Below, in pieces: positions 1-64,000 of a stretch of 64,000 nt of DNA (positions within the stretch are counted from its first letter, which is position 1; each line of letters begins with the position of its first letter). Under the pieces are notes generated by a model. The model worked only from the letters and a program-made list of their open reading frames with translations. It ran no database searches and was not told where the DNA came from. The stretch covers positions 1 through 64,000 of the forward strand of contig CAILEM010000009.1 in NCBI GenBank assembly GCA_903833215.1. The letters are read 5' to 3'. This DNA is from an uncultured Armatimonadota bacterium. Lineage in GTDB: Bacteria > Armatimonadota > Fimbriimonadia > Fimbriimonadales > Fimbriimonadaceae. Made by a program: the position numbers and the translations under genes.

Positions 1-140
1 TCGCCGAACTGGAAGAAACCATCAAGGACTACCTCCGAATTCACAACAGAGACGCCAAGCCATTTAAGTGGACGGCATCCGCTGAATCAATAATCGACAA
101 AGTCAATAGATGTCGAGGGATTAACGACTCAGAACACTAG
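1..140 (+). mobile_element. IS630-family transposase, C-terminal fragment (runs off the left edge)
   Basis: An open frame enters from the left edge (codons in phase from base 3) and stops with TAG at 138-140. Its last 45 residues contain the KPFKWT block followed by an amphipathic helix with IIDKVNR, which is the usual C-terminus of IS630/Tc1-type DDE transposases. The DDE catalytic residues lie outside the window, so activity cannot be judged. I could not find a convincing terminal inverted repeat in the ~45 bases between the stop and the next gene. The element abuts a sugar-nucleotide cluster, a frequent insertion neighbourhood. Confidence 0.75.
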
Positions 141-187
141 TGCGGTGCGATAGTTAATGGGATCAGTGAACGACCACTGTCTGTTGA

Positions 188-1165
188 CTATGCTTTCTCG
201 GTCATTTGGTCGTAGATCCAAGCGTAGGTTCGTTCCATTCCATCTCTCAACGAAATCGAAGGTTCCCAGTTTAGTTCCTTTTGAATGAGCGTATTGTCGC
301 TGCTCCTTCCTCTTACTCCCTTCGGAGCGTCCAGGTTGTAGGAGCGATTTAGCTTGATACCAGCAATATCTTCGACGATATCCACGAGCTGGTTGATACT
401 CACCATCTCTGCGCTACCCAAGTTGATGGGGTAGTCGATATGGCTATCCATGATGCTCTTGATGCCAAATGTACAATCGTCCACATACATGAAGCTGCGT
501 GTCTGGTGGCCATCACCCCAGATTTCGATATCATAGTTTCCAGATAGCTTTGCAGCAATAACTTTGCGGCACATTGCGGCAGGTGCTTTTTCACGTCCAC
601 CGTCGTAGGTTCCAAATGGGCCGTAAACGTTGTGGAATCGGGCGACTCTGCAGCGCACTCCGAAATCCTCCATGAAGTGTCGGCACATTCGCTCGCTAAA
701 CAGTTTCTCCCAACCATAGCCGTCTTCAGCTAATGCAGGGTAGGCGTCAGCTTCCTTGAGACCTGGGTTTGCCACATCCTGTTGCTTCTCGCCGTTATAG
801 ACGCATGCAGAGCTGGCGTAGAAGAAGTTGCTTACGCCAACAGCTCGCGCTGCTTCCAACAAGTGAGTGTTGATTAAGACACTTAACATGCACAGGGCTT
901 TGTTATTCTCAATGAATCCCATTCCACCCATGTCTGCCGCTAAGTTATAAACGTCTTGAACGTCTACGACCGCTTCGTTACAGGCATCGAGGTACTGCAA
1001 GTCCAACACCTTATTGGTCGCGTAGTCGTGAACTTGATACCATTCGTCAATTGGCTTCTTGTCAACTGCGACCAGATTCTCAGCCCCTAAACTTCGGAGG
1101 TATTCGACAAAGTGTCCTCCAATAAATCCACCAGCACCGGCAACGAGAATTCGCTTATCACCCAT
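188..1165 (-). CDS. GDP-mannose 3,5-epimerase-like NAD-dependent epimerase
   Basis: This 325-residue extended short-chain dehydrogenase probably converts GDP-D-mannose to GDP-L-galactose (or GDP-L-gulose), a cytoplasmic precursor for surface polysaccharide. The Rossmann motif GAGGFIG is at residues 10-16. SSACVY (118-123) carries the extra catalytic cysteine typical of GDP-mannose 3,5-epimerases, and YGWEK gives Tyr150 and Lys154 of the YxxxK pair. A second lysine region, EKAPAAMCRK, follows near residue 210, as in plant GME. The length is a little below plant GME (~377), mostly at the N-terminus. It points the same way as the GDP-fucose synthase gene 275 bases upstream. Family membership is firm; the exact substrate is inferred. 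Confidence 0.82.
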   Translation of the reverse strand: MGDKRILVAGAGGFIGGHFVEYLRSLGAENLVAVDKKPIDEWYQVHDYATNKVLDLQYLDACNEAVVDVQDVYNLAADMGGMGFIENNKALCMLSVLINTHLLEAARAVGVSNFFYASSACVYNGEKQQDVANPGLKEADAYPALAEDGYGWEKLFSERMCRHFMEDFGVRCRVARFHNVYGPFGTYDGGREKAPAAMCRKVIAAKLSGNYDIEIWGDGHQTRSFMYVDDCTFGIKSIMDSHIDYPINLGSAEMVSINQLVDIVEDIAGIKLNRSYNLDAPKGVRGRSSDNTLIQKELNWEPSISLRDGMERTYAWIYDQMTEKA

Positions 1166-1208
1166 GGCACGTGATTGTACCTACGCCGGGCTTGAAGTCC
1201 ACAAGCAA

Positions 1209-1237
1209 CGGGGACCCTGGTATGCCAAAGGTCCCCG
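1209..1237. terminator. GC-rich hairpin between the two epimerase genes
   Basis: GGGGACC and GGTCCCC form a 7-bp stem around a 13-base loop, followed on the + strand by AATTTTCG. It lies in the 275-base gap between the two minus-strand epimerase genes. It could be a weak terminator or a processed structure. The T tract is on the + strand, opposite to the flanking genes, so a terminator role for them is doubtful. Confidence 0.3.
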
Positions 1238-1440
1238 GAATTTTCGTTAAGGCGTGCACGACCTCAGTATTAGAAGCCGCGACAACCACCTGCAGAACTT
1301 GGAATGATCATTAAGGAAGTATCTCAGACGCGCCGGAGCGACTTAAGGAGATCTGGCGAGGAGTCCATCTAGCCAATGCCGGCTTGTGAGTGCCGCCTTT
1401 CAGGACGCCTGATGTCGTCGGTCGCCATCGACAGTAATCG

Positions 1441-2370
1441 CTATTGATTGGAGGTTAGGAACGACTCGTAGGTTTGAACAATGCCTTCCCGAAGGCTTGT
1501 CTTGGCTTGCCAGCCGAGCGCCTTGAGTTTCGATACGTCAAGCTGTTTCCGGAACACCCCGTCCGGTTTCGAATCATTCATGACAGTTTTGCCGGAGTAA
1601 CCCACGACTTCCCCCACCAACTTGGCCAGGTCTGCAATGGTGATATCCTCACCAGTCCCGACATTGAGGTGCTGATCGCCGTCGTAGACATTCATCAGGA
1701 AGACCACCGCATCAGCTAAATCTTCGGAATACAAGAATTCACGTCTTGGTCGTCCGCTCCCCCAAATCACCACCTCGCTTGATCCATTCACTTTCGCCTC
1801 GTGGAATTTCCGGATTAACGAAGGCAGTACATGACCGTTCTGCAAATCAAAGCTGTCTCCGGGGCCATATAGGTTCGTCGGCATGACCGATATGGCCTGA
1901 AAGCCGTATTGCGAACGGTAAGCCTCGCACATTTTTAGGCCAGCAATCTTGGCAATCGCATAGGGCTCGTTTGTGGCTTCCAGGGGGCCGGTCAGAAGGT
2001 AATCCTCGCGAATGGGTTGTGGACACTCTTTTGGATAGATGCATGAGGAGCCAAGGAACACAAGCTTTTTAACGTCAACTCGCCTCGCCGACTCAATGAC
2101 ATTCATCTGAATGGCAAGGTTGTCGAAAAGGAACTCGCCTCGGTAAGTGTTGTTGGCTTGGATCCCTCCAACCTTGGCAGCGGCCAAAAAAACATATTCG
2201 GGCCGTGCACCTTCGAAAAAGAGTTGAGTCGCAGACTGATCCCTAAGATCTAGTTCCGGATGGGTGCGCAAGATGACGTTGGAGTGCCCCCGCTTTCGGA
2301 GTTCCCTGACGATTGAAGAACCAACAAGTCCAGTGTGTCCCGCAACATAGATCCGTGAGTGTGTTTCCAT
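1441..2370 (-). CDS. fcl: GDP-L-fucose synthase
   Basis: This 309-residue NADP-dependent epimerase/reductase makes GDP-L-fucose from GDP-4-keto-6-deoxy-D-mannose in the cytoplasm. Visible motifs are the nucleotide-binding GHTGLVGS at residues 11-18, AAAKVGGI near 63-70, SSCIYP at 108-113, and YAIAK with Tyr137 and Lys141. These align closely with Ser107, Tyr136 and Lys140 of E. coli Fcl, and the length is normal (~321 in E. coli). The expected partner GDP-mannose 4,6-dehydratase (Gmd) is not in the window and may lie to the left of the IS or elsewhere. Together with the neighbouring GDP-mannose genes it points to fucose-containing exopolysaccharide or glycan. Confidence 0.9.
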
Positions 2371-2445
2371 GTGAGATGCGAATTATACTAATCCGCCCTG
2401 GGCTTCCAATCCAGTAGGCAATGATCGGAGAGAACTCAGGCAATC

Positions 2446-2772
2446 CTAGTTGGTCGAGACGACATTCACAACGCCACTTACTTCGATTCCAGCTACAGAA
2501 AGGACCGAAAATCGGAACAGTTTGGCTTTGTCTTCGCCTACTTCACCAAGAATAAATGACTTACCTTTAACTTCGGCACCGACGAATGATTTGCCAGATT
2601 GGCGATCAAGCTTGAAACTAAGCTGATGGCTGAAGGTGTTCTTTGCGCTTGGATCAGATCCTGAGGATCGAAGTTCGACCTTGAATTGTCCTTCTTGCCA
2701 TTTGGTGACACGAAAAAAACCTTTCCCAGACCTCGACCGAGTGCGAACCGTTCCTTCTATTGTTATTAGCAT
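2446..2772 (-). CDS. Hypothetical protein, 108 residues
   Basis: I do not recognise this protein. It begins MLITIEGTVR, has alternating hydrophobic and polar residues suggesting a small beta-rich fold, and has neither a signal peptide nor a membrane segment. It is basic in its first third (RTRSRSGKGFFR). It lies 75 bases upstream of the GDP-fucose synthase start, same strand, with no clear ribosome-binding site before the ATG. It could be the first gene of a short operon with fcl, but nothing in its sequence ties it to sugar metabolism. Confidence 0.55.
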   Translation of the reverse strand: MLITIEGTVRTRSRSGKGFFRVTKWQEGQFKVELRSSGSDPSAKNTFSHQLSFKLDRQSGKSFVGAEVKGKSFILGEVGEDKAKLFRFSVLSVAGIEVSGVVNVVSTN

Positions 2773-3011
2773 TCTTATAGCGGATTAGGCGGCAGTGCAG
2801 AAACCTTCCCTAAAGGCTTCGCATCCGGTTCATTGTCGAACGACCCTTAACGCATTATACTTCGTTCTTAATAAATGTTGGGGCAATAAAGGCGTTGGTC
2901 CTATGAATCGTATGAGAAGTCTTAGAAAATGGATCGAGCGCTTGGAACTCTAAAATATGCCTAAAACGCTACGTAGGCTTTGCCTGGTCTTGGCATGCAA
3001 TACTTAGAGGC

Positions 3012-4097
3012 GTGCCAGAACGTATCTGTGTAATTATGGCCGGCGGCTCTGGCGAGCGATTCTGGCCCCTTTCTCGCCCCGGAAGACCCAAGCAATTACT
3101 CCGCTTGACGCATCCAACAATGACGATGTTGGAAGAAGCGGTTGAGCGAGTCAGTGGCTTTTTTGGCAAAGACAATGTGTATATTGCCGCCTCTTCAGCT
3201 TTGCGAGACCCAATCCTCGAAGCTCAAATTGTTCCTGAGGCGAACGTATGGTCGGAGCCTACTCGCCGGAACACTCTTGGTGGTCATTGTTGGGTCGCAG
3301 CGAACCTCGCCGCAAATGACTTGGCAGACGCCAGCGTCGCCGTGCTCACAGCAGATCACCTCATAGGAGATACGGAGCAGTTTCTAGGGAGCCTTGGTGC
3401 TGCACTTGATATCGCTGAGATGACGAGCGGCATCGTTACCATCGGTATTGAGCCAACTCGACCGGAAACAGGCTATGGCTACATCGAAGTTGATGATTCG
3501 AATACAGTGACCAGTGCCAAGGGGCGTTTGGCGTATCGAGCCCACTCGTTTCGGGAAAAGCCATCTGCCGACACCGCAGATCGGTTCTTGGAGGCGGGCA
3601 ACTTCCTTTGGAACTCCGGGATGTTTATCTACACCCTCCCCACCTTCAAACAAGAGCTAGAAAAGGCGCAACCCGCTGCTTATGAATCTGTGGGTCAGAT
3701 TGCTGAAGCGCTCAAGAAGGGTGACCTTTCTCAGGCGACTGCCAGTTTTGAGGATTTGCCGAATATTTCGATCGACTACGCAGTTATGGAAAAGGCTGAG
3801 CGCGTATTTGTCGTTCGGTCAGATTTCAAATGGGATGACGTCGGCACTTGGGATGCGATGGAAAGAACCCGTGAGCTAGATCCGAACGGCAATGTTGTCG
3901 AAGGCAGAGTTCTTACCTTTGACAGCCATAATTGCGTTGTGATCAGTCAGCACCCAGACTTGACGGTTGGCGTTTTGGGTCTGAGTAATATGGTCGTCGT
4001 TGCAAGCGATGAATCCGTGCTCGTCTGCCACAAAAACGACGTTCAGCGGGTCTGGCACCTGGCTCGGATGGACGTTGAACTCCGAAAAACGCTCTAG
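3012..4097 (+). CDS. manC: Mannose-1-phosphate guanylyltransferase
   Basis: It forms GDP-mannose from mannose 1-phosphate and GTP, supplying both epimerases nearby. The N-terminus holds the nucleotidyltransferase signature MAGGSGERFWPLSR (residues 9-22) followed by PKQ. FLWNSGMF and DYAVMEKA, typical of the mannose-1-phosphate guanylyltransferase family, occur later. At 361 residues it is the short form without the C-terminal phosphomannose isomerase domain of E. coli-type ManC. The start is GTG; the reading frame fits family N-termini exactly there. It is divergent from the gene at 2446-2772, and the ~240-base gap between them should contain promoters for both. Its stop is 22 bases from argG, so the two may be cotranscribed. 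Confidence 0.9.
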   Translation: MPERICVIMAGGSGERFWPLSRPGRPKQLLRLTHPTMTMLEEAVERVSGFFGKDNVYIAASSALRDPILEAQIVPEANVWSEPTRRNTLGGHCWVAANLAANDLADASVAVLTADHLIGDTEQFLGSLGAALDIAEMTSGIVTIGIEPTRPETGYGYIEVDDSNTVTSAKGRLAYRAHSFREKPSADTADRFLEAGNFLWNSGMFIYTLPTFKQELEKAQPAAYESVGQIAEALKKGDLSQATASFEDLPNISIDYAVMEKAERVFVVRSDFKWDDVGTWDAMERTRELDPNGNVVEGRVLTFDSHNCVVISQHPDLTVGVLGLSNMVVVASDESVLVCHKNDVQRVWHLARMDVELRKTL

Positions 4098-4116
4098 GGC
4101 TTTTACCCATTACTAA

Positions 4117-5460
<1,344 letters not shown>

Positions 5461-5464
5461 GCCG

Positions 5465-6367
5465 ATGACACGGATATCTGCGATCGGCGTTGTTCTTGCT
5501 TGGGTGGGAGTCGCGGGTGCAGAGGTCCGAATTGAGGAAGTTGAATATCGGGGTTGGTCCGGTTGCTTCCGAATTTCCAATCGGCAAGCTGAACTGATTT
5601 ATGTTCCAAAGATCGGCCGAATCATGCGATTCGCTCGCCAAGGTTCTGCCAACGTACTTTGGGAGAACGTGGGGTTGAGTGGCTCTACTCCTTTTCGAAC
5701 AAAGCCCGGCCAGTGGGTGAACTATGGGGGAGACAAGATTTGGCCAGCACCCCAATCTCTGTGGGGTTGGCCGCCTGATCCAATGCTCGACGGTGCTCCC
5801 TACCCAGCCCACATCGAAGGTCAAACTTTGGTTATCACAGGGCAGGCGAGTGAGAAATCAGGGGTTCGATTCACCCGACGAATCACCCTGGATGCGAATC
5901 GACCGATCGTGAAAATCGAGAACCAGATGTTCAATACCGCTTCAGTCAATCAGGAATTGGCTCTTTGGCAGATTACGCAGGTAGATAACCCAGACATCGT
6001 GACAGTGCCCATTGAAGTGACGAAAGAAATGCCAAACGGGTGGGAACCCTACGACAACCAATCGATTGATGGCAAATTTGCCACAGTCAAGAATGGCGTG
6101 CTTGAAGTCCACCGCAATACAAGAGGTGGATTCAAGCTTGGTTCAGCATCTCGGAAGGGAATCCTCACGGCAAAATTCGGCAAGACGACATTCTCCACCA
6201 GTGTGAAAAAGCTGCCCGGCAAGTACGTTGATGGCGGAAAATTCCTTGAGGTCTACGCCAGTGGCGACCCATTGAAGTACGTCGAGCTGGAACTCACCGG
6301 TCCATTAAAAACGCTTAAGCCCGGCGAGCATGCCACTCAAACTGTGACTTGGAAGCTTGAAAACTGA
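5465..6367 (+). CDS. DUF4380 domain-containing secreted protein
   Basis: This 300-residue protein has a Sec-type signal (MTRISAIGVVLAWVGVAGA) and then a carbohydrate-mutarotase-like beta-sandwich of the DUF4380 type. The GGDKIWPAPQ...WGWPPDP block typical of the family is present near residues 80-100. The open frame extends upstream into argG, but the ATG at 5465, 5 bases after the argG stop, gives a clean signal peptide and is the preferred start. Function is unknown; related proteins are found near polysaccharide-degradation genes. Its stop lies 7 bases from the stop of the convergent flavin reductase gene. Confidence 0.75.
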   Translation: MTRISAIGVVLAWVGVAGAEVRIEEVEYRGWSGCFRISNRQAELIYVPKIGRIMRFARQGSANVLWENVGLSGSTPFRTKPGQWVNYGGDKIWPAPQSLWGWPPDPMLDGAPYPAHIEGQTLVITGQASEKSGVRFTRRITLDANRPIVKIENQMFNTASVNQELALWQITQVDNPDIVTVPIEVTKEMPNGWEPYDNQSIDGKFATVKNGVLEVHRNTRGGFKLGSASRKGILTAKFGKTTFSTSVKKLPGKYVDGGKFLEVYASGDPLKYVELELTGPLKTLKPGEHATQTVTWKLEN

Positions 6368-6373
6368 CCTTGA

Positions 6374-6967
6374 TCACTGTTCTCGATTTGTAAAGGCGTA
6401 GAGCCACTTTTCGCCACTGCGGCCCTCACAGGTTGGCCAACTGAACCAGTTTCGGGTTCCTTTGAGCATCTCGAGCAAGTTGTGTCCGATGACTTCGACA
6501 TCCTTCGGAGTCCAAAGCTCCCGTTGCAGGTGGTCGGGTGCGCTGACCAATGCCGCTTCGTTTGACCATGTGTAGGCGAGACCGGCGAGCGGTGGAATCA
6601 TCATGCCGTATACATTCAACACCCCAAGCAAGCGAGACAGCACTGACTTGGCACCTACGGCATGGGCGGTGACGATGACGCCAACCGGTTTGCCAAACCA
6701 ATAATCCATTCCTTCTGTGTGGGCAGTCATTTCAAGAAATCGCTGAAGCGGCGATCCCCAGGAATCCCAGTAGGTGCCAGTGCCAAAGATAAATGCGTCC
6801 GCTTGACTGCAAAGCTCTAGAATCCGATCGATAGAGGGCTCTCGAATGAGTTCCAGGTGGGTGATCTTACATTCGGCAGAAAGGAACTCTTCTGTCAGCG
6901 CCAATAGTTCCGCGGTGTTGCCAGTATTTCCACCGAGGGAACCATTGATGAAGAGCACGTTGAACAT
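6374..6967 (-). CDS. NAD(P)H-dependent FMN reductase / flavodoxin-fold oxidoreductase
   Basis: This 197-residue flavodoxin-fold protein starts with MFNVLFINGSLGGNTGNTAEL, in which the SLxGNT phosphate-binding loop binds FMN. GTGTYWDSWGSPLQRFLEM matches the second flavin-contacting segment of NADPH-dependent FMN reductases. It probably reduces quinones or flavins in the cytoplasm. It is convergent with the DUF4380 gene and divergent from the formate-tetrahydrofolate ligase gene, so it appears to be a single-gene unit. The family is clear; the physiological substrate is not. Confidence 0.8.
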   Translation of the reverse strand: MFNVLFINGSLGGNTGNTAELLALTEEFLSAECKITHLELIREPSIDRILELCSQADAFIFGTGTYWDSWGSPLQRFLEMTAHTEGMDYWFGKPVGVIVTAHAVGAKSVLSRLLGVLNVYGMMIPPLAGLAYTWSNEAALVSAPDHLQRELWTPKDVEVIGHNLLEMLKGTRNWFSWPTCEGRSGEKWLYAFTNREQ

Positions 6968-7083
6968 TCGTTCAGCATATCTCGGTAGAACTTTTCAAAC
7001 TGTCGTCGGAACCCATGACATCGGGCGGGTGGGGGATTGCAGTATGGTCCGGTTTAGAGCCAGCATCTATTTCGGCACGAATC

Positions 7084-8715
7084 ATGACCAACCTAGACAT
7101 CGCCCAGAACGCAGTCCTCCGCCCAATTACGGACGTCGCCCACGACCTCGGTCTTTCCAACGCAGATTTTGAACCTCTTGGCCACTACAAGGGGAAGCTC
7201 ACACAGGAAGCCGTTAGCCGACTTTCGGAGAACGGTACCGGCAAACTGATCCTGGTTACCGCTATCAGTCCAACTCCGGCTGGCGAAGGGAAGACAACGG
7301 TGACGGTCGGTTTGGCCCAAGGTCTACAAAAGATTGGAAAGAAAGCGATTCCAGCCACTCGAGAACCCGCGCTCGGCCCGATCTTTGGTGTCAAAGGTGG
7401 TGCGTGCGGTGGCGGCTACAGCCAAGTGCTCCCGATGGAGGACATCAACCTGTTCTTCACCGGTGACTTCCCAGCCATCGCTGCTGCTCACAACCTGTTG
7501 AGTGCCATGCTCGATGCCCACTTGCACAACGGCAATGAGCTTGATATCGACACGCGCGGAACACTTTGGCCGCGAACGGTCGACATGAATGATCGCGCTC
7601 TTCGTGACATTATCGTCGGCCTTGGCGGGCGCAACAATGGCGTCATGCGCGAAGACGGATTTGTCATCACTCCCGCCAGCGAGATCATGGCAATTCTCTG
7701 TCTCTCGACTTCGCTCTCAGATTTGAAGCGTCGCCTCGGTTCCATCGTCGTGGGGCAGAACCGAAAGAAGCAGCCGGTCACAGCGAGTGAGTTGAGAGCT
7801 AACGGAGCGATGGCAGCGCTGCTGGTATCCGCAATTCGTCCGAACATTGTCCAGACAATGGAAGGTGGACCTGCCATCGTCCACGGCGGCCCATTTGGAA
7901 ACATCGCCCACGGCTGCTCGTCTATCGTTGCCACGAAGTGCTCGCTCGGTCTCGCCGACTATACCGTTACTGAAGCCGGTTTCGGATCCGATTTGGGTGC
8001 CGAGAAATTCTTGAACATCGTGTGCCCAAGGTTAGGCCGCGGACCCGATGCGATCGTGCTCGTGGCCACGATCCGTGCTCTCCAGCACCATGGTGGCGGG
8101 GACCTTAGCATTGGTGTTGGTAACCTTAAGCAACACATTCGCCATCTGCAGAGCTATGGCCCTCCTGTCGTTGTGGCGATCAATCGCCGGGCCGAGGATG
8201 CGATGGACGACCACAGCCAGCTGATCAGCATGTGCGCTGAGATCGGTGTGAAGGCAGTGACCTGCAATCCATGGGGTGGTGGCGGAACTGGCTGTGAGGA
8301 TTTGGCCAACCTGGTTGTGGAGATCGCCGACCAGCCATCCGAATTTCATTCGATCTATTCCTCCGAGGATTCCGCCGAAGACAAGTTGCGGGCGATTGTG
8401 AAGAAGGTCTATGGCGGCGAAAATGTCGAAGTCTCGGACAAGGCAAGAAAGAATCTGGAGTGGTTCCGCAAGAACGGCTTTGGGGATCTTCCCGTGTGTG
8501 TGGCGAAAACCCAGTACAGCGTCAGCGATGATCCGACTCTTCTTAATGAGCCGAAGGGCTTCAATCTGCACGTCCGAGAGGTCCGACTCTCTGCCGGAGC
8601 CGGCTTCCTCGTCGCCATCTGCGGCGAGATCATGCTGATGCCCGGCCTAGGGAAAACCCCAACGGCGTTCCTGATCGATGTGGACGATAACGGTAAGATT
8701 AGCGGGCTTTTCTAG
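7084..8715 (+). CDS. fhs: Formate-tetrahydrofolate ligase
   Basis: It makes 10-formyl-tetrahydrofolate from formate, ATP and tetrahydrofolate. The 543-residue length fits the family (~555). The P-loop TPAGEGKTT is at residues 64-72, followed by ATREPALGPIFGVKGGA and the MEDINL...FTGD block. Two positions that are normally histidine in the family (in the usual INLHFTGDFHAI segment) are Phe124 and Pro130 here. The frame continues upstream, but the ATG at 7084 starts at the expected family N-terminus. No folD or glycine-cleavage genes are adjacent. Cytoplasmic one-carbon metabolism is the secure role. Confidence 0.93.
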   Translation: MTNLDIAQNAVLRPITDVAHDLGLSNADFEPLGHYKGKLTQEAVSRLSENGTGKLILVTAISPTPAGEGKTTVTVGLAQGLQKIGKKAIPATREPALGPIFGVKGGACGGGYSQVLPMEDINLFFTGDFPAIAAAHNLLSAMLDAHLHNGNELDIDTRGTLWPRTVDMNDRALRDIIVGLGGRNNGVMREDGFVITPASEIMAILCLSTSLSDLKRRLGSIVVGQNRKKQPVTASELRANGAMAALLVSAIRPNIVQTMEGGPAIVHGGPFGNIAHGCSSIVATKCSLGLADYTVTEAGFGSDLGAEKFLNIVCPRLGRGPDAIVLVATIRALQHHGGGDLSIGVGNLKQHIRHLQSYGPPVVVAINRRAEDAMDDHSQLISMCAEIGVKAVTCNPWGGGGTGCEDLANLVVEIADQPSEFHSIYSSEDSAEDKLRAIVKKVYGGENVEVSDKARKNLEWFRKNGFGDLPVCVAKTQYSVSDDPTLLNEPKGFNLHVREVRLSAGAGFLVAICGEIMLMPGLGKTPTAFLIDVDDNGKISGLF

Positions 8716-8779
8716 TAAGAAACGGTGATTAGCTGTCCCGTTGACCGGTCCTCATCACCATGGGTACCATCCTAGATGT

Positions 8780-8915
8780 CCTGTGTTTGGCCTCCTGTCG
8801 TGAGCAGGAAGGTCGATGGGCAGCGCCCACCGACAAGATGGATCGCCCTGACAGGGCTCTGGGTGTGTTGGTGTTCGCCTGCAACCAGGGCGCTGCCCTT
8901 CGCTATTATTGACCG
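8780..8915. repeat. Degenerate palindromic non-coding repeat
   Basis: The 244-base gap between fhs and the xylosidase gene contains several short imperfect palindromes: GGGCAGCGCCC near 8820, GCCCTGACAGGGCT near 8850 and AGGGCGCTGCCCT near 8890. Style and word content resemble the larger island at 15405-15960. A short open frame runs through it, but its translation has no protein character. Similar modular repeats are scattered through genomes of Planctomycetes- and Armatimonadota-like bacteria; this attribution is from general knowledge. Confidence 0.5.
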
Positions 8916-8959
8916 CACCCTTGGTGCTCTCGGAGGTGGCTGGAGACTCGAGCTTGTTT

Positions 8960-11062
8960 CTAGTTCCCAGTCAACAAACTGCGGATATGCGCAAGTGGAT
9001 CATGGCCCTCGGCCAACCACAGGATGCTGGTGACCCCACGGGGATAATAGCGGCTGCCTTCGGCTTTGCCGGCGACCATCTGGTCGCTCCAGGCGAAGTA
9101 GATATTGTCTTCGTCGAGGAGCCAGGAGACGTGAGCTTGGTCGGCTAGGGCGTCGGGTGCTTCGCCGAACACGATTTCGGATACGTATTGGCAGAGATAG
9201 ATCTTGCTGAGCCAGGAGTTACGACTTGTGGAACTCAATTTCCATCCACCATCGGGGAAGAGGCACACCCCTGGTTGCAGCACGGACTTGAAGTGATGTC
9301 GCAGAGTCTCAAGTAACTCAGGAAAGTCGTTGGCGAGACCCACGACGGACGGATAGGCAAGCCCTTCAATGGCGGGAATGATTCTCGCATCGACGCCTTC
9401 ACCGATTACTGCAGGCAGCGTGCCATCCGCGTCTTTGGCGGCAACCACTGTCGCGGCTGCTCGCACAGCCTGAGTGCGTGCTCGGGCTGCAGCGTAGGAA
9501 TGACCGATGCTCTTGAGCATTCCTTCAAGTAACAGGTAAGCAGCCCAACCCTTGACGGCGAGATACAGGTTGTTTCGTGCCTGCCCCAAGCTGGCATCCA
9601 AGCTGTCGTAGGTTGTGATTTCACTCCCGCCTTCACAACGGGCACCATCAAGGGCCATCACGCCGTTTCGTTTTGAAGGATCGGGATTGTCCCGGTTTTC
9701 CAGACTCGTAAGGCAGGCAAGTAGTGTCTTTTCATGTCCAGTAGCCCATGAGACATCGTTGGTGGCGTGGACGTAAAGCCCGGCAGTGAGGACCCAGTTG
9801 AGCAGTTCTTCGCTCGACATATAGGAGAAGCAGCCGGTCAGTCCTGCTTGCTCATAGCCCGAGCGTCCAGGGCGTGCAAAAGCATTCGCGATGCCCATAT
9901 CATGGGTAAAGGCGATTCCTCCTGCATGGAGTTCACTCTGATCTGGGAATCGCGCTGAATCTTCGTAGGCGTACCTTTCGACATAAAGGTCGAGCACGTT
10001 TCGAACCGTCCAAGGGTTCATTGCGAGTTCGAAGAATGCCTGATCGACGGTTAGGTCGAAGGTGTTCATCATTCGGTACTCGCCTTCGTGCACTACCCAG
10101 AGAGGTTTCCCATCTTCTCGTTCAAGCAACTGCGTCGAGCCGAAGTAGGACCGAATCGCATGGGCGGCCATGAATGCCCGATCCGGGGAAAGGGAAGTCA
10201 GGACTCGGCGATCAAAGGCTACAGATTCATCTATAAGGGAGTCCGCTTTGGAAAGGGTATGGGCAAGGACATCTTCTACGGTGTCGAACCAGCGCCTGTA
10301 CAGATATCTGGTTTTCAGACCCGTGGTCGCGGTTCCTTCACGGAAGAAAGCGATAGCCAATCGAAATGTTCGTACCTCTCCTGCGGGAACCGTTCCCACG
10401 ATCATGCCGATGCTGCCGAGCATGAATCCCAGGTTTTCTGCCAATTTAGGTTGAAGAACCGCTTCTGGCTGCCATGCAAGGCCAGCGTAGGTGTTGGCAT
10501 CGGCAGTGGCAATAGCCACCGAAGTGCCCTGCCCGACTCCAGTGAGCCCATCTCGATCCAAGAGACGCATGCCAACCGTGCGATCTGATCCGGCATAGCC
10601 AAAGAACGCGCGTCGTTCAACCGTTCCTTCACGATTATCAAGAGTCAACTCCACCAACAGGGAAGGAGCTAGGACACCTTTTGCGTCTTCCGCTTCAGGT
10701 GCTGGGACGGGCCTTGGCGGAGAATAGATCTTGAAATTCAGGTCGCCAGCTGACCATTCATCGACGGCGGCACCGAAGTTTCGGTGGATATCCGAATCGG
10801 CAAACGGACGAAGTGCGCTTTGATAGGCGAGGTCACTGAGGCCTTCGACGTCATAGTCGGACGCCGGAATATGGGGACCGCCAAAGAAGGGTAAGGCTTG
10901 GAATCGTCCTCCCTCGCGGTCCTCAACGCCGACATAGACACTTTCGTCGGCAGGGCCGCCAAGTTCAAGCCCGAGGCCGCCTTTCGGGCCCTTCATTCCC
11001 AATGTAAATGTGGCAAATGCGCCGATCGGAGAGTGATGAGCATTGAAAAAGGCAGAGTTCAT
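8960..11062 (-). CDS. Glycoside hydrolase family 52 beta-xylosidase
   Basis: This 700-residue enzyme releases xylose from xylo-oligosaccharides with retention of configuration. It is co-linear with Geobacillus stearothermophilus XynB2: FNAHHSPIGAF at the N-terminus, VVHEGEYRMMNTFD around the nucleophile, and EITTYDSLD around the acid/base. By alignment to Glu335 and Asp495 of XynB2, the catalytic residues are Glu326 and Asp486, both present. There is no signal peptide, so it acts in the cytoplasm on imported oligosaccharides. It starts 12 bases after the KDPG-aldolase stop, which implies one operon. The C-terminus YYPRGVTSILWLAEG is intact. Confidence 0.93.
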   Translation of the reverse strand: MNSAFFNAHHSPIGAFATFTLGMKGPKGGLGLELGGPADESVYVGVEDREGGRFQALPFFGGPHIPASDYDVEGLSDLAYQSALRPFADSDIHRNFGAAVDEWSAGDLNFKIYSPPRPVPAPEAEDAKGVLAPSLLVELTLDNREGTVERRAFFGYAGSDRTVGMRLLDRDGLTGVGQGTSVAIATADANTYAGLAWQPEAVLQPKLAENLGFMLGSIGMIVGTVPAGEVRTFRLAIAFFREGTATTGLKTRYLYRRWFDTVEDVLAHTLSKADSLIDESVAFDRRVLTSLSPDRAFMAAHAIRSYFGSTQLLEREDGKPLWVVHEGEYRMMNTFDLTVDQAFFELAMNPWTVRNVLDLYVERYAYEDSARFPDQSELHAGGIAFTHDMGIANAFARPGRSGYEQAGLTGCFSYMSSEELLNWVLTAGLYVHATNDVSWATGHEKTLLACLTSLENRDNPDPSKRNGVMALDGARCEGGSEITTYDSLDASLGQARNNLYLAVKGWAAYLLLEGMLKSIGHSYAAARARTQAVRAAATVVAAKDADGTLPAVIGEGVDARIIPAIEGLAYPSVVGLANDFPELLETLRHHFKSVLQPGVCLFPDGGWKLSSTSRNSWLSKIYLCQYVSEIVFGEAPDALADQAHVSWLLDEDNIYFAWSDQMVAGKAEGSRYYPRGVTSILWLAEGHDPLAHIRSLLTGN

Positions 11063-11074
11063 AGGATTAAGTGC

Positions 11075-11701
11075 TTAGCGTGAAGAGGCGGCCACGAACG
11101 CTTTTGCGCGTGCGACAAGTGTGGCGTGGTCAAGGCTGAGGTCAACAAGGCTGGTTCCCACGCCGACGGCGATGGCTCCTGCCTTCAAGAACGCGGGCAA
11201 ATTCTCAAGGGTCACACCACCCGTCGGCATCACTTTGACGTGAGGCAAGGGCGCCTTGATGGATTTGATATACGAGGGGCCACCCAATGCATCGCAGGGG
11301 AAGACTTTGACGATATCGGCACCGGCGTGCCAGGCCGTTAGAATCTCTGTTGGCGTCAGCGCCCCAGGGGCGACCACCACGCCGAGTCGGTTGCAGATCG
11401 CAACCGTTCGCTGGTCGAAACCAGGGCTCACGATGAACTTGGCACCGGCTTCGATGCACGTACACGCCGACTCGGGGTCGAGCACGGTACCGGCTCCGAT
11501 CAGCAGTTTGTTGCCATAACGTCTTGAAAGGGCTTGGATGATATCAAGCATTCCCGGCACGGTTGTCGTGACCTCAATGATGTTGATGCCGCCTTCAATA
11601 AGTGCTTCAACAACTCGGTTTGCCTCTTCCTCGGATGGGGCTCGCACCACAGGCACGAGGCGGTCTCTAGCAAGCCAATCGAGTACATCAGACTTCGTCA
11701 T
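11075..11701 (-). CDS. eda: KDPG / 4-hydroxy-2-oxoglutarate aldolase
   Basis: This 208-residue class I aldolase cleaves 2-keto-3-deoxy-6-phosphogluconate (or a related keto-deoxy acid) to pyruvate and an aldehyde. The catalytic pair is visible: Glu43 in IIEVTTT and the Schiff-base Lys132 in IVKVFPCDALGG, equivalent to Glu45 and Lys133 of E. coli Eda. The glycine-rich phosphate site MPTGGVTLEN is also present. It is the first gene of a two-gene unit with the GH52 xylosidase, so it may serve pentose or uronic-acid breakdown rather than the standard Entner-Doudoroff route. Phosphorylated versus non-phosphorylated substrate cannot be told from the sequence. Confidence 0.9.
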   Translation of the reverse strand: MTKSDVLDWLARDRLVPVVRAPSEEEANRVVEALIEGGINIIEVTTTVPGMLDIIQALSRRYGNKLLIGAGTVLDPESACTCIEAGAKFIVSPGFDQRTVAICNRLGVVVAPGALTPTEILTAWHAGADIVKVFPCDALGGPSYIKSIKAPLPHVKVMPTGGVTLENLPAFLKAGAIAVGVGTSLVDLSLDHATLVARAKAFVAASSR

Positions 11702-11742
11702 AAAGGATGTCGTTTTCTTGGTCGGTGCAGTTTGATCTGATC

Positions 11743-11758
11743 CCGAAATTGATTTCGG
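11743..11758. promoter_or_regulatory. Palindrome upstream of eda-xylosidase, candidate operator
   Basis: CCGAAATT followed by GATTTCGG forms a near-perfect 16-base inverted repeat about 42 bases upstream of the eda start codon, in a 220-base divergent intergenic region. Position and symmetry suit a sugar-responsive repressor (LacI or GntR type), but no regulator gene is adjacent, so the role is inferred. Confidence 0.3.
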
Positions 11759-11920
11759 AACCGCTCGCCCGACGGTTCACTCCCAGCGTCAAGTATCCCC
11801 CAAAAGCACCCATCGCTCGCCATTTGCCAAAGGCGCTGCACTCTAGAAAACGACGGGCTCGCCCGCGCGAATCATAAAAAGCTCTCAGGCTGTTTTTGTC
11901 CGATCGTTCGTCCTATCATT

Positions 11921-12388
11921 GTGGCAATGCCTGTTCCCCCATCGCATCCTGAAAGTCCGACCGTATTTCCACCGGACAGCTTGGTGAGTTGGCTCATGAC
12001 GATCAGTGGTGCCTTTGAGCTGATCGCATCGTTTGTTGCGCTCGATTATTTGTCACCTCCAAAGCCGAAACTACGCGACGGGGTGCAGATACCGGTATCG
12101 GCACTTGAGCACCTTCGGTACGAGAAAATGCTCGACCATATCTATTGGTTCCCATCTCCGTTCCACGATGGTCGAACGTTAGTGGTCGTATTCTTCATCC
12201 ACATCCTGCTGGGGGTTACGTGCATCTACGCAGGTTCGAGCCTTCGGCGGTATGTAAGGAAAGGATTGACACTGCTTGTTGTTCTCGGAATCCTGAGCCT
12301 ATTGCTTGGAGGATGGATGAATTCGGCCTTCTTGTTTTTGTATGCTGGAATTCGATTCACTGGCAAATACGGACCGAAATTCGCGTGA
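11921..12388 (+). CDS. Hypothetical membrane protein
   Basis: This 155-residue protein has a hydrophobic segment near residues 23-45, then a polar stretch, and two clear membrane helices near 85-107 and 112-145. I do not recognise the family. The frame can begin at GTG (11921) or at ATG two codons later (11927), and the difference is trivial. It is divergent from eda. No operon partner is obvious: the next gene starts about 100 bases downstream. Confidence 0.6.
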   Translation: MAMPVPPSHPESPTVFPPDSLVSWLMTISGAFELIASFVALDYLSPPKPKLRDGVQIPVSALEHLRYEKMLDHIYWFPSPFHDGRTLVVVFFIHILLGVTCIYAGSSLRRYVRKGLTLLVVLGILSLLLGGWMNSAFLFLYAGIRFTGKYGPKFA

Positions 12389-12488
12389 GGCCTGCAAATA
12401 CCGACACCCATGCCATGAATTTGGATTATTCGGCAGGTTCGTTTGAGCCTGAAAATTGGCAGGGTTTTCTCACCATAATCAAAACATC

Positions 12489-13472
12489 GTGCAGTTGGAC
12501 AAACTGACGCCTCGCGAGCGCTTTATCGCCGCACTCGAACGACGACCTATCCCCGGCCGAGTGCCTCATTTTGAATTGGTCTTCTTCCTAACGATGGAGG
12601 CGTTTGGCAAGGTTCATCCCAGCCACCGGGAGTACTCCCAATGGCAACAGATGACCGAAACGGAGCGGCAACTTCACCGGAAAGACTCCGCCCGCATCTT
12701 CTTTGATACCGCCGAGAAGTACGAGCACGACGCTATCTTTGTGCATCCCAATCCGGGCGGCGTCGAGGAAGAGATGAAGCTGCTCGACGAAATTCGAGCC
12801 TTGGATAACGGCAAGTACTACTTGATGATGCACGGTGATCCGACCATTGCCATCCCCAACGGGCAGGGCATGGAGGACATGAGCATCCGCATGTCGGAAA
12901 CGCCGGAAGAGGTCGATGTCGAAGCAATCCGAAGTGTGGACAATCACGTTCGCCGCGCCGACCGCTTGCAGCAGCACGGTGCCCTCGATGGCTTCGCCCT
13001 CTGCTCCGATTACTGCTTCAACACCGGCAGCTTCCTGCCTCTGCCCTGGTTCGATCGATTCATCACTCCGCACCTGAACCGTATCGTCAAGGAATATCGG
13101 GATCGCAATTTCTACGTGATCAAGCACACCGACGGCAACATCATGCCGATCCTCGATCGGCTTGTCGGCTGTAATCCTCACGCCCTCCACTCGCTGGACC
13201 CACAAGGCGGAGTCGACATCGCAGAAGTCGTTCGCCTAGTCGGCGATCAGGTCTGCGTCTGCGGGAACGTGGACTGCGGCAAGCTGCAAACCGGCACCGA
13301 CGAAGAGTGCATCGAATCGGCTCGATACGCCCTTCAGAGCGGAATGAAAGCTGATGGGTACATCTTCAGCACCAGCAATTGCGTCTACACCGGCATGCAA
13401 CTCGACCGCTACGAACTGATCCGTCAGGTGTGGCTGAAAGAAGGAATACGCCAAGTTAGTCCCAAGCCTTGA
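12489..13472 (+). CDS. Uroporphyrinogen decarboxylase family protein
   Basis: This 327-residue protein has the URO-D/cobamide methyltransferase fold. The N-terminus has LTPRERFIAALERRP, the usual opening helix. The second half contains KHTDGNIMPILDRL, GCNPHALHSLDP and GNVDCGKL, which match the conserved strands of the family. It lacks the full haem-pathway HemE signature (substrate-binding arginine loop), so it more likely belongs to the broad URO-D-like group seen in sugar- or methyl-transfer loci than to HemE itself. The start is uncertain: GTG at 12489 fits family lengths, and an in-frame TTG at 12456 adds 11 residues. Neither has a strong ribosome-binding site. Confidence 0.8.
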   Translation: MQLDKLTPRERFIAALERRPIPGRVPHFELVFFLTMEAFGKVHPSHREYSQWQQMTETERQLHRKDSARIFFDTAEKYEHDAIFVHPNPGGVEEEMKLLDEIRALDNGKYYLMMHGDPTIAIPNGQGMEDMSIRMSETPEEVDVEAIRSVDNHVRRADRLQQHGALDGFALCSDYCFNTGSFLPLPWFDRFITPHLNRIVKEYRDRNFYVIKHTDGNIMPILDRLVGCNPHALHSLDPQGGVDIAEVVRLVGDQVCVCGNVDCGKLQTGTDEECIESARYALQSGMKADGYIFSTSNCVYTGMQLDRYELIRQVWLKEGIRQVSPKP

Positions 13473-13509
13473 TCCTGAAGGTCATTCTGCGGTTTAATGT
13501 AGTCCTCCA

Positions 13510-13586
13510 AGGGGAATTAGCTCAGCTGGGAGAGCGCTTCCATGGCATGGAAGAGGTCAGGGGTTCGAGCCCCCTATTCTCCACCA
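13510..13586 (+). tRNA. tRNA-Ala (GGC anticodon)
   Basis: The sequence folds as a complete cloverleaf: acceptor GGGGAAT with ATTCTCC, D-arm GCTC/GAGC, anticodon stem CTTCC/GGAAG around loop ATGGCAT (anticodon GGC), T-loop TTCGAGC, and an encoded CCA end. The T-stem side has five G residues, giving 77 bases in total and a six-base variable region, one more than usual. It is followed at once by a terminator hairpin. Confidence 0.95.
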
Positions 13587-13592
13587 ATTTCC

Positions 13593-13630
13593 AAATAGCT
13601 TCAGGTTCTGCCTGAGGCTATTTTTGTTTG
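13593..13630 (+). terminator. Rho-independent terminator after tRNA-Ala
   Basis: AAATAGCTTCAGG and CCTGAGGCTATTT form a 13-bp stem (one G-T pair) with a 5-base loop, followed by TTGTTTG. It starts seven bases after the CCA end of the tRNA. Confidence 0.85.
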
Positions 13631-13654
13631 TCGTAAACTTTGTGTGTGAAGCCG

Positions 13655-13834
13655 ATGAACACCAAAGTGAAGCTCATTCTTGGCGTAGTCGGATTGTCGG
13701 CAGCAATTCTCTCATTAGCAATCGATCTGCATGGCACTATTCACGATGTCGTGCAATTTTGCCGTATTGTGCTGGCAGTCACCTCGGGTAGGGCAATCTA
13801 TGACGGGCTACCTTCGAACAAGGGCTTCCACTAA
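13655..13834 (+). CDS. Small hypothetical membrane protein
   Basis: A 59-residue open frame from ATG encodes MNTKVKLILG followed by a hydrophobic helix (GVVGLSAAILSLAI) and a second, weaker one (FCRIVLAV). In-frame GTG (13646) and TTG (13640) starts would add a few residues. It follows the tRNA terminator directly. No homologue is recognised and the ribosome-binding site is weak, so it may not be expressed. Confidence 0.35.
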   Translation: MNTKVKLILGVVGLSAAILSLAIDLHGTIHDVVQFCRIVLAVTSGRAIYDGLPSNKGFH

Positions 13835-13905
13835 ACGTAATGCCCTAGCAACCAACTTTCAAACTGACACCCCTCTGAAGCACGAACCCACCATATACTG
13901 AAAGT

Positions 13906-14724
13906 GTGAGGTCGTCAAAAGCGTTACTAAACTCTGCGCTCGCTTTCCTAGAGTTAGCGTGGAGTTTCACGGCGTTGCGGCTACACATTTCCTACCTTGT
14001 GCTTGCCCTGGTGGCCCTGACAATCGGCCTGCCATTCATTGTTGCGATTGGTCGGGCATCGAGTTCTGATCGCCCTAGACCTTTTTATGAGGCAGTGACC
14101 CGATTTCCAACTTGGGCGAAAATCCTCAGTGGCGTCGTTGCCTGCATTTTCGTATTCAGCATTGCCTTAGGTTATGCCGCCGCGCGCCTTGGCAGTCACA
14201 TGTTTGATGAGTCTCAAATCACCCAACCGTCGTACCTTCGAACGGCATCTGTAGTTCCTGTTCCAAGAGGTAATTCTGGGATCGATATTTCTATTTCGCC
14301 CCACCAAAACCGCACAATGCTCGAGTACGGGTTTGCTCGATTTGAGGTTCGAAACATGACGGAGAAGCCGGTGTCAATGCTGGTTGACGGTGCGTATTCG
14401 GCCTTTGGGATGACGTTCCCGAAGGCGGCACAAAGCGACCCAAACATGATTCACCACATTCATGCTGTGGCCAGTCTGGAAAACTTCGAGACGATTAAGC
14501 CGCACCAATCAGTAGAGACCGAATTCGACATTCTCCAGTTTCTCAGCAAGGATCCCAAGTACCTCAATGTGGGCACGTATACCGGGCAGGTGTTTTATTA
14601 CGGGGATTCGATTCGAGACGAGTTTGCCTCTCGGGGGCTTTACGCGCCTGGCAATGTCGGTTTGGTGGCTGGGCCGATGGTGACTTTTCGGATTAGCCCG
14701 AGTGGCGTCAAGATTCTGCTCTAG
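13906..14724 (+). CDS. Hypothetical membrane-anchored protein
   Basis: This 272-residue protein starts at GTG. Three hydrophobic helices lie near residues 8-24, 27-50 and 68-92; then a ~180-residue soluble domain follows. That part is rich in beta-strand patterns (FEVRNMTEKPVSMLVDG, TYTGQVFYYGDS), consistent with an Ig-like or sandwich fold exposed outside the membrane. I do not recognise the family. Convergent with the next gene, with only 15 bases between stops. Confidence 0.6.
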   Translation: MRSSKALLNSALAFLELAWSFTALRLHISYLVLALVALTIGLPFIVAIGRASSSDRPRPFYEAVTRFPTWAKILSGVVACIFVFSIALGYAAARLGSHMFDESQITQPSYLRTASVVPVPRGNSGIDISISPHQNRTMLEYGFARFEVRNMTEKPVSMLVDGAYSAFGMTFPKAAQSDPNMIHHIHAVASLENFETIKPHQSVETEFDILQFLSKDPKYLNVGTYTGQVFYYGDSIRDEFASRGLYAPGNVGLVAGPMVTFRISPSGVKILL

Positions 14725-14739
14725 CTAAGGTCAGACGAA

Positions 14740-15270
14740 TTAGCCTCGGTAGGCGAGGCGGGTGAAAAGGGCACGAACATCGTCGTTGTCGAAGCATTTG
14801 GCGGGGACTTTGTATGGACTGGATTCGTCCGGTGGGTTGAGTTGGACATGGTTCGATTCGTCGATCTTGCTTACGACTCGCCACCACGGGATGATGTATG
14901 GGAAGTTTTTGCCATGTCTCCTCTTGCCGTCATGTTCAATGACTAATTGCAGGCCCTCGGGGAGCATAGTGTATCGAAATCGGCATGATTGGATTGCCCT
15001 TGCCGCACGGTCATTTGACCACCAAAGCAACACGAATAGACTCACGATAGCAAGCCAGACTAGGACAATCGCCCGTCCGGTCCAGGTAGTCAAGAGTGGT
15101 GGGGACCTGTGACCATTCGCCCATTGCGGAATGAATCCGATGATAGCGTAGGCCAACCCCAGGAAAAGACGCGAAACTGCTCGCTGTCGTTTTTTGGTCT
15201 TGAACTCAAGAAGCTCTTCCGCCGAGAGTTCAATCTCTCGCAAAGCAACGCCCGTGGTCCCTGACTCCAT
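14740..15270 (-). CDS. Hypothetical membrane protein
   Basis: This 176-residue protein has a charged N-terminus (REIELSAEELLEFKTKKRQ), two membrane helices near residues 40-60 and 70-92, then a ~80-residue cytoplasmic tail with WRVVSKIDESNHVQLNPPDESSP-type beta pattern. This layout resembles small bacterial PH-like or YcxB-like membrane proteins, but I cannot confirm a family. The frame extends to 15336; the ATG at 15270 is preferred because the extra 22 residues lack protein character. Confidence 0.5.
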   Translation of the reverse strand: MESGTTGVALREIELSAEELLEFKTKKRQRAVSRLFLGLAYAIIGFIPQWANGHRSPPLLTTWTGRAIVLVWLAIVSLFVLLWWSNDRAARAIQSCRFRYTMLPEGLQLVIEHDGKRRHGKNFPYIIPWWRVVSKIDESNHVQLNPPDESSPYKVPAKCFDNDDVRALFTRLAYRG

Positions 15271-15404
15271 GACTATATCTAGGATAGTACAGCATCCGTG
15301 ATGATTCGATGAGGAGTCGGTGGATCGATTTCTCAAATGGAGATGTGACGTTTGAAGAAGTCAAACGAGTTCAGAAAGGGTCTGGATTTGGACTTTTTCG
15401 TTGC

Positions 15405-15960
15405 ATAACCGGGAGCGTTCGGGGCGATGCCCCGACGGGTATATGTCGCCCCGTTGGGGCTTGGGGGCTTGGGGGCTTGGGGGCTTGGGGTCTTGGTTGT
15501 CTGGAGTCACCAGGCTTGCAGCCTGGGCTGGTATAGGGGCGCCCCTCTGGGGCTACTGGAGTGAATGGCCCCGTTCCTTGACCTCATCCGGTTCGCCAAA
15601 GGCGATGTTCTGCAAAAAGCGAAGGCTTGCCCCGTCGACGGGGCTAGCCTGGTACCCAGCGCGGCACGCATTCGTACACCGAAGGTGTTCCGTCCCTGGC
15701 CGTTCGGTGATTGCATGCATGGGGTGGAGACATTGGTGCCATAGCATGATGTTCTCCAGCGTTTCCGGACGCATCCCTTTCAGGGAAGGAATGCTCTGTG
15801 CCATCGATTACCAGGCAAGCCCCGTCGACGGGGCATGCCTTCGCTGTTTGGAGAGGATTGCCGTCGGCAAACCGGATTAGGTTTGGTGTACGGCGCGTTC
15901 TTTGGAGAAGCTCGTGCTGGTCACCAGGCTTGCAGACTGGGCTGGGATTAAGCAGACCAG
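15405..15960. repeat. Palindrome-rich modular repeat island (no gene)
   Basis: The ~750 bases between the genes at 15270 and 16018 hold no convincing gene, although open frames run through both strands. Instead there are many GC palindromes: GGGGCGATGCCCC near 15421; GCCCCGTCGACGGGGC twice (15629-15644 and 15819-15834), each flanked by AGGC...GCCT; and two copies of a ~25-base unit with CACCAGGCTTGCAG (15507-15531 and 15921-15945). Units appear in both complete and decayed forms. It is the same type of sequence as at 8780-8915. A mobile REP-like or structured RNA origin is possible, with no linked transposase seen here. Confidence 0.65.
15456..15490 (+). repeat. G-run tandem repeat, predicted G-quadruplex
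   Basis: Five runs of four or five G residues are separated by CTT, including three exact GGGGGCTT octamers (15463-15486). This fits the classic intramolecular G-quadruplex pattern with three-base loops. It lies inside the palindromic repeat island and outside any gene. Confidence 0.8.
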
Positions 15961-16017
15961 GCTGAGGGCCTTGGGAGGGGAAGGGTTAGCTTGCTTGGTG
16001 GCTGTAGACAACAGGGA

Positions 16018-16518
16018 CTAGAGGGGGATGTGCCAGGACTTATTAGCCACTCGATCCCAACCTGCTTCGACGAAGTTCGGTGGAGTCGCTCCATTTTGTG
16101 AAATGGGCCATGTCTTGATGTTAAATTGCCCAACTTCAATTAAGACGGTGAGGCTCATATAGTCAGAGCTGTAGTTAATACTCTTCAGCGCGGAGATGCC
16201 GAATGTGTACTGCTGGAATCTCACAGCTCTATCGCCGGATACATCGACCGCTACCAAGATCATGGGGGTAGCTTTCGATGACAGTGGCGATCCTGAACAC
16301 AGGTACTCAAACAAGAGTGCTAGCGACGGATCATTGGTAAGGGTGAGGGAGAGGGTATTGAAAGTTACCTTTCCAGCCCCCGCGCCACCTGATTGGCTGA
16401 TACTCACCGTCTGGTCGAAATCTTGGCTGAAAGATTCTACGAAATATCGATTCAAATAGCCAGGGATCGACGATGGGCCGCTAAAGTGGGGAATCGAAAG
16501 CAAAAAGCTGGTTGGCAT
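16018..16518 (-). CDS. Hcp-like (type VI secretion tube) family protein
   Basis: This 166-residue protein resembles Hcp, the ring-forming tube protein of type VI secretion systems. SISQSGGAGAGKVTFNTLSLTLTND matches in order the conserved SxSQSGxxxxGxGAGKVxxxDLSFTK segment of Hcp, and the following strand pattern (LLFEYLCSG...ILVAVD...FQQYTFGISALKSINY) fits Hcp beta-strands. It begins MPTSFLLSIPHFSG, with no signal peptide. No other T6SS gene (VgrG, TssB/C, ClpV) is in the window, so this is an orphan, either a stand-alone effector-type Hcp or a relic. The assignment rests on the motif and strand order alone. Confidence 0.6.
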   Translation of the reverse strand: MPTSFLLSIPHFSGPSSIPGYLNRYFVESFSQDFDQTVSISQSGGAGAGKVTFNTLSLTLTNDPSLALLFEYLCSGSPLSSKATPMILVAVDVSGDRAVRFQQYTFGISALKSINYSSDYMSLTVLIEVGQFNIKTWPISQNGATPPNFVEAGWDRVANKSWHIPL

Positions 16519-16750
16519 AGTTCACACACTCTGGAAATTGTTGGTCCGAAGATGATCTGTGTTCGATCCGTATGAACAAGGAACCTTCAGAAACCGTGCT
16601 ATCATACACGATCTAAAAGTAATTGGCTTTCAAGTCAACATCCTTAGGACCTACTGTTTCGAGGATGTCGTTCGCATCGGCCTATAATCGCAGCCATCGC
16701 ATCCATCCAACCTTTAGGGCGATCTCTTGTGTGTTACGGAGGAATTGTAA

Positions 16751-17344
16751 TTGGGGAAAATGCTCTCTCGAAGACAGGTCATTATTGGCGCAACTAGCGC
16801 ATCGTTAGCTGCCGTCATTCCATCTGCTTTTGCAGAAAGCAGCGCCTCGAAAGAAAGCAAGGCCACCGCCGTCGCTACTTTGAAAACGGGTGGATTGGTT
16901 AAGATTCCATTTCGACGCTATATGGCTTCGATCGCTGTGCTTGGGGACGGAAGGTTATTAATGACGGGGGGCTTTAGCTCAAAGCCAACTCCTAACTCGC
17001 CTCTAAAGCCAAACAACTCAGCATGGATTTTTGAACCAAATTCAGGGGAGTGGAGACAGGTAGCGTCGATGCAGGTGGCGCGTGCAAGACATGCTTCGGT
17101 GCAACTGAACGATGGCAGAGTCGCAGTATTGGGCGGGTACCACTACTCGCCGACGAATTCTATCGAAATATACGACACGGCGACGGATACGTGGACTGCG
17201 GCAAACCCTCTGGCACATCCGCGATACGACCACACGGCGATTTCCGATGGTCGAAATGTATACGTCATCGGTGGCAGTTGCGATGCGATGCTTGGGACGA
17301 TGGAAATTATCCCCATCAGGCCCGCTCGGTCTTACGCCCCTTGA
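16751..17344 (+). CDS. Short Kelch-repeat secreted protein, probably truncated
   Basis: This 197-residue protein has a signal with a double arginine (SRRQVIIGATSASLAAVIPSAFA), possibly Tat-dependent. About three Kelch units follow (RLLMTGGF, RVAVLGGY, NVYVIGGS, each with a W-containing strand). A full Kelch propeller needs six or seven blades, so half the protein is missing; it ends in the basic, unrelated stretch IRPARSYAP. The TTG at 16751 is favoured because a GGAGG lies eight bases before it; the ATG at 16760 is three codons in. It could pair with another copy, or be a frameshifted or deletion product. Confidence 0.6.
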   Translation: MGKMLSRRQVIIGATSASLAAVIPSAFAESSASKESKATAVATLKTGGLVKIPFRRYMASIAVLGDGRLLMTGGFSSKPTPNSPLKPNNSAWIFEPNSGEWRQVASMQVARARHASVQLNDGRVAVLGGYHYSPTNSIEIYDTATDTWTAANPLAHPRYDHTAISDGRNVYVIGGSCDAMLGTMEIIPIRPARSYAP

Positions 17345-17438
17345 AATCCGATAATCACCGTCAAAGATTGCAAAAGAGGCTCTAACCCTCTTCTGAGTTA
17401 GAAGTGTCGCTCTCGCTGAGACACCCCCGGGGAACTTT

Positions 17439-20400
17439 TTGAATAAATTTACTGAGATGTCTTCATCGCTATTTGCGAGAGTCTTGCTTTCTGTCGTCAT
17501 CCTGGCCTCATCTGTCATCGCCGCAGCCCAGTTATCGAATTCTGGGTGGTCGAAGTTTCGGGGTAATTCGCTTAACTCTGGCTTCAGCTCAGGTTCGGGA
17601 GCGACAAGCAATATTAAGTTCTTCTCGGCGCTTCCTGACACAAATTTTTCTTCCCCGGCGCTGGGAAGCAACGGCATGCTCTATGTCGGTTCCGGCCAGA
17701 ATCTTGTTGCACTAGATAGTGCTTCAGGTCTTTCTCGATGGACTTTCTTGACTTCATCGACCGTTTATTCCTCGCCTGCCGTTGGCATCGACGGAACCGT
17801 GTATGTGTGCGATCTCCACAATCTCTACGCGATTAACGGAGCGACAGGTGTTCTCAGGTGGTCATATGCCGTTTCGGGATCGATCTATGGTTCGCCTGCA
17901 ATTGGCAGTGACGGAACGATCTACTTTGGTGAGTATCTGGATTCGGCGACAAAAGGCAAGTTTTTTGCCGTGCTGTCGAGCGGGACGTTAAAGTGGTCCA
18001 TTAACACGGCCGCAATCGTTTCTTCGGCCGCCGTTGGCCCCAATGGAATCATCTACGTTGGGTCAGACGATAATGCGATCTACGCCTTAAATCCGGCGGA
18101 TGGATCCACTGTGAATAGCTTTTTGACAGATGGATACATCCAAAGTGCCCCCGCAATCGGGCCAGATGGAAAGGTCTATGTCTATTCTGGTGACGGAAGT
18201 GTTTATGCCTTCACCCCGAATTTGGGCTATCGGTGGTCCTATAACACGGGAAGTTCCGCTACGTATTCTCCACAGTTCGTTTCATCTCCAGGCATCGGTC
18301 CGGACGGTTCGATATACGTAGGCACTTCCTTTGGGACCTTCATCTCGATCAGCAGTACAGGTCAGTTGAACTGGACATTTCAGAACGGGTCAACTGCAGG
18401 CGGAACTCAATACACCATTCAATCCTCGGTTGCGATTGGGGCAGATGGCACCATCTATCTCGGTGCTTCGGATACCAATGTTTATGCGTTGAGCACAAAC
18501 GGCCAGGTGAAATGGAAAGTAAACGTAACCAATTCAAATCAGGCGTCGCCTGCCTTGGCCGCTAACGGGACACTCTATGTCGCTGCTTCGACGGGGATCG
18601 TCGCTTTTTCAAGTGTTGTTCCGGCTTCTATCAGTCTTAACCCAACCAAGGTTTCGGGAGGTTTGAGATCTGAGGCAACCTTAACGCTAAGTGGCGCTGC
18701 ACCGTCGGGAGGTTTGCCCGTGTTGCTGGCGACCGATGATCCATCAGTATCGGTGCCGGGTTCAATCACAATCGCTGGTGGGCAATCATCGGTGACCTTT
18801 AGCGTTCAGACGACTCCAGTCGTTACACAAAAGGCCGTAAACATAAGTGGGGCGATCAATGGTGTCGCTGTCAAGACCACTCTGACGGTGACGCCAGCAT
18901 CGCTTCTTTCGGTATCTGCTACCCCCACCCAGGTGACCGGTGGAAACCAAGCTCAGGGAACCGTCACACTCACCAGCCCCGCTCCAGTTGGTGGAGTTAC
19001 AATCTCCCTAACCAGTCATAACTCGGCTCTAACCGTTCCGGCTTCGGTGACTATTGCGTCAGGAAGTCTTTCTGCCCCATTTACGATTAATACCAGCGGA
19101 GTCTCGGCGTTGACTACTGTCACAGTGACCGCTTCGCTGGCGTCCGCTGCCAAAACAGTTTCGATTTCAGTTCTTCCAGCAACTTTGGTTGGGCTGACGT
19201 TTAGTCCGAGCACCGTTGTTGGGCCAGCATCTTCAGTCGCAACGGTGACGCTGAATGGCAGCGCTCCTTTAGGCGGTGTGTTGGTCACTCTCAAAAGCTC
19301 TAATAAGGCGGCTACCGTTCCGACTTCAGTTAAGGTTCCCGCTGGCAACATGACTGCAACCTTTACTGTCAAAACTTCTGTCCAGAGCAAAGCTGTGGTT
19401 TGTCTGATCAGTGGTAGTTACCAGTCAACGGTTGTGACAGCAGGTTTTGAAGTTGATCCCTTGGCGATCATGTCATTGGCATTGAATCCTGAAACCGTTA
19501 GTGGCGGGGCCTCGTCTATGGCTACCGTTACGCTCAACGGTGTGGCACCTAGTCCTGGCGTAAAAGTTTCACTCAGAAGTTTGAATACTATTGCGGCGGT
19601 TCCTGTGAACGTACTCGTGCCTACCGGACTACGGTCGGCTAGGTTCAATGTTTCTACGAAGATCGTTTCTGCATCGACCCCAGTTCAAATTTCGTCGACA
19701 CTGGGGAGTTCTTCTGCCAATGCGACTCTCACTGTCACGCCCAGTGAACTGCAGGCAATATCCTTGAGTTCCTCGACCATACCGGGTGGCCAAACGGTGA
19801 CAGGTACCGTCGCTCTTTCCGGTCCAGCGGGCCAAGGCGGCATTTCCGTCAGTCTCAAGAGTGATAACCCGGCTGCCAGTGTCGTATCCTCGGTGACGAT
19901 TGCCGATGGCCAATCCTCCGCATCCTTTACCGTGCAGACGACGACAGTCGATTCCGATGTCTCGGTTGTTATTACTGCTCACGCGGGAGCTGTCACATGT
20001 ACGGCTCCGTTGTTGGTCTCGTCGCTATCTTTGTCGTCGGTCAGTATGAATCCGAGTTCTACTTACGGGGGCATGGGTGTCATTGGGGTGGTGACTCTGA
20101 GCGGATTTGCGCCGCCTGGTGGTGTAAAGGTGTCGCTAAACTCGAATAGCTCAAGTGTTGAGATCCCAGATTCTGTAACGATTCCGAGTGGGCGATCGGC
20201 GATGACGTTTGTTGTGCTTACTGCGGCGGTGAGCACGGAAACCGTTGCAACCATCAACGCTACTTATGGGTTGACGGTTTCAACCCAGTTGCGCATCGCT
20301 CCAGCGTTTCTTACTGCGGTCACGGTGGTTCCCACCTCCATCCATGGGGGGACATCCGCTCGTGGCACGGTAAAGCTCAATGGTTTGGCTCCAAACGGTG

Positions 20401-20591
20401 GCTTTGTGATTACTCTAAGTTCGAGCGATCGTTCGGCATCGGTACCTCTGGGGGTCACCGTTCCTGCTGGCCAATCCTCCGTCACGTTCCCGGTAAAGAC
20501 TTCGTCCGTTCGAATAAATCTGAACGTGGTTATCACCGCCAAAGACACCCTGGGTCACACAGCGAAAGCCAAAGTTACTATTCAACCCTGA
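17439..20591 (+). CDS. Secreted PQQ-like beta-propeller protein with seven Ig-like repeats
   Basis: This 1050-residue secreted protein starts with a signal peptide (MSSSLFARVLLSVVILASSVIAAA). Residues ~40-390 are a PQQ-like propeller with repeated GxDGTIYxGS...LYALxxxxGxxxW units. Residues ~395-1050 are seven tandem ~92-residue units with the pattern LxPxxVxGGxxxxGTVTLxxPAPxGG...VPxSVTIPAGxxSATFxVxT. It probably serves in adhesion or as a surface/cell-envelope binding protein. The listed start is TTG at 17439; ATG at 17457 is an alternative. Close relatives lie at 47117, 48649 and 56866 in this window. Confidence 0.85.
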   Translation: MNKFTEMSSSLFARVLLSVVILASSVIAAAQLSNSGWSKFRGNSLNSGFSSGSGATSNIKFFSALPDTNFSSPALGSNGMLYVGSGQNLVALDSASGLSRWTFLTSSTVYSSPAVGIDGTVYVCDLHNLYAINGATGVLRWSYAVSGSIYGSPAIGSDGTIYFGEYLDSATKGKFFAVLSSGTLKWSINTAAIVSSAAVGPNGIIYVGSDDNAIYALNPADGSTVNSFLTDGYIQSAPAIGPDGKVYVYSGDGSVYAFTPNLGYRWSYNTGSSATYSPQFVSSPGIGPDGSIYVGTSFGTFISISSTGQLNWTFQNGSTAGGTQYTIQSSVAIGADGTIYLGASDTNVYALSTNGQVKWKVNVTNSNQASPALAANGTLYVAASTGIVAFSSVVPASISLNPTKVSGGLRSEATLTLSGAAPSGGLPVLLATDDPSVSVPGSITIAGGQSSVTFSVQTTPVVTQKAVNISGAINGVAVKTTLTVTPASLLSVSATPTQVTGGNQAQGTVTLTSPAPVGGVTISLTSHNSALTVPASVTIASGSLSAPFTINTSGVSALTTVTVTASLASAAKTVSISVLPATLVGLTFSPSTVVGPASSVATVTLNGSAPLGGVLVTLKSSNKAATVPTSVKVPAGNMTATFTVKTSVQSKAVVCLISGSYQSTVVTAGFEVDPLAIMSLALNPETVSGGASSMATVTLNGVAPSPGVKVSLRSLNTIAAVPVNVLVPTGLRSARFNVSTKIVSASTPVQISSTLGSSSANATLTVTPSELQAISLSSSTIPGGQTVTGTVALSGPAGQGGISVSLKSDNPAASVVSSVTIADGQSSASFTVQTTTVDSDVSVVITAHAGAVTCTAPLLVSSLSLSSVSMNPSSTYGGMGVIGVVTLSGFAPPGGVKVSLNSNSSSVEIPDSVTIPSGRSAMTFVVLTAAVSTETVATINATYGLTVSTQLRIAPAFLTAVTVVPTSIHGGTSARGTVKLNGLAPNGGFVITLSSSDRSASVPLGVTVPAGQSSVTFPVKTSSVRINLNVVITAKDTLGHTAKAKVTIQP

Positions 20592-20609
20592 TCCGAGTCT
20601 CTTCTCGCG

Positions 20610-20638
20610 CAACCGCAAGGGCGCCCACGTTGCGGTTG
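20610..20638. terminator. Hairpin after the propeller/Ig gene
   Basis: CAACCGCAA and TTGCGGTTG form a perfect 9-bp stem with an 11-base loop, 19 bases after the stop codon. The T tract is poor, so termination is only plausible. Confidence 0.4.
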
Positions 20639-20702
20639 TGGCTAGCGGTGCGATCAGTGGATTTATGAGGCAGTGGCCGCACCTATAATAGCGGCAGGCA
20701 AT

Positions 20703-21140
20703 ATGGCTGTTGAGGGGAAAGTTAGGTTTTGGGGTGATCAGGTTGTTGGGTCGTGCGTAATCCTGTTCGCGATCGTGATGGTGCTTGCCGGAATGGATGC
20801 CTTGACCATGCATCAGTTCATGTATGAATTGTCTCGACAGCATCCAAAGCCTGAGTATTCGGTCGAACATATTTACACCTTTCTGGGCATTCTGAATATT
20901 CCTCTCCGGATTTCCGATGGAAGCATGGTGAAGTTCTATTGGGCGTTCATAGTGGTTGCCGTCCTGCTGCTTGGAGCAGGCTTCGGCATTTTTCGTAGCA
21001 CTCGGACGGCATTCTGGTTTGCCCTCTGTCTTCCGTTTTTGATGAGTCTAGGTGATCGAAGCTTCATTTGGATTGGTGTGTTGGTCGCTCTTTATGCTTT
21101 GCTGAGGCTCACCAATACGATAAAAATTCGGAAGGTTTAA
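20703..21140 (+). CDS. Hypothetical membrane protein
   Basis: This 145-residue protein has four hydrophobic segments (near 13-33, 77-97, 102-120 and 122-138) and no recognisable motif. A GTG 30 bases upstream is in frame; the ATG at 20703 with a GGCAGG-like site before it is preferred. It ends nine bases before the start of the CPBP-like gene, and the two are probably cotranscribed. Confidence 0.55.
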   Translation: MAVEGKVRFWGDQVVGSCVILFAIVMVLAGMDALTMHQFMYELSRQHPKPEYSVEHIYTFLGILNIPLRISDGSMVKFYWAFIVVAVLLLGAGFGIFRSTRTAFWFALCLPFLMSLGDRSFIWIGVLVALYALLRLTNTIKIRKV

Positions 21141-21149
21141 GATAGTGGC

Positions 21150-21818
21150 GTGAAGACCCTTGATCGCAAAAAGGCGCTATGGATTGAGCTTGGCGTGGTT
21201 TTGCTGTGGCGCGTGGTTCCGATTATTCACAGTCAACTCACTTTGTACCGCCCGGCAGTCGAGGCATCGCGCGAAGCTCAGCGCGTCTCAAGCGTCCTGA
21301 GTAGCCTTGGAATCATCGGCGTAATGGCTCTCATCATTTGGCAATCGGGGGATTCATTTGAATCGTTTGGCATTGTCAAAGACAAGGTCTGGCGAGTCGT
21401 TGCGATCACATTTGGGGTCTTGTTTCTGCATTTGGCAGTAACGCATTTTATGACGCCTAGCGCCTCTGTGTTGAAGATTTCGGCCGATGGATTGGCACGC
21501 CATTCTCCAGGCAGTTGGATAGCCTTGGGGGCCGTTTCGTTGATCGCCGCGATGCGAATGCAACTCGTCTTTACGGCGTACTTCGTCACCCGACTCGAAG
21601 AGCTATTTGGTGGAACGGAATGGGCGATTGTGGGGGCACTGGCAATTGGCTGCTTGACGAGCGTTTATGCTGGCGTCTGGAGCATCGTTCTTAGCGGAAC
21701 CACCACCCTGATCTATTGCATCATCTTCTCTCGGACTCGTTCATTGCTTCCACTCATCCTGGCCCAAGCGCTTTTCGTCGTCTGTGGGCAAATGGTCTGG
21801 GCGTCTCTTGGCAGATAG
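21150..21818 (+). CDS. CPBP-like intramembrane protein lacking the protease catalytic residues
   Basis: This 222-residue multi-span membrane protein follows the CPBP (CAAX prenyl protease/Abi) plan in its second half. MQLVFTAYF at residues 137-145 aligns with the family's EExxFRGYL, so both glutamates and the arginine are replaced (Met137, Gln138, Thr142). SVYAG (171-175) aligns with the HxxxG motif and AQAL (205-208) with AHAL, so both metal-associated histidines are also lost. RSLLPLILAQAL otherwise matches the family well. It is best read as a catalytically dead homologue. GTG start. It follows the membrane protein gene at 20703 with nine bases between. Confidence 0.6.
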   Translation: MKTLDRKKALWIELGVVLLWRVVPIIHSQLTLYRPAVEASREAQRVSSVLSSLGIIGVMALIIWQSGDSFESFGIVKDKVWRVVAITFGVLFLHLAVTHFMTPSASVLKISADGLARHSPGSWIALGAVSLIAAMRMQLVFTAYFVTRLEELFGGTEWAIVGALAIGCLTSVYAGVWSIVLSGTTTLIYCIIFSRTRSLLPLILAQALFVVCGQMVWASLGR

Positions 21819-21832
21819 AGTTTTCACGTCTG

Positions 21833-22957
21833 CTACGGTCGGAGAGATCCCGGTACCACGAAGTCGTGAGATTGTATCATCGGCCGAGTGGCGAGAAGGT
21901 GATGGATATCTTGCTCAAGATCAGGGGTGAGTTGTCGGGTTTGGGTCTTTCGAAGCTCGCGAGCGTAAGTTGTCCCAGCTTGAGAGTCTCGCTCCAACAC
22001 GGCTTGGATCTTGGTGAAATCGACATCGGCAAGGGCGCAGAAATCGAAAACTTGCCGAAGAATCGATTCGGGTTGAGCGGTGAGATCTTCAAAGCGAACA
22101 GGGCAAAGAGGTATGCCCAACGACTGCAGTTTTAACGCAGACTCTAGGCAACTGATCCAAGCCATGATTCGGATTTGAACCGGATTCATCGGTTGACCCT
22201 CCTTTCTTGACCCCCTGACAAGGGGCAACATTCGCGCCCAACCGGTCTCCATTTTTTCATTGAGGTCGGAGTCGTAAACATCCCTCTCAGGACTGAAACC
22301 TTTGAAGATCGTTCGCATCCAGGCGACGGCGTCGCGGTAGAGGAAGAGGTGCTTGCAGTGGGAGGTCCTGGGGCCTAACAGGTCCGCTAATACCAAGACT
22401 TCGCTTCTTGTCTTTATGGCGACACTTTTGGCTGGTTCACCGACCCTCGGCTTGCATCTCCATTTCAGCGAACTCTCAAAGAGTTGGGTGATGCTTTCAT
22501 CAGTCGCTTTGCCTAGTCCACGCAGAAGGGCAAGCTGGGTCAAGTCATCGGGTTCCGAGAGACTGTGCACGGACGGAATGGCTTGAAACGCCTTACTAAT
22601 GAGCGTGGACCCGCATCGCCCTACACTGTGAACAAGAATGATCCCGTTTTCTGGCTCAGGCACAGTGGCCGCAATTTGATGAAATGCCTCGATCGGCATT
22701 GATACCAATCCGACGGCGTTTTCGACCTGGCTTTGGTAATAGAAGGGTGCTTTTTCAACGGCTTCAGGATCCGCGCACTCGACAAACAGCGCAGTGTTGT
22801 TATCGAGGTCAAAGCAGAAAAGGCTGAAGCGCGGATCCGCAAAGACTTCTTCGGTGGAGATCTCTCCGCTTGGCTGGTACACAAAATCCGAAGGCTCGAC
22901 AATGCCAATGGGGTGGGTTCTACTGATCTCTTGAATGGCAAGTCGTTGAGTTCGCAT
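21833..22957 (-). CDS. Sulfotransferase-fold protein
   Basis: This 374-residue protein probably binds PAPS and transfers sulfate to an unknown acceptor. HSVGRCGSTLISKAF, around residues 110-125, is the 5'-phosphosulfate loop of the sulfotransferase family. KHLFLYRDAVAWMRTI carries the 3'-phosphate-binding RDxxAWxxS-like arginine. The N-terminal ~105 residues are additional and unrecognised, containing an acidic beta-rich portion. It is convergent with the CPBP-like gene and divergent from the nucleotidyltransferase gene, with a 55-base shared promoter region. Confidence 0.75.
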   Translation of the reverse strand: MRTQRLAIQEISRTHPIGIVEPSDFVYQPSGEISTEEVFADPRFSLFCFDLDNNTALFVECADPEAVEKAPFYYQSQVENAVGLVSMPIEAFHQIAATVPEPENGIILVHSVGRCGSTLISKAFQAIPSVHSLSEPDDLTQLALLRGLGKATDESITQLFESSLKWRCKPRVGEPAKSVAIKTRSEVLVLADLLGPRTSHCKHLFLYRDAVAWMRTIFKGFSPERDVYDSDLNEKMETGWARMLPLVRGSRKEGQPMNPVQIRIMAWISCLESALKLQSLGIPLCPVRFEDLTAQPESILRQVFDFCALADVDFTKIQAVLERDSQAGTTYARELRKTQTRQLTPDLEQDIHHLLATRPMIQSHDFVVPGSLRP

Positions 22958-23012
22958 CGCAGGATTACCGGCAATTTCATTGAGAGTACACTCGCTCTCA
23001 ACATGTGTCTAT

Positions 23013-23723
23013 ATGAGTGAAGTTCCCAAATTACCCCGCGAGACGCTCCACCTTATTCTTGGCATATTGGCCGCCGACCCGACGGTTGAAGCCGTGTACG
23101 TAGGAGGGTCTATCTCCCGTCGAGAAGATGATGATGTCAGTGATGTAGACCTGTGGATTGAAGGAGAAAACTGGCAGCCCGAATCGCTTGGACAGATTTT
23201 CGCCACCGCTCAACGAAAACAGTTGGGGGATTTGCCATTCGTTCACGGAGTGACGATCCATGGAACCATTCCCGATATTCTCGTGGGGACGCCACGATGG
23301 GGTGGTGTGACACGCCTTGAGTTGCCCGAACCAACACCGTTTCCGGCAAGCCCTCTGCCGCCTTGTGGTTTGGTTGAGGAGTTCTGGATTAGCCAGATCA
23401 AGCATCGGAAGAATATTTGGCGTGGATACCACGGACTTGTGATTCTGGGACTTCACTTTGATAGGCAAATGCTGATGCGGGCTTGGATCATTGAAGCAAC
23501 AGGCACAGATCCAGGCGAACAGATATTCAATATTTTTGGGATGAAGCCCTTCATGGAGATTTGCTTTAATAGAGCTCACATGGAACTAGTGGGACTGCCC
23601 ACACGAGATCTGCCGGAGATTATTTTCGCAATTGAAGCTTATCGTGCTGAGATGAGTCGTATCTTTCCCATCCCACCAAAGATAGAAGTCGTCACACGTG
23701 CTTTGCCGTTAGTTTCGCGCTAG
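23013..23723 (+). CDS. Nucleotidyltransferase-fold protein
   Basis: This 236-residue protein carries the pol-beta/MNT-type motif VGGSISRREDDDVSDVDLW (residues ~29-47 from ATG), with the metal-binding DxD pair intact. The rest resembles stand-alone aminoglycoside-like or unknown-specificity nucleotidyltransferases and includes a helical C-terminal half. The frame begins upstream at a TTG, but ATG at 23013 places the motif at a normal distance and overlaps less with the divergent promoter. Substrate unknown. It is divergent from the sulfotransferase gene. Confidence 0.7.
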   Translation: MSEVPKLPRETLHLILGILAADPTVEAVYVGGSISRREDDDVSDVDLWIEGENWQPESLGQIFATAQRKQLGDLPFVHGVTIHGTIPDILVGTPRWGGVTRLELPEPTPFPASPLPPCGLVEEFWISQIKHRKNIWRGYHGLVILGLHFDRQMLMRAWIIEATGTDPGEQIFNIFGMKPFMEICFNRAHMELVGLPTRDLPEIIFAIEAYRAEMSRIFPIPPKIEVVTRALPLVSR

Positions 23724-23760
23724 GTAGAGACGGGTCGGGGGCATTGTCGAAGGCCGACCA

Positions 23761-24288
23761 ATGAATGTCTTAGTAACACAATCAAGAAGAGTAGCCGTAC
23801 ACATGGATATGGTGTTGGCACTCATATTTGTGGCCCAATTGGGCGGGCTGGATTCTGTTCAGAAGGCGCTCAAACACGACCTTCACAACCTAGCCGGTGT
23901 GCGATTCGTCATGGATGGTTCGCAACTTAACGTGAAGTATCGGACGACTGTTGTGAAGATTCCAAAGCCCACAAAGGCCCTGAGGAGAATGGAAGAAAAG
24001 GTGCCGGAAGAACAGCCACGGCCGGACGGATTTATGATTGAAGTCTATGAATACGCCCATAAGCAGACGGATGGGCCGAGCCCAAAGCAGGCAGCGCGGA
24101 TGAATGCCAACTGGATTCGTGACTACGGCACTTGGAGATTCGATGCCGTGGATCGCCAGGTTCGTGGCAAGGACATCGCTCGATTCTATTGGTTAGCCTG
24201 GGGCCCGAAAGTTGAGCGTAAGCTGTTGTCCCAAATTCGGTCGGCTCTGGAGATGGATACGAGTCCGATCCTAAACCCCAAAATGTGA
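23761..24288 (+). CDS. Hypothetical protein, possibly secreted
   Basis: This 175-residue protein is not recognised. A hydrophobic stretch MDMVLALIFVAQLGG begins at an internal ATG (23803), which would serve as a signal peptide; the listed ATG (23761) adds 14 residues. The rest is charged with a YEYAHKQTDGPSPKQAARMN segment. It follows the nucleotidyltransferase gene by 37 bases. Confidence 0.5.
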   Translation: MNVLVTQSRRVAVHMDMVLALIFVAQLGGLDSVQKALKHDLHNLAGVRFVMDGSQLNVKYRTTVVKIPKPTKALRRMEEKVPEEQPRPDGFMIEVYEYAHKQTDGPSPKQAARMNANWIRDYGTWRFDAVDRQVRGKDIARFYWLAWGPKVERKLLSQIRSALEMDTSPILNPKM

Positions 24289-24468
24289 GTAGCTGCTCGC
24301 AACGTTCGGACACTGGAAGAGTTTGGTAGGTGACATATGGTCTTGGGCAAATTAAGGTTAGGTTTTGAGTGGAAATCGGCCCGTAACGGCTGTTTTTCGG
24401 CATTAACGGTGACGAGTAATTTTGCTACACTGTGTCCGATGGGAGGATCGGCGTAAGCGCCAGAGGAC

Positions 24469-25209
24469 ATGAACAGTGTCTGGGAGACAAGAACTGCGGC
24501 TTCGCTGGACGACCTCGCCATCCGCATTCGCCCGACGATCGAGCGATATGTTGGAAAGCGGGTGCGGAATGTCGACCACCGCGACGAGATTGTCAGTCGA
24601 GTATTTGAGGCCCTAACTCGATCTTGGCCCAGCTTTCGCGGAGAGTGTCCTCCGGATGCCTATGTCGTTCGCATCGCCTCAAACGCACTGAAAAATTACT
24701 ACGAGCGTGACCTTGCCCGGCACTCTAGACAAATTTCACTCGATATTTGGTGTGAAGAGTTTTGCCTGCAACAGAATACGGCCTCTCCGGGTCCTGATGT
24801 AGAGGTTCACCAGCGCGACGAGGCCGAAGGGCTGATTCGGGAGATGCAGAAAGTATGCTCCCCCATCGAGTGTGCGGTGGTTGAACTCGTGTACCAAGGG
24901 AATACCATGGACGAAATCGCAACGCTGCTCGCACTCAACGCAGCCACAGTAAGGAGTCATTTCCTTCGTGGTCGCGAGAGGCTGCTGGCACACCTGCTTG
25001 TCGAAGCTCCTGATTATTTGGGGGGTATGGATGCGGTGCGTGGCGCGATTCGGCGATTGGAAACCGGTGCAGGAACAGATTTGTCGAAAGAGGAAGCGGA
25101 AGCTGTCTTGCTACGAAAGGGCCCAGCCGTGACGCTGAGGAAAGCGATGTTGAAGTTAGCACCCTATCTTGGGGTCATCGCTTTAATCGCCCTAGAGGTA
25201 CGTAGATGA
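24469..25209 (+). CDS. ECF-type RNA polymerase sigma factor
   Basis: This 246-residue sigma-70 family member has sigma region 2 at about residues 20-85 (DEIVSRVFEALTRSWPSFRG...AYVVRIASNALKNYYER). Region 4 is at 120-176, with the helix-turn-helix VYQGNTMDEIATLLALNAATVRSHFLRGRERL. It lacks region 3, as ECF factors do. Unusually for the group it has ~70 further C-terminal residues, ending in a hydrophobic stretch LAPYLGVIALIALEV (about 230-244). Its stop overlaps the ATG of the anti-sigma gene by ATGA, so the two are translationally coupled. It probably recognises the TGCAAC...GTC elements found upstream of the five downstream paralogues (inference). Confidence 0.88.
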   Translation: MNSVWETRTAASLDDLAIRIRPTIERYVGKRVRNVDHRDEIVSRVFEALTRSWPSFRGECPPDAYVVRIASNALKNYYERDLARHSRQISLDIWCEEFCLQQNTASPGPDVEVHQRDEAEGLIREMQKVCSPIECAVVELVYQGNTMDEIATLLALNAATVRSHFLRGRERLLAHLLVEAPDYLGGMDAVRGAIRRLETGAGTDLSKEEAEAVLLRKGPAVTLRKAMLKLAPYLGVIALIALEVRR

Positions 25210-27122
25210 GGCGGCCGGAGGAAATCGAAGTGGGACGCCAAGAACGTAATTGGGGAGACGTGCTTCGCACGCGAACAGGAGACGATTGCGTTTCTGCGGA
25301 GGACCTGATCGCGTTCGTTGAAGCGCGCCTAGATCCAGCCTCGAGAATGACGGTGATTCAACACCTCGGCCATTGCGCTGGGTGTCGCGACACTGTGTTT
25401 CTCATGCGTGCCGCAGATCGCGCGGCGCAACCGAGAGCGCGTGGCATCCAGCGTTTTGCGGTAGGCCTGGGATTTGGCTTCGGTCTGGCGGTTGTGGCAG
25501 GAGCTCTGGTTATCGCGACGAATTTGTGGAGCCCCACAAAGGTAAATGGCGGTCAGGGGACTCCCGTTGCGATGAACGATCCAAAGATCACCCTGCAACC
25601 AAGTGTAGTAGAGACGAAGAAACCGGTGCCTCCAGTGACCACAGGAAACCCGGTAAAGCCAACGAACTCGAATCCCAAACCGCCAGCGCCAACTGCAGTC
25701 GGTTCGACGCCTAAAACTTCGCCTTCCGGAACAGGTAGCGGATCGCCGCCTAAAGTGACCGATTCCAAGCCCGCGCCTGTCAGTGGCCAAAAGAAGATTC
25801 CAGAGCCGTCGAAAGTGAATTCCAACCCGCCTGGTTTGTTTAATACCGAAACGAAGCGCGATCTGGTTGCTATGAACACGGGATCGGATACTTCGCAACG
25901 TGCGCTCAAGTTCTACTTGGTAGGACAGGAGCACGTTTACAGCATGGATTCGAAGGATGCACACCTTTCTGAGCGCCAAGGAATTGAGTTGGACTACGCG
26001 GAGAACGTCGCCAATATTCAAGCCGACTATAAGAAGGCTCTCGAATCGGGGGCAGACCCTGCTGGTGCCGCCGAGGACCTAACATCCTCCCTCCAGAAGG
26101 CAGCATCGGAGCGAGATGGCAAGCTCGGCGAACTCTACACCCCGGCCGACGATCAACGTGACGCGCATCCTGAACTTGTTGTCCAAGGTGACGCTCCCTA
26201 TCAAGTCGTCGAGGTCAAATATCATGGATCTGCAGTTGCGCCTGTCTTCGATAGTTATCAGGTACATGCGCCTTGGCCGGGATATGTGGTCGAGGATCGG
26301 CCCTATGGTTGGAGATATGGAGTCGTTTACACTCCCGACACTTTCAGGACAACCTATCGCACTTGGCACCGAGAATTCGTCGCGTCCGGTCGGACATTTA
26401 GCGGCCTTCGTGGTCACTCTGGGCACGTTGAGGCAGATTTGGTTGTGCAGGGACCCGGGAGATACGGGCTTCACTCGATGGCGGGAAGGAATATCGTGAG
26501 GTCTGGGGCGGCGTCGCCAGGAAGATATGGCTCGTCTTCGACGACTGCGGCTTCCCACTACGGTCGGTCGGCAACTCGGACATCCGGTACGTCCTCGGGC
26601 TATGGGCGTGCATCGGGCACTTCGTCTAGCATTTCGGGAAGCAAATACACGAAGTCCGCCCGAGTTGGCAGCTCGGGTTACGGCTCGGCGAAGTCCAGTA
26701 CGACAGCAGGTTCCTCAAGGTATAGCTCGAAACTTGGAACGGGTAACTCGACGTATGGAAGGGGCAACTCGACAGTGCGTACTTCAGCCTCAAACCGCTA
26801 TGGTGCGTCGACGTCTTCAGCCTCAGACCGATATTCGCATGGCAAAACTTCCACATCCGGGACCACCAGGTTGTCTGGTGGTACTAGGGGCTATAGTGGT
26901 GCGGCAAGGACGCCCGACAGGTCATCAGGATATGGCGTAGGCAGTACTCGACCGTCTGGTGGATCCATGAGGTCGAATCCGAGTTCTTCGCGCCCATCAG
27001 GTGGTAGCTTCTCTGGCGGCAGAACGGGTGGATCTTTCGGCGGTTCAAGGCCCGCCACACGAGGAACTTCAAACGGTTCTGCTCGCCCATCGGGTGGCAG
27101 CACAAGAAGTGGGCATCATTAA
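25206..27122 (+). CDS. Transmembrane anti-sigma factor with paralogue-type ectodomain and low-complexity tail
   Basis: This 638-residue protein has four parts. A cytoplasmic anti-sigma zinc-binding domain occupies residues ~25-70, with HxxxCxxC ligands His53, Cys57 and Cys60. A membrane helix lies at ~83-106 and a Pro/Lys/Thr-rich linker at ~110-230. Residues ~235-400 are the same domain as in the five downstream secreted proteins (KFYLVGQEHVYS, HPELVVQGDAPYQVVEVKYHG, APWPGYVVEDRPYGWRYGVVY). A ~230-residue Ser/Gly/Tyr/Arg tail with RYGSS-type repeats follows and ends SGHH. It is coupled to the sigma gene by a 4-base overlap. The extracytoplasmic copy could sense or bind the secreted paralogues; that function is inferred. 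Confidence 0.85.
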   Translation: MRRPEEIEVGRQERNWGDVLRTRTGDDCVSAEDLIAFVEARLDPASRMTVIQHLGHCAGCRDTVFLMRAADRAAQPRARGIQRFAVGLGFGFGLAVVAGALVIATNLWSPTKVNGGQGTPVAMNDPKITLQPSVVETKKPVPPVTTGNPVKPTNSNPKPPAPTAVGSTPKTSPSGTGSGSPPKVTDSKPAPVSGQKKIPEPSKVNSNPPGLFNTETKRDLVAMNTGSDTSQRALKFYLVGQEHVYSMDSKDAHLSERQGIELDYAENVANIQADYKKALESGADPAGAAEDLTSSLQKAASERDGKLGELYTPADDQRDAHPELVVQGDAPYQVVEVKYHGSAVAPVFDSYQVHAPWPGYVVEDRPYGWRYGVVYTPDTFRTTYRTWHREFVASGRTFSGLRGHSGHVEADLVVQGPGRYGLHSMAGRNIVRSGAASPGRYGSSSTTAASHYGRSATRTSGTSSGYGRASGTSSSISGSKYTKSARVGSSGYGSAKSSTTAGSSRYSSKLGTGNSTYGRGNSTVRTSASNRYGASTSSASDRYSHGKTSTSGTTRLSGGTRGYSGAARTPDRSSGYGVGSTRPSGGSMRSNPSSSRPSGGSFSGGRTGGSFGGSRPATRGTSNGSARPSGGSTRSGHH

Positions 27123-27184
27123 GCCGACGATCGGCGAAAGATGACACGTCCGTGGGTGACTTATCTCGAAGTCGAAAAAGGCAT

Positions 27185-27204
27185 AGACTCTACTGAGTCT
27201 CATT
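27185..27204 (+). terminator. Weak terminator after the anti-sigma gene
   Basis: AGACTC and GAGTCT form a 6-bp stem with loop TACT, followed by CATTTC. It lies between the anti-sigma stop and the first paralogue promoter. The hairpin is short, so partial read-through is likely. Confidence 0.35.
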
Positions 27205-27256
27205 TCAGGTGTCGCTTTGCGCGGAGTCGACCGTTTTTTGAAATTTAACAAATCCG

Positions 27257-27285
27257 TGCAACAGAACAGTCGGTCGCGGGTCCAT
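27257..27285 (+). promoter_or_regulatory. ECF-type promoter of paralogue A
   Basis: TGCAAC (27257-27262) is followed after 17 bases by GTCC (27280-27283); the ATG lies 36 bases after the GTC. The -35 AAC and -10 GTC cores are the usual ECF-sigma signatures, and the pair recurs upstream of all five paralogues. Confidence 0.7.
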
Positions 27286-27318
27286 AGAATTGAAGCCCAA
27301 GAGAGGGGGAATAGAGGA

Positions 27319-29421
27319 ATGAATACACACACAAAGACGTTAATCGCAGCGATAGGTGCTCTAGCATTTAGCGCGGCGCCAGCAGTCGCAAACGCGGAGC
27401 GCGTTTACTTCTTGGTCGGTACGAGACACATTTATCGGATCGGTACTTTTGAATACGCGCATGTCGAAGAGCGGCAGAAGATCGAGCAGGACTACGCCGA
27501 CCAGGTTGCCGCTGACCAGGAGCAGTTCAACAAAGCCGTAGCGGACGGGGCCGATCCAAACGCCGAAGGTCAGAACCTCAATGCTGCTCTTGATGATTTG
27601 GCTGAGGAGCGCGACAAAGAGCTAGGTGCAATTTATCAACGAGTGGATTTCGAGCGCGAGAGACACCCTGAGCTCCAGATAGAAGGTGATGGTCCCTATC
27701 AGGTCATGGGAATCAACTTCCACTGGCGAGGTGCCGTTCAGGTATTCGATAACTTCTATGTGTATGCCCCTTGGCCCGGCTACGTGGTCGAAACGAATCC
27801 CTACGGTTGGCGCTATGGCGTGGTCTACTCGCCGTATGAATTCCACCATGTTTACACGACATGGTACGGCGGTTACGTCTCGCTCGGGCGTCCAGCATTT
27901 ATTGGATTCTATGGCCATGAGGGTCCGATCCGATACGAGATTAATATCGGTGGTGGCAGTAGCTATCGGTTTGAGCGCCGTCACGTCGAGCGCCGTGAAG
28001 GATTTGAGCGTTCTGGTTACTTCCGAGGCGGAGGACGACTTGCTGAGAGGAGAATCGAGCGCGGTGCCGCCAGAGGCGGAGAAAGAGGCGGTGCCAGAGG
28101 CACCGATTCGAGAGGGACTGACCAGCGAGGTGGCAAAGGTGGCCGATACAGCAATGGCGGAAACACCACATCAAGCACCGGTGGAAATCGCGGAGGCAAC
28201 ACGGGTGGCCAGCGAGGGAACTCGTCTGGTGGCAGCAGAATTCTGAACCCAACCTCACCTAGCGGTGGCGCAAATGCCGGTGGCTCAGGTGGCCGCTATG
28301 GCAACGGCAATCGAAATTCGGGCTCCGGAGCCGGTTCAAACACAGGTTCGTTCGGTCGAGGCACGGGTGCTGGCGGTAATGCAACTGGCAACGCTGGAGC
28401 TGGCGGTACCGGTGGACGCTATGGCCGTGGTACAGATTCCACGGGATCGACGACTGGGTCGACAACTGGTGGTTCAGGACGCGGAACAGGCTCCACAGGC
28501 GCTGGCACCGGTGGTAGATCGACCGGCTCTACAACGGGTGGCTACGGAAGAGGCACTGGATCGACGGGTTCGACGACTGGCTCAACAACCGGTGGATATG
28601 GCCGGGGAACAGGTACCACTGGCGCTGGCACCGGTGGTAGATCCACCGGTTCAACAACTGGTGGGTACGGGCGTGGAACAAGCTCCACCGGTGCTGGCAC
28701 TGGTGGTGGATCCACAGGTTCTACCACTGGTGGACGCTACGGACGTGGTACAGATTCAACTGGATCGACGACTGGATCAACGACAGGTGGATATGGCCGT
28801 GGAACGGGTACCACAGGCTCCGGCACTGGTGGTAGATCCACAGGTTCGACCACCGGTGGTTACGGACGAGGCACTGGCTCGACGGGTTCGACGACTGGCT
28901 CAACAACCGGCGGTTATGGCCGTGGAACAGGTTCAAGCGCCGGTGGTAGCACCGGCGGTAGATCCACAGGTTCTACGACCGGTGGTTACGGACGAGGGAC
29001 TGGGTCGGCGGGATCGACGACTGGTTCAACAACGGGTGGCTATGGACGTGGAACAGGTTCAAGCGCGGGTGGTAACACTGGCGGTAGATCCACAGGTTCT
29101 ACGACTGGTGGTTACGGACGAGGCACTGGATCGGCAGGATCGACGACTGGTTCAACAACCGGTGGATACGGACGTGGAACAGGTTCAAGCACGGGTGGAC
29201 GTTCGACGGGTTCCTCAACCGGTAGCTTTGGTCGAGGCACAGGCTCTACTGGGTCGATCGGTGGCAGTAGCCGCACATCGAGCCCATCGGGTGGTAGCTT
29301 TGGCCGCGGTAGCTCCGCTGGATCCGCTCCACGAATGACCCCTCCGACACCTCCACGCAGCGCCCCGCCAGCTTCGGCTCCACGCAGCGCTCCTCCAACG
29401 CCTCGAAAGAAGGGCCACTAG
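27319..29421 (+). CDS. Secreted paralogue A with Gly/Thr/Ser-rich repetitive tail
   Basis: This 700-residue protein is not a named family that I know. Signal peptide ~1-26 (ends PAVANA). The conserved domain spans ~27-208: FLVGTRHIYRIG; RQKIEQDYADQVAADQEQFNKAV; LDDLAEERDKELG; HPELQIEGDGPYQVMGINFH; APWPGYVVETNPYGWRYGVVYSP. A basic linker (RRHVERREG) and then a ~430-residue tail of near-repeats TGGYGRGTGS/STTGSTTGGYGRGT follow, and the end is proline-rich and closes with KKGH. The frame starts earlier, but ATG 27319 gives the signal peptide and sits after AGAGG. It is likely a wall, sheath or matrix protein (inference). Confidence 0.85.
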   Translation: MNTHTKTLIAAIGALAFSAAPAVANAERVYFLVGTRHIYRIGTFEYAHVEERQKIEQDYADQVAADQEQFNKAVADGADPNAEGQNLNAALDDLAEERDKELGAIYQRVDFERERHPELQIEGDGPYQVMGINFHWRGAVQVFDNFYVYAPWPGYVVETNPYGWRYGVVYSPYEFHHVYTTWYGGYVSLGRPAFIGFYGHEGPIRYEINIGGGSSYRFERRHVERREGFERSGYFRGGGRLAERRIERGAARGGERGGARGTDSRGTDQRGGKGGRYSNGGNTTSSTGGNRGGNTGGQRGNSSGGSRILNPTSPSGGANAGGSGGRYGNGNRNSGSGAGSNTGSFGRGTGAGGNATGNAGAGGTGGRYGRGTDSTGSTTGSTTGGSGRGTGSTGAGTGGRSTGSTTGGYGRGTGSTGSTTGSTTGGYGRGTGTTGAGTGGRSTGSTTGGYGRGTSSTGAGTGGGSTGSTTGGRYGRGTDSTGSTTGSTTGGYGRGTGTTGSGTGGRSTGSTTGGYGRGTGSTGSTTGSTTGGYGRGTGSSAGGSTGGRSTGSTTGGYGRGTGSAGSTTGSTTGGYGRGTGSSAGGNTGGRSTGSTTGGYGRGTGSAGSTTGSTTGGYGRGTGSSTGGRSTGSSTGSFGRGTGSTGSIGGSSRTSSPSGGSFGRGSSAGSAPRMTPPTPPRSAPPASAPRSAPPTPRKKGH
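28430..29260 (+). repeat. Coding tandem repeats in paralogue A
   Basis: About 830 bases inside paralogue A consist of diverged tandem units, each encoding variants of GGYGRGTGSTGSTTGSTTG or GTGGRSTGSTTGGYGRGT. Wobble-position differences between copies show that the peptide pattern is conserved more strictly than the DNA. All other frames also stay open for long stretches, giving false overlapping open frames. Confidence 0.9.
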
Positions 29422-29442
29422 GGCGCAAAGGTAGGCGACTGA

Positions 29443-29480
29443 ATCGAGTCCGGGTTTAAACCTGGGCTCGATTTGGGTTT
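29443..29480 (+). terminator. Terminator after paralogue A
   Basis: ATCGAGTCCGGGTTT pairs with AAACCTGGGCTCGAT (two G-T pairs) in a near-palindromic hairpin, followed by TTGGGTTTCTGTTT. It starts 21 bases after the stop codon. Confidence 0.7.
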
Positions 29481-29519
29481 CTGTTTGTCGAGCCAAAATT
29501 TCGAAAATTCTTACAGACG

Positions 29520-29548
29520 TGCAACAACCGATCCGCTTGCGGGTCTTT
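29520..29548 (+). promoter_or_regulatory. ECF-type promoter of paralogue B
   Basis: TGCAAC (29520-29525), 17-base spacer, then GTCT (29543-29546). The GTC is 35 bases before the ATG. The element matches those before paralogues A, C, D and E. Confidence 0.7.
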
Positions 29549-29580
29549 CACAATGAACCCTAGAGAGGGGTAGTAGAGGA

Positions 29581-30732
29581 ATGAATATTTATACAAAGAC
29601 GTTAATTGCTGCACTGGGTGCCGTCACTTTCGCCGCGTTACCAACTGCTGCACATGCAGATCGCGCATATTTCTTGGTAGGTATGCGGCATATCTACCGC
29701 ATTGGAGCGAGCCGACACGCCGGTATGCAAGAGCGACAAAGGATCGAGCAAGACTATGCCGATCAAGTTGCCGCCGACCAAGAGCAATTCAATAAGGCAG
29801 TCGCAGAGGGTGCAGATCCGAAAGAAGAGAGCCCAAGACTGAATGCCGCGCTCGATGACTTGGCCGATCAGCGAGATAAAGAGCTGTCAACCCTGTATCC
29901 CAACGCAGATTGGGTTCGCCAGCGCCAACCAGAATTGGTTGTGGAAAGCGATGGGCCCTATCAAGTTGTAGGTGTGAATTTCCACATGGAAGGTGGCTAC
30001 TCTAAATTTGATAGCTATACAATCTATAAGCCTTGGCCCGACTATCCCATCGATGAAAACCCCTATGGTTGGAGATACAACATCGCCTACACACCCTCTG
30101 GGTTGCGTGCAAAGTATTTAGAGTGGTCAGGTCGGTTTGCTCCTGAAGAGCGGCCCGTTTTTGTCGGTCTCTACGGCGCATCAGCTCCGGTTGTTTACGA
30201 GATCCGGGTAGCCCATGAGTATCGCTTTGTCCGCGAGTATCACCGACACCACGTGGACTTCGAGCGGACGAACTACTATCGAGGGCGCGGCTCCTTGAGA
30301 GAGCGCCGACATAGCCTTCCGCCACGAAGAGTCATCGGTGGACCCGGTGGAGCCGTACGTCCTGGCGGACCTGGTGGGGTCATTCGCCCTGGCGGACCTG
30401 GCGGAGTCGTTCGACCTGGTGGCCCCGGTGGAGTGATTCGCCCTGGTGGACCTGGGAGTGAAGTTCGACCAGGTGGGCCTGGCGGAGTCGTTCGCCCAGG
30501 TGGGTCAGGCGGCGTCATTCGGCCTGGTGGCCCAGGCAGTGATGTGCGTCCTGGTGGACCTGGCGGAGTCGTTCGCCCAGGTGGGCCAGGCGGAGTGATT
30601 CGACCTGGTGGCCCTGGCGGAGTCATTCGTCCCGGCGGACCTACTGGCGGCCACTTGCCTAGTGCGGGGAGCCGACCACCACGCGGGTCTGTGCCGCCGC
30701 ACGTCGATCCACCCAAGAAGAAGAAAGGCTAG
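29581..30732 (+). CDS. Secreted paralogue B with collagen-like RPGGPGG tail
   Basis: This 383-residue protein has the signal peptide MNIYTKTLIAALGAVTFAALPTAAHA and the conserved domain at ~27-215 (YFLVGMRHIYRIG; QRIEQDYADQVAADQEQFNKAV; QPELVVESDGPYQVVGVNFHMEGG; PWPDYPIDENPYGWRYNIAY). This copy is the most divergent: PWPDY replaces PWPGY and an ExAPV segment is altered. The tail has 11 copies of a nonapeptide VIRPGGPGG-type unit and ends in DPPKKKKG. The start ATG follows an AGAGG site. Own promoter and strong terminator, so it is monocistronic. Confidence 0.85.
   Translation: MNIYTKTLIAALGAVTFAALPTAAHADRAYFLVGMRHIYRIGASRHAGMQERQRIEQDYADQVAADQEQFNKAVAEGADPKEESPRLNAALDDLADQRDKELSTLYPNADWVRQRQPELVVESDGPYQVVGVNFHMEGGYSKFDSYTIYKPWPDYPIDENPYGWRYNIAYTPSGLRAKYLEWSGRFAPEERPVFVGLYGASAPVVYEIRVAHEYRFVREYHRHHVDFERTNYYRGRGSLRERRHSLPPRRVIGGPGGAVRPGGPGGVIRPGGPGGVVRPGGPGGVIRPGGPGSEVRPGGPGGVVRPGGSGGVIRPGGPGSDVRPGGPGGVVRPGGPGGVIRPGGPGGVIRPGGPTGGHLPSAGSRPPRGSVPPHVDPPKKKKG
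30340..30650 (+). repeat. Coding nonapeptide repeats in paralogue B
   Basis: About 11 tandem 27-base units encode [VI]xRPGGPGG variants; the second residue before R alternates Val/Ile with occasional Glu or Asp. The antisense strand reads PPGPPGR, a collagen-like look that is only a shadow of the sense repeat. Confidence 0.9.
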
Positions 30733-30757
30733 ATCCTCTCAATCAAATAGGGGCATG

Positions 30758-30805
30758 AGAGCTGGGCTCAGGCTACGACCTGAGCCCAGCTCTTGTTTGT
30801 TTGCG
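30758..30805 (+). terminator. Terminator after paralogue B
   Basis: A perfect 15-bp stem (AGAGCTGGGCTCAGG with its complement) around loop CTACGA is followed by TGTTTGTTTG. Strong rho-independent terminator form. Confidence 0.9.
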
Positions 30806-30946
30806 TCAGGAAAGGTGCGAGTCGTTGGGATGAACTGCTTTCACAGATCGAGACAACAGAAAGTTTGGGATTGACCAACTCCCTCGGTTACTTGGATTGA
30901 CCGGAAAAAGCTTTTCTGGATGAGTTCAGATTATTTCCTGTGTACC

Positions 30947-30975
30947 TGCAACAAGAAAATCACAACCGTGTCCTT
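30947..30975 (+). promoter_or_regulatory. ECF-type promoter of paralogue C
   Basis: TGCAAC (30947-30952), 17-base spacer, GTCC (30970-30973). The GTC is 36 bases before the ATG at 31009, as in paralogues A and E. Confidence 0.7.
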
Positions 30976-31008
30976 CCTCAATGAAGCCTAGAGAGGGGTA
31001 ATTGGGGA

Positions 31009-32373
31009 ATGAATAGATACAGCAAGACATTAATCGCAGCGCTGGGAGCGCTTGCATTCACTGCCGTGCCAGCAGCGGCAAACGCCGAACGCGTTTTCTT
31101 TTTGGTTGGCACCCGCCACGTATATCGAATTGGCACCTCCGAATATGAAAATGTTGAAGCGCGACAGAAAATCGAGCAAGACTACGCAGATCAGGTCGCT
31201 GCCGACCAAGAGCAGTTCAACAAGGCAGTCGCAGATGGTGCAGATGCTCATGCTGAGGGACAGAATCTGAATGCGGCACTCGATGACTTAGCCGAAGAGC
31301 GAGATAAAGAGTTAGGGGCACTCTACGAGCAGGTTGACTGGGAACGGGAAAGTCATCCAGAACTTCAGATTGAGGGAGACGGCCCTTACCAGGTAATGGG
31401 AATCAACTTTCATATGCGCGGCGCCGTCCAAGTATTCGAGAGTTTTAATGTCTTTGCACCTTGGCCAGGCTATGAAGTTGTCGAGCGGCCCTACGGATGG
31501 GAATACGGCGTGGCTTACACGCCAGCTGAGTTTCACCAAGTGTACGCTGGCTGGTACGGAAGCTACGTGGAAGCCGGACGCCCAGTCTTTATCGGCATCT
31601 ACGGTCACGAAGGTCCGGTCCGATACGAGATCCATGGCGGCAGTGGATATCGATTTGAGCGACGGCATATTGCACATCGAGAAGGATTTGAGCGCTCGCC
31701 TTACTTTCGAGGACATGGACCACTTGGCGAGCGAAAAGTTGAGCGAATTCACAATGGCACCCGGGGCCACGAGTCGACGAGTGCCGATCGGGGCAGCCGC
31801 TACTCGAATCACAAGAACGTCAGCAGCTCGAACGTATCGGGAAATCATCTACTGAGTCACGATTCAACAAGTGACAAGAACCATGATCGCTTAAGAACAT
31901 CGGAATCGAAAACGTCAGATGCATCCCATAGTCGATACACGAGTAAGCAAAGTCAAGCATCGGATACGCGAACAACAGCTGCATCGCGCAACAACGATCG
32001 AATCGTCGCTCCGGCGTCTGAACACAATGCGCCCATTTACAGCCATGAGTCCAAGGTAAAGACTCACGAAGAAAAGACAACAACTTACAATCGTGGCGCG
32101 CAGAAATCGACTCGAGAGGAGCCTGCTTCTACCTACAATCGTGGTGCGCAGAAGTCAACTCGCGGAGAAACAACGCCAAGCTACAACCGTCAACCTGTGA
32201 ACACCCTGCGGGAACGGGAGACGAACCGACCATCCCCCACAAACCCGGTGCGCACACCATCAACGAACCAAACGCAAAGGATCCCAAGTGCGCCGCAACA
32301 TGTCTCCGCACCAATAGTTCCACGCACGCCACCCGTGCATATCGCTCCACCGGCCCGACACAGGAAGGGCTAG
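31009..32373 (+). CDS. Secreted paralogue C with Asn/Ser/Thr/Arg-rich tail
   Basis: This 454-residue protein has signal peptide MNRYSKTLIAALGALAFTAVPAAANA. The conserved domain at ~27-210 closely resembles paralogue A (FLVGTRHVYRIG; RQKIEQDYADQVAADQEQFNKAV; HPELQIEGDGPYQVMGINFHMRGAV). Instead of glycine-rich repeats, the tail is polar: SSNVSGNH, many Ser/Thr/Asn/His/Lys, two copies of TYNRGAQKSTR, then a Pro/Thr-rich region ending PPARHRKG. It has its own promoter and terminator. Function unknown; it is a tail variant of the family. Confidence 0.85.
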   Translation: MNRYSKTLIAALGALAFTAVPAAANAERVFFLVGTRHVYRIGTSEYENVEARQKIEQDYADQVAADQEQFNKAVADGADAHAEGQNLNAALDDLAEERDKELGALYEQVDWERESHPELQIEGDGPYQVMGINFHMRGAVQVFESFNVFAPWPGYEVVERPYGWEYGVAYTPAEFHQVYAGWYGSYVEAGRPVFIGIYGHEGPVRYEIHGGSGYRFERRHIAHREGFERSPYFRGHGPLGERKVERIHNGTRGHESTSADRGSRYSNHKNVSSSNVSGNHLLSHDSTSDKNHDRLRTSESKTSDASHSRYTSKQSQASDTRTTAASRNNDRIVAPASEHNAPIYSHESKVKTHEEKTTTYNRGAQKSTREEPASTYNRGAQKSTRGETTPSYNRQPVNTLRERETNRPSPTNPVRTPSTNQTQRIPSAPQHVSAPIVPRTPPVHIAPPARHRKG

Positions 32374-32402
32374 CGTCCTCAAAACTTGTTAGGAAACTCT
32401 CA

Positions 32403-32440
32403 GAAGGGTTCAGGCAATCGCCTGGACCCTCTTGGTTTTA
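32403..32440 (+). terminator. Terminator after paralogue C
   Basis: AAGGGTTCAGGC and GCCTGGACCCTC form a ~12-bp stem (one G-T pair) with loop AATC, followed by TTGGTTTTA. It starts 29 bases after the stop. Confidence 0.8.
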
Positions 32441-32475
32441 GGAATAATCGAAAAGTAGAAAATTGTTGAGAGACT

Positions 32476-32504
32476 TGCAACAAAGGGCAGCGCGATGTGT
32501 CCTC
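32476..32504 (+). promoter_or_regulatory. ECF-type promoter of paralogue D
   Basis: TGCAAC (32476-32481), 17-base spacer, GTCC (32499-32502). The GTC is 38 bases before the favoured ATG at 32540. Confidence 0.7.
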
Positions 32505-32539
32505 TGAATCGTAGCCCTGAGATGGAGGCACAAAAAGTT

Positions 32540-34099
32540 ATGAAACTATCACCGAAAATACTGATCGCCGCGGTCGGGGCATTTTTGTTCTGTGCCGCAC
32601 CGGCAATAGCAAACGCGGAGCGCGTTTATTTTCTCGTCGGAACACGACACGTCTTTCGAATTGGTCAAGACCAGTACGCTCATGTCGAAGACAGGCAGAA
32701 GATCGAGCAAGATTACGCAGATCAAGTTGCCGCAGATCATGAGGAGTTTAACAAGGCTGTAGACGGCGGAGCTGATCCTGACAAGGAAACTGCAGACCTA
32801 AACAACGCTCTTGGCGAAATTGCAGAACAGCGTGACCAGCAGCTTGGCGCCATTTATGAGAACGCCGATTATGAGAGGGATCGTCACCCAGAGCTTCGAA
32901 TCGATGGAGATGGTCCTTACCAAGTCATTGGCGTCACGTATCACCGTCGTGCAAACATCGAGGTCTATGATAACTTTGTTGTGTACGCTCCTTGGCCCGG
33001 TTATACCGTTGTGGACGTCCCCTATGGCTGGTCCTATGGAGTCGTTTACTCGCCGTTCGCTTTTGTAAATGTTTACATGGGTTGGCATTCTCACTGGTTC
33101 GAATTGGGTTGCCCAGCGTTCGTAGGCTTCTATGGCTTCGGCGGCGAAATCGTGATTGGCGGATTCTCAAGGGGCCCACGCGGTAGTCTCGTTCGAGTGA
33201 TCGGTCACGGCGGTGGAGGAGCACACTATCGTAACGGTGGCCATATCCGCACAGTGGGTGGTGGTTCTCGATTCGGCAACGGTGGCCGTGGTGCCGTGAT
33301 CGGACGTTCGTCTTCGAGATATGGCGGTGGTCGGACTGGCGGCGGAGTTGGTCGCTCAACGTCTCGGTATGGATCCGGACGAACAACATCTACCACAGGT
33401 GGACGGTCGACCTCTCGCTATGGCGGCGGGCGAACGAACTCTACTCTGGGTACAGGGCGAACGACCTCGCGATACGGCTCTGGCCGCACAACTTCCACAA
33501 CAACCGGTCGAACGACTTCTCGCTACGGATCTTCTACGAACGCGAATGGTCGAACCACGTCACGTTATGGAGCCGGTAATACGACAGCGAATTCTGGGAT
33601 CGGGCGATCAACATCCCGATACGGAACGGGACGCACCACCTCGACCTACGGTTCGGGCAGAAGCACCAGTAGCTCGACCGGTGGCAGGATGACTGCCAAC
33701 TCCGGCACCGGAAGAAGCACATCTGGTTATGGTTCTGGTCGAAATACCACTGGAATCTCGACGGGAAGGTCCACCTCTAGCTATGGCGCCGGACGAAACT
33801 CCTCTGGCGTGACATCCGGTCGAGCATCTTCAGGCTATGGCTCGGGTCGTTCGACATCCGCAGGATCGGGCACTCGCTCAACTTCCGGATTCAGCACAGG
33901 ACGATCAGGTGGCGGCTTTGGCGGGGGGCGTCCTAGCGCACCGTCGATGAACCCAGGTCGGTCAGGCGGCAGCTTTGGCGGAGGTCGGCCAAGTGCACCA
34001 GCAATGAACCCCGGTCGATCGGGAGGCAGCTTTGGCGGAGGCAGCAGGCCATCAGCGCCTAGCCGGCCATCTGCTACACCACGACGCGGTCGAGGCTAA
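32540..34099 (+). CDS. Secreted paralogue D with SRYGSGRT-type tail
   Basis: This 519-residue protein has a signal peptide (MKLSPKILIAAVGAFLFCAAPAIANA) and the conserved domain (FLVGTRHVFRIG; RQKIEQDYADQVAADHEEFNKAV; HPELRIDGDGPYQVIGVTYHRRANI; APWPGYTVVDVPYGWSYGVVYSP). A glycine-rich linker leads to a tail of ~25 short units such as TSRYGSGRTTS. It ends in three GGSFGGGRPSAP units and RRGRG. An upstream ATG at 32522 is in frame, but the 32540 ATG follows GGAGG and gives the signal peptide. Tail units resemble those of the anti-sigma protein. Confidence 0.85.
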   Translation: MKLSPKILIAAVGAFLFCAAPAIANAERVYFLVGTRHVFRIGQDQYAHVEDRQKIEQDYADQVAADHEEFNKAVDGGADPDKETADLNNALGEIAEQRDQQLGAIYENADYERDRHPELRIDGDGPYQVIGVTYHRRANIEVYDNFVVYAPWPGYTVVDVPYGWSYGVVYSPFAFVNVYMGWHSHWFELGCPAFVGFYGFGGEIVIGGFSRGPRGSLVRVIGHGGGGAHYRNGGHIRTVGGGSRFGNGGRGAVIGRSSSRYGGGRTGGGVGRSTSRYGSGRTTSTTGGRSTSRYGGGRTNSTLGTGRTTSRYGSGRTTSTTTGRTTSRYGSSTNANGRTTSRYGAGNTTANSGIGRSTSRYGTGRTTSTYGSGRSTSSSTGGRMTANSGTGRSTSGYGSGRNTTGISTGRSTSSYGAGRNSSGVTSGRASSGYGSGRSTSAGSGTRSTSGFSTGRSGGGFGGGRPSAPSMNPGRSGGSFGGGRPSAPAMNPGRSGGSFGGGSRPSAPSRPSATPRRGRG

Positions 34100-34123
34100 A
34101 GCTCTCAACTAGGAAAGAACAAG

Positions 34124-34161
34124 AAGAGCACCTGGGTCATTGCCCAGGTGCTCTTTTCTTT
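34124..34161 (+). terminator. Terminator after paralogue D
   Basis: AAGAGCACCTGGG pairs perfectly with CCCAGGTGCTCTT around loop TCATTG, followed by TTCTTTG. A strong rho-independent terminator, 24 bases after the stop. Confidence 0.9.
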
Positions 34162-34181
34162 GATAAAACTAAGTTTGGATC

Positions 34182-34211
34182 TGCAACAAGCTGAACCCGA
34201 TTTGTGTCCTT
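34182..34211 (+). promoter_or_regulatory. ECF-type promoter of paralogue E
   Basis: TGCAAC (34182-34187), 18-base spacer, GTCC (34206-34209). The spacer is one base longer than in the other four. The GTC is 36 bases before the ATG at 34244. Confidence 0.65.
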
Positions 34212-34243
34212 CAAAATGTAACTCGGAATGGAGGAGAGATCTG

Positions 34244-35314
34244 ATGGGTAATGGTTTGAGAGCCTTGATAGTTGCATGCGGAGCGCTGATGATTGCAGCG
34301 GCACCCGCAATCGCACATGCAGAACGCGTGTATTTTCTTGTCGGTCCACGCCACGTTTATCGGATAGGGCAGTACCAATATGCACACCTTGCTGATCGAC
34401 AGAAGATCGAGCAGGAGTATGCAGACCAGGTCGCTGCGGATCAGGATCAATTCAACAAGGCCGTCGAGAGCGGTGCGGACCCAGCTGTGGAATCGCCAGA
34501 ATTGAATAACGCGCTAGAAGATTTGGCAGTGAAGCGTGATCAGCAGTTAGGCTCGCTCTTCGAGCGTGTGGATTACATGCGCGGGCGACACCCTGAGCTT
34601 CGAATCGAAGGAGATGGTCCATACCAGGTGATCGGCATCAACTTTCACTGGAGAGGGCCCGTCGAAGTCTTCGACGACTTTGTTGTCTATGCACCTTGGC
34701 CAGGCTATGTGGTGGTGGGTCATCCGTATGGCTGGGAGTATGGTGTTGTATACAATCCATTTCGCTTCCACCACGTCTACACAACTTGGTATGGCGGTTA
34801 CGTTTCCATCGGTCGACCTGCCTACGTGGGACTATATGGCTACCGTGGAGCGGTTCGAGTCGTTGGGTTTTCGAGGGGCCCTCGAGGAGTGATTTATTCA
34901 GGTCGCCCTCACGGTGGATCTTTCGGACATCGTGGACCGGTCGTTCGCCCAAGCTACGGGCGTGGTGGGGGTCGCATCTCAACCCACTCAGTTGGCCACG
35001 TACCGTCTCGTCCAAGCTATAGCGGTAGGCCTTCGTCTCGTACGAATTATGGGGGAAGTCGACCGACGTCTCATATCGGAGGCACGAGCCGACCGACATC
35101 ACACACAGGCTTCGGCGGATCGAGACCAACGTCCCACACCAGCTTTGGTGGGTCGAGGCCAACCTCGCATACGAGCATGGGTGGATCCGGTGGAGGCACA
35201 CGCGGCAGCTTCGGAGGCGCTAGATCTTCTGGCTCGTTCGGTGGTCGCAGCACGAGCACACACACATCTTCGGGCGGCCGCTCTAGTGGCGGATCGCGCG
35301 GTAGACGCGGCTAA
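34244..35314 (+). CDS. Secreted paralogue E with SRPTSHTGFGG-type tail
   Basis: This 356-residue protein has signal peptide MGNGLRALIVACGALMIAAAPAIAHA and the conserved domain at ~27-205 (FLVGPRHVYRIG; RQKIEQEYADQVAADQDQFNKAV; HPELRIEGDGPYQVIGINFHWRGPV; APWPGYVVVGHPYGWEYGVVYNP). The tail is the shortest (~140 residues): GRPHGGSFGHRG, then units of SRPTSHTxFGG, and an end rich in Ser/Gly closing with RGRRG. The ATG at 34244 follows GGAGGAGAG; an upstream in-frame ATG at 34148 precedes the promoter and is rejected. Confidence 0.85.
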   Translation: MGNGLRALIVACGALMIAAAPAIAHAERVYFLVGPRHVYRIGQYQYAHLADRQKIEQEYADQVAADQDQFNKAVESGADPAVESPELNNALEDLAVKRDQQLGSLFERVDYMRGRHPELRIEGDGPYQVIGINFHWRGPVEVFDDFVVYAPWPGYVVVGHPYGWEYGVVYNPFRFHHVYTTWYGGYVSIGRPAYVGLYGYRGAVRVVGFSRGPRGVIYSGRPHGGSFGHRGPVVRPSYGRGGGRISTHSVGHVPSRPSYSGRPSSRTNYGGSRPTSHIGGTSRPTSHTGFGGSRPTSHTSFGGSRPTSHTSMGGSGGGTRGSFGGARSSGSFGGRSTSTHTSSGGRSSGGSRGRRG

Positions 35315-35330
35315 GCACTGCTTGATTCAG

Positions 35331-35378
35331 TAGACAAAACGGGTTCTTGCTGAGGCAAGAACCCGTTTTGTCTATTTA
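35331..35378 (+). terminator. Terminator after paralogue E
   Basis: A perfect 20-bp stem (TAGACAAAACGGGTTCTTGC with its complement) closes on loop TGAG and is followed by TTTATG. It is the longest hairpin in the array. Confidence 0.9.
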
Positions 35379-35456
35379 TGAGGCGTTGAAGATATTTCGG
35401 CCGCTGACCCTAAAATGTGAATGTCGCTAAAAGCACTTTCACCGAAGGCGTGGGCT

Positions 35457-35987
35457 TCAGAACTCTTCGTCATCGGGCATGACGTGATAATTCAACTGAA
35501 CCAAGCCGCCTTCAAACGACTTCGTATCTTTGAGGAGCAGTAGCGTCCTGCGGAACCCGCCTGGGAACAGAGGAACACCTTTGCCGAGAAGAATCGGATG
35601 CATCGACACTGTAATCTCGTCGAGAAGGCCCTGCTCTAGGAAGGACCGAACGAGTTCGCCTCCACCGACGAGCCAAACTTTGTGGCATTCCTCTTCAGTG
35701 AGCTTAGCAATCAACTCGGGAAGGTCCCCGCAAAAGAGCTCCGTTGCTGGCGTTTCAATCTTCAGACCCTCGGAGCGGCTCACGACGATCGTCCGTTTGC
35801 CTGGGTATGGCCACTCACCAAAGGATTGGACAACTTCGTAAGTACCGCGACCCATCACGAGGGTATCGACGCCTTTGTAGAAGCTGGAGAAGCCGTAGTC
35901 TGCATCCGTGAACAACCACGATAGATCGTCGTCGGGGCCGGCGATATAGCCATCAAGGCTTGCAGCAATAAAGAGTATGACCGTCAC
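35457..35987 (-). CDS. Dihydrofolate reductase family / RibD C-terminal-like reductase
   Basis: This 176-residue protein (from GTG 35987) opens VILFIAASLDGYIAGPDDDLSWLF, a family hallmark, with VMGRGTYE and VWLVGGGELVRSFLEQGLLDEITVSMHPILLGKG following. It is an NADPH-dependent reductase of the YyaP/YwjB type, probably cytoplasmic. The frame continues upstream to TTG 36020, but the family N-terminus begins at the GTG. It lies between the paralogue array terminator and the 2-oxoacid oxidoreductase operon, and appears to be a single-gene unit. Confidence 0.82.
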   Translation of the reverse strand: MTVILFIAASLDGYIAGPDDDLSWLFTDADYGFSSFYKGVDTLVMGRGTYEVVQSFGEWPYPGKRTIVVSRSEGLKIETPATELFCGDLPELIAKLTEEECHKVWLVGGGELVRSFLEQGLLDEITVSMHPILLGKGVPLFPGGFRRTLLLLKDTKSFEGGLVQLNYHVMPDDEEF

Positions 35988-36076
35988 TCCTTCAAGATAC
36001 CCGCCTATCTCTACACGCAATAGATTACTGTGGTCTGTAGGCGGGTCTGAAAGAATGGAATGAGGTCTTGGCCTCG

Positions 36077-37132
36077 TTAGCGGTATCTAAGTTGCAGCTT
36101 ATCAAGGGCCGCGCTGCCTGGACAGAGTGTCTCAAAAGGCTGGTTGTAGAGCGGCGTGGGGACGACATCGTTCTGTTCCATCATATCCACGGAACTGGGA
36201 TCAATGTACAGAAGGCCAGTGGCGACCTCACCTGCTTCTTGATGCTGGCGGATGTGAGCGTAAGCGCGATCTCGATCAGTCGGATCGTAGTCCTCAGCGA
36301 CCTTTCTGAAGTTAACGACGCTGCCATCGTGCATCGTGACTTTTTGCACCGAGCCTGCTTCGTACTCCGTCGTAATCTCTGAGCGAAGCGGGACAAAATC
36401 CGCTTGAACAACTTCGATCTGATGCCCACGAGTATAGGCATAGGCTTTGGTTGAGCCTTCGTGATCATTGAAGGTAACACATGGCGAAATCACGTCGATG
36501 AAGGCAAAACCCTTATGCATTAGGCCCGCCTTCAGGATTGGGACGAGCTGTTCCTTGTCACCTGAGAAGCTTCGAGCCACAAATGTCGCTCCTAGCGTAA
36601 GTGCCAGAAGCACGCCATCAATCGCTTCCATTGTGTTTACTTCGCCTTTCTTACTGGTTGACCCAGAATCAGCTGAAGCTGAAAACTGCCCCTTGGTAAG
36701 GCCGTACACACCGTTGTTTTCCAGTACGTACAGCAAATTTACATTGCGCCGCATCGCATGGCAAAGCTGGCCAAACCCGATCGAGAGTGAGTCACCGTCG
36801 CCGGAGACGCCGATCATCATCAAGTCTCCATTGGCTGCTCCAGCACCTGTCGCGATCGATGGCATACGTCCATGGACGCTATTGAAGCCGTGTGCTTCGC
36901 GCAAGAAATACGCTGGCGTCTTTGACGAACAGCCAATGCCCGAGAGCTTGGCGACCTTATGCGGTTCAACATCGAGTTCCCAAAAGGCCTGGATGATCGC
37001 TGCGGTAATGGAATCATGGCCGCAGCCTGCGCAGAGTGTGGTGAGGGCACCTTCGTAGTCTCTGCGTGTGAGGCCAATGGCGTTTGGCTTGAGCGAAGGA
37101 TGATGTACTTTTGGTTTAGCGATATAGCTCAT
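36077..37132 (-). CDS. korB: 2-oxoacid:acceptor oxidoreductase, beta (TPP) subunit
   Basis: It is the 351-residue thiamine-diphosphate subunit of a 2-oxoglutarate- or pyruvate-type ferredoxin oxidoreductase. TLCAGCGHDS and GIGCSSKTPAYF hold the iron-sulfur cysteines, and GVSGDGDSLSIG with NNGVYGLT forms the TPP/Mg site. The frame extends to 37183, but ATG 37132 overlaps the alpha-subunit stop by ATGA and fits family N-termini. It is the last gene of a three-gene unit (flavoprotein, alpha, beta). Sequence features fit KGOR best, but pyruvate cannot be excluded from motifs alone. Confidence 0.88.
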   Translation of the reverse strand: MSYIAKPKVHHPSLKPNAIGLTRRDYEGALTTLCAGCGHDSITAAIIQAFWELDVEPHKVAKLSGIGCSSKTPAYFLREAHGFNSVHGRMPSIATGAGAANGDLMMIGVSGDGDSLSIGFGQLCHAMRRNVNLLYVLENNGVYGLTKGQFSASADSGSTSKKGEVNTMEAIDGVLLALTLGATFVARSFSGDKEQLVPILKAGLMHKGFAFIDVISPCVTFNDHEGSTKAYAYTRGHQIEVVQADFVPLRSEITTEYEAGSVQKVTMHDGSVVNFRKVAEDYDPTDRDRAYAHIRQHQEAGEVATGLLYIDPSSVDMMEQNDVVPTPLYNQPFETLCPGSAALDKLQLRYR

Positions 37133-38928
37133 GCGGTCACCAACAGGCTTGATTTGAGTCCGTCGATGATGTACTGGGCGCAAATCGGGAATCCAGAATA
37201 GTATCGGATGGAATCGAGTTTTGTCGGTGAAGCACCTGTTTCCAGAAGCAACAAATTGCGCATCTGGCCATCACGGTTCTGCTCGACGACAAAGTTGATA
37301 TCGTGAGAATCGATGAACTGGCGAACTTCAGCCGCGAACGGGAAACCACGCACCCTCAAGTAGTCGACAGGCATGCGGTCGTTGTCGAGAAGCTCCACCG
37401 CTTCCATGCATGCAGCGTGACATCCACCGACAGTGATGATTCCGACTTTGGCACCTGTCTTCTCGAGAATGAACGGGGCCGGAACAGATGACGATGCGCC
37501 TTGCACCTTGCGGGCAATTCGGTCAAGCACTTCCTGGTACTCGTCTGAATCTTCGGTGTATCCGCCGAACTTGTTATGTCCGGAGCCGCGTGTGAAGTAG
37601 GCACCCTTCGGATGAACACCTGGCAGCGATCTTTGAGGGATGCCATCTCCGTCGATGTCCATATAGCGATAGAAACTCTTCGCTTGTTCAAGGTCTTCGG
37701 CGGAGAGAACCTTTCCACGGTCTGGCGTATAACTGTCATCCCAAGTGAGTTTGGGGATCATCCAGTCGTTCATGCCAATATCCAAATCAGTCAACACGAA
37801 AACGGGCGTTTGATATCGTTCGGCCAAGTCAAATGCCGCGACGGCAAACTCAAAAGCCTCCCGAGGATCGCTCGGATAAAGACAAATATGCTTTGTATCG
37901 CCGTGCGACGCATAGGCGCAGAGCATGATGTCTCCTTGCTGGGTTCGAGTGGGCATACCGGTCGACGGGCCCGTTCGCTGGACGTCAAAGACGACGGTAG
38001 GAACTTCTGCGTAGTAGGCCAATCCCAGGAACTCGTTCATGAGTGAGATGCCAGGACCAGATGTCGGGGTAAACGCTCGAGCACCAGCCCACGAAGCTCC
38101 GATGACCATTCCGATGGCTGATAGCTCATCTTCGGCTTGCAGAATCGCGTAGCGATTCTTTCCAGTAACGGGGTCTTTCCTGTACCGGGTGCAGAAGCCT
38201 TTAAAGCCTTCCATCATGGACGTGGACGGGGTGATTGGATACCATGCACCGACCGTCGCGCCGGCATACACGCAACCCAATGATGCCGCGGTGTTACCGT
38301 CGATCAGGATGCTGTCTTTCGTTGCATCCATCGGTTCCAAGTGAATTGGCAACGGACAGTCGTAATTTGCCTTGACGTAGTCATATCCCAGGGCAACCGC
38401 TTTGTCGTTTGAGTCCAGTAGCGCCGGTTTCTTGGCGTACTTTTCAGTCGTGAGCGCTCGAATGATGTCGGGATCAATGCCAATGAGAGCAGCAAGCGCT
38501 CCGGAATAGGCAATGTTTTTCATCAGGATGCGCTCGCGGATGCCCTTGAATGCTGAATTGCATAGGTCAGCAAGGGGAACTCCGATGTAGGTCACATCGG
38601 GACGAATCAACTTGGGATCAAGCGGCCAAGTGGAATCATAGAGCAACCAACCACCTGACCGGACCTCGGCTACATCCTTTGCGTAGGTGGCCGCATTGAG
38701 GGCAAGCACAAGGTCGAAAACCGGAGTACGAGCGGTGTAGCCGTTCTTGTTAACTCGGATCTCATACCAAGTGGGCAAGCCCTGAATGTTAGAAGGGAAG
38801 AGGTTCTTCCCGGTAACCGGAATCCCCATGCGGAAGATGCTCTGCATGATGAGGCCGTTTGCGCTTCCAGACCCGGTGCCGTTGGCAGTCGCAATCTTGA
38901 ATGCAAAGTCATTTACGCGAGAACTCAC
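37129..38928 (-). CDS. korA: 2-oxoacid:acceptor oxidoreductase, gamma-alpha fused subunit
   Basis: This 599-residue subunit fuses the gamma domain (~1-190, with GTGSGSANGLIMQSIF and NIQGLPTWYEIRV) to the alpha domain (~205-599, with WYPITPSTSMMEGF and GSVQ-like C-terminal blocks), as in KorA of many bacteria. With korB it decarboxylates a 2-oxoacid and passes electrons to ferredoxin or the flavoprotein encoded before it. The start is GTG and overlaps the flavoprotein stop (GTGA); its own stop overlaps korB (ATGA), so all three are translationally coupled. Confidence 0.88.
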   Translation of the reverse strand: MSSRVNDFAFKIATANGTGSGSANGLIMQSIFRMGIPVTGKNLFPSNIQGLPTWYEIRVNKNGYTARTPVFDLVLALNAATYAKDVAEVRSGGWLLYDSTWPLDPKLIRPDVTYIGVPLADLCNSAFKGIRERILMKNIAYSGALAALIGIDPDIIRALTTEKYAKKPALLDSNDKAVALGYDYVKANYDCPLPIHLEPMDATKDSILIDGNTAASLGCVYAGATVGAWYPITPSTSMMEGFKGFCTRYRKDPVTGKNRYAILQAEDELSAIGMVIGASWAGARAFTPTSGPGISLMNEFLGLAYYAEVPTVVFDVQRTGPSTGMPTRTQQGDIMLCAYASHGDTKHICLYPSDPREAFEFAVAAFDLAERYQTPVFVLTDLDIGMNDWMIPKLTWDDSYTPDRGKVLSAEDLEQAKSFYRYMDIDGDGIPQRSLPGVHPKGAYFTRGSGHNKFGGYTEDSDEYQEVLDRIARKVQGASSSVPAPFILEKTGAKVGIITVGGCHAACMEAVELLDNDRMPVDYLRVRGFPFAAEVRQFIDSHDINFVVEQNRDGQMRNLLLLETGASPTKLDSIRYYSGFPICAQYIIDGLKSSLLVTA

Positions 38929-40736
38929 AGTGAAACCTTCTCCTTTTCAGCAACAGTGCCTTCTGGTGCAGGGACCCCTGCGTAGGGCAGGTGCAATACA
39001 AATTTCCGCATATCCCATGCATATGTCGGACATCGCTCCGCGCAAAGACCGCAGTGCAAACAAACGTTTTCGTCCTTCACCATCACGCGTCCGGTTTGCT
39101 TGAGGGCACCGGATACGTAGAGTGCTTGGTCAAGTTGTTCGGCTGGTGCCTTGAGATGTGTTCGGAGCACAGGCTCTTCATCATTCACGGTCATCGTCAA
39201 ACAATCGACCGGGCAGATGTCGATACACGCGTCGCACTCGATGCAGGCTGATTCAGTGAAGTTGGTTTGGATATCGCAGTTGAGACACCGCTCGACTTCT
39301 TTGCGCGTCTGTTCAGCTGTGAACCCTTCTTCGACTTCCACTGTCATCTTCGCGAATCGCTCGGGAAGCTCGACATGAATCATCTTCTGGCGAGTGACAG
39401 GGTCGTAGTTGTTGCTGTACGACCACTCGTGGAGGCCCATCTTGGTGCTTGCGAGCGTTTGACCTTGAGGCGGTCGGTCGGTGAGGGGTTCACCTTGGCA
39501 GAACTGATGGATCGAAATTGCGGCCTGGTGACCTTGTTCGACTGCCCAAATGATGTTGGCCGGACCAAATGCGGAGTCTCCACCGAAGAACACTCCGTCG
39601 CGCGTTGACATGAACGTGACCTTGTCGACCACGGGCATATCCCATTTGCCGAACTCTAGGCCAATATCTCGCTCGATCCACGGAAATGCGTTGTCTTGAC
39701 CAATGGCCAGAACCACCGAATCACATGGAAGGATCACTCGTCCAATGGTCTCTTGAACCAGTTTGCCGTCGATCTCTTCTGACTTGAATTGATCGAACTC
39801 CATTCCGGTGAGCTTGCCGTCTTCGATAACGAATCGAACCGGTTGCAGATTCTCGACGATATCGATCTGCTCTTCTTCAGCGTCCTCTAACTCCCACGGG
39901 GAAGCCTTAAAGTATTTGCGCGTTTTTCGAGCGATGACCTTGACGTCGGTTGCACCGAGTCGCTTCGAGGATCGGCAGCAATCCATGGCGGTGTTGCCAA
40001 CGCCGATGATCAGGACTTTCTCGCCTACCGAGGTGACGTGTCCAAAGTGTATCGACTCTAGCCATTCGATACCGATGAATATCTGATCGGAGTCATAGCG
40101 TCCGGGAATGACTAATTCTTTGCCTTTCGGTGCACCGGTACCTACAAAAACGGCATCGTACTCGTTTGAGTCGAGGACGGCCTTCAGGCTTTCGACTGGC
40201 GTGTTGTACTTCATGTTCACGCCCATGTCGACGATGTAGCCGATCTCCTCATCAAGAACTTCTTCCGGCAATCGGAATGATGGAATGTTGATCCGCATCA
40301 ATCCGCCCGCGCGGGGACCTTTCTCGAAGATCGTGATATCGTAGCCAAGCGGCATGAGGTCGTTCGCTACCGTAAGCGATGCGGGACCTGCGCCGATTAA
40401 GGCGAGTTTCTTACCGTTCTTGACTTCAGGTGCTTTCGGGATGCGTGCACTTACGTCGTTCTTCTGATCCGCGGCAACGCGCTTCAGGCGACATATCGCA
40501 ACTGGTTTTCCATCAACCCGAGACCTGCGGCATGCAGGCTCGCAAGGACGGTCGCACGTACGCCCGAGGATGCCGGGGAACACGTTTGACTGGCGGTTGA
40601 CGATATAGGCATCGTCGAATCGTCCTTGGGCGATGAGCCGGATGTATTCCGGAACGTTAGTGTGTGCAGGGCATGCCCATTGGCAGTCCACTACCTTGTG
40701 GAAATAATCGGGGTTTCCGACGTCGGTCCGACGCAT
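38925..40736 (-). CDS. FAD/NAD(P)-dependent oxidoreductase with iron-sulfur domains (electron-transfer partner of KorAB)
   Basis: This 603-residue protein resembles the glutamate-synthase small subunit (GltD) extended by ferredoxin. An N-terminal Fe-S domain (CQWACPAHTNVPEYI; GRTCDRPCEPACRR) is followed by the FAD motif GAGPASL and the NAD(P) motif GVGNTAMDCCRSSKRLG. A C-terminal 2[4Fe-4S] ferredoxin follows (CIECDACIDICP, CLHCGLCAERCP). It probably moves electrons between NADPH (or NADH) and the KorAB enzyme. First gene of the coupled trio; no GltB is in the window, so a glutamate synthase role is unlikely. Confidence 0.88.
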   Translation of the reverse strand: MRRTDVGNPDYFHKVVDCQWACPAHTNVPEYIRLIAQGRFDDAYIVNRQSNVFPGILGRTCDRPCEPACRRSRVDGKPVAICRLKRVAADQKNDVSARIPKAPEVKNGKKLALIGAGPASLTVANDLMPLGYDITIFEKGPRAGGLMRINIPSFRLPEEVLDEEIGYIVDMGVNMKYNTPVESLKAVLDSNEYDAVFVGTGAPKGKELVIPGRYDSDQIFIGIEWLESIHFGHVTSVGEKVLIIGVGNTAMDCCRSSKRLGATDVKVIARKTRKYFKASPWELEDAEEEQIDIVENLQPVRFVIEDGKLTGMEFDQFKSEEIDGKLVQETIGRVILPCDSVVLAIGQDNAFPWIERDIGLEFGKWDMPVVDKVTFMSTRDGVFFGGDSAFGPANIIWAVEQGHQAAISIHQFCQGEPLTDRPPQGQTLASTKMGLHEWSYSNNYDPVTRQKMIHVELPERFAKMTVEVEEGFTAEQTRKEVERCLNCDIQTNFTESACIECDACIDICPVDCLTMTVNDEEPVLRTHLKAPAEQLDQALYVSGALKQTGRVMVKDENVCLHCGLCAERCPTYAWDMRKFVLHLPYAGVPAPEGTVAEKEKVSL

Positions 40737-40893
40737 CCATCAATTGTGACAAATCATGCCCGCTGGGGGCCACAATAAAATAGCGTTAATGGAGCTTCTG
40801 CTGTCAGTGATTCTCATGACACGCTATTTAGGAGGCACATACCACCCGAGTAACAGCAACTTTACTGGGTTCATTCCGTGATCAGGCGCTATC

Positions 40894-41319
40894 ATGTGGG
40901 TGCTGATGGATCAAGACGGCGCGGTTTGGGCGGAGACGACGGACGGAGGACTCCTTAAACAATTGTTTGGGTTCTACCCAACGTTGCACGATGCCAGGAT
41001 CTTGGAAGTTGAGATCGATCGGAACTCTGATTCACTTACGATTACCGTTGATTATTGCGATAGCGTCGGTGAGGATCGAACTCAGGAACTGTCAGCTCGG
41101 ATTCGACTGGAATGGCACGGCATCATCACATTCGACCTTCCGCTTGGGGAACTTGAACTGCTTAGCATTGATTTCAGGCGTCACAATCAGTACATCGAGA
41201 CGAATCTTGAGACATGGCCGGGTGTGCATGGAACCGTGGTAAGTGATTCCTTTGAGGCCGTGCTTGTTCAAGTCTCGCCAGGCGACCCTGACGAAAGGGC
41301 TTGGATTCGATACAAGTAG
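40894..41319 (+). CDS. Imm50-like immunity-type protein (tentative)
   Basis: This 141-residue protein has LFGFYPTLHDARILEVEID near the start, which resembles the (F/Y)xxHDAxI hallmark of the Imm50/DUF6888-like immunity families seen in polymorphic-toxin loci; the C-terminal half is beta-rich. No toxin gene is adjacent. ATG at 40894 or 40906 could start it, without a clear ribosome-binding site. The stop codon directly precedes the ATG of the dihydrouridine synthase gene, so the two are probably cotranscribed. Confidence 0.45.
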   Translation: MWVLMDQDGAVWAETTDGGLLKQLFGFYPTLHDARILEVEIDRNSDSLTITVDYCDSVGEDRTQELSARIRLEWHGIITFDLPLGELELLSIDFRRHNQYIETNLETWPGVHGTVVSDSFEAVLVQVSPGDPDERAWIRYK

Positions 41320-42309
41320 ATGGTTAAGCCCAATGTTCCGGCCCTTGTGCTAGCGCCGATGGAAGGCATCACTGACGCCCCTATGCGGGCCCTCCAGTGT
41401 TCGACCGGTGCCTTCACTCACGCGGTTTCGGAGTTCATCCGTGTTAGCAGTGATGCGCTGCCATCCAAGATTTTTCTGCGCGATGTTCCTGAGCTAGCTA
41501 ATGGAGGCCTAACGCCAACCGGAGTACCTGTTCAGATTCAGATCCTTGGCGGAGATCCAGAACTCATGGCTCTGTCGGCGGTTGCCGCATGTGAGGCAGG
41601 TGCGACGTCGATTGACATCAACTTTGGTTGTCCGGCGAAAACCGTGAATCGGCACGACGGTGGTGCCTCCTTGCTGAAGTATCCGGATCGAATTCGGGGA
41701 ATTGTGGCCGCTGTCCGTTCTGCGGTTCCCGTTGCATTTCCTGTCTCCGCCAAACTCCGGCTGGGTTGGGATTCGATAAACTCGATTCACAAAAACGCGG
41801 CGATGGCGGCAGAGGGTGGTGCCTCGTGGATTACCATCCATGCCAGGACAAGGATGCAAGGCTACATGCCCCCGGTTTTCTGGCCTAACATCGGGCAGGT
41901 TCGGACGGAACTTGACATACCCGTTGTCGCAAACGGGGACATTTGGAGCTTTGATGATTTCCGACGGTGTCGAGACGAAACCGGATGTTTGCACTACATG
42001 ATCGGTCGCGGAGCACTTGCCGACCCTCTACTGTCGTGTCAGATCGCCCACGAACTCGGCATCTTGAAAGGCGAATCGTCGACGCAGATTTGGAAGGATG
42101 ACGATTGGATTCCTTTGCTTAAGGGCCTGATTCGCTACACCGACCATTACGGCAACCCGCAGCCAACTCGAAATGTCCTTCGATTCAAGCAGTGGCTAAA
42201 GCTGGCAAGAAATCATGGCAATTTCCAGCATTTCGAGGGCATCAAGCAGTCGCGAACGATTGACGAGTTTTTCGAAATGCTTTCGACGGCTGTCGCAGTA
42301 TTTGCATGA
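41320..42309 (+). CDS. tRNA-dihydrouridine synthase
   Basis: This 329-residue FMN enzyme reduces uridines in tRNA D-loops. LAPMEGITDAPMRAL at the N-terminus is the family FMN signature, and INFGCPAKTVNRHDGGASLL contains the catalytic cysteine. The second half (SAKLRLGW, ITIHARTRMQGY, VVANGDIWS, MIGRGALADP) gives the other barrel motifs. It is closest in character to the DusC group, although DusA/DusB cannot be fully excluded. It starts immediately after the stop of the Imm50-like gene. Confidence 0.9.
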   Translation: MVKPNVPALVLAPMEGITDAPMRALQCSTGAFTHAVSEFIRVSSDALPSKIFLRDVPELANGGLTPTGVPVQIQILGGDPELMALSAVAACEAGATSIDINFGCPAKTVNRHDGGASLLKYPDRIRGIVAAVRSAVPVAFPVSAKLRLGWDSINSIHKNAAMAAEGGASWITIHARTRMQGYMPPVFWPNIGQVRTELDIPVVANGDIWSFDDFRRCRDETGCLHYMIGRGALADPLLSCQIAHELGILKGESSTQIWKDDDWIPLLKGLIRYTDHYGNPQPTRNVLRFKQWLKLARNHGNFQHFEGIKQSRTIDEFFEMLSTAVAVFA

Positions 42310-42389
42310 GTTATGGATGTAGGGCGCGGCGCAGTCAACGGCAAAGTTTGATGCACAAGATCTGACTTGGAGTCCGGTAAAGTACGCCA

Positions 42390-45300
42390 ATGCGGATACG
42401 TCGTCGTGTCTCGAATCTGTTTGCACTTGCTTTTGGCATCGTAGGGGTCTCAGCTGGCGTGCTTGTGCCAAACCAAAAGCCACCGGCTCGCCCGAAGCTG
42501 AATTATTCGCGCGATATTTTGCCGATCCTCTCGGATAAGTGCTTTAAGTGTCATGGACCGGATTCTGGAAGCAGAATGGCGGAATTAAGGCTTGACCTCT
42601 CCACGGGCGCGTTCGCCGATCGACAGGGGCGGTACGCAATCGTTCCTGGTCACCCAGAACACAGCCTCGTCGTCAAGCGGATTCATAGCACGACACGCAT
42701 CATGCCTCCTGCCAACAGCGGCAGGTCGCTCACCAAGAATGAGATCGATCTGATTACGGAGTGGATCGCCCAAGGGGCTGTGTATGGGAAGCTATGGTCT
42801 TTCACTTCGTTGCCAGCTTCGATACCGGTCCCCAACGTTAAGGGCAGCTGGCCCAGGAACAACATTGATCGCTTCGTATTGGCTCGAATGACCAAGGCGA
42901 AATTGAGCCCCAGCCCTGAAGCCTCCAAAGAGCGGTGGTTGCGACGAGTCAGTTATGACCTTTCTGGATTGCCGCCAACGCCACAGGAGCTTGCCTCGTT
43001 CGTCACCGATCGAAGTTCCAATGCTTTTGAGAAGGTCGTAGATCGTCTACTTGCGAGTCCGCATTTTGGTGAGCGCGTGGCCGTGGACTGGCTAGATGCT
43101 GCTCGTTACTCAGACAGCTATGGCTATCAATCGGACCTTATCAGCCCGACATGGCCATACCGCGACTGGGTTATCAAATCGTTCAATGAGAATCTGCCGT
43201 ATGACAAATTCCTAACCTATCAGTTGGCGGGCGACTTGGTGAAATCTCCGACCCGCGACCAGCGACTTGCGACAGCATTCAACCGACTGCATCGTCAATC
43301 GAACGAGGGCGGATCGATTGCGCTGGAGTACAAGACCGAATACGCCGCGGATAGAGTTGCCACTTTTGGAACGGCGATGCTGGGACTCACTTTGGGATGT
43401 GCTCGGTGTCACGACCACAAATTCGATCCGATTGCGCAGAAGGAGTATTACCAACTCTTCGGGTATTTCAATTCGATCGATGAGTTTGGCCTCCTTTTGA
43501 GTTCTGAAATCGTTCCGACGCCTTCGCTACTTCTGCCGACTCCAGAGCAGGAGAAGAAACTCAGTGAACTGCGGGCAAAGGACCAAGAGGCGAAAAGTGG
43601 TCTTTTCGAAGCGCAAAGTAATTCAACCGCCGCTTTCGAGAAGTGGCTGGCGAGTAACCCAACAAATGTGTCTATCCCTGACATAACTGGGCGCTTCCAG
43701 TTAGGAAAGTTTGAGGCAGGCAAATTCGCCAACCTCCAAGGAGGCTCAAGCTACGGAGTCAAAGTTGGCGATGTCGCCATGATTCCGGGTCGGAGTGGAC
43801 GGGCGGATGATCGTGCCATCCAAATGGATGGGGATAACGGCATTGCGATTAAGGGGCTGACCTCAAGGGAGCGGTGGGATCCATTTACATGGTCGTTCTG
43901 GATTCAAGATCCTAGGAAGTCGACCACACCTCAGGTGCTTATGCATCGGACAGGTGGAACCGATGTTGGATTCTGCGGCTTTGACTTACTCATCGAGGGC
44001 GGCCACCTTACGGCCCGAGTCATGCGCACATGGCCTGGAAATGCCGTGGCGATTCGTACTCTACGCCCCATTCCTGCCAATCAATGGACTCACGTGGCTT
44101 GGTCTTGGGACAGTAGTGGAAGTGCGAAGGGCTTGACCCTCTATCTCAACGGTGAAAGGGCTCAATCCAGTGTTCTGAATGATCGAATTTGGAAGACGAT
44201 TAATGCTTACGGTGATTTGGGGCCAGGTGGTGGGGACTGGTCTTTCGGCCAGCGATTTCGTGAAGCGGGATTCAAAGGCGGAAAGCTTGCCGACGTCACT
44301 TACGCAGATCGAAAATTAAGCGACCTCGAAGTTGCAGACCTTTACGACGGTGTTTCTTTGAAGCGCGCCCTGTCAAATCCGGCAGTCAACGCAAAGCAAC
44401 TCAGGGCGTATTACGATTCCGCCTTTGATAAAGGCGTCCGGGATGCTCAGGCTCGGGTGCAAACCTCTCAGAGCGAATTAGCCAAGTTTGAAGAAGGAAT
44501 CTATGAAATTTCCGTGATGGAAGATGCCCCGACGGAGAATCCAAGTTATCTCTTGGCCCGCGGTGCCTATGATGCACCGCGTAACGCAAAGACCCGCGTT
44601 CATCGAGGAGTGCCAAAGGCCCTTCATCCATTGGTGCTGAAGGATCAGAAGGACGGTCCTGCCAAGAACAACCGGCTGGCTCTTGCGAAGTGGACGGTTC
44701 GGCGCGACAATCCGCTTACGCCGAGGGTTGCCGTCAATCGGTTCTGGCAGATGTTGTTCGGTACCGGGCTCGTCGAATCCAGCGAGAATTTCGGAGTTCA
44801 AGGGGCACGACCCAGCAATCCGGAATTGCTGGACTATTTGGCGCTCAAGTTCATTGACTCGGGGTGGAATGTCAAGGCACTGTTCCGTGAAATCACCCTT
44901 TCGTCGACCTATCGTCAGGATTCGGCTCGAACGCCCAAATTGAACAAAGTCGATCCAGACAATAAATTCCTGGCACGTGGCCCCAGCTTTAGGCTGTCGG
45001 GCGAAATGTTGCGAGACACTATTCTCTCAGCAGCGGGACTCCTTTATGATAAGGTTGGAGGGCCACCGGTCAATCCCTATCAACCCGCAGGGCTTTGGAC
45101 GGAGAACAACGGGATGACGCCGGCCTTTGTTCAGAGCAAAGGAAACGACCTATACCGACGCAGCATCTATTCCACATGGAAGCGGACGACTCCGGTGCCG
45201 AGCATGTTGCTGTTCGATGCAACTTCACGTGAAGCCTGCAGCGTCCGACGGCCGACAACAAACACACCGCTCCAAGCGCTTGTCCTTTTGAATGACGTTC

Positions 45301-45608
45301 AATTTGTGGAGGCGTCACGAGTCCTAGCGGAGAAGGTCTTGGTCGAAAAGGGTAACGATCCCAGCCGCATTCAATCGGCTTTTGTTCGGTTAGCCGCAAG
45401 GAAAGCAGACGCTCGTGAGTCAGCTCTACTCGCCAAGACGTATTCCGAGCAACTTAAGCAGTTCCAAGCGGATCCGAAACTCGCCGACAAGCTCATTCAC
45501 ATGGGCGATTCGAAGCCCAATCCAGCGATTGATCCAGCCGCGTTGGCGGCAATGACCATCACGGTTCAGACGGTACTTAACTCGGACCTCGTCGTGTGGA
45601 GGAGATAG
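42390..45608 (+). CDS. DUF1549/DUF1553 planctomycete-type cytochrome c with LamG-like insert
   Basis: This 1072-residue secreted protein has an N-terminal hydrophobic signal and then the PSCyt1-type haem-binding CFKCH (Cys51, Cys54, His55) in a KCHGPDSGSRMAELRLD context. DUF1549 follows (~150-360: HFGERVAVDWLDAARYSDSYGYQSD). In the middle is a concanavalin/LamG-like region (DPFTWSFWIQD...NQWTHVAWSWDSSGSAKGLTLYLNG). DUF1553 forms the last third (LTPRVAVNRFWQMLFGTGLVESSENFGVQG). Role unknown; such proteins often accompany polysaccharide degradation. The DUF1501 gene begins three bases after its stop. Confidence 0.88.
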   Translation: MRIRRRVSNLFALAFGIVGVSAGVLVPNQKPPARPKLNYSRDILPILSDKCFKCHGPDSGSRMAELRLDLSTGAFADRQGRYAIVPGHPEHSLVVKRIHSTTRIMPPANSGRSLTKNEIDLITEWIAQGAVYGKLWSFTSLPASIPVPNVKGSWPRNNIDRFVLARMTKAKLSPSPEASKERWLRRVSYDLSGLPPTPQELASFVTDRSSNAFEKVVDRLLASPHFGERVAVDWLDAARYSDSYGYQSDLISPTWPYRDWVIKSFNENLPYDKFLTYQLAGDLVKSPTRDQRLATAFNRLHRQSNEGGSIALEYKTEYAADRVATFGTAMLGLTLGCARCHDHKFDPIAQKEYYQLFGYFNSIDEFGLLLSSEIVPTPSLLLPTPEQEKKLSELRAKDQEAKSGLFEAQSNSTAAFEKWLASNPTNVSIPDITGRFQLGKFEAGKFANLQGGSSYGVKVGDVAMIPGRSGRADDRAIQMDGDNGIAIKGLTSRERWDPFTWSFWIQDPRKSTTPQVLMHRTGGTDVGFCGFDLLIEGGHLTARVMRTWPGNAVAIRTLRPIPANQWTHVAWSWDSSGSAKGLTLYLNGERAQSSVLNDRIWKTINAYGDLGPGGGDWSFGQRFREAGFKGGKLADVTYADRKLSDLEVADLYDGVSLKRALSNPAVNAKQLRAYYDSAFDKGVRDAQARVQTSQSELAKFEEGIYEISVMEDAPTENPSYLLARGAYDAPRNAKTRVHRGVPKALHPLVLKDQKDGPAKNNRLALAKWTVRRDNPLTPRVAVNRFWQMLFGTGLVESSENFGVQGARPSNPELLDYLALKFIDSGWNVKALFREITLSSTYRQDSARTPKLNKVDPDNKFLARGPSFRLSGEMLRDTILSAAGLLYDKVGGPPVNPYQPAGLWTENNGMTPAFVQSKGNDLYRRSIYSTWKRTTPVPSMLLFDATSREACSVRRPTTNTPLQALVLLNDVQFVEASRVLAEKVLVEKGNDPSRIQSAFVRLAARKADARESALLAKTYSEQLKQFQADPKLADKLIHMGDSKPNPAIDPAALAAMTITVQTVLNSDLVVWRR

Positions 45609-45611
45609 ACC

Positions 45612-47120
45612 ATGATTCCATTTGATCCAGAACATCCACTAGCCCAAACGCTTGGCTTAACGCGACGTGAGTTCTTTGGCCGAACCGCCCAAGGATTCGG
45701 GTCGCTCGCGCTGGCTTCGCTCATGCCTAATTTGCTTCGTTTTGCTGGACAGCAATCGGCGGCACCGCTCGGGCACTTCCACCATACACCCAAGGCAAAG
45801 CGAATCATCTACTTGTTCCAAGCCGGTGGTCCCGCTCAGCAAGACTTGTTCGACTACAAGCCGATGCTGAACAAGATGCATGGCCAGCCATTGCCTCCCG
45901 AAATCCGAGGGGCGCAGCGACTGACGGCTATGAGCGCAAATCAGAGCGTGATTCCTTGCGCCGGGTCGCCGTTCAAATTCAGCCAGCACGGGCAAAGTGG
46001 CGCTTGGTTTAGCGAGATCTTGCCGCACCTCAGCGAGATTTCCGACGACCTCTGTTTTGTGAAGTCGATGTTCACCGAGGCGATCAACCATGACCCGGCC
46101 ATCACGTTCTTCCAAACCGGAAGTGAACAAGCGGGTCGCCCTTCGATGGGGTCTTGGCTTTCTTACGGTCTTGGGTCCATGAATGAGGACCTGCCGGCAT
46201 TCGTTGTTTTGGCAAGCGCGGGGCAAGGTGACCAACCTTTGTATGCTCGCCTTTGGGGAAGTGGGTTCCTAGATTCTCGATTCCAGGGAGTCCGATTCCG
46301 CTCGGGGGGCGATCCCGTTCTGTATCTCTCGAATCCCGACGGTGTCTGTGGGTCGGGGCGAAGGGCCATGCTGGATCGACTGAGTGAACTCAACAAGCTC
46401 GAATTCCAGAAAGAGCTTGATCCAGAGATCGAAAGCCGAATCGCTCAGTATGAAATGGCCTACCGGATGCAGACGAGCGTGCCGGAGGTCACTGATATTA
46501 GTAAGGAGCCCGAAGAGGTTTTTGACCTTTACGGACCGGATTCAAAGCACCCCGGAACGTTCGCTGCTAACTGCTTGCTTGCCCGACGACTCGCGCAGAA
46601 AGGCGTACGCTTCATCCAACTGTATCACCAAGGCTGGGACCATCACGGCGGCTTGAAGGGTGAGATTTCCAAGCAGTGCAAGAAGACCGATCAGCCTGCG
46701 GCAGCGTTGATCAAAGACTTAAAGCGTCTGGGAATGCTTGACGATACGTTAGTGGTTTGGGGCGGGGAATTCGGGCGCACGAGCTATTCGCAAGGTCCAC
46801 TCGACCCGAACAGCTTTGGGCGCGACCACCATCCACGGTGTTTCACCGTGTTCATGGCGGGTGGTGGAGTGAATGCCGGAACGACCTACGGGCATACCGA
46901 CGCGTTCGGATACAACGTCGCCGATGCCGACGGCAATCCCCTGCACCCGTCGAAGCAGACGTTTACCGAAGGTGCCGTTCACGTCCATGACCTGCAGGCC
47001 ACGCTCTTATGGCTCTTAGGCGTCGACCATCAAAAGCTCACGTTCTCGTATCAGGGGCGCGACTTCCGGCTCACCGACGTGCATGGGCATGTCGTGAAGG
47101 CACTTATGAAGGGTGCCTAA
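45612..47120 (+). CDS. DUF1501 domain-containing protein
   Basis: This 502-residue alkaline-phosphatase/sulfatase-superfamily protein has a Tat signal (LTRREFFGRTAQGFGSLALASL). HTPKAKRIIYLFQAGGPAQQDLFDYKP is the usual DUF1501 opening; GEFGRT and RDHHPRCFTVFMAGGGVNAGTTYG give the later metal-site motifs. A GGAGG before its start lies within the end of the DUF1549 gene, and the two form the standard planctomycete-type pair. Exported folded across the inner membrane by Tat; substrate unknown. Its stop overlaps by four bases the stop of the convergent Ig-repeat gene. Confidence 0.9.
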   Translation: MIPFDPEHPLAQTLGLTRREFFGRTAQGFGSLALASLMPNLLRFAGQQSAAPLGHFHHTPKAKRIIYLFQAGGPAQQDLFDYKPMLNKMHGQPLPPEIRGAQRLTAMSANQSVIPCAGSPFKFSQHGQSGAWFSEILPHLSEISDDLCFVKSMFTEAINHDPAITFFQTGSEQAGRPSMGSWLSYGLGSMNEDLPAFVVLASAGQGDQPLYARLWGSGFLDSRFQGVRFRSGGDPVLYLSNPDGVCGSGRRAMLDRLSELNKLEFQKELDPEIESRIAQYEMAYRMQTSVPEVTDISKEPEEVFDLYGPDSKHPGTFAANCLLARRLAQKGVRFIQLYHQGWDHHGGLKGEISKQCKKTDQPAAALIKDLKRLGMLDDTLVVWGGEFGRTSYSQGPLDPNSFGRDHHPRCFTVFMAGGGVNAGTTYGHTDAFGYNVADADGNPLHPSKQTFTEGAVHVHDLQATLLWLLGVDHQKLTFSYQGRDFRLTDVHGHVVKALMKGA

Positions 47121-48637
47121 TTCAAGGTCAGCGTCGCAGTTTGGGTGACAGCACCGAACGTGGCGTTGATACTGACGAGTGTCTGGGCGGTGACCTTTTG
47201 GGTCTTGATCGCAAAGGTGGCAGATGTTTTGCCAGCGGGGATGACTATTTTCGCAGGAATGGTGGCCGCTTTCTGGTTGCTGGCCAAGATTATAGTTATG
47301 CCTGCGGAAGGGGCTGGACTTCCTAGGGTGACGGTGGCGTTTGTCGTCGAACCACCATCAATCGTCGGTGATTCAAGGGCCAAGGAAAGCAATGTTGGCG
47401 GCTGAATGGTCAGGCCCGCCGCCTGGGCGACTCCGCTGATGAGCGCCTTGATGCTCGCCGTGACGGGTGCCGCAACTGCCGATGTCCGAATGGTGAATGA
47501 GTAGGTCGTCTTGCCTGCAGGGACCACGATTTGGCCCGGAACCGATGCCGATGGCTGATCGCTGGAGAGTTTGATTGGCAGGCCTGAGGAGGGCGCCGGC
47601 TCTGTCAGGAGGAGAGTTGCGCCAGCGTTACCGGATCCCACAACCGACGTTGGATTCAGAGTGATCGAGGAAACCCCTGGGGGAATAACGTCTAGGTTCG
47701 CGGACTTCGATTGAGATCCGAACTTGACGACGATGGCGACGGTGGTTTTTGCAGCGACCTTCTCCGTTTTAATTGGGAATGTCGCGGATGCCGCTCCTGC
47801 GGCGACTTTGACAGATGCGGGGAGGATCGCCGCCTTGTTTCCGCTTGAGAGGCTGATTGTAAGACCATCTTTTGGAGCGGGTCCGGTCAAATTGATGGTG
47901 GCTTCACTGGCGGTTCCACCGTGGAGGGCCGGTGGATTGAGGCTGATTGATGCTGGACCTTCCGGCACGAGAGTTAATGTCGCCGTCGTCGCGATGATGC
48001 CAAGGGTGGCGGTAATCGTCGACTCAACCTGAGCGGGAACACGCTTTGTGTTGATGCTAAAGGTCGCTGATGTCTGTCCTGCGGGAATTGTGACTGTGGC
48101 GGGAGGGACGACGCTGCCGATAGAGCTACTGAGCTGAACTTTGCTCCCTCCCGTTGGTGCCGGGCCAACGAGTGTAAGCGTTCCTGAACAGGGATAGCCG
48201 CCAACCATCGTCGCTTGACTCACCGTCAGCGAGGCGAGGCTGATGGGATTGATCGTGAGACTTGCGGTTTGGCTGGAGGCATCGACGCTACCTGTAATGG
48301 TTGCGAGGACCTGCACGTCGACACTGGTCGTCTGCACGATAAAAGTGGCATTGGTCGCGCCTGCGGGAATGGTAACCACGGGTGGAACCTTTGCGGATGG
48401 TTGGTTGCTCGATACGTGCACGGCTACGCCACCTGCAGCCGCAGATGCGTCCAGAGAAACGGTGCATGTCGCTGACACACCGCCGACGACCGTGTCGGGC
48501 GTCAGAGTGATACTCGCCACTGCGGTGGCATGCCCAGTCGATCCGCAGGCGCAAAGCACAAGGCAAACACACAGCACGAAACTCAGAACAGTTCGGTACC
48601 CGGTCGTTCGGCAAGGAATGGTCACGGTTATGAGCAT
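47117..48637 (-). CDS. Secreted Ig-like repeat protein, possible lipoprotein
   Basis: This 506-residue protein has an N-terminal hydrophobic signal with cysteines (CVCLVLCACGSTG) that could be a lipobox. Five tandem ~92-residue units follow, with ITLxPxTVVGG...TVTLxxPAPxGG...PATVTIPAGxTSATFxIxT. They are the same repeat type as in the genes at 17439, 48649 and 56866, but no propeller is attached. It lies 11 bases after the stop of the larger propeller/Ig gene, so the two probably form one unit. Confidence 0.8.
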   Translation of the reverse strand: MLITVTIPCRTTGYRTVLSFVLCVCLVLCACGSTGHATAVASITLTPDTVVGGVSATCTVSLDASAAAGGVAVHVSSNQPSAKVPPVVTIPAGATNATFIVQTTSVDVQVLATITGSVDASSQTASLTINPISLASLTVSQATMVGGYPCSGTLTLVGPAPTGGSKVQLSSSIGSVVPPATVTIPAGQTSATFSINTKRVPAQVESTITATLGIIATTATLTLVPEGPASISLNPPALHGGTASEATINLTGPAPKDGLTISLSSGNKAAILPASVKVAAGAASATFPIKTEKVAAKTTVAIVVKFGSQSKSANLDVIPPGVSSITLNPTSVVGSGNAGATLLLTEPAPSSGLPIKLSSDQPSASVPGQIVVPAGKTTYSFTIRTSAVAAPVTASIKALISGVAQAAGLTIQPPTLLSLALESPTIDGGSTTNATVTLGSPAPSAGITIILASNQKAATIPAKIVIPAGKTSATFAIKTQKVTAQTLVSINATFGAVTQTATLTLN

Positions 48638-48648
48638 AACTCAGCGAG

Positions 48649-51504
48649 CTAAGAAATGGTCAAGTTCGCGCTGACACTGGATTCTTTTAGCCTGGCAGTT
48701 ATGACAGCTGTCCCCTTCGAGGCTCCGCTCTTCGTTGTAATTGTTACAGTCGTCGAGGCTTTGCCTGCCGGAATCGTTACCGATCCAGATACTTGCGCAG
48801 CAGCATTGCTACTTGAGAGTTGTATGGCGAGGCCACCAGCTGGGGCAGGGCCGCTAACGGTAAGGGTTCCTGTCGCCGACTTGCCTCCCTTCACCGAAGT
48901 TGGTGAGACCTTGAGCGAAATTAGGGTTGGGAGTTGGATCGTCAGGTTAGCGTTGAAGGAGATCCCACTGAAACTTGCAGTGATTTTCGCCACCTTCTGG
49001 CTCGATGTTGGTGTCGTTTTGATGGTGAACGTCGCTGTGGCTTGCCCGGCAGGTACCAACACTATGGCTGGCAAGCTCGCGCTCGCATCGTTGCTCGTGA
49101 GTTGGACCTTCAGTCCGCCGGTTGGGGCATTTCCAGAAAGCGATACGGTTCCGGTTGCGGATGAACCGCCAGTCACGGTTGATGGCTTAAGGCTGACTCC
49201 GGTGATTTGAGGGGGCAGAACGGTTAGTAGGGCTTTCTTTGTCGCTGAGCCCATCTTGGCAGTCAGGGTCACCTGGGTCTGTGAAGCGACCGCTGATGTG
49301 GTGATCTTGAACGTGGCCGTCGATTGTCCGGCTACAAGCTTGATACTGGCAGGGATGGTCGCGGACCGTGCACTACTTGTCAGGCTCACGGTTTGGCCCG
49401 CCTTGGGTGCTGGGCCGGTCAAAGTGATTGTTCCCGTGGATGAATTACCGCCTGCGAGGGTGGCAGGGTTTAGGGTGATTGAGTCCAGCTCAATGGGATT
49501 GACTGCCAACGTGGCTGTGGCTGAAGTGTATTGAAATGTTGCTGTGATGGTGGCTTGAGCGCTCGTCGACACATTAATTGTTGTGATCGTGAAAGTCGTC
49601 GACGAATTTCCGGCCGTGATATTTACTGAGGACGGCACCTTAGCGGTAAGACTGCTACTTGTGATGTAGACAACGGCTCCTCCTGTCGGCGCGGGAGCGT
49701 TCATGGAAATTGTCGCCGTGGTTGTTGTCCCTCCTGCCACCGTTGACGGATTGAGCGTAATGGACTGAATCTGCACCGGTTGAACCGTGAGGGTCGCCAG
49801 TTGGGTTGTGTCGTTCAACTTGGCACTGATGGTCGTCGACTGCGGGCTGCCAACGGGAGTCGTGTTGACGGGAAAGGTTGCGGTTGTGCTTCCCGATGGG
49901 ATTGTCACCGTCTGAGGGACGGATGAGTACAGGTTGTTGGTCGATAGCGAGACCACGACGCCCCCCGGCGCAGCTTCACCGTTAAGGGTGACCGTTCCTG
50001 TCGTCGAATAACCACCGACAACCGCGGTTGGATTCAGAGTCAGTAGCGTTAACCCACCTGGGTTGATCGTTACGCTGCCGCTTTGAGATTTCTGGTTGTA
50101 GGTGGCAGTGATGTTCGCGATCGTCAGTCTTGGCACGAGGGTTGTCGCGAGTGGGAATGTCGCGGTAGTGCCACCACCAGGGACCGTCACAGAGGCTGGG
50201 ATCGAGGCATAAGATGTTCCGCAGGAAAGCAAAACCAAGGCCCCTCCAGTTGGGGCGGGATTGCTCAAGGTAAGTGTTCCCGTTGCGGATTTACCTGCAA
50301 TCAATGTGGTTGGGCTGAAAGTGACGGAGGATACGTGGGCGGGGCCGTTGCTTTGAAACGCGTACAGGAAATTGTCGTCTGAGCCGATATAGACTGTTCC
50401 GTCAATACCGATCGACGGCGAGGACTCCACCCGGTTTGCAGTTGTGAACGACCAGTTCAGTGTGCCAGTGGACCCATTGAGGCAATACACCTTCTTGTCC
50501 CAGGACCCGAAGTACACGGCGCTGTCAGACGCCACCGCAGCCGAGGTTACGATCTGCCCGCCCGCAGAAAAGGTCCAACGTTCGACGCCAGTTGAACCGT
50601 CGAGGGCAAAGAAACTCCCTCCCAACGTGCCGATGTATATGGATCCATCGGGGCCAATTGCCGGCGAGACTTGGTATTGACCCCCAATCGGTTGGGTCCA
50701 GAGAACGGCTCCCGTAATGCCATTGAACGAACGAATACTGCCGTCATCGGAAGCAACGACAACCACATTGGTCTGGCTCAAAGCTGGTGAGGAGTTCACT
50801 GGGCCACCGGTTAGGAACTGCCAAACGACTTTTCCTGTCGTGCCGTCCAGTGCGTATAGCTTTTGGTCGGTCGAACCAACAAAGACCATGCCATTAGCTC
50901 CAATGGCTGGGGATGAATTGATCGCGCCACCGGTCTTATAGGTCCACTTAATCGCCCCGGTATCGCCGTTAAGTGCGTATACCGTGCCATCCATCGATCC
51001 GACGTAAACTGTCCCGTCCTGGCCAATCGCCGGAGAGGAATCTACTGGACCGAGGGTTGCTGCCGTCCAAAGGGTCTGGCCCGTCCCGCCGTTCAGAGCG
51101 TAAACGTGGTTGTTGTGCGACGCCACGTAGACCGTGCCGTTTGCTGCAACCGCAGGAGTCGCGCGTACAACTGCACCCGTGGCAAAGGTCCAAACAAGAG
51201 CTCCAGTCGTCGCGTTCCGTGCATAGACGACAAAGTCTTCGCTGCCGAATATGACCAACCCGTTCGCCGAGAGCACTGGCGAAGTTCGGATGGCTCCTTG
51301 CGATTTTTGTGCCCACTTGACCGTGTTCGTTGCTCCAGACGCCAAGGCCAATCCGTTGCCGAGATTGGAAGCATGGAAGCGAGGCCACGCAGTGTTGGCG
51401 AGTTGCGCTGGGATGGCACGAATCAATAACAAACAGAGCAGTGCGAAGACGCAACGGAAGCAACCACGTGAGGAAAGGCCATGTTTCATCAGTCCAGTGA
51501 ACAT
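48649..51504 (-). CDS. Secreted PQQ-like propeller protein with six Ig-like repeats
   Basis: This 951-residue protein has a signal peptide (CVFALLCLLLIRAIPAQL), then a propeller at ~40-380 with seven or eight GxDGTVYVGSxDxxxYALxxxTGxxxW units. Six ~92-residue Ig-like units follow to the C-terminus (LNPSTVAGGTTTTATISM...PSSVNITAGNSSTTFTITT). Same architecture as the 17439 gene. Start ATG 51504; a second ATG five codons in (51489) is possible. It is followed by the short Ig-only gene and preceded by the DUF1552/DUF1592 pair on the same strand. Confidence 0.85.
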   Translation of the reverse strand: MFTGLMKHGLSSRGCFRCVFALLCLLLIRAIPAQLANTAWPRFHASNLGNGLALASGATNTVKWAQKSQGAIRTSPVLSANGLVIFGSEDFVVYARNATTGALVWTFATGAVVRATPAVAANGTVYVASHNNHVYALNGGTGQTLWTAATLGPVDSSPAIGQDGTVYVGSMDGTVYALNGDTGAIKWTYKTGGAINSSPAIGANGMVFVGSTDQKLYALDGTTGKVVWQFLTGGPVNSSPALSQTNVVVVASDDGSIRSFNGITGAVLWTQPIGGQYQVSPAIGPDGSIYIGTLGGSFFALDGSTGVERWTFSAGGQIVTSAAVASDSAVYFGSWDKKVYCLNGSTGTLNWSFTTANRVESSPSIGIDGTVYIGSDDNFLYAFQSNGPAHVSSVTFSPTTLIAGKSATGTLTLSNPAPTGGALVLLSCGTSYASIPASVTVPGGGTTATFPLATTLVPRLTIANITATYNQKSQSGSVTINPGGLTLLTLNPTAVVGGYSTTGTVTLNGEAAPGGVVVSLSTNNLYSSVPQTVTIPSGSTTATFPVNTTPVGSPQSTTISAKLNDTTQLATLTVQPVQIQSITLNPSTVAGGTTTTATISMNAPAPTGGAVVYITSSSLTAKVPSSVNITAGNSSTTFTITTINVSTSAQATITATFQYTSATATLAVNPIELDSITLNPATLAGGNSSTGTITLTGPAPKAGQTVSLTSSARSATIPASIKLVAGQSTATFKITTSAVASQTQVTLTAKMGSATKKALLTVLPPQITGVSLKPSTVTGGSSATGTVSLSGNAPTGGLKVQLTSNDASASLPAIVLVPAGQATATFTIKTTPTSSQKVAKITASFSGISFNANLTIQLPTLISLKVSPTSVKGGKSATGTLTVSGPAPAGGLAIQLSSSNAAAQVSGSVTIPAGKASTTVTITTKSGASKGTAVITARLKESSVSANLTIS

Positions 51505-51555
51505 GACCTCAAATCCATTTCAAAGGTTCGAAGTGGTGAATTGACCTATGTTAAT

Positions 51556-52875
51556 TTACGTAAGGTTTGGCAGTGTTCCAGCGGCACAGAAATCGGCATT
51601 TCCAAAGCGACTGATGCGATGCCCGAAGCCGTGAGCAAGAGACATGAGTAGTCGATTGTGGGGGACATGGCCCATGTTCAAGGATCGCCCCATTTTGAAA
51701 TCGAGGCCGTTGCCTACGAGAACGAATGGGATGTCCTCCAAGGTATGGGAGTTGCCTTGGCCAAGCTCGTTGGTCCAAACGATTAGGGTGTTGTCGAGCA
51801 GGGTTCCATGGCCATCGGCCTCGGGCGTTTCGGCGAGGCGCTTCGCGAGGTAGGCGACTTGCTGGCAGTACCACTCATTGATGCGCGTTAGTTTCTCCTG
51901 AGCGGTCTTGTTACTGTCCGGCTCATGGGAGAGTCCATGTTGGCCCTCGGGAATGCCGAGCCAAGTGAATCTGGCGTCGCCGACAGAGTTGGTGAACTGG
52001 AACGTTGCGACACGCGCGGCGTCACCTACAAAACTGCTGACGAGGAGATCGATCTGCAATTTGCTTAACTTCGGAATGCTGTCGTTGTCGCGTTTGACTC
52101 CCGGTGATATGACGGGAATGGCATGACCCACATCGCGTGTTCGTGCGGCGCGTATGTCTTGCTCCATTTCACGAACCAATGTGGTGTGTTCATCAAGTAT
52201 TTTTCGATCCTTGACGCCTACCTGCGAGCGAACTTTGGCGAGATCCTCTCGGAGGTCGTCGAGGACGCTCTTGAGCATCTCTTGGTCTTTCGCCTGACCG
52301 TACAACTTTCCGAACATCTGATACGGATCGTCTATCGGAGCGATCGGCTTGTTGGGGCCAGCGTAACACATGCGAGTCCATGTATCCGCGTGGTCGGGCA
52401 CCATCACGCCAAATTCTAGGGAGCCAAAGCGAGTCCGTGTATTCGGATTCTTTTGGAGAAATGCTTTGATCTCTTGGTCGATCGAAATGCCACTCGACCA
52501 GCCCGCTGGAGTGTCGCCTCCACCTTGGACGTTTCCTGGATATAACTCAATTCCGGTCAGCAGGCAGCCAATGCCGCGCATGTGATTGTCGCCGTCGCCA
52601 CGAACACGATCCGATACTCCTCGTAGGATAAGGGTTTTGTTCTTGAAGGGCTCGAGTGGCTTGAGACTTGGTGGCAGCTCGAATTCGGATCCGACGGCGG
52701 ACGGCCAAAAGGTGCTCGGAACGACGCCATCCGGACTAAATAGGATGATCAAGCGTTGCTTACGGAGTGACTTACCGGAAAAGGAAAGGCTTGGCAGATT
52801 CGCTACAAAGGGGAGCACGGAGGCGCAAAGGCCCATGTCTCTCAAAAACTCTCGTCGGGTTTTAAAGTAATTCAA
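51556..52875 (-). CDS. DUF1552 domain-containing protein
   Basis: This 439-residue exported protein starts with a Tat-like signal ([20 protein letters not shown]). [18 protein letters not shown] and [24 protein letters not shown] are DUF1552 hallmarks, and the C-terminal [26 protein letters not shown] is typical. It overlaps the upstream DUF1592 gene by four bases (TTGA), with a TTG start; coupling is likely. The DUF1592/DUF1552 pair is the second planctomycete-type module here. Function is not established for the family. Confidence 0.88.
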
Positions 52876-55220
52876 AGCTTTGCACTCCTCGTTGATGGCA
52901 TTGCGGTTGTGGAAGGTATGGCAGTCGCGACAACACTGTCGACGAGAAGCCTACGAATACTATATTGGTTCTTCGCAAAAGACTGTTGAAGTTCACTCAA
53001 AATAGTTGGGCCATAGGCCAAGGGGGGCTGTTTTGCCACATGAACAAAGAGCTTGCTGATAAAGGCTGAGTGGGCATCATCGCTTGTTGCAAGATATTTC
53101 GCCAAGTCCTGAGCACCAGCGAGTTGTACCAAGGTTCCCGTCTTGGATCGGTACGTCCCCGAGGCATCGACCGGCTTTCCGTGGTCTTTGTCACGAATTC
53201 GACCAATCGCATCAAAACTCTCGAGCGTATAGCCGAGAGGGTTGATGATGGAGTGACAGTTGTTGCAAAACTCCGGCTTGGTTTGAAGGGCAACGCGTTC
53301 GCGAGTGGTGAGGTCGGGTCGTGCGGTTGCGCCGAGGGGAACGAAGCTGGCAGGAGGCGGGCTAAGCACACGTCCAAGGAGATTTCTTAGAACGAGCAGG
53401 CCGCGATGAATCGGAGAACTGCTGTCGAGGTACGCGAACCGAGACAGTAAATAGGGATGAGTGATCACGCCAGCGCGTCGATCGGGGTCGAGTGGCACTT
53501 GCTGAAACGAACTATCGGGGGGCAGAGAAGCCCCATAGATTTTTGACAGACGGCCATTCAGGAACTGGGTGTCACTCTGGAAAAAGTCTCGATAGTCTGA
53601 ACTCTTGCTCCAAGCCGTATTCTCCAAGAAGAGTTCGAGGGAAGTTCGTAAGTCGGACGCCACGGCGGAACTGAATTCGGGGAATTCCTTGGGATTCTTG
53701 GTGATGTCAGGGACTTCATCGACCTTGAGCCAAAGCAGCAGAAAATCTCGCAGCTTGCTCCAAGCACGGTGGTCGTTTGCCAACCTCGTGGCTTGAGCGA
53801 CGACACTATCCTTGTTGGATAACTCCCCAGTCGTTGCCGCTCGGATGAGTTCTGGGTCTGGAATGGTGTCCCAAAGGCCGAACGACAGTTGGGATGCAAC
53901 CGTAAACGGGTCCTTTCGATCTCCGATCTCGCGGAACAAGAATCGGGGTGACTTTAAGGCAAGCACCACGACTCGCTTTACAGCAGCTTCGGGAGTAGCG
54001 GCCGCCCGAAATTGCTTGTCGATGTAGGTTGCCTTGAGGTCGTCTGAGATCGGGTGCCTGAAGGCACGTTTGAGAAAATCTGAGCAGTAGTCTCGAAGCC
54101 TCTTGTCCCGGTTCGGGTCGTTGTCGGGAATGCCGGAGACTTCGGAGAGGTTTTTCGTCACATATTCCGCAGCTTCAAGTGCTGCAGCGGTTGTCGCGTC
54201 ATCCCATTCTTTTGAGACGCCATCTCCGCGCTCGTAACCCATACTTCGGTCATCGGGCGGAAATGGTGTCGAGGGGACGAACGATTTCGCACTGTAATCC
54301 TTGTAGAGGAATTGAGTTGGAACAGGCTCTAGGACATGCTTTGGTCGCCTCCAGTTGAGTGTGACAAAGGATGGCTCAACCGGCTTGGCGTTTTTCTTGT
54401 TGGTGTCGTCGACGCCCTGGGTGGCTTTTGTGAACACCATGTAAACCCCGTAGGATATGCCGCCCAATAAGTTCACAGTGCCGTGCGGATCAGGATCACC
54501 CGCAGATCGAACTTCACCATCGACAACGGGATATCGACTGCCGTTGATCCAAAGCTGGACGGAATGTCGAGAGTGGATCGAGAACTCGTACTCACCCGAA
54601 TCGGGGGCGAATATCGAGCCCTGCCAGACAATGGAGAAGTTTCGTGGGTCGAATTGCTCTTTCGCGGGGCCATCCGTTCCGAAGTCAAATCTTACTTCTG
54701 GGTCAATCCGGTCGATTGCGCGGTTCTTGGCATCGCGAGATCGACTTTTGAAGTACTCGGCATGGAGGCCATGCGTCTCGACATAGGGGATCGCAGAGTG
54801 GTAACCCGTAACCAAATCTGAAACAGCGTTCTTGAATTGCCGAACAGTGAGGTGGACCAGCTTCATTCTCGCCGGTCGAATTCGCTCCTGCGCTAGCGGT
54901 GAGAAGAATGCATCGTAGATGTATGCCGCGATCTTGTCAGCGTCTTCGGGAGGACATTTCTTAGGCCCAGAGGGCATCGATTTTTTGATGAATGACGCCA
55001 GTTCTTTGGCCGACAACGTGCCGGCAAGAGGTTGTGGATCTGCAGAACCCCCTTGACCATTGGCCCCATGGCAGTGAGAACATCGGCTTAGAAACAGCTT
55101 CTGGCCCTCCGGTTGTTTCGGACTTTGCTGAGCACCTCCCGAAAGAGTAAGAGCAACCGCCATCGGTAGAAACGATAGCGTCAAGGTGTATGTAGATCGC
55201 GCAGTTGTCGATATTGCCAT
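52872..55220 (-). CDS. DUF1592-family secreted protein with N-terminal cytochrome c
   Basis: This 782-residue protein has a signal peptide, then a cytochrome-c domain with CSHCH (Cys47, Cys50, His51) and a later methionine (KSMPSG). A PA14-like region follows (~140-290: [24 protein letters not shown]). The DUF1587/1592/1588/1585 blocks fill the C-terminal half ([23 protein letters not shown]-like [62 protein letters not shown]). Operon with DUF1552. Confidence 0.88.
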
Positions 55221-55325
55221 TTGACCAGACCCGTCTGATCTTAGCCTGATTTCGAAGCTCCAGTGCGAGGAATTCCCCTAAAATCCAGACTCATCGAGAC
55301 GGGGTTTTGGTGGTGGGCCCGGAGA

Positions 55326-56405
55326 CTAGTATTCGCAAACTTTTAGGAATGCATCGACAACTTTGGGATCGAAGTGAGAGCCGCTCAAGCGGATGATCTC
55401 CGCAACGGCTTCCTCGTGAGACCACGCCCGTTTGTAAGGGCGCACGTTTGTCAGAGCGTCATACATATCGGCGAGTGCGACGATTCGGCACGCCAGAGGG
55501 ATATCCTCGCCTTTCAGCTGATGCGGATAGCCGGTTCCATCCCACTTTTCATGGTGGTGGACGGCGAGTTCTTTTACTTCCTTGAGGACGGGTGATCGGC
55601 ATTCGCCAATAATGGTCTCTCCGAGAACCGTGTGAAGCCGCATCTCCTCAAACTCTTCCGGTGTGTACTTTCCTGGCTTCAGGAGGATGGCATCCGAAAC
55701 TCCAATCTTGCCGAGGTCGTGCAAGGGAGCCGTAACCTGAATCATCTCCACTTGCTCAGGCGAGAGACCAAGCACGGTGCCAATGCGCGCACTCATGTCG
55801 CCAACCCGCTTGGTATGACCGCCAGTCGCATCATCTCGGTATTCCAGTGCACGCGCTAGGCATTCCAATGCTTCGGTTCGAGCTTCAAGAAGTTCTTGAG
55901 TGCGCTGCTGCACTCGGACTTCAAGCTCCACTTTGTCCTCGTGGATGGCAAGGTGCATGAATCTCATCCGGAGGAAGTTCCGCACCCGGAGCAGCATTTC
56001 TGTTCGTTCGTAAGGCTTCGTGATAAAGTCGTTGGCGCCGAGCTTGAGTGCCCGTTGTCTCGCCTCAAGCGAGTTATCGGAAGTGCACATCAGGATCGGA
56101 ATGAAGGAACCGGGCTTGGATCGCCGATGAACTCTCTCCAGAATTTCGTATCCATCCATGTACGGCATATGGACGTCTAGCAGGACCAAATCCGGTTGGT
56201 CGCAAATGATGGCGTCAACAGCCTGTCTTGAATCTTGGAGGATGCGGATGTCGCTGTAACCCGCGAACAAGAGCACCTGTCTGGCGAGGTTCAGGTTGTG
56301 TTCATTGTCATCGATGACAAAGATTCTCGCGGTGGGGAACTCCCAGCTGTTCGAGGTCTGCATCTTGCTGTCTGCGCGTGGTCCGTTTTTCACTAGAGTC
56401 TGCAT
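55326..56405 (-). CDS. Response regulator with HD-GYP phosphodiesterase domain
   Basis: This 359-residue protein is probably a cyclic di-GMP phosphodiesterase controlled by phosphorylation (RpfG type). The REC domain (~26-145) has Asp32/Asp33, phospho-acceptor Asp77 in LLDVHMP, and a conserved TKPYE lysine. A short coiled coil leads to HD-GYP (~190-359) with HDLGK, HHHEKWDGTGYP, VALADMYDALTN and RPYK. ATG at 56405 is chosen because the frame's first codon (TTG 56459) would add unlikely residues. No histidine kinase is adjacent. Confidence 0.85.
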   Translation of the reverse strand: MQTLVKNGPRADSKMQTSNSWEFPTARIFVIDDNEHNLNLARQVLLFAGYSDIRILQDSRQAVDAIICDQPDLVLLDVHMPYMDGYEILERVHRRSKPGSFIPILMCTSDNSLEARQRALKLGANDFITKPYERTEMLLRVRNFLRMRFMHLAIHEDKVELEVRVQQRTQELLEARTEALECLARALEYRDDATGGHTKRVGDMSARIGTVLGLSPEQVEMIQVTAPLHDLGKIGVSDAILLKPGKYTPEEFEEMRLHTVLGETIIGECRSPVLKEVKELAVHHHEKWDGTGYPHQLKGEDIPLACRIVALADMYDALTNVRPYKRAWSHEEAVAEIIRLSGSHFDPKVVDAFLKVCEY

Positions 56406-56865
56406 TACCTTGGGCTCTTGCGTCGAGTGATGACGCTGTAGATTCCTGAACTTTCCCAAAAAGGTGAAAGCAAAGGACTGCTTGCTAAGTTATGCCATCA
56501 CTGAGGTGAAGCGCATGGCTGTAGGTCCAAAGTCTTTCGATTGTTCGAATATGAAACGGTTTCCAGTCTCATTGCGCGCTTTCCATTGGGACTTTTGGGA
56601 ACACCATGGAACAGATTGGCTGATCAAGGCTTTTTGATAACATGCGAAATTGTGTGCTGATATCGCACGGCAATACCAACTCTAGATATCCTGAGACCTC
56701 GTAGCCATGGAACAAATAAGCCCATGGGTGGATTCAGTTGATGAGCGGTGCTACCTGTTCATTGTGCCGAGAATCTGATGCGATGTCTGTCTGGTATTTC
56801 GTTGGTTATGGCATACGTGCATGTGATCGTGTTCGATGCTTCGGTGAGTTCTGGGAGTTTGTTTC
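56406..56865. other. Intergenic region without a convincing gene (~460 bases)
   Basis: This region separates the HD-GYP gene from the propeller/Ig gene and should contain promoters for both. CCATGGAACA occurs twice, at 56604-56613 and 56705-56714 (101 bases apart). A 72-residue open frame overlaps the next gene's start but lacks protein character. I saw no strong hairpin. Confidence 0.5.
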
Positions 56866-58887
56866 TTGTCTATATCCATTTTTGCCCTCGTCAGGCGAGT
56901 TAAGCCTATTTGTCTTTTGCCCTTGGTACTGCTGGCGCTTCCTGCGACCGGACTGAGTCAGAGAATATCCAAGATCACTGTCACTCCGACAAGTGTTTCG
57001 GGAGGTGCATCTGCAACTGGCACGGTCACTCTATCGGCGATTTCTCCGGGTGGTTCGCAGGTCGGGCTCTCCTCGTCGAACACATCAGCGCAATTGCCAT
57101 CCACGGTGACGATTCCGGCTGGGTCTAAAACTGCGACGTTTTCCGTCTCGACCAAGCCGGTAGCGGCGTTGAGTAAATGTACGCTTAAGGGCTCGCTTGG
57201 AACTTCGGCAGCGACTGTCATTTTGTCGATTCAACCCCCAAGCCTGTCCTCTTTTGTGCTGAACCCATCGAGTTTGGTTGCTGGAGCAACGAGTACGGGA
57301 ACGGTAACGATCAGTGGTCCCGCCCCCACTTCCGGTCTTAAAATTACGTTTACGAGTAGCAGTCCGTCAGCAATGATTCCGCCATCTGTTGTCATTGCAG
57401 GAGGGGAATCGGCTGCGACCGTGACAATTCAAACGAAAGTGGTGTCAAAGTCGACGACGGCGAAGCTCACGGCAAAACTTGGTGCGACATCCATCGGATC
57501 CACCCTAACGCTCGGCCCGGTCGGGCTAGCAAACTTGACCCTAAATCCGGCTTCTGTTTCGGGAGGTGGATCATCGACGGGAACGGTTTCCCTTACGACT
57601 GCAGCACCAACTGGAGGGTTAGCGATTAGCCTATCGAGTAGCCAAAGCACCGTTAACGTCCCTGCTTCCGTTCCCGTCCCGGCTGGATCGACAAGCGCAA
57701 CGTTTTCCATTATTACGAAATCCGTTCAGAAGAGTATCAGCGCGACAATCACTGCGAAGGACTCCGGTGGCACATCCAAAACGGCGACCCTCAGTGTGGT
57801 CGCAGCCGGTGGTCTTGCGAGTTCTGCCTGGCCCAAGTTTCGGGGCAATGCCTTATCTACCGGGCGCGGACTTGGATCTGGAGCAGTCGGTGCCCTCAAG
57901 TGGAGACTTGACATGTCTCAGAATGCGGGCAGCATCTACCTTGAGTCGTCACCCGCCATAGGCGCGGATGGGACGATTTATGCCGGTTCTTCCGATGGCG
58001 GATTGTACGCAGTGAGTCCCAATGGCACTCTCAAATGGCGTTTTCAGGCAGGTAACTCCATTGGTTCTTCTCCAGCAGTCGGCGCAGACAGGACGATTTT
58101 CTTTGGGTGTTATGACGCCTACGTCTATGCTGTGAGGGCAGACGGGACGCTCAAATGGAAGTTTCTCACCTACGGGCAGGTGACGGCATCTCCGGCTTTG
58201 TCCACGGATGGGATTGTCTACATTACAGACGATAATGGAATCCTTTACGCCCTCAACCCAGATGGGACAAAGCGGTGGTTCGTTGGTGTGCCTGAGGAGA
58301 GCACCACATGCTCTTCCGTCACGCTGACCTCAGACGGAAAAATCTGCGTTTACGATGGACATTACTTAGCCGAGTTCAATTCATCAGGAAAGTTCCTTTG
58401 GTATTACGAAACGTCGACAGAGCCCGGATTCAGGAATATGATATCTTCAACGCCCGCTATCGGGGCCGACGGATCGATATACTTCGGCTCAAGTGACAAC
58501 ACCTTCAGGGCGGTTACTCCGGCTGGCAAACTGAAATGGTCATTCCAGGCCCAAGGCGAGATCAATGCCTCACCAGCTATTGCCGCCGATGGAACCATTG
58601 TGATTTCTTCCAGTGACTCGTACTTGTATGCTTTTACGCCGCAGGGCAAGCTTAGGTGGAAGTCAAGCCTGGGCGACGGGACCATTTCCTCACCTGCCAT
58701 CGGATCGGACGGGACTATTTATGTAAGTTGTAGTTCGACTGGTGACCTGTATGCGTTCGGCCAAGACGGAAGTCTGACTTGGCATCGATACGATATCAAT
58801 ACCCTTACCGGAAACTCGTCCATCAAGATAGGTGCTGATGGTGTGCTCTACTACGTGTCCAACAAGGAACTGTTTGCCATCAAATAG
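56866..58887 (+). CDS. Secreted Ig-repeat protein with C-terminal PQQ-like propeller (domain order reversed)
   Basis: This 673-residue protein begins with a signal peptide (ICLLPLVLLALPATGLS). Three ~92-residue Ig-like units come first (TPTSVSGGASATGTVTL..., NPSSLVAGATSTGTVTI..., NPASVSGGGSSTGTVSL...), then a propeller from ~315 (SPAIGADGTIYAGSSDGGLYAVSPNGTLKW and six or seven similar blades). This is the opposite order to the genes at 17439 and 48649. A TTG start with GGGAG about ten bases before it is favoured. Probable surface protein; function unknown. Confidence 0.85.
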   Translation: MSISIFALVRRVKPICLLPLVLLALPATGLSQRISKITVTPTSVSGGASATGTVTLSAISPGGSQVGLSSSNTSAQLPSTVTIPAGSKTATFSVSTKPVAALSKCTLKGSLGTSAATVILSIQPPSLSSFVLNPSSLVAGATSTGTVTISGPAPTSGLKITFTSSSPSAMIPPSVVIAGGESAATVTIQTKVVSKSTTAKLTAKLGATSIGSTLTLGPVGLANLTLNPASVSGGGSSTGTVSLTTAAPTGGLAISLSSSQSTVNVPASVPVPAGSTSATFSIITKSVQKSISATITAKDSGGTSKTATLSVVAAGGLASSAWPKFRGNALSTGRGLGSGAVGALKWRLDMSQNAGSIYLESSPAIGADGTIYAGSSDGGLYAVSPNGTLKWRFQAGNSIGSSPAVGADRTIFFGCYDAYVYAVRADGTLKWKFLTYGQVTASPALSTDGIVYITDDNGILYALNPDGTKRWFVGVPEESTTCSSVTLTSDGKICVYDGHYLAEFNSSGKFLWYYETSTEPGFRNMISSTPAIGADGSIYFGSSDNTFRAVTPAGKLKWSFQAQGEINASPAIAADGTIVISSSDSYLYAFTPQGKLRWKSSLGDGTISSPAIGSDGTIYVSCSSTGDLYAFGQDGSLTWHRYDINTLTGNSSIKIGADGVLYYVSNKELFAIK

Positions 58888-58950
58888 CCCACGTTGACTG
58901 CCCAAAACTGCCCTGCAACAAAGACTATTTGGTGGGCTGTTTTGGGCAGT
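58886..58950. terminator. Nested inverted repeats after the propeller gene
   Basis: ACTGCCCAAAAC (58897-58908) pairs perfectly with GTTTTGGGCAGT (58939-58950); AGCCCAC (58887-58893) and GTGGGCT (58932-58938) form a competing stem. There is no clean T tract, so it may be a terminator, an attenuator or a structured leader for the aminopeptidase gene. Confidence 0.45.
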
Positions 58951-59042
58951 TGTCGGGTTCTTATACCCATATTCTCGGTGAGACGTCCTTCTATTGTCAA
59001 AGTATTATAACAATAGGTCCTGCGACAAGGATATTATTAGGC

Positions 59043-60404
59043 ATGGCAGCAACGTCCGTTCGACCCGAGACGGGGGAGATCACCCAGTCCGACCTCGCGA
59101 CTTATCAGATTGCATTCGAGTCCTCCGCCAACTTTCGGCAGGCAATGAATGCGGTTTGCACAACTCCCGTTAACAAGATCGCGACCAATCGTCGGCGTGC
59201 TGCACTCGTTGACAACTCCTTCAGCCACCACTTGGTCGAGAACCCAGCGACGGCTCAGAAGGGAAGCGGACGTTGCTGGATGTTCGCTGCCCTCAACACT
59301 TTCCGAGCGAAGGCTCAGCTGACGATGAATCTCCCTGAGGGGTTTGAGCTCAGCCAGAACTACACAATGTTTTGGGACAAGCTCGAAAAGGCGAACTACT
59401 TCCTGGAAAACGTTTTGGTGACGCTCGATGAGCCGGTTGGCAGTCGATTGCTCAACTTCCTGTTGGGCTCACCGGTGCAGGATGGCGGTCAGTGGGACAT
59501 GTTCGTGAACCTGATCGTGAAGTACGGCATCGTTCCAAAGTCGATCATGCCGGAGACCGAGAGCAGTTCTAGCACGGGCCAGATGAATGATCACATCACT
59601 GGAAAGCTCCGCGAGTATGCGTGCGAAATTCGCAAGCAGAGCGCGGCTGGCGCATCGGTTGAGACATTGCGAGATCTGAAGCACCAACAGATGTCGGAGG
59701 TTTACCGAATGCTGTGCATTCACCTCGGGGAGCCACCCACCGAGTTCCTTTGGCAGTGGAGAGACAAGGACAAGAAGTTCCATCGCGCGGGCACGCTCAC
59801 TCCTAAGGAGTTTTATGCGAAGTATGTTGGGCTCGACCTCACCGAGATGGTCTGTCTGATCCACGACCCACGTCCTGGCCATGACTTCAACAAGGTCTAC
59901 ACGGTTCGGTTCCTGGGCAACGTCACCGGTGGCCGACCGGTTGAGTATCTGAACGTCGACCTCGATACGATCAAGCAAGCCGCGATCAAGCAGATTCAAA
60001 ACGGCGACCCTGTGTGGTTCGGCTGTGACGTCGGTAAGTTCCTTGAGAAGGACTTCGGCACCATGGATGAGGAGATGTTCGACTTCGACCTCGTTTACGG
60101 TTCAAACAACGGAATGAACAAGGCCGAGCGCCTTCAGTACGGCCATTCGGCGATGAGCCACGCGATGGTCTTCACCGGTGTCGATCTCGATGACGCAGGT
60201 CGATCGACCAAGTGGCGAGTAGAGAACTCTTGGAGCGACAAATACGGCGACAAAGGCTACTTCCAGATGAGCGACCCGTGGTTTGACGAGTACAACTACG
60301 AAGTCGTCGTCCACAAGAGCTACGTCCCCGCCGAGATATTGAAAGCCCTCGAAGACAAGCCGATCGAACTAGACCCTTGGGACCCCATGGGCAGCCTAGC
60401 CTAA
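59043..60404 (+). CDS. pepC: C1B aminopeptidase (PepC / bleomycin hydrolase family)
   Basis: This 453-residue cysteine aminopeptidase trims N-terminal residues of peptides in the cytoplasm. QKGSGRCWMFAALNTF places the catalytic Cys78 (and Gln72); the catalytic His is in GHSAMSHAMVFTGVD and the Asn in VENSWSDKYGDKGYFQMSDPWFDEY. It matches PepC/bleomycin hydrolase across its length (~440-450 residues). The frame continues upstream, but ATG 59043 gives a normal family N-terminus. No neighbour suggests a special substrate. Confidence 0.93.
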   Translation: MAATSVRPETGEITQSDLATYQIAFESSANFRQAMNAVCTTPVNKIATNRRRAALVDNSFSHHLVENPATAQKGSGRCWMFAALNTFRAKAQLTMNLPEGFELSQNYTMFWDKLEKANYFLENVLVTLDEPVGSRLLNFLLGSPVQDGGQWDMFVNLIVKYGIVPKSIMPETESSSSTGQMNDHITGKLREYACEIRKQSAAGASVETLRDLKHQQMSEVYRMLCIHLGEPPTEFLWQWRDKDKKFHRAGTLTPKEFYAKYVGLDLTEMVCLIHDPRPGHDFNKVYTVRFLGNVTGGRPVEYLNVDLDTIKQAAIKQIQNGDPVWFGCDVGKFLEKDFGTMDEEMFDFDLVYGSNNGMNKAERLQYGHSAMSHAMVFTGVDLDDAGRSTKWRVENSWSDKYGDKGYFQMSDPWFDEYNYEVVVHKSYVPAEILKALEDKPIELDPWDPMGSLA

Positions 60405-60411
60405 AAATGTA

Positions 60412-60590
60412 GGGGCGAGGCGTGCCTCGCTTACAAAATTTTAAAGGGAATCAACGCATCTCAAATTGCCGTCGTCCACAGAAGGCTAATTAAAACATGA
60501 GGGGCGAGGCGTGCCTCGCTACCCAAATTTGAAAGTAATCAACCCCTTTCAAATTGCGGTCGTCGATGACAGGTTATCCGTGAACAAGCA
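60412..60590. repeat. Two-copy ~89-base repeat with a GGGGCGAGGC palindrome
   Basis: Two homologous units (60412-60500 and 60501-60590) each start with GGGGCGAGGCGTGCCTCGC, a 7-bp palindrome with a GT centre, and continue with AATCAAC...TCAAATTGC[CG]GTCGTC. They fill the region after pepC, where no gene is apparent (60405-60714). They are a different family from the islands at 8780 and 15405. Confidence 0.8.
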
Positions 60591-60592
60591 CG

Positions 60593-60626
60593 AAGGGGTA
60601 TCAGCCAAACAGGCTGACGCCCCTTC
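60593..60626. terminator. Hairpin downstream of the small secreted protein gene
   Basis: AAGGGGTATCAGCC and GGCTGACGCCCCTT form a ~14-bp stem (two mismatched positions) with loop AAACA. It lies downstream of the minus-strand gene at 60715-60945; the minus-strand reading has no long T tract. Confidence 0.4.
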
Positions 60627-60714
60627 TCGAAAATCTAGATGTGGTCATGAGAGCCCCTGCATCCTTAGTGATCTCAACCGCAATGAGGTGACCCTTGACC
60701 ATGTACCTGGGGCA

Positions 60715-60945
60715 CTACTTGTGGTTATCGATTCGAACCTGCAGCCGATTGATCAGACTCTGGATGTAGTGGACCTGTGCCGGATGGTGGCTTGCACGAG
60801 CATTTCGCTTCGCAACTTTGAGCCTAACCATCTGAGCCCGAAGGTCCTTCATCCCATGCCCCTGCGCCCAGGCGCTTCCGGCGATACCAAACAGGCATGA
60901 GCAAATTGCAGACGTGACGGCGATTCGAACAACAGACGATTTCAT
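60715..60945 (-). CDS. Small secreted protein, 76 residues
   Basis: It starts MKSSVVRIAVTSAICSCLFGIAGSAWAQG, a clear signal peptide, followed by ~47 mature residues that are basic and helical (LRAQMVRLKVAKRNARASHHPAQVHYIQSLINRLQVRIDNHK). AAGGAAGG before the ATG at 60945 is a good ribosome-binding site; an upstream in-frame ATG at 60996 is rejected. Family unknown; the mature part is reminiscent of short periplasmic helical proteins. Confidence 0.6.
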   Translation of the reverse strand: MKSSVVRIAVTSAICSCLFGIAGSAWAQGHGMKDLRAQMVRLKVAKRNARASHHPAQVHYIQSLINRLQVRIDNHK

Positions 60946-61047
60946 CTTTTCCTTCCTTTGTCGGAGGCTCGGACTAAACGATTCCCAGCCGAGCAAGTTC
61001 GGAGATGTCGGAGTTCTTTCGCTACGATGAGTTGAATTGCCACCCTA

Positions 61048-61119
61048 TTAGCATGCGGACCCTGGTGGGAAATGCCAGATCAACTCTTCGTCCGAGGGCA
61101 TGTTCTCGTCGAACAGCAC
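61048..61119 (-). pseudogene. DUF5615 PIN-like toxin remnant
   Basis: Six bases after the DUF433 frame, a GTG reads LFDENMP, the opening of DUF5615 PIN-like toxins, then diverges and stops after 23 codons. The remaining ~80 residues of the family, including the acidic catalytic set, are missing. It is read as a relic of the toxin of a DUF433-DUF5615 module. Confidence 0.5.
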
Positions 61120-61124
61120 CCGCG

Positions 61125-61313
61125 CTAGCTGACAAACTCCAGGCCTGCCACTTGCCGCATTTCCCTCTGCCGCCACTCAATAACGGCCATTGCTTGCTGA
61201 CGTTTAACACTTGGATATTCCTTTGTGAATTCCCGGATGCTCATACCTTCGATTAGGTTATCAAGACTGTAGTTCAGATCATTTTGGAGTCTTGTTTCAT
61301 ATTGAGATGACAA
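61125..61313 (-). pseudogene. DUF433 antitoxin remnant
   Basis: A 62-residue frame contains LDNLIEGMSIREFTKEYPSVKRQQAMAVIEWRQREM, matching the C-terminal half of DUF433 antitoxins (LxxGxSxEEhhxxYPxhxxxxhxAhhxhA). The N-terminal half (GxPxIRGTRIPV) is absent. With the adjacent DUF5615 fragment it marks a decayed toxin-antitoxin pair. Expression cannot be excluded. Confidence 0.5.
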
Positions 61314-61345
61314 ACACGGCGCTGATGGATTCGGACTCAGCAGAC

Positions 61346-62494
61346 CTAGGCGTTGCCATCTCCAGGGGCTCCTCTATGGTGGCTTTCGAGTTGAATCTCG
61401 ACGTTCACTCCGAGTCTCTCGATGTCCTTGAAGAACTGAGTTGGTTCAACCAGATTTGCCTGGTGCCACAGTCCGGGGTGTCGAATGGATCCTTCTCTGA
61501 ATTGCAAGAGGCATGCGACGACTGGAATGGCGGTGAGGGCGTAGGCGTCGCTATGAGTCAGCTTCATGTGGAGGCTTTCGCTCTGGCCCTTTGCATCCAT
61601 CTGTAGGGTTCCTCCGTAGGGCGGGCGGCAGAAGAGCTTCAGACTCCATAGGAATAGTTTTCCAACGGGTTTTTTGATCCTGTCCCCAAACAATGAGAGA
61701 CCAATGAGGGCGATGGGCATGGTGATGTAGTCGGTCACCCAGTTGAAGCCGGCAACGTAGAATCCGACATTCCTTAACGTTGGGATGGACTTGGGTAATG
61801 AACGAAGCTCCTCCAAAAACATTGGCGAGCAATACTTGGGGCCGTAGGGAGTGCCGAAGTCAATTCGAGGAAACGCCAACATGCCTAGCTTTCGCCAGGT
61901 CTTGTTCTTGAGTACGGTTGGGTTGAAGTTCCTCAGTTCGTCGACAAATTCGCTAACTGTCGATTCCGAGAATTGAAGTTCCTTCCAATTCAGTTGGAAG
62001 GCGCCACTCACTGTGGCGGCTTCGAGGCCATCAACCATTGTGTTTGCGTAGCGCACCATGGCGGCTGGGACGCCGGGGTGGAAGCCACCGTCAGTCATGA
62101 AGCATCGCCCTTGCTGTTCGATCGCGTCGCGAAGCGAGTCGAGCACGGACAGCTTCCTCGCAGCAGAGAGCTGCAGATCGAAATAGTCGACGCCAGAAGC
62201 GAGCGCGGCCCTGGCCACTATGTCGGCTAAGTCGGTTGTGCTCGACGCGACCACGACGAATTGCACGTCTTTGAAGGCGAGTTCTAGGCTTTTGGGATCG
62301 CGCGCGTCAGCCTGTACGCTGGTTACTCGACGGCCTGCAAATGCCTGATTAAGGTGATCTGCTGCTTGTTGGGCGCGATCACCATTGCGACCGGCCACCA
62401 CTAGTCGAAGGTCGGTGGTCTCCTGTAACAGCAACCGAGCAATCAGAAAGCCGGTGTTGCCGTATCCGCCAAGAATCAAGATCTTGTCCAGCAA
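61346..62494 (-). CDS. Saccharopine dehydrogenase-like NAD(P)-binding protein
   Basis: This 382-residue protein starts MLDKILILGGYGNTGFLIARLLL, a Rossmann GGYGNTG motif. VVVASSTTDLADIVARAALASGVDYFDLQ and MTDGGFHPGVPAAMVRYAN are typical of the saccharopine dehydrogenase NADP-binding family. A C-terminal hydrophobic part (~230-290) is also present, as in membrane-associated members. TTG start, with AAAGGAAAC upstream. Substrate unknown, probably not lysine metabolism. Confidence 0.8.
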   Translation of the reverse strand: MLDKILILGGYGNTGFLIARLLLQETTDLRLVVAGRNGDRAQQAADHLNQAFAGRRVTSVQADARDPKSLELAFKDVQFVVVASSTTDLADIVARAALASGVDYFDLQLSAARKLSVLDSLRDAIEQQGRCFMTDGGFHPGVPAAMVRYANTMVDGLEAATVSGAFQLNWKELQFSESTVSEFVDELRNFNPTVLKNKTWRKLGMLAFPRIDFGTPYGPKYCSPMFLEELRSLPKSIPTLRNVGFYVAGFNWVTDYITMPIALIGLSLFGDRIKKPVGKLFLWSLKLFCRPPYGGTLQMDAKGQSESLHMKLTHSDAYALTAIPVVACLLQFREGSIRHPGLWHQANLVEPTQFFKDIERLGVNVEIQLESHHRGAPGDGNA

Positions 62495-62677
62495 GAAAGT
62501 GTTTCCTTTATCCTCAAGGGGCGAGACGCCCTGCGGCGATCGAGTTCATTGCCAGGCTTCGGATGTAAACTGCGAAACTCTCAAACCTTTGACGTGGGAC
62601 GAGAACCGCTGTTCGCACCTGGATCTGCAGTCCGTTCCCTGTTGATCGAAGTGGACGGCGCTGTGAATTACTGGACG

Positions 62678-63133
62678 CTAAGCCGTTCTTGCTTTGCGGC
62701 CGTGTTCAGAAGCTACAGGCGAACTTCTCTTGCTTGCCCGAATCCACAGGATCGCGAACATCATATTGAGGGTCAGGGCAACCGCCAGCATCTCGAGGTG
62801 AAGGCTGAGCAGAGACTCGTAATTCGTGATTGGCCCTGAGCCCCCGTACATCGGAAAGATCATCGCATATCCGAGCAGCCCTGCCATGAACGGCAAGATC
62901 CACTTCCTGGTGCCGATCGCGGTTACTCCCGCTGCCAGGCAAATTGTATCGAAGATACCGTTCTGACTCGGCAAGCTGAACCGCAACAAAGTCCCCCCGT
63001 GGCCATCAGACAGGACTTCACGGGCAACGAGAAAGTAGAGTTCATCCACGATTGCGAAGGAGACGAATGTTGTGAGCAACCCAACGATCAAGGAACCCAA
63101 ATTTGTGGGAGTGTCCAACTCGCGTCGGATCAC
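62678..63133 (-). CDS. Hypothetical membrane protein, 151 residues
   Basis: Four hydrophobic segments lie near residues 12-35, 57-75, 77-98 and 107-130. The C-terminal ~20 residues are basic and polar (RASKRSSPVASEHGRKARTA). GTG start. Family not recognised. It lies 183 bases before the saccharopine-dehydrogenase-like gene, same direction. Confidence 0.55.
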   Translation of the reverse strand: MIRRELDTPTNLGSLIVGLLTTFVSFAIVDELYFLVAREVLSDGHGGTLLRFSLPSQNGIFDTICLAAGVTAIGTRKWILPFMAGLLGYAMIFPMYGGSGPITNYESLLSLHLEMLAVALTLNMMFAILWIRASKRSSPVASEHGRKARTA

Positions 63134-63209
63134 ACTTCTGAATCCTCCTAGCGCGCTTATCGTCCTCGTGAGCTAGCCTCCATTTTATGGTATCACGGAA
63201 ATGGTCCAG

Positions 63210-63325
63210 TTGAAAGCCGCTTTACGAGCATACTTACGGATGGGGATATGTTCTCTGGCAGTTCTTCCCACACTGTCGCACCGGGCACCTTGAACTCAAT
63301 CAAGAAGCAGGCGGGTCTGAAATGA
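63210..63325 (+). pseudogene. HicA toxin remnant
   Basis: The last ~18 codons read HTVAPGTLNSIKKQAGLK followed by TGA, the standard C-terminus of HicA. The stop overlaps the HicB start by ATGA, as in intact hicAB operons. Upstream, the frame lacks the KGSHH...F region and the N-terminal half, apparently through a deletion and frameshift. Thus the toxin is probably inactive. Confidence 0.5.
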
Positions 63326-63531
63326 AAACCTACGCAGTTATCATAGAGCCAACAGAGACGGGATTCAGCGCATACGTGCCTGATCTACCGGGTTGCATCG
63401 CGGTTGGCCATACCATTGACGAAACGCGAGATTGTATGAGAATCTCGATTCAACTTCACCTTGAGATGTTGCGGGAACTTGGTGAGCCGATCCCAGATCC
63501 CTCCTCAAGAGTTTTGGACCTAACTGCATAA
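63322..63531 (+). CDS. hicB: HicB-family antitoxin
   Basis: This 69-residue protein has MKTYAVIIEPTETGFSAYVPDLPGCIAVGHTIDETRDCMRISIQLHLEMLRELGEPIP, the compact HicB fold. It lacks a C-terminal DNA-binding extension, so it is the short form. It follows a truncated HicA with a 4-base overlap, and would be an orphan antitoxin. Confidence 0.82.
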   Translation: MKTYAVIIEPTETGFSAYVPDLPGCIAVGHTIDETRDCMRISIQLHLEMLRELGEPIPDPSSRVLDLTA

Positions 63532-63676
63532 TTGGGCCGGGCATGGCACCGGTCTCACGATAACAAATTGCCAAGCGTCCAACCAGCGGGGTCTGCCGAT
63601 TGTATTCAGGGACACCAACGAATGACTCCCTTCACGGCTGCTCAGTCAAGAGATAATGCACAGTAGAGCTAAACGC

Positions 63677-64000
63677 ATGAGGCTCGAAGATCTAGCAAAG
63701 TTCCGCGCCGACCGAATTGAGGATTGTGGCGATCAATCTCATATCTACGGGAGGTTTGACACCATTCCCGTGATGTATGGCGAGCGGTCATGGTTGCTGA
63801 ATGCGTCGGTCAGCTACTATGGCGACATTCTAGATGTCGATCATGCCTCTGGCGCTGCGATGTTTCGAGCCTGGGATCACGAGTTCGTGCCTGAGCTTTT
63901 CGAAACGGGTCTTTCGTGGATGTACTGCAGCTACAATCCGGTCGACGTCTGGAAGGTCCTGGATGAAAGCGCGATCTGGCAAGAGACGGATTTCCGTGTC
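63677..64000 (+). CDS. Unknown protein, N-terminal part only (runs off the right edge)
   Basis: An open frame from ATG 63677 continues beyond the window for at least 108 residues. It is acidic with aromatic clusters (WLLNASVSYYGDILDVDHASG, WMYCSYNPVDVWKVL). No motif or signal is recognised. Length and family cannot be judged from this fragment. Confidence 0.5.
   Translation, partial: MRLEDLAKFRADRIEDCGDQSHIYGRFDTIPVMYGERSWLLNASVSYYGDILDVDHASGAAMFRAWDHEFVPELFETGLSWMYCSYNPVDVWKVLDESAIWQETDFRV

Follow-up and report, generated by a model that had tools for sequence, protein, structure and literature searches.

The window analysed here, a stretch of 64,000 nucleotides from an uncultured Armatimonadota bacterium, carries a compact cluster in which the gene for an ECF sigma factor overlaps the gene for a membrane anti-sigma factor by 4 bp and is followed by five tandem genes for predicted secreted proteins, here called clients (Table 1). 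Each client combines a signal peptide, a domain of about 180 residues (56-79% identical to the copy in client 1) and a tail of its own, and the same domain recurs in the anti-sigma protein, where it is 45% identical to that of client 1. This arrangement, including the low-complexity tails that differ from gene to gene, had been described in a first-pass annotation and is confirmed here. The extent given there (24469-35378) holds at its start; at the other end the last coding sequence stops at 35314 and the remainder covers an inverted repeat (35332-35373).

Table 1. Features of the sigma/anti-sigma locus and its client genes, in window coordinates
Feature	Position	Strand	Remarks
ECF sigma factor gene, divergent	24469..25209	+	246 aa
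Anti-sigma gene, single-pass	25206..27122	+	638 aa
Family domain within anti-sigma (DNA)	25911-26450	+	
Client 1 predicted promoter	27258..27282	+	GCAACA-N16-GTC; 36 bp to ATG
Client 1	27319..29421	+	700 aa; signal peptide, domain, 490-aa Gly/Thr/Ser/Arg tail
Terminator-like hairpin 3' of client 1	29439..29476	+	
Client 2 predicted promoter	29521..29545	+	ECF-type; 35 bp to ATG
Client 2	29581..30732	+	383 aa; signal peptide, domain, repeat tail
Terminator-like hairpin 3' of client 2	30755..30796	+	
Client 3 predicted promoter	30948..30972	+	ECF-type; 36 bp to ATG
Client 3	31009..32373	+	454 aa; signal peptide, domain, tail
Terminator-like hairpin 3' of client 3	32405..32430	+	
Client 4 predicted promoter	32477..32501	+	ECF-type; 38 bp to ATG
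Client 4	32540..34099	+	519 aa; signal peptide, domain, SRYG-repeat tail
Terminator-like inverted repeat 3' of client 4	34124..34155	.	T-run on both strands (- from terminator search, + read from the letters)
Client 5 predicted promoter	34183..34208	+	ECF-type, spacer 17; 35 bp to ATG
Client 5	34244..35314	+	356 aa; signal peptide, domain, SRPTSH-type tail
Terminator-like inverted repeat 3' of client 5	35332..35373	+	by eye; absent from terminator search list

The sigma factor is assigned to the ECF superfamily by profile, scoring above the cut-off for both TIGR02937 in NCBIfam (47.9 bits against 42.9) and Sigma70_r2 in Pfam (28.1 bits against 24), and its region 4 is detected with a score under the cut-off. 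It ends in a hydrophobic segment (residues 226-244) whose sequence is conserved in an ortholog of 60% identity in a second genome, G004, where the 4 bp overlap with the anti-sigma gene is also found. The anti-sigma protein consists of an N-terminal Hx3Cx2C domain, a single predicted transmembrane segment (residues 81-103), a Pro-rich linker, the family domain and a basic Ser/Gly/Arg tail. Its zinc-type motif, which reads HLGHCAGC, gives a match to zf-HC2 at 18.1 bits, under the cut-off; an Hx3Cx2C motif is also present in G004. Together with the adjoining ECF gene, this motif fits class I (ASDI) zinc-type anti-sigma factors and predicts zinc binding. The ectodomain was modelled with a pLDDT of 86 and a pTM of 0.80; client and anti-sigma domain models are both confident and have an identical order of elements. 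Both anti-sigma tails have a basic pI (11.8 and 10.2) and, like three of the client tails, are enriched in RY[GSN]. M50 site-2-protease-type peptidases are encoded in the genome.

All five clients begin with a hydrophobic signal segment closed by an AxA-type site and end in a basic, low-complexity tail of 149-490 residues, unlike between copies. The tail DNA of client 1 contains tandem repeats of about 123-126 bp, that of client 2 has a 27-bp unit encoding 9-residue GGPGGVxRP repeats, and the client 3 tail is polar (Ser/Arg/Thr/His/Lys) and free of long repeats. For clients 4 and 5 the most likely start codons are at 32540 and 34244; the open reading frames begin further upstream, at 32495 and 34148, but neither of these positions precedes the promoter as a whole by less than an overlap, the promoter lying at the first and downstream of the second or vice versa. 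The first-pass annotation suggested a surface sheath, matrix or filament as the product; the Gly/Ser/Thr/Arg composition of the basic tails would be compatible with adhesive or condensate-forming material. A glycine-rich protein of tick cement forms condensates and adhesive gels. Like the clients it is secreted, and its disordered, Gly-rich sequence has Arg and aromatic residues set at intervals; it has no homology to them, so the analogy is one of composition only (PMC11794139).

The first-pass annotation knew of no named family for the shared domain and had named a Pfam or InterPro match to a well-described family as a refutation. The Pfam search gave no credible match; nor did NCBIfam. The candidates FCH, Cor1 and DUF4136 were rejected as sub-cut-off or chance matches, DUF4136 (PF13590) being reached by only 1 of 18 family members at 20.4 bits against a cut-off of 32.8. 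The best match among PDB sequences (E 0.4) was FliJ, over coiled coil only, and Foldseek returned nothing at E<=0.001 from PDB and viral structures for the models searched. VIA-align gave a best Z of 4.9, mainly over a predicted two-helix hairpin (residues 24-80) that makes up roughly a third of the domain; the missing structural match is no proof of a new fold. A profile built from the family finds the copies at this locus at E-values of 1e-87 to 1e-105, these same sequences having gone into it. The domain was found in only 4 of 291 genomes of the phylum, all of one genus. A search across 84,980 species, for which close motifs alone served as seeds, recovered one relative, the G004 genome, so that more distant relatives may exist outside the phylum; plasmids and viral contigs yielded no relatives. 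We regard the family as undescribed.

Upstream of every client, 35-38 bp before the ATG, lies a predicted bipartite promoter of ECF type, TGCAACA-N16/17-GTC, with an AAC-containing -35 box, a GTC -10 box and 16-17 bp spacing at all five genes. The strict motif occurs at eight sites in the 6.2 Mb genome, five of them at the clients, against none for a reversed-pattern control; in 18 genomes of the genus without a sigma ortholog there are 0-3 strict sites each, 12 in total against 19 for the control. The five client sites score above all 412 background segments with a matrix built from those same five sites, and so does an independent client site in G004. With the relaxed form included, the promoter is found at all eight clients of the two sigma-bearing genomes; at G004 contigs C26 and C60 the relaxed motif has a background p of only 0.05 and 0.04, and the pattern had been widened in order to admit C60. 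A candidate sixth target in the host (contig C48) encodes a Cys-rich membrane protein of 201 aa, with the motif 36 bp upstream of its ATG; the motif is absent at the G004 and G019 homologs. No motif lies upstream of the sigma gene in the host genome or in G004, which gives no sign of autoregulation. A candidate anti-sigma promoter inside the sigma coding region (24767-24793) was rejected: its -10 box is lost in G004 and coding constraint suffices to explain it.

With a predicted promoter and a terminator-like repeat for each gene, and with two G004 clients on other contigs, a single operon is rejected. Of the dedicated transcription unit previously suggested, the link to the sigma factor stands, through the shared promoter, and the unit itself appears to give way to five. 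The sigma factor very probably reads the client promoters; another could read the motif, since the genome has about 35 Sigma70_r2 matches.

Between copies, pS is 0.75-0.91, which is saturated, and pN is 0.11-0.41. Because unconstrained DNA would already have been randomised at such distances, the promoter boxes are maintained by selection, and recent duplication is ruled out as the source of the common promoters. In G004 the sigma factor, the anti-sigma factor and one client stand in synteny with the same right-hand genes, and the two further clients each carry the relaxed motif. Two other genomes, G012 and G019, have family members and no ortholog of the sigma factor, which is therefore not a requirement for the family. 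The sequence evidence gives good support to the regulon, in its set of genes, their promoters, the shared domain and the conserved synteny.

We propose a regulon with a client-sensing anti-sigma factor, a model to which, taken as a whole, we assign a probability of about 0.45. A dedicated ECF sigma/anti-sigma pair would govern a few genes, each transcribed on its own, whose secreted products belong to one undescribed family. At rest, the Hx3Cx2C domain would tether the sigma factor at the inner membrane. The ectodomain is a membrane-anchored version of a client, alike in its folded domain and in the basic character of its tail, and so should join in client interactions. Unassembled clients in the envelope would bind and shield it, keeping the sigma factor off. 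Once clients were recruited into extracellular material, the bare anti-sigma would be cleaved and the freed sigma factor would switch on all client genes jointly, each from its own promoter. That the clients build an adhesive matrix or coat has about an even chance. That the ectodomain senses clients, in the proposed direction, is a tentative reading that we hold at somewhat less than even, the sign not being set by sequence. It is possible, though less likely than not, that the anti-sigma is in domain and tail a tethered mimic of the regulon's products, gauging unassembled extracellular material and feeding product state directly back from a surface structure to its sigma factor.

The domain sharing could equally signify a common external ligand. 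In Clostridium thermocellum, C-terminal extracellular domains of RsgI (CBM3, CBM42, PA14, GH10) bind substrates and trigger release of SigI (PMC12203970), which turns on cellulosome genes (PMC12203970; also PMC6056542). With this direct precedent, the domain may bind a polysaccharide, a mineral or a surface that the anti-sigma detects and the clients also bind, with no regulation by clients; the conserved aromatic/Pro/Gly motifs (PWPGY, PYGW) could shape the binding surface. We give this explanation a real but minority chance. Both systems have an N-terminal inhibitory region, one transmembrane helix and an extracellular sensor domain in a membrane anti-sigma, and a sigma factor that activates several secreted-protein genes through a common promoter motif, which here is a prediction. 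However, the families are separate: RsgI models in Pfam and NCBIfam did not match the anti-sigma, and the SigI model is not among the matches listed for its ECF-type partner. Most RsgI sensors belong to known families of carbohydrate-binding or enzyme domains, whereas here the domain is undescribed, profile searches found no CBM, GH or PA14 match in the ectodomain, and the inhibitory region belongs to the Hx3Cx2C type. The anti-sigma also shares the client type of basic tail, for which a sensor of ligands would have no need.

Many ECF pairs act in stress responses, and the clients might instead be periplasmic helical-hairpin protectants in the role of Spy, CpxP or ZraP, the ectodomain being a stress or metal sensor of that kind. 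The predicted hairpin and structural alignments to the hooked helical-hairpin sensors ZraP (3lay; Z 3.9, rmsd 3.3, 65 aligned) and CnrX (4wwf; Z 4.0, rmsd 3.8, 84 aligned) point this way, but the alignments are weak and tied with unrelated helical pairs, among them coiled coils and designed bundles, the hairpin leaves about two thirds of the domain uncovered, and the long copy-specific basic tails are ill-suited to a small periplasmic chaperone, which makes this reading unlikely. It is very improbable that the ectodomain is a by-product of gene fusion within the array with no sensing role, the signal acting elsewhere: ectodomain and tail do adjoin client genes, and no branches in that half of the tree are longer than those of the anti-sigma proteins (0.86 and 1.64), but the ectodomain is retained in two diverged genomes with all 11 invariant family columns intact, and its pN is far under saturated pS against every client.

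The Streptomyces pair sigma-BldN/RsbN offers another comparison. There, rsbN is served by a separate promoter that depends on BldN; in the present locus the anti-sigma gene overlaps the sigma gene. To our knowledge RsbN contains no chaplin or rodlin domain, and we know of no relationship between chaplins or rodlins and the client family. The likeness lies in an ECF sigma factor and an adjoining, fast-diverging anti-sigma factor set over secreted surface-coat proteins, in that case the chaplins and rodlins (Bibb et al. 2012, cited in PMC4255298). Class I anti-sigma factors (ASDI, PMC7406223) share the Hx3Cx2C motif, the adjoining ECF gene and the membrane location; here, in contrast, the ectodomain is homologous to the regulon's own products.

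Beyond flagella, pili and cellulosomes, little is known of the ways in which bacteria monitor whether extracellular material has been assembled. At this locus the candidate sensor, actuator, promoter and products all lie within 11 kb, and the sensor is recognisable as a copy of the product. For the Armatimonadota, a phylum that has received little study, the analysis adds a domain family not described before, together with a putative regulon that is compact and testable. If the proposed model is true, a look-alike brake would let the cell sense its own secreted material.

Each of five tandem genes for secreted proteins (clients 1 to 5) encodes a signal peptide, a family domain of ~180 residues and its own low-complexity tail, downstream of an ECF sigma gene overlapping its anti-sigma gene by 4 bp, in a 6.2 Mb genome that is 99.97% complete (168 contigs). 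Relative to the first copy, the domain is 56-79% identical among the clients and 45% identical in the anti-sigma. This arrangement had been proposed in a first-pass annotation and is borne out here, as is its description of the domain as lacking a named family: no credible match was found in Pfam, NCBIfam or PDB sequences. Confident AlphaFold2 models of a client (pLDDT 81, pTM 0.79) and of the anti-sigma ectodomain (pLDDT 86, pTM 0.80) have the same order of elements (short N-terminal beta hairpin, long two-helix hairpin, beta hairpin, C-terminal helix), although they are not independent because the same 18 sequences were used for both. VIA-align rows cover chiefly the helical part. Foldseek with the models returned nothing at E<=0.001, which is no proof of a new fold.

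Upstream of each client stands TGCAACA, 16 or 17 bases and GTC, with 35-38 bp between the end of this motif and the ATG, and a terminator-like inverted repeat lies 3' of every client (that of client 5 read by eye). The clients thus appear to be separate transcription units, and the single dedicated unit of the first-pass annotation is abandoned. The strict pattern TGCAACAN{14,15}GKGTC has 8 sites genome-wide, 5 of them at the clients, against 0 for its reversed control; in the 18 genus members other than this genome and its relative G004, the number per genome ranges from 0 to 3 and sums to 12, versus 19 for the control. Recent copying alone does not account for the shared boxes: between copies synonymous divergence is saturated (pS 0.75-0.91) with low pN (0.11-0.41). 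The copies are therefore old, purifying selection acts on their proteins, and the boxes are conserved. The bases between the boxes are unlike in every copy. We infer, with a probability of about 0.85, that the sigma factor reads the client promoters.

Two further strict matches were observed. One, at L039, is separated by 36 bp from the start codon of a gene encoding a Cys-rich, TM-containing protein of 201 aa, a spacing equal to that at the clients; since neither the G004 nor the G019 homolog showed the motif, this gene may be a sixth target, but one confined to the present genome. The other falls inside the coding sequence of sigma, with 413 bp separating it from the start of the anti-sigma gene; in G004 GCAACA is kept and GTC becomes GAC. 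Coding constraint explains this match, which might nonetheless be an internal promoter.

Locations of features in the window and at outside loci (L numbers)
Feature	Position	Strand
Divergent ECF sigma gene	24469-25209	+
Anti-sigma gene	25206-27122	+
Sigma C-terminal extension	25021-25206	
Motif within sigma gene	24767-24793	
Motif at L039	G000:C48:76639-76664	
Second subfamily, L020	near 9397	
Second subfamily, L021	near 11231 and 9241	
Second subfamily, L025	near 11320 and 9771	
Second subfamily, L027	near 9795	

The family domain occurs in 4 of 291 phylum genomes, all from one genus. The sole named relative found, an uncultured Armatimonadetes MAG (bin-2629, G004), shares the gene order of sigma (60% identical), anti-sigma with ectodomain and one client, and the genes flanking them on the right (RibD/DHFR-like, 2-oxoacid:ferredoxin oxidoreductase) are shared as well. 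Two more G004 clients, on other contigs, carry the relaxed motif GCAACA-N17-GTC with weak scores. In G012 and G019 family members are present, with neither an ortholog of sigma nor the relaxed pattern found. A second subfamily of six genes, twice in tandem pairs, has no ECF-type motif and no linkage to sigma. The relaxed pattern marks 8/8 clients in genomes with sigma versus 0/8 other family genes, a descriptive tally because the pattern was partly fitted on the first group. In the tree the second subfamily forms one clade (100/100), and the clients cluster with one another (80/85) to the exclusion of the anti-sigma domains, whose placement is left unsure by long branches.

The anti-sigma runs from an Hx3Cx2C motif (HLGHCAGC) at its N-terminus through one TM segment, a Pro-rich linker and the family domain to a Ser/Gly/Arg-rich tail. 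The sigma extension ends in a hydrophobic segment (LKLAPYLGVIALIALEV), kept in G004 though there under the TM threshold, which may be a membrane tether. The tails of the five clients (149 to 490 residues) are basic (pI 10.7-12.0), with repeat types differing from copy to copy. Against composition-preserving shuffles, RY[GSN] triplets are enriched in the tails of clients 1 and 4, the G004 client and both anti-sigmas, and not in those of clients 2, 3 and 5. In composition the tails recall a tick adhesive protein whose condensation and gelling are driven by Arg and aromatic residues set at intervals along a Gly-rich sequence (PMC11794139); they may behave likewise. Despite unlike tails, nearly all clients of both subfamilies (in the window and at L020-L028) end in a short basic stretch then Gly, Asn or His (RKKGH, KKKKG, RHRKG, RRGRG, GRRG, KKKGN), a possible sorting or anchoring signal; the corresponding termini of the anti-sigmas are SGHH or SSGH.

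The sigma/anti-sigma pair, promoter sharing, domain sharing and conserved linkage are established at the level of sequence. Regulated proteolysis would release the anti-sigma; M50 peptidases, which are near-universal, are encoded in the genome. Tentatively, the ectodomain may sense the clients themselves, with feedback of either sign, a reading we favour since the likeness of the anti-sigma to the clients covers a client's full length, tail as well as domain; that it senses instead a ligand also bound by the clients is only slightly less probable.

The nearest functional parallels are SigI/RsgI, whose anti-sigma ectodomains bind the substrate of secreted enzymes (PMC12203970, PMC6056542), and BldN/RsbN, an ECF pair controlling chaplin and rodlin coat proteins (PMC4255298). 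We do not assign the locus to either. We place it among the ECF/class I anti-sigma systems (class as in PMC7406223), from which it is set apart by an undescribed effector family and an anti-sigma ectodomain drawn from that same family.
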